A model generated the notes under the pieces. It ran no database searches, was not told where the DNA came from, and saw only the letters and a program-made list of their open reading frames with translations. A stretch of 34,061 bases of DNA from Flavobacteriales bacterium (GTDB lineage: Bacteria > Bacteroidota > Bacteroidia > Flavobacteriales_D > CAJJDF01): positions 1-34,061 of the forward strand of contig JALRIS010000009.1 of assembly GCA_023255335.1 (NCBI GenBank), given 5' to 3'. The position numbers were made by a program, and so were the translations under genes. Within the stretch, counting starts at the first letter, position 1. Each line of letters begins with the position of its first letter. This document shows, piece after piece, positions 1-34,061 of the stretch.

Positions 1-296
1 TTATATCTGTCTATACCATCAGAATCAGGTATTACTACTTTTCCTGCTTCTTTTTCTAATCGTACCGAACGCCAATAGCTTTTGAACTTTTTGTAAAAGC
101 CTTTTGGCTTAACAATGGTAGTCGATGTGTGAGACTTCAGAAACCTTGTTTTAAGGTCAATTTCTCCTTCCGGGGTGTACAGAAAATACTCGTTGTCTTC
201 CTCCAATTCTAGTATTCCCTTTACCAAATCGCGGCTGTAATTTCCTAAACCAGTGTGATTCAAAAAAAACCGCTTGGCGTCAAATCCAATTTTCAT
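1..296 (-). CDS. Glycosyltransferase (GT4/GT1-like), N-terminal part, truncated by window edge
   Basis: Hand translation from ATG at 296-294: [44 protein letters not shown]...; open to position 1. The G-x-G-x-YS N-terminal pattern is typical of GT4. The start overlaps the aroC stop (ATGA). Not in the ORF track. Confidence 0.75.
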
Positions 297-1369
297 AGTT
301 TAGTTGATTGTTGAAGTTGAAAAAAATCTAACACCGTGAGTGCCGCCATGGCCTCTACGATAGGAACAGCTCTCGGAACCACACATGGATCGTGTCTTCC
401 TTTAAAGTCTAATTCTACTTTTTCGCCTCTTTCGTTCAGGGAATTTTGTTTTTGCATGAGAGTTGCGACAGGTTTAAATGCGACTTTGAATTCCACAGGC
501 ATACCGTTGGAAATACCTCCTTGAATACCGCCCGAATTATTCGATTGAGTGGTGATCTTCCCTTCCGTCTTTTCAAACACATCGTTATGTTCCGACCCTT
601 TCATGGTAGCTGATTGAAAACCGGAGCCATACTCAAATCCTTTTACAGCATTAATAGATAACATTCCTTTGCCCAGCTGAGCGTGTAACTTATCAAAAAC
701 TGGTTCACCTAATCCCGTTGGCAAATTTTCTATTACTCCTGTAACTATTCCGCCAATGGTATCCCCCTGCTTTTTTATGGCAAGAATATAATCCTCCATT
801 TCATTGGCTTTATCCAAATCCGGACATCTTACTTTATTCTTTTCAATGTTCGAAAAATCTAGCTCTTGCCAAGATTTTTCCGTAGAAACATTGCCAACAG
901 CCGAAACGTAGGCATTAATTCTAATCCCTTGATTTTCCAGTATTTGTTTTGCGATAGCTCCAGCAACTACCCGGCAGGCAGTCTCTCGGGCTGAGGCTCT
1001 TCCTCCTCCACGATAATCGCGTATACCGTATTTTTCTTGTGTAGTATAATCGGCATGAGACGGTCTGTAGTTTTCTTTCAAATGAGAGTAATCTTTTGAT
1101 TTACTGTCCTGATTTTGAATAACAAAACCAATGGGAGTCCCTAAGGTTTTTCCCTCAAAAATACCGGAAAGAAACTGAACGGTATCACTTTCTTTCCGTT
1201 GGGTGGTGATGGCTGATTGACCAGGTTTTCGTCTGTCTAATTCATATTGAATTTTATCTAAATCCAATTCAAATCCAGCTGGAACGCCTTCCAATATTCC
1301 GCCAATAGCAACTCCATGAGATTCGCCAAAAGTGGTTAGTTTTAGTATGGCTCCGAAGGTGTTGCCCAT
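293..1369 (-). CDS. aroC: Chorismate synthase
   Basis: [32 protein letters not shown]... and [23 protein letters not shown] motifs of chorismate synthase. Confidence 0.97.
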
Positions 1370-1453
1370 TTTAAAAGTCCTTAGTAGTTAGTAATAAGTC
1401 CTGAGTAATCAATTTTAAAACTAAATACTCAGGACTAAAATCTCGATACTTTT

Positions 1454-2413
1454 TTACCCTTCCTTAGCCGCCAAATATCTTTCGGCATCTAAGGCAGCTT
1501 GGCATCCAGTTCCGGCAGCCGTAATTGCTTGTCGGTAGGTTTTGTCAGCAGCATCACCCGACACAAATACTCCAGGAATATTAGTCAAGGATGTTCCAGG
1601 TTTTTCGTATTTAATGTAGCCCGTTTCGTCTAGGTTAATTTGTCCTTTAAAGATATCGGTATTTGGTTTGTGACCAATGGCTACAAAAAATCCTGTCGCA
1701 GGAATTTCTTTCACTTCTCCAGTTGCATTGTTTTTTACTCTTGCTCCAGTAACACCCATTCCGTCACCCAATACTTCCTCAGTTTCGGTATTGTACAAGA
1801 TTTCGATGTTTGCCGTTTTCTTTACTCTCTCTGCCATTATTTTGGAAGCTCTAAACTCGTCTCTTCTTACGAGCATAGTCACTTTGGTACATAATTTTGA
1901 CAAATAGTGTGCTTCCTCACATGCAGAATCTCCTGCTCCTACGATAATTGTTTCTTGACCTTTATAAAAGAACCCATCACACACAGCACAAGCCGAAACT
2001 CCACCCCCCATTTCTAGGTATTTTTGTTCAGAAGGCAATCCCAAATATTTGGCAGAAGCTCCTGTCGAGATAATTACGGTATCGGCATGGATTTCCTTTT
2101 CCATATTTTCGCCAATCCATACTTTGTGGACTTCACCAGAAAAATCTACTTTGGTAACCCATCCATTTCGTACATCGGTATCAAATCTTTCCGCTTGGGC
2201 TCTCAACTGAACCATCATTTCGGGTCCAGTTACTCCTTCTGGGTAACCCGGAAAATTCTCAACCTCGTTGGTTGTTGTTAACTGACCACCTGGTTGCATA
2301 CCTTCGTACAACACGGGAGCCATGTTGGCTCTTGCTGCATAAATTGCTGCCGTATATCCTGCTGGTCCTGAACCAATTATTAAGCATTTTACTTTTTCTA
2401 TATTTTCTGACAT
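1454..2413 (-). CDS. trxB: Thioredoxin-disulfide reductase
   Basis: GSGPAGYTAAIYAARA FAD motif, CAVCDG redox motif, GDAADKTYRQAITAAGTGCQAA C-terminal motif. Confidence 0.97.
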   Translation of the reverse strand: MSENIEKVKCLIIGSGPAGYTAAIYAARANMAPVLYEGMQPGGQLTTTNEVENFPGYPEGVTGPEMMVQLRAQAERFDTDVRNGWVTKVDFSGEVHKVWIGENMEKEIHADTVIISTGASAKYLGLPSEQKYLEMGGGVSACAVCDGFFYKGQETIIVGAGDSACEEAHYLSKLCTKVTMLVRRDEFRASKIMAERVKKTANIEILYNTETEEVLGDGMGVTGARVKNNATGEVKEIPATGFFVAIGHKPNTDIFKGQINLDETGYIKYEKPGTSLTNIPGVFVSGDAADKTYRQAITAAGTGCQAALDAERYLAAKEG

Positions 2414-2453
2414 GCTAGTTTTATTTGTTATTTAATAGGTTAGTTGATTACCT

Positions 2454-3554
2454 TTGAAAAATCTTACAATTTTACTCAAAAAAATAGGGAACATCAAATC
2501 ACATTACGATTATATTATAGTAGGTCAAGGATTGGCAGGAACAATCCTTCATTTTCACCTTTTGGAAAGGAGCAAACAGGTTTTAGTCATTGACAACAAC
2601 CAAGAAAAAAACTCCTCCTTGGTGGCGGCCGGAATGTACAATCCAATTGTATTTAAGCGTGTAACCAAAGGGTGGAATGTAGATAAATACTCTCCGTATT
2701 TAGGACCTTTTTATGAGAAGATGGAAAAACTGCTCAGTACTCAATTGGATTTTCCGATTAATATTCTTCGATTTTTTAAAAATCTCGAGCAACAGAATGA
2801 TTTTTTTTCGAAAACAGAAGAAGATGGATTTTCTCAATACTTAGTATCACAATCATCTGCTAAGGTAGATCATTTGCCGGTTAAAAACGAGGTTGGGTTT
2901 GGTGAAATTACCAAAACTGGATGGGTTAACACCGTTACCTTGTTGACTAAATACAGAGATTTTCTAATCAAAGAAAATCAATTATTGAATGAAAAATTTG
3001 ACTTTGATCAATTAGTATTTACGGACTATAAAGTGTCGTACAAAGGAATCTCAGCTGAAAAAATCTTTTTTTGCGAGGGGACACAAATGACTCAAAACCC
3101 CTACTTCAACTATTTACCCTTGGTTCCGACAAAAGGAGAATTATTCACGATTAAAGTACCAGGATTGGAAGTAGATAAGATCTTGAACAAAGGGTTCTTT
3201 TGTCTTCCTTTGGGAAATGAATTGTTCAGAGTTGGCGCCACGTACAACTGGAAAGACCTTACCTACGACACAACAGAAGCTGGTAAGAATGAACTCCTCG
3301 AAAAGCTCGAAAGTATATTGACATGCGAATTTGAAATTATAGATCATCAAGCAGGCATAAGACCAACGGTGCGCGACCGAAGACCTCTTGTTGGTTTCCA
3401 CCCAGACTTTCCTAGCCTTGGATTATTTAATGGATTAGGTACAAAAGGAGTGTTGATTGCCCCTTGGCTAGCCAATCACTTTTGCGATGCAATAGAAAGC
3501 AACTCAAATCTGGACAGAGAGTACGATTTGCAAAGAGTTAAGAAAAGAAAATAA
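2454..3554 (+). CDS. FAD-dependent oxidoreductase (DAO/glycine oxidase-like)
   Basis: DYIIVGQGLAGTILHFHLLERSKQVLVIDNN Rossmann motif; HQAGIRPTVRDRRPLVGFHP and NGLGTKGVLIAPWLA C-terminal DAO-type motifs. The true start is uncertain. Confidence 0.85.
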   Translation: MKNLTILLKKIGNIKSHYDYIIVGQGLAGTILHFHLLERSKQVLVIDNNQEKNSSLVAAGMYNPIVFKRVTKGWNVDKYSPYLGPFYEKMEKLLSTQLDFPINILRFFKNLEQQNDFFSKTEEDGFSQYLVSQSSAKVDHLPVKNEVGFGEITKTGWVNTVTLLTKYRDFLIKENQLLNEKFDFDQLVFTDYKVSYKGISAEKIFFCEGTQMTQNPYFNYLPLVPTKGELFTIKVPGLEVDKILNKGFFCLPLGNELFRVGATYNWKDLTYDTTEAGKNELLEKLESILTCEFEIIDHQAGIRPTVRDRRPLVGFHPDFPSLGLFNGLGTKGVLIAPWLANHFCDAIESNSNLDREYDLQRVKKRK

Positions 3555-3582
3555 AAAAGGCTTTCAGAAATTCAAAAAGCCC
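3555..3582 (-). terminator. Probable rho-independent terminator downstream of sppA
   Basis: GGCTTT...AAAGCC stem with a T-run on the minus strand. Confidence 0.5.
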
Positions 3583-3607
3583 TAATTTGTGTGAATGGTG
3601 TTTCGAA

Positions 3608-5401
3608 TTACTTGATCGTAATCAAGTAAGGCAAACGAGCTTGTATTCTGTCTTGCCCTTGAATATTCAATGAGCTAATTTTTCTTAACTGTCCTATAAT
3701 CTCGTTACTGAACGAACCAGGCTGGCTCATCACAACTTGCTCATTTTCATCATTCTCTTGTGCAAGAGCTTTCAATATTTCTTCGGCTGCATCTTTTTTC
3801 TTTTTCGGAATATCCATCACTCTTGGCTCCGAAATATTTGCCAATTCGGCAGCGTAAGCAACTGCCTCCTCAATGCCTCCTATCTCATCTACTAAATTAA
3901 TTGCCAGAGCATCTTTTCCAGACCAAACTCTTCCTTGTCCTATACTATCTACCTTTGATTTTGTCATCTGTCTTCCCTCTGCTACTCTCGTAATAAAATC
4001 ATCATAAATTCGATCCACTTCTTTTTGGATTACAGCATATTCTTCCTCAGAAAGAGGCTTTGTGAAGGACATTATATCTGCGTGTTCGTTTGTCTTAGCT
4101 CGGTCAAAAGTAAGTCCAATTTTGTCATTCAAAAATTCTTGAGCGTTTGGAACAACACCAAAAACTCCAATTGATCCTGTGATTGTGTTTTCTTGAGCAA
4201 AAATTCGATCTGCGTTGCAGGAAATGTAATACCCTCCCGAAGCGGCTAAATCTCCCATAGACACAACTACTTTTTTACCTGATTTTTTGATAAGTTCTAT
4301 TTCTCTCCATATCACATCTGAGGCCAAAGCACTTCCTCCAGGTGAGTTAACTCTGAGCACCACGGCTTTTATTGAATCATTGTTTCTTGCCTTTCTCAAG
4401 TGAGCCACAGTAGTTTCAGAACCTATAATCTCAGCCGTTCCTTTTCCGCTGGCTATTTCTCCGTTTGCATAGACAATAGCAATGTTTTTTACTCCACTGT
4501 TTTTTACTACCAATTTATTCTTCGCATACTCCACATAGTTTATGAGATCCACTGTTTCTACTTTTCTTTTTTTCTCTAAGTTCAACTTTTCACGCAACAA
4601 ATCTTCCACTTCATCTTGATATTTTACAGCCGTAGCTAGTTTATTGTCAACTGCTTGTGTTGGGCTTGAAATAGTCATGTTATCTGCCAAGGAGTTTAAT
4701 TCTTCCTCCGAAATACCTCTTGCCTCACTAATTTCGGTAACCCAATGATTCCAGAAGGAGTACAAATATTTTTCGGTTTGTTCTCGGTTGGCATCACTCA
4801 TTTTTTCGAGAAAAAATGGCTCTACTACACTTTTAAATTTATTGTTACTTCCTCGAATAATTTGCATTTCTACTCCCAATTTATCAAGCATTTGCTTGAA
4901 AAACATTTTTTCGCTGGACAATCCACTCCATTGCAAAGCGCCTTTAGGGTACACATAAATCTCATCCGCCACGGAGGTTAAATAATAACCCGCTTGCGAA
5001 TAGGCTTCTGAGTAAGCAACGATGAATTTTCCTGACTCTTTAAACCTTTCCAATGCATCATGAATTTCCTCGAGAGCTCCCAGCCCGATAGACATAAACG
5101 AAGGCTCGAGATAAATCCCTTTAATTTTATCATCTTCCCTAGCATAATCAATTGACCTCACCACATCATTCAGCCCCAATACATTCACTGCTTTGAAGGA
5201 GGCCGGCTCCAATTCAAAATAACTTGTTTCGCTTATAGGTGTATCGAATTTTAGATGTAATACTGAATTGTTTTTCACAGTAATAGGATCTGGACCAGGA
5301 AACAAGGTAGAACTGATTCCGATTACCAAGAAAAATAAAATTAATCCAAAAACGAGGTAAGCCAATCCAGAGGCTAAAAAATATTTAAAAAACTGCTTCA
5401 T
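3608..5401 (-). CDS. sppA: Signal peptide peptidase SppA, 67K type
   Basis: Two S49 domains; RVNSPGGSALASDVIWREIEL and GDLAASGGYYISCNADRIFAQENTITGSIGVFG motifs; N-terminal TM. Confidence 0.95.
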   Translation of the reverse strand: MKQFFKYFLASGLAYLVFGLILFFLVIGISSTLFPGPDPITVKNNSVLHLKFDTPISETSYFELEPASFKAVNVLGLNDVVRSIDYAREDDKIKGIYLEPSFMSIGLGALEEIHDALERFKESGKFIVAYSEAYSQAGYYLTSVADEIYVYPKGALQWSGLSSEKMFFKQMLDKLGVEMQIIRGSNNKFKSVVEPFFLEKMSDANREQTEKYLYSFWNHWVTEISEARGISEEELNSLADNMTISSPTQAVDNKLATAVKYQDEVEDLLREKLNLEKKRKVETVDLINYVEYAKNKLVVKNSGVKNIAIVYANGEIASGKGTAEIIGSETTVAHLRKARNNDSIKAVVLRVNSPGGSALASDVIWREIELIKKSGKKVVVSMGDLAASGGYYISCNADRIFAQENTITGSIGVFGVVPNAQEFLNDKIGLTFDRAKTNEHADIMSFTKPLSEEEYAVIQKEVDRIYDDFITRVAEGRQMTKSKVDSIGQGRVWSGKDALAINLVDEIGGIEEAVAYAAELANISEPRVMDIPKKKKDAAEEILKALAQENDENEQVVMSQPGSFSNEIIGQLRKISSLNIQGQDRIQARLPYLITIK

Positions 5402-5484
5402 TGCTTAAATTTATTTGATTCCCTCAAAAGTAAGATTCAATTCGTTAATTTTGGAATTAATTACACAAAAGGTATGGATTTATT

Positions 5485-6000
5485 ATGAATGGACATCCAC
5501 AACAACTACTTTTATCGCTTGGAGGGAATGAACCTAACACGGAGAAATGCTTTCGAGATTCTCTGCGCGTGCTATCCTCGAGATTTGGAAATCCTGTTTT
5601 GCTTTCTTCAATTTACGAAACTCAACCATGGGGATTCCAAGCTTCCACGGCTCCTTTTCTAAATCAACTGGTTACGTTTCATACTGAGGAGGAAATTGAG
5701 TCAATCTTGGAATTTACTCAATCGGTAGAGAAAATGAATGGACGAAAATCCAAATCGAGCCAAGGCAAATATGCGAACAGAACCTTAGATATTGACATCT
5801 TGTGTTATGGTACACACGAGGTGGTGACCGAAAATCTCGTTGTTCCTCATAAATTTATGCATGAACGGAACTTTATCCTCGTGCCCTTGAAAGAAATTTT
5901 ACCAAATTTTATTCATCCAACCCTAAAAAAAACATTGAAAGAATTACTTTTGTCGACTAAGGACAACTTAACCGTATCACTTTACAAAAAAACTAAATAA
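5485..6000 (+). CDS. folK: 2-amino-4-hydroxy-6-hydroxymethyldihydropteridine diphosphokinase
   Basis: LLSLGGNEPNTEKCFRDSL, YETQPWGF, NRTLDIDILCYG, VVPHKFMHERNFILVPL HPPK motifs. Confidence 0.95.
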   Translation: MNGHPQQLLLSLGGNEPNTEKCFRDSLRVLSSRFGNPVLLSSIYETQPWGFQASTAPFLNQLVTFHTEEEIESILEFTQSVEKMNGRKSKSSQGKYANRTLDIDILCYGTHEVVTENLVVPHKFMHERNFILVPLKEILPNFIHPTLKKTLKELLLSTKDNLTVSLYKKTK

Positions 6001-6620
6001 TGCTCAAACAATTCACCGTAATTGAAGGAAACATCGGCTCCGGAAAGACTTCATTAAGTAAAATGATTGCGATTGAATTTGAAGCGAACTTAATTTTAGA
6101 AGAATTTGAAGAAAACCCATTTTTGTCGGACTTTTTGGAAGACCAGAAGGTAAATCCACTGGGAGTCGAATTGCAGTTCTTAATCGACAGATTTCACCAA
6201 CTACAATCTCCTACAAACGACAAGAAACCAACGGTTGCCGATTATTTCATCGAAAAAAGCCTTGTGTTTTCTGGAAACAATTTATCAAAAATTGAAAAAA
6301 ATCTCTTTGACAGTTATTACTCCGTACTTTTTGACAAAATCACTAAACCTGATTTGCTCGTTTATTTATCCGTGAATTCGGACCGACTTCTCAAAAACAT
6401 AAAAAAAAGAGGAAGAAAAATTGAGCAGGATCTTACTGCTCGTTACCTTGAAAGCATACATCAATCGTATTTGGAATACCTAAAAAGTAAAACAAACGAA
6501 AGTGTGCTTATCTTGGATGTTTCGGAGTTAGATTTCGTAAAAAACCCCGAAGATTACGCCTTGGTAAAGGATACAATACTCAATTACAACGAAAGAAAAA
6601 CTACCGAAATTATTTTTTAA
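6000..6620 (+). CDS. Deoxynucleoside kinase (dNK family)
   Basis: VIEGNIGSGKTSLSKMIA P-loop, DYFIEKSLVFSGNNL and RGRKIEQDLTARYLESIHQSYLEYL dNK-type motifs. TAATG overlap with folK. Confidence 0.9.
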   Translation: MLKQFTVIEGNIGSGKTSLSKMIAIEFEANLILEEFEENPFLSDFLEDQKVNPLGVELQFLIDRFHQLQSPTNDKKPTVADYFIEKSLVFSGNNLSKIEKNLFDSYYSVLFDKITKPDLLVYLSVNSDRLLKNIKKRGRKIEQDLTARYLESIHQSYLEYLKSKTNESVLILDVSELDFVKNPEDYALVKDTILNYNERKTTEIIF

Positions 6621-6708
6621 CATAAAAATAAGTGAGCTATCCTTATTCAGAGTGCCAAACTATTAGTAAATTTGTGTCAGATTTATTAAACATAACCTAA
6701 CTCATACA

Positions 6709-8406
6709 ATGAAAACAAAAAACTTATACGTAGCAGTTGCTACCCTTATCGCTTCAGCCATTCTTGCTAGTTGTAGTGTACTGAAAGATTTGGAATACGA
6801 AGTAAATCCTAATCCAATAGAGATGCACGGTGATAAAATGACCGTAAATATTGACGGAAAATTTATCGAAAAAGGATTGAACAATAAAGCCTTTGTAACC
6901 TTAACCCCTACTTTGGTAAACGAAGCTGGAGAAGAATTAGAATTTGAACCTAAATCTTTTAAGGGAGAAAAAGCTGCTGGAAATGGTGAGACTGTTGCAA
7001 AAGGTGGACATAGTTTTTCTTACTCAAGCACTAGAGATTACAATCCAGCCTTCGAAAATGCAAAATTAGTTGTGAAATATGTGGCTACAAAAGGAGACAA
7101 AGAAAAGCTAAACGACCGAACTGAATCTATTGCTGATGCCACTGTTGTAACTCCACTTTGGTTGCAAAATGACGACAAAGTTGCTATGGGTGAAGACAAA
7201 TTGGTACGATCTTTTGAAAAAACTACCAAAGCCGTTATCAATTATGATAAAGGAAGATCAGTAGTAAAATACAACGAAAAGAAAGATGCGGACATCATCG
7301 CGATGAAAGATTTTATTTCAGCGGCTAACGAAAACGTAAAATTAATTGTAAACAACATTGAGATTGTATCTTACGCATCTCCGGAAGGTGAAACTGAAAA
7401 GAACTCTAACCTAGCTGCTGACAGAGCAGAATCTGCTAGAGCATTCTTGATGAAAACAAACAAACAGTACAAACTAAACTTGACTGCAGAGCAACTAATC
7501 AAATCACCAAAAGGGGAAGATTGGGATGGTTTGAAAGAATTGATTTCAAAAAGCAATCACGAAGACAAAAACATCATCATTGCTGTAGCAGAAATGGAAA
7601 ACGATGCGGCAAAAAGAGAGCAAGAAATTAAAGCTCTTTCTACAACTTACAAGTTTTTAGAAAAAGACATCTTTCCTCAATTAAGAAGATCACAAATGAT
7701 TGTGAACTACACGGAAAATGGTTTGACAGATGAAGAACTAAAAGCTGCTGTGGCAAACAATCCTCAATCATTGAATGTGGAAGAAATGTTGTTTACAGCA
7801 AACACTTTGATAAGTGATGAAGACACAAAATTAGCTATCTACAGAGAAGTAATTAGAAAAGACGCTAGTGACTGGAGAGGACATACCAATGCTGGAGTTA
7901 TCTTATACAAAAAAGGAAACATCACAGAAGCTAACAACTTGTTTACAAAAGCCTTTAACGCAGAAAAAAATGCTGTAACAAGCAACAACATGGGGGTTGT
8001 AAAAAGACAAGCGGGAGAAATTTCAGAGGCGATGGAATTATTTAACAATGCATCGGCTACGGGAGAAATTGCTTCTTACAACAAAGGATTGATTAATATC
8101 AAAAAAGGAGAATACAGCAATGCCATCTCAAACATGGGGAACGAAAGTACCTTTAACAAAGCATTGGCTCAAGTTTTGAATAAAGATTATACCTCTGCGA
8201 CTTCTACCTTGAACAACTCTTCGGATGCAAGCACAGCAAGAGGAATGTACCTAAAAGCAATTATTGCTGCAAGAAAAGGAAACGAAGCAGCCGTGGTAGC
8301 TAACTTAACTTCTGCGATTGCAAAAGATAGTTCATTAAGAGCAAAAGCGAAAAAAGACAGAGAATTCATCAAATATTTCGAGACTGCTGGTTTTGCAGGA
8401 TTGTAA
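6709..8406 (+). CDS. Lipoprotein with OmpA-like domain and C-terminal TPR repeats
   Basis: Lipobox AILASCS; OmpA-like NIEIVSYASPEGETEKNSNLAADRAESARAFL; later TPR-like helices (TNAGVILYKKGNITEANNLFTKAFN). Confidence 0.75.
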   Translation: MKTKNLYVAVATLIASAILASCSVLKDLEYEVNPNPIEMHGDKMTVNIDGKFIEKGLNNKAFVTLTPTLVNEAGEELEFEPKSFKGEKAAGNGETVAKGGHSFSYSSTRDYNPAFENAKLVVKYVATKGDKEKLNDRTESIADATVVTPLWLQNDDKVAMGEDKLVRSFEKTTKAVINYDKGRSVVKYNEKKDADIIAMKDFISAANENVKLIVNNIEIVSYASPEGETEKNSNLAADRAESARAFLMKTNKQYKLNLTAEQLIKSPKGEDWDGLKELISKSNHEDKNIIIAVAEMENDAAKREQEIKALSTTYKFLEKDIFPQLRRSQMIVNYTENGLTDEELKAAVANNPQSLNVEEMLFTANTLISDEDTKLAIYREVIRKDASDWRGHTNAGVILYKKGNITEANNLFTKAFNAEKNAVTSNNMGVVKRQAGEISEAMELFNNASATGEIASYNKGLINIKKGEYSNAISNMGNESTFNKALAQVLNKDYTSATSTLNNSSDASTARGMYLKAIIAARKGNEAAVVANLTSAIAKDSSLRAKAKKDREFIKYFETAGFAGL

Positions 8407-8428
8407 AATTTGAAAAAATAATTCAGAC

Positions 8429-8463
8429 AAAAACGGTAATCCAATGGGTTACCGTTTTTTTTT
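8429..8463 (+). terminator. Rho-independent terminator
   Basis: AAAACGGTAATCC / GGGTTACCGTTTT stem (12/13 paired) followed by a long T-run. Confidence 0.85.
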
Positions 8464-8506
8464 GTGCATTTTTGTAAGTATCATTTAAACTCTCGTTTAT
8501 TCCTCT

Positions 8507-9187
8507 ATGCAAGTTGATGTAATTATTCCCGCTTTTAACGAACAAAACTCAATAGGCTCTGTAATCAGAGATATCCCCAAAGACTTGGTGAGAGAAATCA
8601 TTGTGGTTGACAACAATTCGAGTGATGAAACCAGCATAAATGCCAAAAATGCGGGTGCCACCGTACTTAAGCAACCTTTGCAAGGATATGGAAATGCCTG
8701 TTTGAAAGGAATTGACTATGCAACAAACAAAGAAGCAAAAGCCGATGTGCTTGTTTTCCTGGATGCTGATTACTCTGATTTTCCGGAAGAGATGAATTTG
8801 TTACTGAACAAAATCTGGAAAGGAGCAGACATGGTTATTGGCAACCGTGTAAAAGAAAAAAGAGAAAATGGCTCTATGACTATTCCGCAGATTTTTGGAA
8901 ATTGGCTGGCTTGTAATTTAATGAAACTCATGTATGGCTATCGATACAGAGATTTGGGACCGTTTCGGGCTATTAAATTTGAGAAACTGACTCAATTAGG
9001 AATGGTAGACCAAACCTACGGCTGGACCGTAGAAATGCAAGTAAAAGCACTCAAAGAAAAATTCAATGTACAGCAGGTAGATGTCAGCTATCGAAAACGA
9101 ATAGGACAATCAAAAATCTCTGGAACCATAAAAGGAAGCATTTTGGCTGGCTACAAAATAATCACCACGATATTTAAATACAAATAA
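8507..9187 (+). CDS. Family 2 glycosyltransferase (polyprenyl-phosphate sugar synthase-like)
   Basis: VDVIIPAFNEQNSIGSVIRDIP, VDNNSSDET, FLDADYSD GT2 motifs. Confidence 0.88.
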   Translation: MQVDVIIPAFNEQNSIGSVIRDIPKDLVREIIVVDNNSSDETSINAKNAGATVLKQPLQGYGNACLKGIDYATNKEAKADVLVFLDADYSDFPEEMNLLLNKIWKGADMVIGNRVKEKRENGSMTIPQIFGNWLACNLMKLMYGYRYRDLGPFRAIKFEKLTQLGMVDQTYGWTVEMQVKALKEKFNVQQVDVSYRKRIGQSKISGTIKGSILAGYKIITTIFKYK

Positions 9188-9189
9188 CT

Positions 9190-10665
9190 ATGAGCATCGC
9201 CCTAATTTTGATCTATAGCCTCTTTTCACTTTTTGTTGTTTTTTACAGTATTGTACAACTCGGGTTGGTTATTTCTTACCTACGAAATCGAAAAAAGGTG
9301 TTGGAAGAGATTTCCCACTATGCTCAGCAGCCCTACTTTCCTCATGTAACTGTCCAACTCCCTGTGTACAACGAAATGTATGTGATAGAAAGACTGATAG
9401 AGGCCGTGGCCAATTTCAATTATCCCACAGATAAACTAGAAATACAAGTGCTGGATGACTCCACTGACGAGACTGTGCAAATAATTGCCCGAAAAGTAAA
9501 AGAACTAAGAGCCGCAGGACTTGATATATCTCAAGTCATTCGTCCCGAACGAAAAGGATTCAAAGCGGGAGCTTTAGACTTTGGTATGAACACATGCAAA
9601 GGAGAATACATTGCGATATTTGATGCCGATTTTGTGCCGACTCCCAATTTTTTGCTCGATACAATCCCCTACTTTCAGGACGAACAGATTGGCGTAGTCC
9701 AAACCAGGTGGGAACATATCAATAAAGAATATTCGCTACTTACACGTTTGCAGGCTTTTGCCTTGGATGCACACTTTAGTGTAGAACAAGGTGGAAGAAA
9801 TTTTGCCGGACACTTTATTAATTTTAACGGAACAGCAGGCGTTTGGAGGAAACAAGCTATCATTGACGGTGGAGGTTGGAAAGCTGATACACTTACTGAA
9901 GACCTAGATTTGAGTTATCGTGCCCAGCTCAAGGGTTGGAAATTTATTTTCAAAGAGGAGATTGGCGCTCCCGCTGAACTACCCGCAGAAATGAATTCCC
10001 TAAAAGCCCAACAGTATAGATGGACAAAAGGAGCCGCAGAATGTACCGTAAAAAACTTAAGGAAAGTTGTCAAACATAAAAACTACTCTTTTTGGACAAA
10101 AATTAACGCAATTTTTCACTTAATGAATAGCTTTTTATTCATTGCTATTTTCAGTATTGCAATGCTTAGTCTTCCTTTGTTTATTTTGAAACAATCTCAT
10201 ACTGAGTTACAACCATTTTTCAAATTGGCCACTATCTCACTATTCAGTTTTGCGGTAATTGGCGTTCTTTACTTCACCTCTTTTGCCAAGAGTTACACCA
10301 ACAAAGGAATTGCATTCTTACATTTCTTGTATTATTTCCCTCTATTTCTGAGTTTTTCGATGGGGCTTTCTCTTCATAATTCTCTGGCAGTACTCGAAGG
10401 ATATGCCGGCAAAAAATCTCCTTTTGTGAGAACCCCGAAGTTTTCCTTGACCGACAAAACAGGAAATTGGAAAGGTAAAAGTTACAGCAAAATAAAAGTA
10501 AACTGGGTGACATTGTTTGAGGGACTTTTTGCTCTCTATTTTGCCTTAGGCGTCTATCTGTGCTTTGTGTGGAATGATTACGGCATACTTCCCCTATTTG
10601 CCATGCTTACGCTCGGATTTGGGGTAATTGCGGGGTATTCGCTCAAGCATTCTATGGCGAGGTGA
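9190..10665 (+). CDS. Membrane family 2 glycosyltransferase, cellulose-synthase-like (processive motif)
   Basis: VTVQLPVYNE, DDSTDETV, DADF, TEDLDLSYR, QQYRWTKG (D, DxD, TED, QxxRW); N- and C-terminal hydrophobic helices. Confidence 0.88.
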   Translation: MSIALILIYSLFSLFVVFYSIVQLGLVISYLRNRKKVLEEISHYAQQPYFPHVTVQLPVYNEMYVIERLIEAVANFNYPTDKLEIQVLDDSTDETVQIIARKVKELRAAGLDISQVIRPERKGFKAGALDFGMNTCKGEYIAIFDADFVPTPNFLLDTIPYFQDEQIGVVQTRWEHINKEYSLLTRLQAFALDAHFSVEQGGRNFAGHFINFNGTAGVWRKQAIIDGGGWKADTLTEDLDLSYRAQLKGWKFIFKEEIGAPAELPAEMNSLKAQQYRWTKGAAECTVKNLRKVVKHKNYSFWTKINAIFHLMNSFLFIAIFSIAMLSLPLFILKQSHTELQPFFKLATISLFSFAVIGVLYFTSFAKSYTNKGIAFLHFLYYFPLFLSFSMGLSLHNSLAVLEGYAGKKSPFVRTPKFSLTDKTGNWKGKSYSKIKVNWVTLFEGLFALYFALGVYLCFVWNDYGILPLFAMLTLGFGVIAGYSLKHSMAR

Positions 10666-10919
10666 AGAGTGGTTACAATTTTTAAACTAACTACCCTGTA
10701 CTTCTTCACCTGATACAACATATATCGTTTAACTCGTTTCAAAATATTGTTGGATAGAAAAAAATAATTAAAGAGCTCTTTTAGGTTAATGTCTCTCAAA
10801 AGATTGCTTCATTTCTGCTGTTTACTCTCATTAAACTCTGAAGCGCAACTGGAGCTCTTTTTATTATTTTTTCCCTTTTCCGCGATTCTGTGCCCATCAG
10901 TTCAATCTCTCCCCTTTGA

Positions 10920-10950
10920 TTGGAATCGAAAAGAATTCTCCCTAACTTTG
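10920..10950 (+). promoter_or_regulatory. Bacteroidota-type promoter upstream of ccmB (TTG-N20-TAACTTTG)
   Basis: TTG at 10920-10922, TAACTTTG at 10943-10950; fits the TTG/TAnnTTTG -33/-7 consensus of Bacteroidota. Confidence 0.55.
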
Positions 10951-10966
10951 TCACAAACGAAATGAA

Positions 10967-11635
10967 ATGTTTGCCAAACAATTAGTGAACCTCCTAAAGC
11001 ATGAATTGACACTAGAAATGAAACAAAAGCATTTCATAAGCTCTATTGTGCTCTACATTGTTTCGACCATATTTGTGTGTTCACTTTCCTTTACCTCCAT
11101 CTCAGAAACTAGTATTTGGAATGCTCTTTTTTGGATAATCATTCTCTTCTCATTAACCAATGCCATTTCCAAATCTTTTCTTAACGAAAATTCTGACAAA
11201 CAATTATTTCTCTACACCTTAATAAACCCCAGAGTACTTATCGTGGGTAAAATTCTCTACAACTTAGTCCTCTCTATTTTATTGGTTGTTTTGAGCTTTG
11301 TTGTGTTTACTATTTTTATTCAGTCAGACGGACTGACAGACATGAACTATTGGTTGTTTTTTCTTGCGGTGATACTAGGAAGCACCAGCCTATCCTCAAC
11401 TCTGACTATGGTCAGTGCAATCGCCTCTAAAACAAACAATAACATTGGCATTCTCTCCATCCTTGCCTTTCCGATTCTCATCCCTTCCATTTTGCTCTCT
11501 ATCGAGTTTTCCAACCTGGCCATCAATGGAGGTACCACCGAAATGGCTGGCCAATTCATCGTTTTTTTATCGTTGATTAACTTGCTTATAATCATACTTT
11601 CTTTTTTATTATTTCCTTACCTTTGGCGAGAATAA
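10967..11635 (+). CDS. ccmB: Heme exporter protein CcmB
   Basis: Multi-TM protein, LLKHELTLEMKQKHFISSIVLYI..., L.NPRVLIVGKILYNLVLS; directly followed by ccmC, ccmD-like and ccmE genes. Confidence 0.88.
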   Translation: MFAKQLVNLLKHELTLEMKQKHFISSIVLYIVSTIFVCSLSFTSISETSIWNALFWIIILFSLTNAISKSFLNENSDKQLFLYTLINPRVLIVGKILYNLVLSILLVVLSFVVFTIFIQSDGLTDMNYWLFFLAVILGSTSLSSTLTMVSAIASKTNNNIGILSILAFPILIPSILLSIEFSNLAINGGTTEMAGQFIVFLSLINLLIIILSFLLFPYLWRE

Positions 11636-11650
11636 GAGATTTTTTTTGCA

Positions 11651-12706
11651 ATGAAAACAGTTAAACAACATTGGTGGAAGGCTTTATCTGTAATTCTATT
11701 GGTGTACACCTTTGGTTTTTCGTTTTTGGTTCCTCTTTCTCCCTCCATCAAGTCGGCTACTCCCAGCTCTCTTGAAATTGGAGAAAACAAGGTGATATTA
11801 ACTGGCTACAATACCGGATTTACGGCCGATGAGCCTATTCACATTGCAATCGAATATGACAAGCAAACCCTTCTTTGTGGAACAGCTATTTCTGTCTTGA
11901 ATGAAAATCAAATAGAAGCCAGTTTTACTGTGCCTGACTCACTTCCTTCCAAAGTACTTCATCTTAGACTTCATACCACTCGTTTTTCTTGTTTCTCACC
12001 AGAACTGATTAAAGCTTTCTCTATTGTTGAGGCTCCTGCCGATGATGCACAATGTTCGTCCCCTCCACTTGCTAGTTCAGTTCCTTTGGATATTCCAAAT
12101 AGACTACAACTAAACGAAACCATACGAAACCTCATGTTTCATGTGCCGATGTGGTTTACCATGATGGTAATTCTTTCAATTTCCTTCTGGTATTCCATCA
12201 AATACCTCAACACCTTTGATTTGCGTTATGATAGAATTGCAAGAGAGGCCGTAAACATCGGATTATTATTTGCTGCCTTAGGGTTAGTTACGGGTTCTAT
12301 TTGGGCAAAATTCACCTGGAGCGAGCACACAGATTTATTCACCACATCGGGGTGGTGGGTAAATGATGTAAAACTCAATGGAGCCGCCATTACCACCTTA
12401 ATTTATTTGGCTTACAGAATTTTGAGAAACTCCCTACAAGAAGCCAATCAAAAAGCAAAAGTAAGTGCCGTCTATAATATTTTCGCCTTTGTATTAATGC
12501 TGGTATTTATTATGATTTTACCTCGAATTACAGATTCATTACATCCTGGCAATGGAGGGAATCCTGCCTTTGGAAAGTATGATCTTGACAGCACCCTAAG
12601 GAAAGTATTCTATCCGGCTGTTGTGGGTTGGATACTCCTCGGAATTTGGATGCTCTCACTCAAAAAAAGAATTTCAACCCTCGAAAACAACCTAGAAGAT
12701 GAATAA
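11651..12706 (+). CDS. ccmC: Cytochrome c biogenesis protein CcmC/CcsA-type with periplasmic insert
   Basis: ETIRNLMFHVPMWFTMMVIL and SGWWVNDVKLNGAAITTLIYLAYRIL (WWD-type region); about 110-aa insert between the first two TM segments. Confidence 0.88.
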   Translation: MKTVKQHWWKALSVILLVYTFGFSFLVPLSPSIKSATPSSLEIGENKVILTGYNTGFTADEPIHIAIEYDKQTLLCGTAISVLNENQIEASFTVPDSLPSKVLHLRLHTTRFSCFSPELIKAFSIVEAPADDAQCSSPPLASSVPLDIPNRLQLNETIRNLMFHVPMWFTMMVILSISFWYSIKYLNTFDLRYDRIAREAVNIGLLFAALGLVTGSIWAKFTWSEHTDLFTTSGWWVNDVKLNGAAITTLIYLAYRILRNSLQEANQKAKVSAVYNIFAFVLMLVFIMILPRITDSLHPGNGGNPAFGKYDLDSTLRKVFYPAVVGWILLGIWMLSLKKRISTLENNLEDE

Positions 12707-12914
12707 AAAAATCGTTTTTTTACTCTTAGCATTCATTGCTTTTTTTTACAACGCGAGCCTTGCCAAAGGCAATTTGGTGGAACAAACTTTTCACGAATCG
12801 GGAAAAATAAACGTGGTAGTTGCCATCGTTCTTGTAATATTTATCGGTTTGATTTTTTATTTGATAAAATTGGATAGAAAAATTTCCAAAATAGAGAAAG
12901 AATCAAAAAAATAA
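12699..12914 (+). CDS. CcmD-like small single-TM protein
   Basis: 71 aa, signal peptide plus one TM and a basic tail (IFYLIKLDRKISKIEKESKK), placed between ccmC and ccmE. Confidence 0.7.
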   Translation: MNKKIVFLLLAFIAFFYNASLAKGNLVEQTFHESGKINVVVAIVLVIFIGLIFYLIKLDRKISKIEKESKK

Positions 12915-12943
12915 AATAGGTAACTTTAAGTAAAATTTGCATC

Positions 12944-13315
12944 ATGAGAAAAGTCGAAATTGCACTAATAATTGTTGTAGCTGTTACGATAGGAATTATA
13001 TTTAGCTACTCCTCGCAGGCAAGTCGCTATGGTAACTTTACGCAGGCGTTTGCCGAAGAAGGCAAAACCTTTAAGGTAATTGGCACTCTCAACAAAGATA
13101 TTCCAGTAGAAACTCCTCAAGCCAACTTGGTTATTTTCAATATGATTGACCAAAACGGAAAAGAATGTAAAGTGTACCTCAACGAAACGGTACAAGAACA
13201 TTTTGATAGGTCGGATCAAGTAGTTATTACAGGAACTGCCGATAGCGAAAAAAATGCATTCTTTGCCACAGAACACCAGGCAAAATGCCCTTCAAAATAC
13301 AATGACGAAAAGTAG
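12944..13315 (+). CDS. ccmE: Cytochrome c maturation protein CcmE, CxxxY variant
   Basis: N-terminal TM, OB-fold-type core (FKVIGTLNKDIPVETPQANLVIFNMIDQNGKECKVYLNETVQEHFDRSDQVVITGT), C-terminal AKCPSKY. Confidence 0.87.
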   Translation: MRKVEIALIIVVAVTIGIIFSYSSQASRYGNFTQAFAEEGKTFKVIGTLNKDIPVETPQANLVIFNMIDQNGKECKVYLNETVQEHFDRSDQVVITGTADSEKNAFFATEHQAKCPSKYNDEK

Positions 13316-13321
13316 CCAACT

Positions 13322-13720
13322 TTACTGACAGTGTTCACACACTCCCTTGGCATGAACCTCAAAAGAATCGATAAGGTGATTACTCTTGTTGATGAAAGAA
13401 TCTGCCGGTAAATCAACGCAATAAACCGAATTACACTGGGTGCACTGTAGGTGTAGATGATTGTGTATATGATTGTCCTGCTGGCAAGTATCCTCACACA
13501 TTGCATATCGCAAATCCTCGCCTGCGATGGAAATTGAATGAATAATACCTGTTTCTAGAAACGTTTTGATTGTGCGATATAAAGTAACACGATTATACTC
13601 TCCCAGCTTATTTTCTATGTACGAAATGGAAACAGCTGAAGAGGAATCACTGATAATTTCCAATACCGATTTCCTAAAAGGAGTCTCGCTGATATTTTTT
13701 CTTTTTAAGATTGATTTCAT
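13322..13720 (-). CDS. Fur family transcriptional regulator (Zur-like)
   Basis: RVTLYRTIKTFLETGIIHSI recognition helix; DNHIHNHLHLQCTQCNSVYCVDLP and CEHC metal-site motifs. Confidence 0.88.
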   Translation of the reverse strand: MKSILKRKNISETPFRKSVLEIISDSSSAVSISYIENKLGEYNRVTLYRTIKTFLETGIIHSISIAGEDLRYAMCEDTCQQDNHIHNHLHLQCTQCNSVYCVDLPADSFINKSNHLIDSFEVHAKGVCEHCQ

Positions 13721-13737
13721 GTTCCTGAGAAAAATAT

Positions 13738-13754
13738 TTGCAACATTGTTACAA
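13738..13754. promoter_or_regulatory. Candidate Fur/Zur-family operator (inverted repeat)
   Basis: TTGCAACA-T-TGTTACAA, 8-1-8 with 7/8 arm identity, in the divergent intergenic region. Confidence 0.6.
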
Positions 13755-13771
13755 AAAATTCATTAATTCCT

Positions 13772-13798
13772 TATATTTGCATCACAGTTGCAAATATA
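13772..13798. promoter_or_regulatory. Perfect inverted repeat overlapping a TAnnTTTG -7 element, directly before the TonB receptor ATG
   Basis: TATATTTGCA-N7-TGCAAATATA (10/10 arms); the left arm is itself TATATTTG. Confidence 0.6.
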
Positions 13799-16047
13799 TG
13801 AAGTTTTATTCTATCTTACTTGTTTTAGTACTTACCAGTTTCGCCAGACTCTATTCTCAAGAATATCAAGGAATAGTAGTGGACAAAGAAAATGGCTCAC
13901 CCGTACCGTATGCCTCTATTTGGATCGTAGACCTAAATACAGGCGTTTCTTGCAACAGCCAAGGAAGGTTTCTCTTAGACTTTTCGCTCCCACAAACCAT
14001 GCACATCAAAGTATCGGCAGTGGGTTACACGAGTGCCATTAGTTCTATTTCAAAAAATGACACCAACCAGATTGTACTAGTTCTCTCACCCTCTCACATT
14101 GAACTACAAGAAATGGAAATATCCACCACCACGGGAATTCTTCAAAACTACTCCATCACCAATGTCGAGTCCAAAACTCTGGAAGAACTCACAACGATCA
14201 ACACCACCACACTGGGTCAATCTCTAGGAAATATTTCTGGAGTTTACAACAATTCTACCGGAAATGGAATCAACAAACCAGTAATACGAGGAATGAGCGG
14301 TATGAGAGTAAGCACTTACCTCAACGGGCTAAAAATAGAAAATCAACAATGGGGTGGTGATCACGGAATTGGCGTAGATGCATTAGGAATAGAAAAAGTG
14401 GAAGTGATAAAAGGAGCGTCCTCTCTACTCTATGGATCCGATGCGTTGGGTGGAGTGATTTACCTCCACGAAGAAAAATATGCTGAATCTAATATGTTTG
14501 AGGCTGGAATAAACTCCCAATTCGAGTTAAATTCTATGGGGTTTACGAATGGATTTCACATGAAAATCGCCAAAAAAAACATTCGATTCAACTTATTTGG
14601 AAACCAAACCTCGCAAGCAGATTATCAAGTTCCCAACGGAGATTTTGTGTTTAATTCAAGATTTAAAGGACAAGGAATAAAAGCCGCACTAGGCATGAAC
14701 AAGAACAATTGGGTGGGTAATATTCGGTACACCTTCGTTTCCAATGAACTCGGAATACCGGGACATACGCATGACTCTGTACCTAGCAAAGAAGATTTAT
14801 TCAAGCCTACTGCTTCCCGGAAAAAAACACTCCCACTCCAAGTAAATTCCTCTCACTTTTTGAGTACTGATCATAAATTATACTTCAATAAAAGTGAATT
14901 AAAATTCACCTTGGGATTAGTTTCTAACAACCTAGAAGAATTTGATGAAAAAGTGACTATTCCTGGAATTGCCATGAAACTCAATACTTTTTCGTTCAAC
15001 GGACTATGGAGAATTACCTCTTGGAAAAAACACAAGATATTGATAGGGGCACAAGGAAATATTCAGACCAACAAGAACAATGAAAAAGCGGAAGAGATTT
15101 TACTCCAAAACTTACAATCAAATTCTGCTGGAGTGTTTGGAATGATTCATTCAAAATGGAATCAACAGCTGGAAACTCAATTTGGAATTCGAGCCGATAG
15201 AAATGAGTTTGAAATAGCTTCAAATTCTTTACAAGATCCTGGACTCACCCTGAATTACCAAAGTTTAACTTACTCGGCAGGTTTGAGCTACAAAAAAAAC
15301 AAACATGCTTACAGAATAAATATTTCTTCGGGATATAGACCGCCACATCCGATCGAGAGTCTTGCTAATGGTGTTCATCACTCTTCAAGAAGGTTTGAGA
15401 TTGGCTCACTTTCGCTCCAACCCGAATTTGCCAACCAACTAGACCTATCTTATGAATTTAACAACGAACATATAGGACTGCTACTCAATCCTTACGTTTC
15501 AGTTATTCAACACTATGTTTACCTCAACTATACTGACTCTCTCATCGATAATTACCCCGTAGTGAACTACGCCCAAAATGAGCTTACCTACTTTTATGGA
15601 GGAGAAGTGACTTTGCATTATCACCCGCACTTTTTACACAATTTACACATAGAAACTCATTACACTTATTTATTTGCCGAGGATGGCCAAGGAAAGGCAA
15701 TCTCTCAAATTCCTCAACCCAGACTGATGGGATTACTTACCTATGACATCGAGTCTAAGTCCAAATTAATCCCTTCTTCACTTGCACTTCAAGCGACCCT
15801 TTTTGGAAGGCAGCAAAGGGTAATTGAAAATGAAATATACTCTGATCAATACAGTTTATTAGACCTTGGAGCAAGCTGGAAAATCGCAAGTACGAAACTA
15901 AAAGGTCACTTAAAAATAGGTGCGAGAAATATTATTAATACGAATTATATCAATCATTTATCAGAATTAAAACCTCTGGGTATTCAGAACCCAGGAAGGA
16001 ACTTTTATTTCAGTCTTAACCTCAAAATAAATCAAAAAACAACCTAA
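13798..16047 (+). CDS. TonB-dependent receptor (ZnuD-like) with N-terminal carboxypeptidase-like regulatory domain
   Basis: YQGIVVDKENGSPVPYASIWI N-domain; plug KPVIRGMSGMRVSTYLNGLKIENQQWGGDHGIGVDALGIEKVEVIKGASSLLYGSDALGGVIY; ANGVHHSSRRFEIGSLSLQPEFANQLDLSYEF resembles the ZnuD segment. Start placed at MKFYSILL. Confidence 0.9.
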   Translation: MKFYSILLVLVLTSFARLYSQEYQGIVVDKENGSPVPYASIWIVDLNTGVSCNSQGRFLLDFSLPQTMHIKVSAVGYTSAISSISKNDTNQIVLVLSPSHIELQEMEISTTTGILQNYSITNVESKTLEELTTINTTTLGQSLGNISGVYNNSTGNGINKPVIRGMSGMRVSTYLNGLKIENQQWGGDHGIGVDALGIEKVEVIKGASSLLYGSDALGGVIYLHEEKYAESNMFEAGINSQFELNSMGFTNGFHMKIAKKNIRFNLFGNQTSQADYQVPNGDFVFNSRFKGQGIKAALGMNKNNWVGNIRYTFVSNELGIPGHTHDSVPSKEDLFKPTASRKKTLPLQVNSSHFLSTDHKLYFNKSELKFTLGLVSNNLEEFDEKVTIPGIAMKLNTFSFNGLWRITSWKKHKILIGAQGNIQTNKNNEKAEEILLQNLQSNSAGVFGMIHSKWNQQLETQFGIRADRNEFEIASNSLQDPGLTLNYQSLTYSAGLSYKKNKHAYRINISSGYRPPHPIESLANGVHHSSRRFEIGSLSLQPEFANQLDLSYEFNNEHIGLLLNPYVSVIQHYVYLNYTDSLIDNYPVVNYAQNELTYFYGGEVTLHYHPHFLHNLHIETHYTYLFAEDGQGKAISQIPQPRLMGLLTYDIESKSKLIPSSLALQATLFGRQQRVIENEIYSDQYSLLDLGASWKIASTKLKGHLKIGARNIINTNYINHLSELKPLGIQNPGRNFYFSLNLKINQKTT

Positions 16048-16048
16048 C

Positions 16049-16261
16049 ATGAAAAAAATAATCAACACCACCATTATCCTTGCAGGACTTTCTATCTTTT
16101 CAGTTTCTTGCAACAAATCCGAATGCCATGAATGCCACTATGACAAAGACGGTGCAGAAGTAGAATTAGGTGAAAAATGTGACTCGGACCTAGAAACATT
16201 AGAAGCAGAAGGAATTGATGTAAATGGAGTAAACTACGAAGTGCATTGTCACGAACATTAA
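16049..16261 (+). CDS. Small Cys/His-rich lipoprotein
   Basis: 70 aa; lipobox SVSC; CHECHYD ... VHCHEH at the C-terminus; immediately downstream of the TonB receptor. Confidence 0.75.
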   Translation: MKKIINTTIILAGLSIFSVSCNKSECHECHYDKDGAEVELGEKCDSDLETLEAEGIDVNGVNYEVHCHEH

Positions 16262-16268
16262 TTTATTA

Positions 16269-16298
16269 ACTTTGGTGAATACAACCAATCACCAAAGT
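16269..16298. repeat. Perfect 10-bp inverted repeat abutting a start codon
   Basis: ACTTTGGTGA-N10-TCACCAAAGT; the right arm ends one base before the ATG at 16299; the left arm overlaps TAACTTTG (16267-16274). Confidence 0.75.
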
Positions 16299-17168
16299 AT
16301 GAATTTATCTCAAAGCAAAAGAACCCTTTTCGCCTTCGCACTATCCTGTTGTTTTCTCTCTGGATTTTCAGCTACTTCACCCTCAAAGAAAGTCACGAAG
16401 AAAAATCTTTGTGACACTTGGTTTGTTGGACAGGCATGGGAAATAAGACAAAACGGAGACAAAAAAGACCAATCGAAGAAAGCGAAAGGGTCTTCCTTTG
16501 TGTTTACTCAAGACAACACATTCCTGCTCAAAGATCGAGCAAAGTCTGTTCCTGACACCCAAGAAGGAAGGTTTTCTATCTTTTCAAAAGACTCAATAAT
16601 TATCGTTTTTGGAAGCCAAAAAATGATATTTCAGGTATCATTTCCCTCAAAAGACAGCATGACTCTTTCTGGAAACACCTATGGACGAAACTTATTCATA
16701 GGGCTTTCGAGAGATTCCATTGCGCCTTACCAAAGGACTGAAAAAGAATCAAGAAGAATGTATGAAGAAGAAATTGTATCCGAATACTATGAAAACCCCA
16801 AGATAGACGAAGAAATTGAAATGGTAGAGGAAACGATTGAAGAGGTAGTGGAAGAAATACATGAAATACCCAGAAAAGAGCCTGAACACATAACACGTGA
16901 ACGAGAAAAGAACATAGCCGAAATGAAACTAATTGGACAATGGAAGCTCGAAGATTCCAAGAAGCCATTTTTCACACTAAGCTACAATCACTATAGTATC
17001 TCTAATCAAGGTGAATTTGAATTATTTGGATCTTGGACACTTTTAAATAATCTCATTAGAATTACAAACAACAAAGGTACTTTTAGCTATAAAATTTTGA
17101 ATCAAACGAGAACAAGAATCGAAATATCAGACTTGCAAACGACTAAAGTAATTGTTTTAGTAAAGTAG
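16299..17168 (+). CDS. Hypothetical secreted protein with two lipocalin-like segments joined by an acidic linker
   Basis: MNLSQSKRTLFAFALSCCFLSGFSA signal; N-terminal and C-terminal beta-rich segments; EEEIVSEYYENPKIDEEIEMVEETIEEVVEEIHEIP linker. Confidence 0.6.
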   Translation: MNLSQSKRTLFAFALSCCFLSGFSATSPSKKVTKKNLCDTWFVGQAWEIRQNGDKKDQSKKAKGSSFVFTQDNTFLLKDRAKSVPDTQEGRFSIFSKDSIIIVFGSQKMIFQVSFPSKDSMTLSGNTYGRNLFIGLSRDSIAPYQRTEKESRRMYEEEIVSEYYENPKIDEEIEMVEETIEEVVEEIHEIPRKEPEHITREREKNIAEMKLIGQWKLEDSKKPFFTLSYNHYSISNQGEFELFGSWTLLNNLIRITNNKGTFSYKILNQTRTRIEISDLQTTKVIVLVK

Positions 17169-17194
17169 AAAAGAAACTCCCAAATTCTAATAGA

Positions 17195-19018
17195 ATGAAT
17201 AATCTCTCGAAACTAACTGTTTTTCTTATCCTTATGAGTAAGTGGGCCCTATCTCAGTCACCTTTACTAGTAAAGAATATCAATCCCAGTTTTGCAACGT
17301 CTAGCTATCCACAAAACCTCACACCCTTGAATGGAGTCCTGTATTTTTCAGCAGATGACGGAACTCATGGTTTTGAGTTATGGAAAACTGACGGCACTAC
17401 TTCTGGGACAGTTCAAGTTAAAGACCTTACGCCAGGAGTTTTAGGCACTGATAATTTAAGAGATTTTACAACAACCAATTCACAATTATTTTTCACTTGT
17501 AGGACGGGAACAGAGCTTTGGGTTAGCAATGGAAATGCATCAGGAACAGATACATTAATAACCTTTCCTGATATTGGAACCATTCAGGACAACAGCCTCT
17601 TCCCTCTGGATAACTCGCTATTATTCGTCACCCAAGATTTTTCATCAGGTAATTTAAGTTTGTGGAAAAGTAACGGAACAGTTGCATCCACAGTAAAACT
17701 AAAAACATTTAGCAGTGGTGGGAACTCAATTCACTTTTCGACTTTCAAATACTATAACAATGAAGTATATTTTGTGGCCAATGACGGAGTAACTGGCCAA
17801 GAAGTTTGGAAAACTGACGGAACTGCTTCCGGTACAGTTATTCTGAAAGATATTAACTCTGGAATGAATGACGGAACACCGTGGCCAGATTCGCCATTTT
17901 TTAATTTGATAAATGGTGAATTATTCTTTGTTGGGAATGATGGGGTATCTGGAAATGAGCTTTGGAAAACAGACGGTACCTCAATTGGAACGACACTTAT
18001 AAAAGACATAAAAGCAGGAGCCGGGAGCTCAAACATAACCTCACCTATTTGTGTCGGGAAAAACCTATATTTCCATGTATTTATAAATGGAAAAACAGCA
18101 CTTTGGAAATCCGATGGAACAAACACTGGAACAATTAAAATAATTGATTTATCGCGGAATGATTTTATGATTGCGTTAGATTCCAACACCCTCATATTCA
18201 ACCAAGACAACACATCCCCTATCAATTATGGACGAGAACTCTGGACAACAAACGGAACTCCTGCTAGTACTGTTTTACTAAAAGATATCAATCCAGGAAA
18301 TGCGCATGGATTGCCTGCAAATCATTTCAAAGGATTAGTCATTGATTCTATTCTCTACTTCAACGGGCAAGAAACAACTCATGGGCTAGAATTATGGAGG
18401 TCAGATGGAACAGACACAGGAACTTATTTGGTAAAAGACTTAAACCCTGGTATTGGAGACGGCTTTTTGAATAACTCCAAATTTTTATTCGATGGCAATG
18501 GAAACTTATTCTTTGATGCTATCTCGAGAGGAGGAGGTTCTTCTACCGAGCTTTGGCAAAGCAATGGAACAGACACGGGCACAATAAGGCTGGATGTTGA
18601 TACGAATGGTGGCGGCTCCATTCCTTTGCAACTTAAATTAATAGACACAACCCTATTTTTTACCGCCAACGATGGCTTCACAGGAGTTGAGTTATATTCC
18701 ACAATTGCAGATTCCATAAAAAAGAAAGTGATTGTTGCTGGTCCTCCGTCATTTATCTCTGAAACAAATCTCTCTAATTCATTCGATATTTACCCGAATC
18801 CAACTTCAGGGATTTTCTATTTGATTAAGGACAATACGCTGCACCTTGGCGCCTTCAACATGAAAATCACCAGCATTGAAGGTAGAATAATGACGAAAAA
18901 ATCAGAGTTAAATTGTTCCACAGAATTTAATATTTCAGACTACCCCAAAGGGATTTATCTTATCATCATAACAGATAACAAAGGCGGAATCTTCAGAAAA
19001 AAACTAGTTAAACACTAA
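17195..19018 (+). CDS. ELWxxDGT-repeat protein with T9SS type A C-terminal sorting domain
   Basis: Repeated ELWKTDGTxxGTxxxKDxxxG units; C-terminal FDIYPNPTSGIFYL...KGIYLIIITDNKGGIFRKKLVKH. Confidence 0.92.
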   Translation: MNNLSKLTVFLILMSKWALSQSPLLVKNINPSFATSSYPQNLTPLNGVLYFSADDGTHGFELWKTDGTTSGTVQVKDLTPGVLGTDNLRDFTTTNSQLFFTCRTGTELWVSNGNASGTDTLITFPDIGTIQDNSLFPLDNSLLFVTQDFSSGNLSLWKSNGTVASTVKLKTFSSGGNSIHFSTFKYYNNEVYFVANDGVTGQEVWKTDGTASGTVILKDINSGMNDGTPWPDSPFFNLINGELFFVGNDGVSGNELWKTDGTSIGTTLIKDIKAGAGSSNITSPICVGKNLYFHVFINGKTALWKSDGTNTGTIKIIDLSRNDFMIALDSNTLIFNQDNTSPINYGRELWTTNGTPASTVLLKDINPGNAHGLPANHFKGLVIDSILYFNGQETTHGLELWRSDGTDTGTYLVKDLNPGIGDGFLNNSKFLFDGNGNLFFDAISRGGGSSTELWQSNGTDTGTIRLDVDTNGGGSIPLQLKLIDTTLFFTANDGFTGVELYSTIADSIKKKVIVAGPPSFISETNLSNSFDIYPNPTSGIFYLIKDNTLHLGAFNMKITSIEGRIMTKKSELNCSTEFNISDYPKGIYLIIITDNKGGIFRKKLVKH

Positions 19019-19893
19019 TTCCTCTTATCCATTCCCCACATCAATTTATTTCGGATGGTTTTAAAGAAATCTTGATTTGGGAACTGAACCAAATTTATTT
19101 TTAATTGTGATTTAGTCACAACCAAATGATTTGCCGTAGAAATTTCTTCACTACGAGAATCTAAGGTGGCTAAAAATTTTTGTTCTCTCCCTTCTACTTT
19201 TAATTCAATCACACTGTCGTCTGGCACAACCATCGGTCTTATATTAAGATTGTGAGGTGCAATAGGAGTTATCACAAAATTATATGAATTAGGCATCAAA
19301 ATGGGCCCTCCACAACTCAAAGAATAAGCCGTAGAGCCAGTTGGAGTAGCTACAATGAGGCCATCTGCCCAGTAAGAGTTAAGAAATATACCATTGACAA
19401 ACACATGAATGGTTATCATAGAGGAAGAGTCCTTTTTATGCACTGTTAATTCATTCAGAGCAAAATTATACTTTCCAAAAAGCTTCGATTTTGTTTCGAG
19501 TGACAACATGGCTCTCTCCTCTATTCGATACTCTTTGTTCATTAATTGATGAAGCACTTTCTTTATTTCAGTTTTGGCCGTATTGGACAAAAATCCGAGC
19601 CTTCCAGAATTAACACCCACAACTGGAATTCCTTTTTTAATACTAGTCAAGGTGTCTAGTATCGTTCCATCTCCCCCAATACTGAACAAAAAATCTAATT
19701 TCAATTTGGGGTAAGTCTTTCTCGTGTATTCCTTTACTTCCTGACCAAAGGTAATTCCTTTACTCACCACATTTTTGTGAAATTTAGAATAGATAAAATA
19801 ATCCACATTATTTCTATCCAGCTCATCAATCAATAGCTGAAAATATGGAATAAAATCATCTGAAAACTCTCTACCGTAAATTGCTATTCTCAT
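19015..19893 (-). CDS. nadK: NAD kinase
   Basis: FSIGGDGTILDTL, GVNSGRLGFL, ELTVHKKDSSSMI, DGLIVATPTGSTAYSLSCGGPI motifs. Start placed at MRIAIYGREF. Confidence 0.95.
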   Translation of the reverse strand: MRIAIYGREFSDDFIPYFQLLIDELDRNNVDYFIYSKFHKNVVSKGITFGQEVKEYTRKTYPKLKLDFLFSIGGDGTILDTLTSIKKGIPVVGVNSGRLGFLSNTAKTEIKKVLHQLMNKEYRIEERAMLSLETKSKLFGKYNFALNELTVHKKDSSSMITIHVFVNGIFLNSYWADGLIVATPTGSTAYSLSCGGPILMPNSYNFVITPIAPHNLNIRPMVVPDDSVIELKVEGREQKFLATLDSRSEEISTANHLVVTKSQLKINLVQFPNQDFFKTIRNKLMWGMDKRN

Positions 19894-19898
19894 CTTTC

Positions 19899-21443
19899 CT
19901 ATTTCTCTACCAAACAAACTCCCGTCATTTCATTTGGCTGATTAACATTCATTAAATGTAATAAGGTTGGAGCAATATCCCCTAACTTTCCTGGTTTAAT
20001 TTCTGTGACATTCTCAGCAATCACAAAACACGGAACCGGATTTAAGGTGTGCGCTGTATTGGGACTTCCGTCAGGATTTATATTCAATTCTGCATTCCCG
20101 TGATCCGCTATTATCACAAAACTATACCCATTTTTTAGTCCAGTTTCTACTACTCTTCTCAGGCAACTATCGGCAGTTTCTACTGCTTGTATCACCGCAC
20201 TTTGAATACCCGTATGACCAACCATATCCGTATTAGCATAATTGAGACAAATGAAATCAGCCGATTGGTTTTCAATTTCCTTGAGAATTTTCTGGGTCAC
20301 TATGGGTGCACTCATTTCAGGTTGCAAATCGTAAGTTGCCACTTTGGGCGAATTCACCAAAATACGTGATTCGCCAGGAAACTCATCTTCTCTACCTCCC
20401 GAAAAGAAAAAAGTAACATGAGGATATTTCTCCGTTTCTGCTATTCTAATTTGGGTTAACCCCGCACGAGAAATGGTTTCTCCCATTGTCATTTTCAAGT
20501 TGTCTTTGGTGTACACAACATGAACATTCTTAAATTGCTTGTCGTATTCAGTCATTGTGACAAAATGAAGCTTTAACTTAGACATACCAAAATCCGGTTT
20601 GTCTGACTGGCTAAGCACTTCTGTTAATTGCCTGCATCTATCAGTCCTGAAATTAAAACAAATAACTACATCTCCTTCGGAAATCAGTGCAATTGGCTTC
20701 CCTTCTTTTGTTGTCTTTACGATAGGTTTAATAAACTCATCGGTTATACCTTTGTCATACGAGTTCCTCAGAGATTCTTCCAGACTACTTGTCTGTTCAC
20801 CCTCGCCTTTGGTCCATAATTCATAGGCTAATCGTATACGCTCCCAACGATGATCTCTGTCCATGGCATAATATCTACCTATCAAAGAGGCAATTTGTGT
20901 AGAAGTCTCTTTCACTTTTTTTTTCAATTCAATAATAGAAGTCAATCCACTTTTAGGATCGCAGTCCCTCCCATCCGTAAAGGCATGAATAAAACTTTCC
21001 GAAACACCCATTTTTTCCGCCATTTCACACAATTTATAGAGATGTTGCTCATGGGAGTGAATGCCTCCAGGAGAAACTAACCCCATAAAATGAACTGCTT
21101 TTTTTTCATTTCGTGCATACTCAAAAGCTCTTAACAAGGTTTCTTCTTTTAGAATTGAATCGTCCTTTACCGCTTTATTAATTCGCGCAAAATCCTGATA
21201 AACAACTCTCCCCGCTCCAATATTCAAATGACCAACTTCAGAATTCCCCATTTGACCTTCGGGTAATCCAACTTCCTCTCCGTATGTTACTAGTTCCGTG
21301 TTTGGATAATTTTGATACAAACTATCCACAAAAGGTGTGTTGGCAAGATGAATAGCGTTTGAGCTATCCTTCTTTCCGTGTCCCCAACCATCGAGGATTA
21401 CAAGAATTGCTTTTTTTGTCATTTTGATGTGGTTTGGAAACAA
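19899..21443 (-). CDS. gpmI: 2,3-bisphosphoglycerate-independent phosphoglycerate mutase
   Basis: AILVILDGWG, GNSEVGHLNIGAGRVVYQDFARI, HAFTDGRDCDPKSG, NYANTDMVGHTG, IIADHGNAE motifs. Confidence 0.97.
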   Translation of the reverse strand: MFPNHIKMTKKAILVILDGWGHGKKDSSNAIHLANTPFVDSLYQNYPNTELVTYGEEVGLPEGQMGNSEVGHLNIGAGRVVYQDFARINKAVKDDSILKEETLLRAFEYARNEKKAVHFMGLVSPGGIHSHEQHLYKLCEMAEKMGVSESFIHAFTDGRDCDPKSGLTSIIELKKKVKETSTQIASLIGRYYAMDRDHRWERIRLAYELWTKGEGEQTSSLEESLRNSYDKGITDEFIKPIVKTTKEGKPIALISEGDVVICFNFRTDRCRQLTEVLSQSDKPDFGMSKLKLHFVTMTEYDKQFKNVHVVYTKDNLKMTMGETISRAGLTQIRIAETEKYPHVTFFFSGGREDEFPGESRILVNSPKVATYDLQPEMSAPIVTQKILKEIENQSADFICLNYANTDMVGHTGIQSAVIQAVETADSCLRRVVETGLKNGYSFVIIADHGNAELNINPDGSPNTAHTLNPVPCFVIAENVTEIKPGKLGDIAPTLLHLMNVNQPNEMTGVCLVEK

Positions 21444-21485
21444 ATATCGTGTTTATTAAGATAATTGACAATGGATAACAGATAA

Positions 21486-21515
21486 TTGATTATTATCAAT
21501 TGATTTCTATCTTTG
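21486..21515 (+). promoter_or_regulatory. Bacteroidota-type promoter of pssA (TTG-N19-TATCTTTG), nearly leaderless
   Basis: TTG at 21486-21488, TATCTTTG at 21508-21515, ATG at 21520. Confidence 0.5.
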
Positions 21516-21519
21516 CCGT

Positions 21520-22278
21520 ATGAATGTCAAAAAACACCTTCCTAATTTTATAACACTGCTAAATTTAGCGTGTGGTGTTTTTGCCATTTTGTTTTTTATC
21601 CAATCTACTAATTCTGCCCAACAAAGCGTAAACAGTCTTGTAAACCCAACTTACAGTGCAATTGAAATAGGTATTATTCTTATAGGAATTGCCACTCTTC
21701 TTGACTTTCTTGATGGATTCACTGCCAGACTCTTGCGTGTTCAATCGGAAATTGGAGCTCAATTAGATTCATTGGCCGACATGGTGACATTTGGGGTAGC
21801 ACCGGGTTTTTTAGTTTATGCCTGTTACCTCGAGTTTTTTCCAGAACATTCGATTTTTCCTTACTTTTTTATCCTACTTCCGGCATTTTCAGCGTTACGA
21901 CTAGCTAAATTCAATGTTGACGAGGAACAAACAACTTACTTCAAAGGTCTTGCAACACCGGCAAACGCTTTATTCTGGATAGGAATGTTCTATATTTTAA
22001 AAATGAATCACTCACATTCGATGTCCTACGTTCTTTTATTTTTGATCGTAGCCATGTCACTATTGATGATTGCAGATCTACGTATGTTTTCACTTAAGCT
22101 GAAAAACTTGAAACTAAAAGGAGACAATATGTATCGAATTATTCTTCTAATTGGCGCTTTTATTTTAACAATTCTCTTTGGGTTGTTTACAAATATATTG
22201 GCTGTCATTCCATTTATAATCCTTTTGTATATACTTTTGTCGTTACATTACCATTACAAGAAAAGAAAAACCACCTAA
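21520..22278 (+). CDS. pssA: CDP-diacylglycerol--serine O-phosphatidyltransferase
   Basis: LPNFITLLNLACGVFAI, LLDFLDGFTARLLRVQSEIGAQLDSLADMVTFGVAPG (CDP-alcohol phosphatidyltransferase signature). Confidence 0.95.
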   Translation: MNVKKHLPNFITLLNLACGVFAILFFIQSTNSAQQSVNSLVNPTYSAIEIGIILIGIATLLDFLDGFTARLLRVQSEIGAQLDSLADMVTFGVAPGFLVYACYLEFFPEHSIFPYFFILLPAFSALRLAKFNVDEEQTTYFKGLATPANALFWIGMFYILKMNHSHSMSYVLLFLIVAMSLLMIADLRMFSLKLKNLKLKGDNMYRIILLIGAFILTILFGLFTNILAVIPFIILLYILLSLHYHYKKRKTT

Positions 22279-22280
22279 AC

Positions 22281-22532
22281 ATGAATTTTAAAGCAGAAAT
22301 TGACATTATGCCTCTTGAGGCGATTTTAGACCCACAAGGAAAAGCCGTAACCCAAAGTATGGGGAACTTAGGATTAAATGAAATCTCTAATGTACGTATC
22401 GGAAAACACATTACACTACTGATAGAGGCGGGAACAGAAGAAGAAGCAAAAGAGAAAGTAGATACAGCTTGTAAAAAACTTTTGTGTAATCTCATTATGG
22501 AATCTTACACTTTTACATTGACTGCGATGTAA
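22281..22532 (+). CDS. purS: Phosphoribosylformylglycinamidine synthase subunit PurS
   Basis: 83 aa; KAEIDIMPLEAILDPQGKAVTQSMGNLGLNEISNVRIGKHITLLIEA; CKKLLCNLIMESYTF. Confidence 0.93.
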   Translation: MNFKAEIDIMPLEAILDPQGKAVTQSMGNLGLNEISNVRIGKHITLLIEAGTEEEAKEKVDTACKKLLCNLIMESYTFTLTAM

Positions 22533-22557
22533 ACCTAATTGAAATAATAGTACATAA

Positions 22558-22592
22558 AAAAACCGTTCTGAGTTTCAGAACGGTTTTTTTTG
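22558..22592. terminator. Bidirectional terminator between convergent purS and DUF1573 genes
   Basis: AAAAAACCGTTCTGAGTTTCAGAACGGTTTTTTTT stem-loop with A/T tails. Confidence 0.88.
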
Positions 22593-22612
22593 TGTGTTAA
22601 AACAATTAAGAC

Positions 22613-23068
22613 TTAATTCAACATCGGGCTTTTTTTGTTCAAAACGGGAGCTCCATCTTCTGGGGCAGGTTTCAAAACCTCTCCCTTGATTTTCACCATC
22701 TTTACTTTCCCATCAACTGAATTAGAGGTAATGGTTACCGATTTATTTATCGGTCCTACTCTGTTCGTTGCGTAAGTAACTTTCATTTTTGCTGATTCAC
22801 CGGGAATAATTGGCTCTTTGGGCCAACTCGGCACAGTGCAACCACAGCTTCCTGTGGCGTTTGTAATCGTTAGAGGCTCTGTACCTGTATTTGTTATGGT
22901 AAAATAACAGCTTCCATCAGCACCCTTTTTGATTTTTCCGTAATCGTGTACTTCTTTATCAAGAGATAATTTAGCTCCTTGAACAAATTCAGCGGCTTGC
23001 CCAAAACTTACCGAAGTCAATCCCATTGATGCGACTGCCAAACCTATGTATAGTATAATTCTTTTCAT
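22613..23068 (-). CDS. DUF1573 domain secreted protein
   Basis: Signal peptide; DYGKIKKGADGSCYFTITNTGTEPLTITNATGSCGCTVPSWPKEPIIPGESAKMKVTY. Confidence 0.88.
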   Translation of the reverse strand: MKRIILYIGLAVASMGLTSVSFGQAAEFVQGAKLSLDKEVHDYGKIKKGADGSCYFTITNTGTEPLTITNATGSCGCTVPSWPKEPIIPGESAKMKVTYATNRVGPINKSVTITSNSVDGKVKMVKIKGEVLKPAPEDGAPVLNKKSPMLN

Positions 23069-23095
23069 TTGGATAAAGTTTAATTTTCCACCGAT

Positions 23096-23515
23096 TTAGT
23101 TCGCTGGTGTTGCGGTTACGTTTCCTTTTATTCTTACGATTTTTGTTGGCGCATTAGTCGCGTTAGAAGTGATCGTCACTGACTTGTTGATTGGTCCAGG
23201 TCTATTCGTATCGTAAGTTACTTTCATTTTAGCTGATTGTCCTGGAGCAATTGGTTCTCTTGGCCAGTCTGGCACTGTACATCCGCAACTTCCTTTTGCT
23301 CGGGTAATAGTCAAAGGAGCATCTCCATTATTTGTAATCGTAAAATAACAGCTACCATCAGATCCTTTGGCAATTGTACCATAATCATGTACATCCTTGT
23401 CAAGAGCAATTTCAGCGCCTGCCAAAGCAGTATCTTCAGAATTAGCAGTGGATACAAAGTTCATAGAGAACGCTGCTACTAAAAATAAGCCTAGTGATAA
23501 TGATAAATTTTTCAT
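23096..23515 (-). CDS. DUF1573 domain secreted protein (tandem paralogue)
   Basis: DYGTIAKGSDGSCYFTITNNGDAPLTITRAKGSCGCTVPDWPREPIAPGQSAKMKVTY. Start placed at MKNLSLSLGLFL, not the upstream ORF start. Confidence 0.88.
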   Translation of the reverse strand: MKNLSLSLGLFLVAAFSMNFVSTANSEDTALAGAEIALDKDVHDYGTIAKGSDGSCYFTITNNGDAPLTITRAKGSCGCTVPDWPREPIAPGQSAKMKVTYDTNRPGPINKSVTITSNATNAPTKIVRIKGNVTATPAN

Positions 23516-23568
23516 GTGTTTTTTGTTTATGTATTTATATGTAATTTTCGTAATTTCAATAATCATTC

Positions 23569-23600
23569 CAAACCTAGTAAAAATTATATTTCTCTGCAAA
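23569..23600 (-). promoter_or_regulatory. Bacteroidota-type promoter for the DUF1573 pair (TTTG-N20-TAGGTTTG)
   Basis: Minus strand TTTG (23600-23597) and TAGGTTTG (23576-23569), 20-nt spacing. Confidence 0.6.
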
Positions 23601-23704
23601 GGACTTAACAACAGATTAACAGAGAATAGTCTAAAATGCTACATTTGTTATAAATATACTTCATAATTACATGGGAAGTAAGACATTTACAAATCCTTAA
23701 CAAT

Positions 23705-24307
23705 TTACTTTTTTCGAGATTTTTTTTCCCTCTCAATGTTTCCAATTTCAGTTCGCAAAAATTGACGGAGTTTCTTAGATTCGTCCTCCTCTAACTGGAC
23801 GCCAAAAATTATTTTTTTTCCCAAGTAATCGAATTCTAAACTTTCATTTCCTATGTCCCAAAATGCGCTTTGCATTACCCAAGAATAAGAACGAGACGAA
23901 CGTTCCAAAATTTTGATTGTCCCCATGTTAGACAATCGATAGCTCTGAGCCTTGCCAAATTTTCCGAACCCTCTTTTTATCACTAACGACTCTCTGTCTA
24001 GTTTCAAATACTCTACTCCTTTTGTTCTCCAAAGATAGACTTTCACAATTTTGTACAAATAGTATCCCCAAAAAACAAGAAACAACAGTAAAAACAATTG
24101 TAACTGGCTTACAGGAGTCTCGCCAGCAATATGTCGCAGATAGTTCTGTGATAAGGCGATGCCCATGATAGCTATTCCCACCAAAGACCACAAAACCATC
24201 CAAGCCAACAAGACTCCTTCTTTCCACTTTTCTACTTTGGTAGATATAAGAATAGTTGTATATTCACTATGACGATGAAAAGATATTCTATTGGATAACC
24301 ACTTCAT
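23705..24307 (-). CDS. Hypothetical membrane protein, possible PH-like domain
   Basis: Two hydrophobic segments followed by a soluble C-terminal region (EYLKLDRESLVIKRGFGKFGKAQSYRLSNMGTIKILERS). Confidence 0.5.
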   Translation of the reverse strand: MKWLSNRISFHRHSEYTTILISTKVEKWKEGVLLAWMVLWSLVGIAIMGIALSQNYLRHIAGETPVSQLQLFLLLFLVFWGYYLYKIVKVYLWRTKGVEYLKLDRESLVIKRGFGKFGKAQSYRLSNMGTIKILERSSRSYSWVMQSAFWDIGNESLEFDYLGKKIIFGVQLEEDESKKLRQFLRTEIGNIEREKKSRKK

Positions 24308-24407
24308 TTGTTATAAATTTGTTATTATTGACCTCGCAATTGAGGAAGTCCTTTTTTGGCATTATAATTGGATTCTCAGATGCAAAATTACTATTAAAAT
24401 TAACAAG

Positions 24408-25298
24408 ATGAAAAAGACATTATTATTTTTAGGGATCTCGCTATTAACAATCGGAAATTCGATGGCTCAAAGGGACGACAAAATAGTCGAAAAGCTGAGA
24501 GACATGTACGGAGAAGAAAAATACCAGGATTGTGCACACGATGCAATCAAATTTTCTTCGAATTCGAAATTTAAAGACAATCCTGAAATCTATGTCTATG
24601 CCTCCATGTCTTGTTTAAGAATTTCACAAACAAACGAGGGAGTGGAAGAATTCAAAAAGGCTTTTAATGATGCCTTAAGCTACGCTGGAAAATATAGAAA
24701 AAAGGACAAAGCAGGTCAGTATTATGACGATTACCTTACTCACTTTGAGGAGCTAAAAAAGTTAGTTGCCGAAGAGGTAGAAAACTACATGTTGGAGGAC
24801 AGAAAGGCGAAAGCGTATAAATCTGCCAAAAAGTCCTTGGGGTTAATGTCCAAAATACATAAAATGGACCCAGACGACAAGGGAGCTTATTTACTTGCTG
24901 CTGTATTGGAACTGAAAGTAAAAAATACCACTGAGGGAAAAAGGATGCTGAAGGTTATCATGCCAGAAATCGAAAGATTAGCGCCAACTCGTGACGAAAT
25001 GCCAAAAGAAGAAGAATTATCAGACAAAGAATTGGCAAAGAAGAACAAAAAAATCGAAGAGATTTTTGGTGGACCAATGAAACCTATCAAACCTTTTGAT
25101 GAAATGACGGAAATGGAGCAAGTGTTTTTAAGACTAGCCTTAATAGAATATGCTGATTACCTAAATGATAAGAAGAAAGTGGATGAAGCAAAAGCAATCA
25201 TTGAGATTGGAAAACCATATTTCTATGGAGAAAACGAAGATTACTTGAGAAAATATACTCCTGCCTACAAAGACATTTATAAAATGATTCACGGATAA
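24408..25298 (+). CDS. Secreted hypothetical protein with TPR-like helices
   Basis: MKKTLLFLGISLLTIGNSMAQ signal peptide; helical repeat character. Start moved to the ATG at 24408. Confidence 0.7.
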   Translation: MKKTLLFLGISLLTIGNSMAQRDDKIVEKLRDMYGEEKYQDCAHDAIKFSSNSKFKDNPEIYVYASMSCLRISQTNEGVEEFKKAFNDALSYAGKYRKKDKAGQYYDDYLTHFEELKKLVAEEVENYMLEDRKAKAYKSAKKSLGLMSKIHKMDPDDKGAYLLAAVLELKVKNTTEGKRMLKVIMPEIERLAPTRDEMPKEEELSDKELAKKNKKIEEIFGGPMKPIKPFDEMTEMEQVFLRLALIEYADYLNDKKKVDEAKAIIEIGKPYFYGENEDYLRKYTPAYKDIYKMIHG

Positions 25299-25318
25299 GC
25301 ACTCAATGTTTTACCCGA

Positions 25319-25354
25319 TAAAAAAAGCCTACTGCAGTCAGTAGGCTTTTTTTA
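25319..25354. terminator. Bidirectional terminator
   Basis: AAAAAAGCCTACTGCAGTCAGTAGGCTTTTTTT between convergent genes. Confidence 0.88.
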
Positions 25355-25915
25355 TTGGTCACTTTTAATAGATTTGAGGGCTTCAGTTTTCGCAACTCCC
25401 ACCGGGTTAGAAAGAGTGTAGGACGAAAAATCTCTTGGTGCCTTAAGGCTTGTCCCCCTTAATGTAAGTGTTGGTGTCACAATATACACGGTGCTATCCG
25501 AGTAGATGTAGTTTTCTTTCAAATATATCTCTTCTGAAAGCAAGGTTTCTTTTTTGTCGTTGGTGATTTTAACGTTCTTTCTAAAAATTAGCGACTCATT
25601 GTTAGCTCCCGTAAGTCCATAGCCACAAGTAAGCTCTGTTACTTGCTCTCCTTTCGAATTAAAAAACTGAGCTCGCACTCCTGTGGGAAAAACAGTGTAA
25701 GTAGTGTCTGTGGTAAATTTATGTATCAAGGGGGCCTGTAAAATCCTCTTAACTCTTCCAGAATCTGAATATGTAAGTTTTACGTTAGTTGAAATCTCAT
25801 CGGGCAGCGACTCTTGCTGAATTGACCTCATTTTTTCCAAATCACTGCCTTGGCAACGAAAAAAAATGAAGGTTCCTACCAAGGAAAAAATTGCCACGTA
25901 TTGATACTTTCTCAT
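25352..25915 (-). CDS. lptC: LPS export ABC transporter periplasmic protein LptC
   Basis: Short lipoprotein-like N-terminus (FFRCQGSD) and a single LptC-like domain (VKLTYSDSGRVKRILQAPLIHKF...LTCGYGLTGANNESLIFRKNVKITNDKKETLLSEEIYLKE). Start at MRKYQYVAIF. Confidence 0.8.
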   Translation of the reverse strand: MRKYQYVAIFSLVGTFIFFRCQGSDLEKMRSIQQESLPDEISTNVKLTYSDSGRVKRILQAPLIHKFTTDTTYTVFPTGVRAQFFNSKGEQVTELTCGYGLTGANNESLIFRKNVKITNDKKETLLSEEIYLKENYIYSDSTVYIVTPTLTLRGTSLKAPRDFSSYTLSNPVGVAKTEALKSIKSDQ

Positions 25916-26004
25916 CCCTATTTTCAATTGAGTTTTATGATAAACGATAAATATAAACGATTTGATATCCAAAGCTAAATAAACAGAACTAATATGCATA
26001 AAAA

Positions 26005-26035
26005 AACCGCCTTCGATTTCCCGAAGGCGGTTACA
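26005..26035 (-). terminator. Rho-independent terminator of the TPR gene (minus)
   Basis: CCGCCTTCG-ATTTCC-CGAAGGCGG with a T-run on the minus strand. Confidence 0.8.
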
Positions 26036-26052
26036 TTCTTGGTTGTTTTATT

Positions 26053-27306
26053 CTATTTCACTGTTGTGGAGTATCCGTTACATGTTTTGTAAGCTTGACC
26101 AGTTTGAAGACCTTGTGCAAACACATCTCCTTTTTCTGGGAATCTCGCTTGATATCTAGACATATCTTTTGATGCTTGCGAAGCTACACTGGAATCTAAA
26201 GACTTTGCCTTGGCAGCCATGTCATAAGCAGCCCAGTTTATCGCTTGGTCATCAAATCTTGATGTTCCGCAAGCCGAAGAGGCAATGATAGAAGCCTTGA
26301 TTAGATAGGCATCTCCGTTGCTACTGTTCAATTTTAATGCTTCATTTGCATAATCTCCTGCCTTACTTCTATTTCCTTTGCTTAGTAAAATTTTCGCAGT
26401 ATTAATCAACATGGATTCTTTTTTGGCAGCATCCTCCGTCATATCGATTGCCTTATCATAGTAAGTAATGGCTTTAGAGTTGCTTCCTTCCTGCAAATAC
26501 ATTTGTGCCAAACCTTCGTATCCCTCTGCACTCGGATTCTTTTCTACATCAATTACAATGAGTGTTTTGAACATTTCGTTATCCGTACACTCTCTCTTTT
26601 TCAGCGTGTTCAACACCTTTGATCTTAAGTTATCATCCGTTTTTGCTTGTTCGAATTTTTTCTCGATTACTGGAAGTAATTTATCACAGGTTAAACAAGG
26701 GCCTAAAAATTTGTCAACTGCATCTTGGGCCTTGTCATATCCGTTTTGTCCTTCATTCATGCTAATGATCGTGGACAATCTGTCGTATTCATTCACAAGT
26801 ACTTCACAATCCATTTTTTCTTTGTTCTTAAGAACAGCTAGTGCATTTGAGTAATAGTAAATCGAACTAGCTCTGGTTTGTCCATTGGCAGAATCAATCG
26901 ATTTTTTCATTACCTCAACTCCTTTTGAAATTTTACCTAATTTTATAAGGTCTGCTCCATAGTTTTCATTGATTTTTGGATTGTCTCCAAACAATTTAAT
27001 ACTTTGCTCGTAAGCCCAAACGATTGAATCGGAAAGAGAATTTTGTCTCTCTGCACTTGCTCCTTTTTTCAGTTTGTTCATGATGTAAATTCCATTGTCG
27101 TACAAATTTGCGTTGTACTCGGGACATACTTTTACGGCTTCTACCCAAAACTTGTAAGCATCTTTATAGACTTTTTGTGTCAAATAGTCCGTGTACAAAG
27201 AAAGATTCTTTTTACATTCTTCTGGATTATCTCCTAAATTTCCCGTTTGGGCAAATAAAGAGAGTGATGCTATTGAAATAAAGGCTGTTACTACTATACG
27301 TTTCAT
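26053..27306 (-). CDS. Secreted TPR-repeat protein
   Basis: MKRIVVTAFISIASLSLFAQ signal; YLQEGSNSKAITYYDKAIDMTEDAAKKESMLINTAKILLSKGNRSKAGDYANEALKLNSSNGDAY TPR units. Confidence 0.85.
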   Translation of the reverse strand: MKRIVVTAFISIASLSLFAQTGNLGDNPEECKKNLSLYTDYLTQKVYKDAYKFWVEAVKVCPEYNANLYDNGIYIMNKLKKGASAERQNSLSDSIVWAYEQSIKLFGDNPKINENYGADLIKLGKISKGVEVMKKSIDSANGQTRASSIYYYSNALAVLKNKEKMDCEVLVNEYDRLSTIISMNEGQNGYDKAQDAVDKFLGPCLTCDKLLPVIEKKFEQAKTDDNLRSKVLNTLKKRECTDNEMFKTLIVIDVEKNPSAEGYEGLAQMYLQEGSNSKAITYYDKAIDMTEDAAKKESMLINTAKILLSKGNRSKAGDYANEALKLNSSNGDAYLIKASIIASSACGTSRFDDQAINWAAYDMAAKAKSLDSSVASQASKDMSRYQARFPEKGDVFAQGLQTGQAYKTCNGYSTTVK

Positions 27307-27320
27307 TGTGTTATGTTTTC

Positions 27321-28676
27321 TTATTTAAATTTTCTTTTTACAAACCACCTATTTTGAACTTGAGGCATAATGGATATTCCAAAGTAAACGGTGGTAAAGT
27401 TTTCTTGAATTAAACCATTTTCACTATTTCCTCTTCTTCCCATTTCAACTCCTACATGGAACATCGAAAGAGATCTAAACTCATTCTTTGAAGTGGCGCT
27501 TTTTCTAAGCGGTATGCCTAAACCAAAACTCGTGCCAAACTCTGTCAATTGATTGTTATCAAATTGTAAAGGGGAGTTCCCTGTTCTGAACCCAGCGCGG
27601 TATTCAATTCTTTCGTAAAATTTTGCCGTTGAAAAAACATCCGTTGGTCTATACCTAATACCAACTGCCAATGAGGAACTTGTCGCTAGTGTATCCGTCA
27701 CGCTATTTTGATCAAAGATTTCTTCATAACTAGCCCAGTCTTGTCTGTTGTATTGAACCGCGATATCCAAATTATTATTGAAATTAACGGATCCGCCCAG
27801 AGACAATGAAGAGGGAACTACCACTTTTCCGTTATTTTCAGAAAAATACTGAAGAGTATCTTGAATCACTTCCACAGAAGAAAAGTTGGTATAGGTTCCA
27901 AAAAAATCCTCACGTGTCGCATTCAACTTTGTACCTAAAGAATAGGAGACTCCGAGAGAATATTTGATAGATTGTGACACTCGTTGCTTGAACAAAAGGC
28001 CCATTTGAAAATCCACTCCAGAGTAACTTGTTTTTTGTGTCAACTTAGAATTGAGAGCTGTAGCATCGTCCGGAAACTCTACTCTTCTGGTTTTGTCAAT
28101 ATTCCCAAACAAAAAATTGACACTTGCCCCCAGAGACAAACTCATTGAATCTGATTGTATCAGGGAGTATCCTCCCGACAAAAACAGGTTGTTTACTCCT
28201 CCCTTTCCTTGATATAAATAGGTAACATTACCAATAGAGGGTTCGTTGTTTGTAGTTGTGATATTGTACCCTGAGGTAGTAAACGGTTTGATTCCCCATG
28301 CCAATCCCAATTTATTGTTTACAGGCAAGGCAATACTCATGCGAGTAAAGTTTGTAGAATTCAAATTAGCCGAAGAATTCTCTGAGGTTAATTTCAAAAA
28401 CTGTGAGGTTCCACTCAGTTCAAATACTGGCATGTGAGGAGAAAGCGAAGACAAAGAGGCTGGATTAGAAATATTCACCATATTAAAATCAGACAAAGAT
28501 ACCGAGGCTCCAGCCATTGAGGCATATCCTGGCGAGTGGTACAAATTCATGTCGCCTAGTCCGATTCTCGAATAGGGCGATATTCCCGTTTCTTGTGCGT
28601 TTAAGGTGAAAAAACAGCACACTGCGAAGCTAAGTGCAATGATTCTAATGAGAGATATTGTGACGAAGTATTTCAT
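27321..28676 (-). CDS. Outer membrane protein (beta-barrel, OmpP1/FadL-like)
   Basis: Signal peptide; ETGISPYSRIGLGDMNLYHSPGYASMAGASVSLSDFNMVNISNPASLSSL; beta-strand alternation. Overlaps coaX by 32 nt. Confidence 0.75.
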   Translation of the reverse strand: MKYFVTISLIRIIALSFAVCCFFTLNAQETGISPYSRIGLGDMNLYHSPGYASMAGASVSLSDFNMVNISNPASLSSLSPHMPVFELSGTSQFLKLTSENSSANLNSTNFTRMSIALPVNNKLGLAWGIKPFTTSGYNITTTNNEPSIGNVTYLYQGKGGVNNLFLSGGYSLIQSDSMSLSLGASVNFLFGNIDKTRRVEFPDDATALNSKLTQKTSYSGVDFQMGLLFKQRVSQSIKYSLGVSYSLGTKLNATREDFFGTYTNFSSVEVIQDTLQYFSENNGKVVVPSSLSLGGSVNFNNNLDIAVQYNRQDWASYEEIFDQNSVTDTLATSSSLAVGIRYRPTDVFSTAKFYERIEYRAGFRTGNSPLQFDNNQLTEFGTSFGLGIPLRKSATSKNEFRSLSMFHVGVEMGRRGNSENGLIQENFTTVYFGISIMPQVQNRWFVKRKFK

Positions 28677-29358
28677 TTAGTCCTATCAGTGTTAGATTTG
28701 GTTCTACAAATATGTTACTTTTTAATTCCTTATCAAAGAAAGATGCATCTCCACCGGTCAAAATAACTGTTAAATTTTCATAAACTAACCGGTAATTAGC
28801 AATCAACCCATCAATTTCGGCTACAACCCCATTTACCACTCCCGAATTGATTGCGGAGTAAGTTGAATCGCCAATTAATTTGGGATGTGAAGAAGGTTCC
28901 AACAGTGGCAACAAGCTTGTAAACTCATTCAACGCTTTGAAGCGCATAAGTACACCAGGAGAGATACTTCCGCCCAAATACTTTCCTTGGTTAGAGACAA
29001 AATCGAATTTTATACACGTCCCACAATCTACAACTAGTTTATTTTCATCTGGTCGAAGAAAATGACCTCCTACAGCATTGGCCAATCTATCGTTTCCCAG
29101 GGTAGAAGGAGTCGTGTAAGAGTTAACAATAGGAATAGAGGTCTTGTAAGTTAGCTCGGTTATATCGCATGACACTAGGGAAGTAAGTTCATTCAGACTT
29201 TCGTTTGTTACAGTGCTCACCAAGCAACCGGTCAATACCTTTCCTTCAATAAATTGGGCTAAATCTTGCCAATCTCCTGCCCCTTTAACTAACAAAGTTT
29301 GCCCTTGAAAAAGAGCAAACTTCATTACAGTATTTCCTATATCTAAAATTAAATTCAC
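28645..29358 (-). CDS. coaX: Type III pantothenate kinase
   Basis: MNLILDIGNTVMKFALF, LGNDRLANAVGGHFL, LVVDCGTCIKFDFV, YLGGSISPGVLMRFKALNEFTSLLP, VILTGGDA. Confidence 0.95.
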   Translation of the reverse strand: MNLILDIGNTVMKFALFQGQTLLVKGAGDWQDLAQFIEGKVLTGCLVSTVTNESLNELTSLVSCDITELTYKTSIPIVNSYTTPSTLGNDRLANAVGGHFLRPDENKLVVDCGTCIKFDFVSNQGKYLGGSISPGVLMRFKALNEFTSLLPLLEPSSHPKLIGDSTYSAINSGVVNGVVAEIDGLIANYRLVYENLTVILTGGDASFFDKELKSNIFVEPNLTLIGLNEILRHNISH

Positions 29359-29360
29359 TT

Positions 29361-30290
29361 CTATTTCAGCGCTAAATTCAGATTGAAGTCGGTCAACTTT
29401 TTGAACTCATCGACTCTTGAGTTAATTTCTTCCAAAGAAAGGTTCTCTATTCTCTCAGACCCAAACTTCTCAACACAAAAAGATGCCATAGCAGAACCAA
29501 CGATTACAGCTCTTTTCATATTTTCAAATGACGTATCGTCTGTGCTTGCCAAATAACCGATAAAACCTCCCGCAAACGTATCTCCTGCTCCGGTAGGGTC
29601 AAACACTTCTTCGAGTGGTAACGCTGGCGCATAGAAAATTTCATCTTCTCCAAACAAAAGAGCTCCGTGTTCTCCTTTCTTTATAATCAAAAACTTCGGC
29701 CCCATCGCCAAGATTACTTTTGCCGCCTTTCGTAGAGAATATTCTCCGGATAACAATCTAGCTTCTTCATCATTAATGGTCAATAAATCCACTCGAGCGA
29801 TTACTTTTTTAAGATCATCCAAGGCTACTTCCATCCACAAATTCATGGTATCAAGCATAGTAAATTTAGGCTTTTCCCCTAGTCTATCCAACACCTGATT
29901 TTGGATAGCCGGAACTAAGTTCCCCAGCATTACATACTCAGAATTTTTCTGGGATTCAGGAATAATTGGATCAAAGTTTTCAAGAACATTAAGTTGTGTA
30001 TCAAGAGTATCTCTCGTATTCATGTCGTTGTGATACCTTCCAGACCAAAAGAAAGTCTTTTCTCCATCTTTAATCTGCAAACCTTCTAAGTCAATGTTTC
30101 TTGACTCTAGCTTATCGATCATGTCTTGAGGAAAATCATCTCCTACTACAGACACGATACCTGACTTATTCAAAAAATAGGAAGCAGACAAAGCAATGTA
30201 GGTACAAGATCCTCCTACAATTTTATCTCTTTTCCCAAAAGGGGTTTCTAATGCATCAAATGCTACGGTACCAATGGATAATAAATTCAT
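29361..30290 (-). CDS. PfkB family carbohydrate kinase
   Basis: VGGSCTYIALSASYF N-terminal motif; FDPTGAGDTFAGGFIGYLA PfkB C-terminal signature. Confidence 0.92.
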   Translation of the reverse strand: MNLLSIGTVAFDALETPFGKRDKIVGGSCTYIALSASYFLNKSGIVSVVGDDFPQDMIDKLESRNIDLEGLQIKDGEKTFFWSGRYHNDMNTRDTLDTQLNVLENFDPIIPESQKNSEYVMLGNLVPAIQNQVLDRLGEKPKFTMLDTMNLWMEVALDDLKKVIARVDLLTINDEEARLLSGEYSLRKAAKVILAMGPKFLIIKKGEHGALLFGEDEIFYAPALPLEEVFDPTGAGDTFAGGFIGYLASTDDTSFENMKRAVIVGSAMASFCVEKFGSERIENLSLEEINSRVDEFKKLTDFNLNLALK

Positions 30291-30387
30291 TCAGTTTTGT
30301 GAGTTTTTGTTTTATGTTTTTAATATTCTGAATTTGTGCGATTTACACGTTTAAAAAATTGTTTTCCAACTTTTTTTTACAAATATA

Positions 30388-30418
30388 TTGTTTAATTAGA
30401 AACTTTCCCTTAATATTG
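30388..30418 (+). promoter_or_regulatory. Promoter of tRNA-Asn (TTG-N20-TAATATTG)
   Basis: TTG at 30388-30390, TAATATTG at 30411-30418; one mismatch to TAnnTTTG. Confidence 0.5.
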
Positions 30419-30458
30419 CACTCCGATTTGAAAAAAGCGGAAAAAACCAGATTAAAAT

Positions 30459-30532
30459 TCCCCCTTAGCTCAGCTGGTTAGAGCGGTTGACTGTTAATCA
30501 ATAGGTCCAAGGTTCGAGTCCTTGAGGGGGAG
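30459..30532 (+). tRNA. tRNA-Asn(GTT)
   Basis: 74 nt cloverleaf: acceptor TCCCCCT/AGGGGGA, D-arm GCTC..GAGC, anticodon loop CTGTTAA (GTT), T-arm CAAGG-TTCGAGT-CCTTG, discriminator G; CCA not encoded. Confidence 0.96.
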
Positions 30533-30592
30533 CAAAAAGACAAGCCATTAATAGCAATATTAATGGCTTTTTTGCTTTATAAAAGTAGCGCT
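30522..30592 (+). repeat. Direct repeat copy 1: tRNA-Asn 3' end plus downstream terminator and AGTAGCGCT tail
   Basis: 71 nt, 70/71 identical to 30924-30994 (single A/G difference). Confidence 0.97.
30542..30573 (+). terminator. Rho-independent terminator of tRNA-Asn
   Basis: AAGCCATTAAT-AGCAAT-ATTAATGGCTT followed by TTTT; 11-bp perfect stem. Confidence 0.88.
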
Positions 30593-30607
30593 ATGACTTA
30601 ATTTTAC

Positions 30608-30856
30608 GTGTATATACTTTTCTCTCAATCTGCTAACAACTATTACATTGGATTTTCCGAAAATCCCGAGAGACGACTAAGCGAACATAATGACGAGAGA
30701 AATAAAAAGTGGACGCGAAACGGCAGACCTTGGACAATCCTTAGAATTATTCCATTTGAATCAAAATCAGAAGCTCTGAAAGCAGAAAGGTTCATTAAAA
30801 ATCAAAAAAGCAGAAAACTTATCGAAACAATAGTTAATCAAGGATGGAAAGAATAG
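30608..30856 (+). CDS. GIY-YIG nuclease domain protein (YhbQ/URI-like), GTG start, or 5'-disrupted ORF from ATG 30593
   Basis: VYILFSQSANNYYIGFSENPERRLSEHNDERNKKWTRNGRPWTILRI: GIY-YIG-type YIL...YIG, R-x-x-x-HN. The upstream ATG at 30593 is in frame but separated by TAA at 30599-30601. Confidence 0.85.
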   Translation: MYILFSQSANNYYIGFSENPERRLSEHNDERNKKWTRNGRPWTILRIIPFESKSEALKAERFIKNQKSRKLIETIVNQGWKE

Positions 30857-30874
30857 CTCCTTAGCTGGGTAGAG

Positions 30875-30890
30875 TCCCGATTGATCGGGA
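30875..30890. repeat. Palindromic hairpin 1 inside the degenerate tRNA
   Basis: TCCCGAT-TG-ATCGGGA. Confidence 0.9.
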
Positions 30891-30908
30891 TTAATCAATA
30901 GGTCCAAC

Positions 30909-30922
30909 CCCGAACCTTCGGG
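30909..30922. repeat. Palindromic hairpin 2 inside the degenerate tRNA
   Basis: CCCGAA-CC-TTCGGG. Confidence 0.9.
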
Positions 30923-30923
30923 A

Positions 30924-30994
30924 TTGAGGGGGAGCAAAAAGACAAGCCATTAATAGCAATATTAATGGCTTTTTTGCTTTGTAAAAGTAGCGCT
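30924..30994 (+). repeat. Direct repeat copy 2: tRNA-Asn 3' end plus terminator and AGTAGCGCT tail
   Basis: 70/71 identical to 30522-30592; offset 402 bp. Confidence 0.97.
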
Positions 30995-31120
30995 GTTACA
31001 ATCCTTTCTCAGAACCTGTGAGCAAAAGACATATTCTGGAGAACTCATTCATTTTTGAGGGTATTAATTCTCAGTCCAATATTTATTAGTTAATTTTGTC
31101 TCACACAAAAACGAATAAAC

Positions 31121-32005
31121 TTGCTAAATTTTTTCAACGAAATATTATTTACCTACGGAGAGCCTGAAGAGAAAGTCATTCGGGTAAAAGCTCTATTTTT
31201 TATTCTCCTAACTATTGTGATTGCTTTCGGTATTACAAAAATACTAAAAGCGATCACTCACAAGTTTATGGACAAAAACCCGGATAGTAAGGGTAGAATC
31301 GACTCTTTTGTTCAGATTCAAAAATACATTATGTCTTTCCTTGCGTTTTTGGTTTGTTTAAAATTCTTAAAAGTAGATCTAACTAGCATCATCGTAAGTG
31401 CCAGTGCTATTTTGGTTGTTATTTCTTTTGGCCTTCAGAGCTTGTTTACCGATTTCATCTCCGGTGTTATTATCCTTTTTGATGGAACTATAAAGTCAAA
31501 TGACATTATAGAAGTAGACAATAAGATAGGAAAAGTGGAAAAAATAACGCTAAGAAACACAACCCTCATTACGCGAGATGATTACACGATCATTATGCCC
31601 AACAAGAAATTCATTACGGAAAACGTAACGAACTGGAGTCACAACAATAATATAATGAGATTCAAGATTGAGGTAGGGGTTGCCTATGGAAGTGACACAA
31701 AACTGGTAGCAAAATTATTAATGAGTTGTTTGGAAACACATTCCTTGGTTAGTAAAAACAGAAAAGGATTTGTTGGTTTCAAGGACTTTGGAGATTCGGC
31801 ACTCATTTTTGAACTGTACTTCTGGACCTCAGAAATTTTTAGAATCGAAATATTAAAGAGCGACCTGCGTTTTATGATTGACAAAGCATTTAGAGACAAC
31901 GGAATAACAATTCCTTTTCCGCAGCGAGACTTACACATTATTCCTCCTAAAACTAAGGATGAAAAAACTGCTGACAACGAGTCACAAACCCCTTTGACAC
32001 AATGA
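31121..32005 (+). CDS. Mechanosensitive ion channel (MscS family)
   Basis: LVVISFGLQSLFTDFISGVIILFDGTIKSNDIIEVDNKIGKVEKITLRNTTLITRDDYTIIMPNKKFITENVTNWS; apparent TTG start. Confidence 0.92.
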   Translation: MLNFFNEILFTYGEPEEKVIRVKALFFILLTIVIAFGITKILKAITHKFMDKNPDSKGRIDSFVQIQKYIMSFLAFLVCLKFLKVDLTSIIVSASAILVVISFGLQSLFTDFISGVIILFDGTIKSNDIIEVDNKIGKVEKITLRNTTLITRDDYTIIMPNKKFITENVTNWSHNNNIMRFKIEVGVAYGSDTKLVAKLLMSCLETHSLVSKNRKGFVGFKDFGDSALIFELYFWTSEIFRIEILKSDLRFMIDKAFRDNGITIPFPQRDLHIIPPKTKDEKTADNESQTPLTQ

Positions 32006-32649
32006 CAACTGAATTTATCAAAACTAACTCCATTTTACATTCTTTTCTGACAGAATTGAGAGATATTGAGATTCAGAATGACTCCATGCGATTTAGAAGA
32101 AACATCGAGCGAATTGGCGAAATAATGGCCTACGAACTGAGCAAAACTCTGGATTATAAGGAAGAAAACATTTCTACTCCACTTGGAACAAAAAGTGTCT
32201 TTAGCCCGGTAAATCAGCCCGTAATTGCTACTATTTTACGAGCAGGATTGCCGTTGCATCAGGGAGTTTTAAACTATTTTGACAAAGCTGAAAGTTGTTT
32301 CATTTCTGCTTTTCGAAAACATGCCAATGAAACAGAATTTGAGGTTGAAATTGAATATTTATCAAGCCCTTCTTTAGAGGGAAAAACTCTTGTGTTGTGC
32401 GACCCCATGCTCGCTACGGGCGCCTCTATGATTTTGGCTTACAAGGCTGCAATCAAAAATGGAGTTCCTAAAAAAGTACATATATTATCTGTAGTTGCCT
32501 CGCCCGAGGGCTTGGCAGCAACACAAAACTTCTTTCCAGAAAATACCGATTTTTGGATTGGAGAAATAGACTCTCACTTGAATGATAAATCCTATATCGT
32601 TCCTGGTTTGGGAGATGCCGGTGATCTAACCTACGGACCTAAATTATAA
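32002..32649 (+). CDS. upp: Uracil phosphoribosyltransferase
   Basis: TILRAGLPLHQGVLNYF, LCDPMLATGASMILAYKAA, YIVPGLGDAGDLTYG motifs; ATGA overlap with mscS. Confidence 0.94.
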   Translation: MTTEFIKTNSILHSFLTELRDIEIQNDSMRFRRNIERIGEIMAYELSKTLDYKEENISTPLGTKSVFSPVNQPVIATILRAGLPLHQGVLNYFDKAESCFISAFRKHANETEFEVEIEYLSSPSLEGKTLVLCDPMLATGASMILAYKAAIKNGVPKKVHILSVVASPEGLAATQNFFPENTDFWIGEIDSHLNDKSYIVPGLGDAGDLTYGPKL

Positions 32650-32652
32650 AAC

Positions 32653-33081
32653 ATGTTACTTCCCTATATTGGTATTTTCTTTTGGTCAATGATCAAATTT
32701 CTTTTTGCGCCCGCAACTGCACGATTTATAGAAGGGAATCATTTTATTATCACCTATTTAGTTTGTGTTTCTGGTGCAATGACCGGAGCAGGAATTTGTT
32801 ACTACCTTTCTGTTTATCTGATTAATCTCACTCAAGCCAGAAGAGCAAAAAAAGGAATAAAGAAAAAAGTATTTACCAAAAAGAATAAATTAATCATCAG
32901 GACAAAAAACAGTCTGGGGATTGTTGGTTTAGCATTACTCACTGCTTCATTTATCTCCATTCCTTTGGGTACAATAATTACAGCTAAATTTTACCGGCAT
33001 AAAAAAGGAGCAATTTTGTATATCTTTGGCGCTATCTTAGTAGTTGGTTTTTTTACAACGCTCATTTCCTATTCACTTTGA
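32653..33081 (+). CDS. Small multi-pass membrane protein, unknown function
   Basis: 142 aa with four hydrophobic segments and a basic cytoplasmic loop. Confidence 0.65.
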   Translation: MLLPYIGIFFWSMIKFLFAPATARFIEGNHFIITYLVCVSGAMTGAGICYYLSVYLINLTQARRAKKGIKKKVFTKKNKLIIRTKNSLGIVGLALLTASFISIPLGTIITAKFYRHKKGAILYIFGAILVVGFFTTLISYSL

Positions 33082-33085
33082 CCTT

Positions 33086-33733
33086 ATGAAAATTCTCCGC
33101 TACCTCCTTTATTCGATTGCAGTTTTGCTGCTTGTGATGTGTAAGAATGAAAAGTCTTCCATCCCGTTTGAATTATATCACAAAATGGACATCGACAGAG
33201 AGGAAGAAAACAAACTAAACCCAAGAACGACCGTTTCTATCCCTTTTAGTTACAACCAAATTTTCGATCCTTTTTTGAGTCTTAAAGAAAACCGAAATTC
33301 TCAGAAAGCAGATTTCTTGAAAGGGAACTCCCACAAACTTAAAATCCATGTGCTAGATAGTATAACTACAAAAATGAATGTCACACAACGAAAGGGGCGG
33401 AAAGAAAGATTTGTGAAGGCTTTTCCGGTAATAATTGAAAATATAGCTTCATTAAAAACAATGTCACTTCCGGTTCATAGAGGATGCGCAGTATTGATCC
33501 AACAAATGAAAACCAAGAAAAACACATGGATTGATATCGAAAAACGAACAAAAGAAAAGCTTGGGGATTTTTATTACCAAATCAAACCCAAGCAATATGT
33601 GTTTACCAAAATTCCGATCTACGAAGGAAAAGACAGTGTGGAATTAAGGATAAAATTAGAATTGGAAGAAACTGAGATTTACAGTAATAGTTATTTCAGC
33701 ACGGTACCCAATTGGATTAAGAAAAAACAATAA
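33086..33733 (+). CDS. Hypothetical lipoprotein or secreted protein
   Basis: MKILRYLLYSIAVLLLVMCKNEKSS lipobox-like N-terminus. Start moved to the ATG at 33086. Confidence 0.6.
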   Translation: MKILRYLLYSIAVLLLVMCKNEKSSIPFELYHKMDIDREEENKLNPRTTVSIPFSYNQIFDPFLSLKENRNSQKADFLKGNSHKLKIHVLDSITTKMNVTQRKGRKERFVKAFPVIIENIASLKTMSLPVHRGCAVLIQQMKTKKNTWIDIEKRTKEKLGDFYYQIKPKQYVFTKIPIYEGKDSVELRIKLELEETEIYSNSYFSTVPNWIKKKQ

Positions 33734-33737
33734 GTTC

Positions 33738-33908
33738 CTACATTTCAAGACTTACCGTAGGAAACTGACGGTCTACTTTCTTAAACAACCCCTGTAATAC
33801 TTTACCAGGCCCTACCTCAACTACCTCAGACAAACCATTATCGATCATGTTGTTCATGGTTTGGGTCCACCGCACAGCTCCTGTTAATTGATTAATCAAA
33901 TTTTCTTT
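33738..33908 (-). CDS. fabD: Malonyl CoA-ACP transacylase, C-terminal fragment (frame broken near 33909)
   Basis: Hand translation of the minus strand: KENLINQLTGAVRWTQTMNNMIDNGLSEVVEVGPGKVLQGLFKKVDRQFPTVSLEM*; FabD C-terminal motifs. In-frame TGA directly upstream. Confidence 0.82.
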   Translation of the reverse strand, partial: KENLINQLTGAVRWTQTMNNMIDNGLSEVVEVGPGKVLQGLFKKVDRQFPTVSLEM

Positions 33909-34061
33909 TCATACAATGTTCCCAAAAGGTCCATGGCCTGCTTCTGATCCAGCAGCCACCCATTCTCAATCTGACTTGCAATGATCTCTTGCACCTTGTG
34001 CTCCAGTTCAATGCTCTGGTCACCGAAGGGCTTCAGCTTGTCTGTCAAGTAGTTGTACGTG
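33909..34061. other. Sequence of discordant composition replacing the expected fabD upstream coding region
   Basis: Hand-counted about 49% GC over 33911-34061. An open minus frame reads TYNYLTDKLKPFGDQSIELEHKVQEIIASQIENGWLLDQKQAMDLLGTLYEKKI*, unrelated to FabD and using CTG/AAG/CCC-rich codons. Confidence 0.7.

Follow-up and report, generated by a model that had tools for sequence, protein, structure and literature searches.

A GIY-YIG gene and an arm-swapped tRNA-Asn copy in a Flavobacteriales bacterium point to a possible family of tRNA-associated cassettes in Bacteroidota

SegB of the T-even phages, such as T6, is a tRNA-associated GIY-YIG homing endonuclease, and homologous recombination leads to tandem amplification of the tRNA together with segB (PMC13096335). 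It is a free-standing GIY-YIG homing endonuclease and lies within a tRNA cluster (PMC2988022). For the arrangement described here, our literature search, which is incomplete in coverage and weak as evidence, found no paper on tRNA-linked GIY-YIG cassettes of Bacteroidota, on arm-swapped tRNA copies or on these palindromes.

The window is the whole stretch of 34,061 nucleotides from a Flavobacteriales bacterium (contig JALRIS010000009.1) that was analyzed. It contains, in this order, an intact tRNA-Asn, a terminator, a GIY-YIG ORF, a degenerate tRNA-Asn copy, and a repeated tRNA 3′ end with its terminator (Table 1). The stop codon of the ORF, TAG (30854-30856), is at the same time the TAG of the TAGCTC that opens the tRNA copy. 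The two copies of the 76-nt direct repeat are 96% identical, and the GIY-YIG ORF is the sole ORF between them, with no integrase there. ARAGORN and Rfam call only 30459-30533 as a tRNA in the window and thus no second functional one. The sequence of the intact tRNA-Asn is identical at the syntenic pfkB-linked site of three same-genus relatives.

Table 1. Features of the tRNA-Asn/GIY-YIG locus, in positions of the window
Feature	Position	Strand	Evidence
Intact tRNA-Asn(gtt), host gene of the putative cassette	30459..30533	+	ARAGORN; Rfam RF00005 70.2 bits
First intrinsic terminator, AAGCCATTAATA/TATTAATGGCTT + T run	30534..30580	+	inverted repeat I6
GIY-YIG nuclease ORF, 82 aa, GTG start	30608..30856	+	PF01541 3.7e-16
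Degenerate tRNA-Asn copy, 3′ tail of the putative cassette	30854..30935	+	alignment with intact tRNA
Hairpin 1, TCCCGA-TTGA-TCGGGA = TCCCGATTGATCGGGA, at anticodon-arm 5′ half	30875..30890	+	
Hairpin 2, CCCCGA-ACCT-TCGGGA = CCCCGAACCTTCGGGA, at inner T-arm	30908..30923	+	
Terminator, second copy	30936..30982	+	direct repeat D1, inverted repeat I7
76-nt direct repeat, left copy (tRNA 3′ end + terminator + linker)	30522..30597	+	
76-nt direct repeat, right copy, 402 bp downstream of left	30924..30999	+	

A sequence-only reading of this DNA had drawn attention to two CCCGA/TCGGG hairpins in the tRNA copy, and the sequence it quoted is real. Its limits hold for hairpin 1, and hairpin 2 ends at 30923, one base further than it had placed the end. 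Since the D-arm of the copy is degenerate (TTAGCTGGGTAGAG versus TTAGCTCAGCTGGTTAGAG) and its 5′ acceptor strand is missing in the alignment to the intact tRNA, the description of the flanking blocks as identical is true only between and after the hairpins (TTAATCAATAGGTCCAA, 100%; TTGAGGGGGAGC plus terminator, 96% to 98%) and fails for the 5′ block. A precise replacement of the anticodon arm and the T-arm had also been claimed. Segments of tRNA arms are indeed replaced, with imperfect boundaries in the window: hairpin 1 stands for CGGTTGACTG, which comprises the 5′ strand and some of the loop of the anticodon arm rather than the entire arm, and hairpin 2 stands for the inner T-stem and the T-loop, with the outer CAA/TTG pairs retained. 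Folding of the region as RNA, which had been proposed as a check, gave a structure more stable than 200 of 200 shuffles (z = -3.4).

Across the organism's own genome (2.23 Mb), the pattern CCCGAN2-8TCGGG occurs at 17 sites, against 1 for the reversed pattern; given these counts, two such hairpins 33 nt apart within one tRNA copy are not the product of chance. The loops vary among the sites; most sites share constant arms and a constant flanking T/A. Four of the 17 are tRNA-linked: two in the window, one at the tip of a tRNA-Leu terminator, and one in a decayed tRNA-Pro copy. The genome has 26 tRNA genes, and the linkage of these four sites is far above expectation. The motif is not exclusive to tRNAs, and the flanks of the other 13 sites are no more tRNA-like than background, which rules out that all hairpins derive from tRNA remnants. 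Several of the TCCCGA..TCGGGA sites in this genome lie within related multi-hairpin intergenic repeats (L017 and L025; L020 and L027; e.g. L017 1324-1454). TCCCGA..TCGGGA exceeds its control across much of the order, for example with 13 versus 0 sites (own genome), 62 versus 0, and 80 versus 4.

The enrichment near tRNAs or GIY-YIG ORFs that the sequence-only reading had suggested looking for is present. That reading would have been contradicted by palindromes that are common at random intergenic positions and have no tRNA or GIY-YIG association; the motif is in fact dispersed, and the association exists. The notion that the hairpins belong exclusively to the element did not survive, given the 13 of 17 sites elsewhere and two cases that have no GIY-YIG gene, the swapped tRNA-Pro copy and the L087 array, both described below.

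Relatives, too, have partial tRNA copies whose arms have given way to hairpins of this kind. The replaced interval is the anticodon arm (tRNA index 28-44) in copies of Leu, Arg, Ala, Asn, and Val tRNAs, and the new closing pair of the exact swaps is formed by the T and A of TCCCGA..TCGGGA. When the hairpin edges were mapped on the tRNA, swaps of the D-loop, the variable region, and the T-arm were also present. The pattern of an exact anticodon-arm swap matched 43 sites, spread over 27 of the 398 phylum genomes and 24 genera; the reversed control matched 0. All 20 fetched swap loci have a tRNA gene, and in 11 a GIY-YIG gene lies no more than about 1 kb away, though the pattern did not require one. 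One match, at L192 1475-1547, is a false positive, since it falls inside a complete, well-scoring, bona fide tRNA-Ala(ggc) with the anticodon stem TCCCG/CGGGA; this stem is possibly a swapped arm turned functional, or a coincidence. L192 excepted, a functional anticodon in the swapped arm was rejected, as the loops range from 4 to 14 nt, and most of them cannot be anticodon loops.

The first and last variable bases form a seventh pair, which is Watson-Crick in 32 of 34 distinct hairpins (17 T-A, 11 C-G, 4 A-T; P = 4e-11); among own-genome hairpins outside the window, it pairs in 5 of 15. The 32 of 34 indicate that pairing is maintained, or built in, in tRNA-arm hairpins. Across the phylum, the same arrangement lies behind tRNAs of many kinds, which argues for a repeated process rather than a one-off event. 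This recurrence in relatives supports the proposal that the hairpins mark the replacement of tRNA arms and not random decay.

The GIY-YIG genes are themselves linked to tRNA genes. Protein similarity was the sole criterion for retrieving 61 order-level loci; in 46 of them a tRNA lies on the same strand as the GIY-YIG gene and no more than 600 bp from it, nearly always upstream and mostly by 40-100 bp. At least ten isotypes are involved (Asn, Ala, Asp, Arg, His, Val, Phe, Pro, Met, and Leu), and 20 of 23 further phylum loci are tRNA-linked as well. The 3′ ends of the tRNAs and their terminators occur as direct repeats on both sides of the ORF, and several genomes carry tandem GIY-YIG arrays with periods of 295-450 bp. 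Arrays in which five GIY-YIG genes follow one another and score equally were seen at G593:C1:2945603-2947087 and G533:C1:120141-122168, with periods of 315 bp and 450 bp.

At the orthologous site, two same-genus relatives (L179 and L180) read pfkB-tRNA-Asn-terminator-mscS (channel gene), with neither a GIY-YIG gene nor a tRNA copy. As with SegB-type genes, the GIY-YIG gene lies beside its presumed target gene, and alleles free of the cassette exist. In another same-genus genome, G003, unrelated sequence, perhaps an integrated island, lies behind the same tRNA-Asn (L178, downstream of 2673). A GIY-YIG gene is present in 26 of 26 swap-positive and 22 of 26 family-matched swap-negative genomes, so its presence is not a decisive discriminator of swap-positive genomes.

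The hairpin also has a preferred place behind the ORF. In 20 of 115 ORFs, a set enriched for hairpin-selected loci, the stop lies within TAGAGC or TAGCTC of a tRNA copy. In many loci the hairpin starts 5 nt or 18-19 nt past the stop, and this offset is fixed because the ORF stops at the TAG with which the copy's TAGAGC or TAGCTC opens. A CCCGA hairpin lies within 60 nt of the stop in 6 of 70 ORFs of an unbiased set (0.035 expected) and within 600 nt in 14 of the 61 protein-retrieved loci (24 sites versus 0.6 expected). With these 24 sites and the 43 swaps against 0, the hairpins can be said to recur at GIY-YIG/tRNA loci. Other palindromes take the same tail position, including TCCCGCC-ATC-GGCGGGA and GTGCCGAT-AGCT-ATCGGCAC; the 46 hairpins counted at tail positions include some ordinary terminators.

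Swapped copies occur without a nuclease gene too, and 9 of the 20 fetched swap loci have no adjacent GIY-YIG gene. In the own genome, a decayed tRNA-Pro copy lies 80 bp behind an intact tRNA-Pro (L018, G000:C11:4300-4480), with TCCCGA..TCGGGA standing where the T-arm was, and the own-genome search found no GIY-YIG gene next to it. In L087 (1370-2930; G045:C2:3246973-3248321), at the same pfkB-tRNA-Asn site as in the window, 13 units of about 111 bp follow the intact tRNA, each consisting of a 5′-truncated tRNA-Asn with a swapped anticodon arm and then a terminator (12 exact pattern matches and one variant); no GIY-YIG gene was detected at this array. In L185, L190, L194, and L195, swapped 5′ copies precede the intact tRNA. 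L190 has a promoter-like box, TATATTTG, ahead of the first swapped copy, and upstream copies may therefore be transcribed within the tRNA leader. The nuclease-free copies and arrays imply that duplication and swap can persist, or arise, without an adjacent nuclease gene.

In the GIY-YIG protein, Y2, Y13, R23, H27, and E60 are invariant among 23 aligned relatives. The predicted catalytic GIY-YIG domain keeps its active-site residues, as does a SegB-type homing endonuclease. The nearest solved structures by sequence are UPF0213 (1ywl and 1zg2; E = 4e-9 and 2e-6) and an SLX1 homolog (8e-5). SLX1 is a subunit of a structure-specific endonuclease. WD-40 matches among the solved structures were dismissed as repeat artefacts, as no stretch passes on its own. 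In the window, ATG-ACT-TAA lies in the GIY-YIG frame just ahead of the conserved FYVYIL start (30590-30613); translation must consequently start at GTG, or the gene is already lightly damaged. A scan of IMG/VR for phage carriage gave one partial match only.

To explain these loci, we propose that the window locus is a member of a phylum-wide family of tRNA-parasitic, SegB-like GIY-YIG cassettes with an arm-swapped pseudo-tRNA tail, a reading to which we give an even chance. It builds on the observed architecture, its recurrence, the exact arm boundaries, the covariation, and presence or absence at the syntenic site. Such a cassette would comprise the 3′ part of a tRNA with its terminator, the GIY-YIG ORF, a partial tRNA copy in which at least one arm is replaced by a strong palindromic hairpin, and a terminator; sitting directly behind the intact tRNA gene, it would preserve host tRNA function. 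By analogy with SegB, the nuclease would break DNA in or near the tRNA, and recombinational repair would produce tandem partial tRNA duplications while one intact tRNA is retained. Arms of the spare copy would then be exchanged for palindromes of the type dispersed in Bacteroidota genomes, mostly TCCCGA..TCGGGA. The hairpins most likely prevent the spare copy from acting as a tRNA, and perhaps from being a target of the nuclease, and the hairpin-bearing copy would stay as a self-folded tail between the ORF stop codon and the terminator. The palindromes may have entered by structure-guided exchange, as a mobile palindrome, or under RNA-level selection for autonomous hairpins.

Some observations weigh against the cassette reading. 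Relatives with and without the cassette have an identical intact tRNA, and a nuclease site confined to the tRNA would thus leave the host gene open to cleavage; the recognition site must reach beyond the tRNA, or the enzyme must recognize structure, which speaks against simple homing. Further points are the swapped copies without an adjacent GIY-YIG gene, the fact that most palindromes of the own genome are unrelated to tRNAs, and the 26 of 26 versus 22 of 26 genomes.

The nuclease may have no direct part in the swap. Ordinary recombination would then duplicate parts of tRNAs, and copies with autonomous, unrelated hairpins would be kept, since a spare tRNA half could pair wrongly with the intact tRNA or mature into a defective tRNA. 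This would account for swaps that match whole arms with conserved pairing, for the service of different palindromes, e.g. CCGCC/GGCGG besides the AGCT-loop hairpin at tail positions, for the several loci with swapped copies upstream of the intact tRNA, apparently in the leader, and for swaps that have no GIY-YIG gene next to them. We nevertheless consider it rather unlikely, as it explains neither the dominance of the single core CCCGA nor the tight GIY-YIG linkage, and a terminator stands between the 3′ copies and the intact tRNA. Mobility could instead reside in the palindrome, with a REP- or MITE-like dispersed TCCCGA..TCGGGA entering DNA stem-loops; tRNA remnants would be tolerant and able to extrude hairpins, and the GIY-YIG linkage would be secondary to the partial tRNA copies. 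The genome-wide excess over control in much of the order agrees with this, as does the palindrome at the tRNA-Leu terminator tip, yet loops vary between copies while the six-base arms are fixed, unlike copied sequence, the own genome yielded no Y1 (RAYT-type) transposase, and arms are replaced rather than inserted into; we hold such a mobile palindrome to be unlikely. A REP/RAYT element proper was ruled out, since neither GTAG nor CGTC recurs as a tag next to the 17 hairpins of the own genome, and the Y1 tyrosine transposase PF01797 has no match in that genome (G000, 96.6% complete).

Also unlikely, in our estimate, is a structure-directed arm swap in Bacteroidota, in which the stem-loop of a tRNA gene is exchanged whole for a TCCCGA..TCGGGA hairpin and an SLX1-like GIY-YIG nuclease that cuts the base of the stem-loop performs or triggers the exchange. 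The earlier interpretation of the hairpin as a structure that the GIY-YIG protein recognizes, cleaves, or processes would suit its fixed offset past the ORF stop in many loci and the relationship of the protein to UPF0213 and the structure-specific nuclease SLX1; it now appears quite improbable, because 47 of the 61 GIY-YIG loci of the family have no CCCGA hairpin, and most hairpins of the own genome have no GIY-YIG gene. Finally, the window copy alone, degenerate and with imperfect swap boundaries, could pass for chance or for a duplicated tRNA in ordinary decay. Among relatives this is refuted by the 43 exact swaps against 0 in the control, the covariation (P = 4e-11), and the 24 sites against 0.6 expected near GIY-YIG genes, and we assign it a negligible probability.

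If the cassette reading is true, a miniature selfish nuclease cassette inhabits tRNA genes phylum-wide, spares the host tRNA, takes its stop codon from the tRNA copy, and expands in tandem. SegB-like biology would extend from phages to bacterial chromosomes, and the exact arm swaps would provide a sequence-level handle on how palindromes enter genomes. Annotation would gain as well, since stray tRNA fragments and many of the small genes labelled “GIY-YIG nuclease family protein” would be recognized as one element type. The structure-directed arm swap, if true, would mean a class of mobile or mutagenic hairpin that acts on DNA secondary structure and has left its clearest footprint in the tRNA cassettes.

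Compared with known systems, the locus resembles integrase-borne tRNA islands in that the 3′ end of the tRNA is duplicated at the point of insertion, and differs from them in having only an 82-aa GIY-YIG ORF, and no integrase, between the repeats. The hairpins are like REP/BIME palindromes in their short, constant stems dispersed between genes, whereas the exact replacement of tRNA arms sets them apart from REP/BIME and the RAYT transposases (PMC3733652). UPF0213 (1ywl, 1zg2) and SLX1 share the GIY-YIG fold, judged by sequence, but neither is described as a mobile cassette that is linked to tRNAs and ends in a tRNA copy. With SegB, the putative cassettes have in common a small GIY-YIG nuclease beside tRNAs of many isotypes, tandem repeats of tRNA and nuclease, and presence/absence alleles. 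Unlike SegB, they reside in bacterial chromosomes phylum-wide with one ORF per tRNA, carry a partial tRNA copy with palindrome-replaced arms, and encode a putative nuclease that is nearest to UPF0213/SLX1-like chains among solved structures. The known kind to which they compare is that of free-standing GIY-YIG selfish genes at tRNAs, and the arm swap is the really unusual part.
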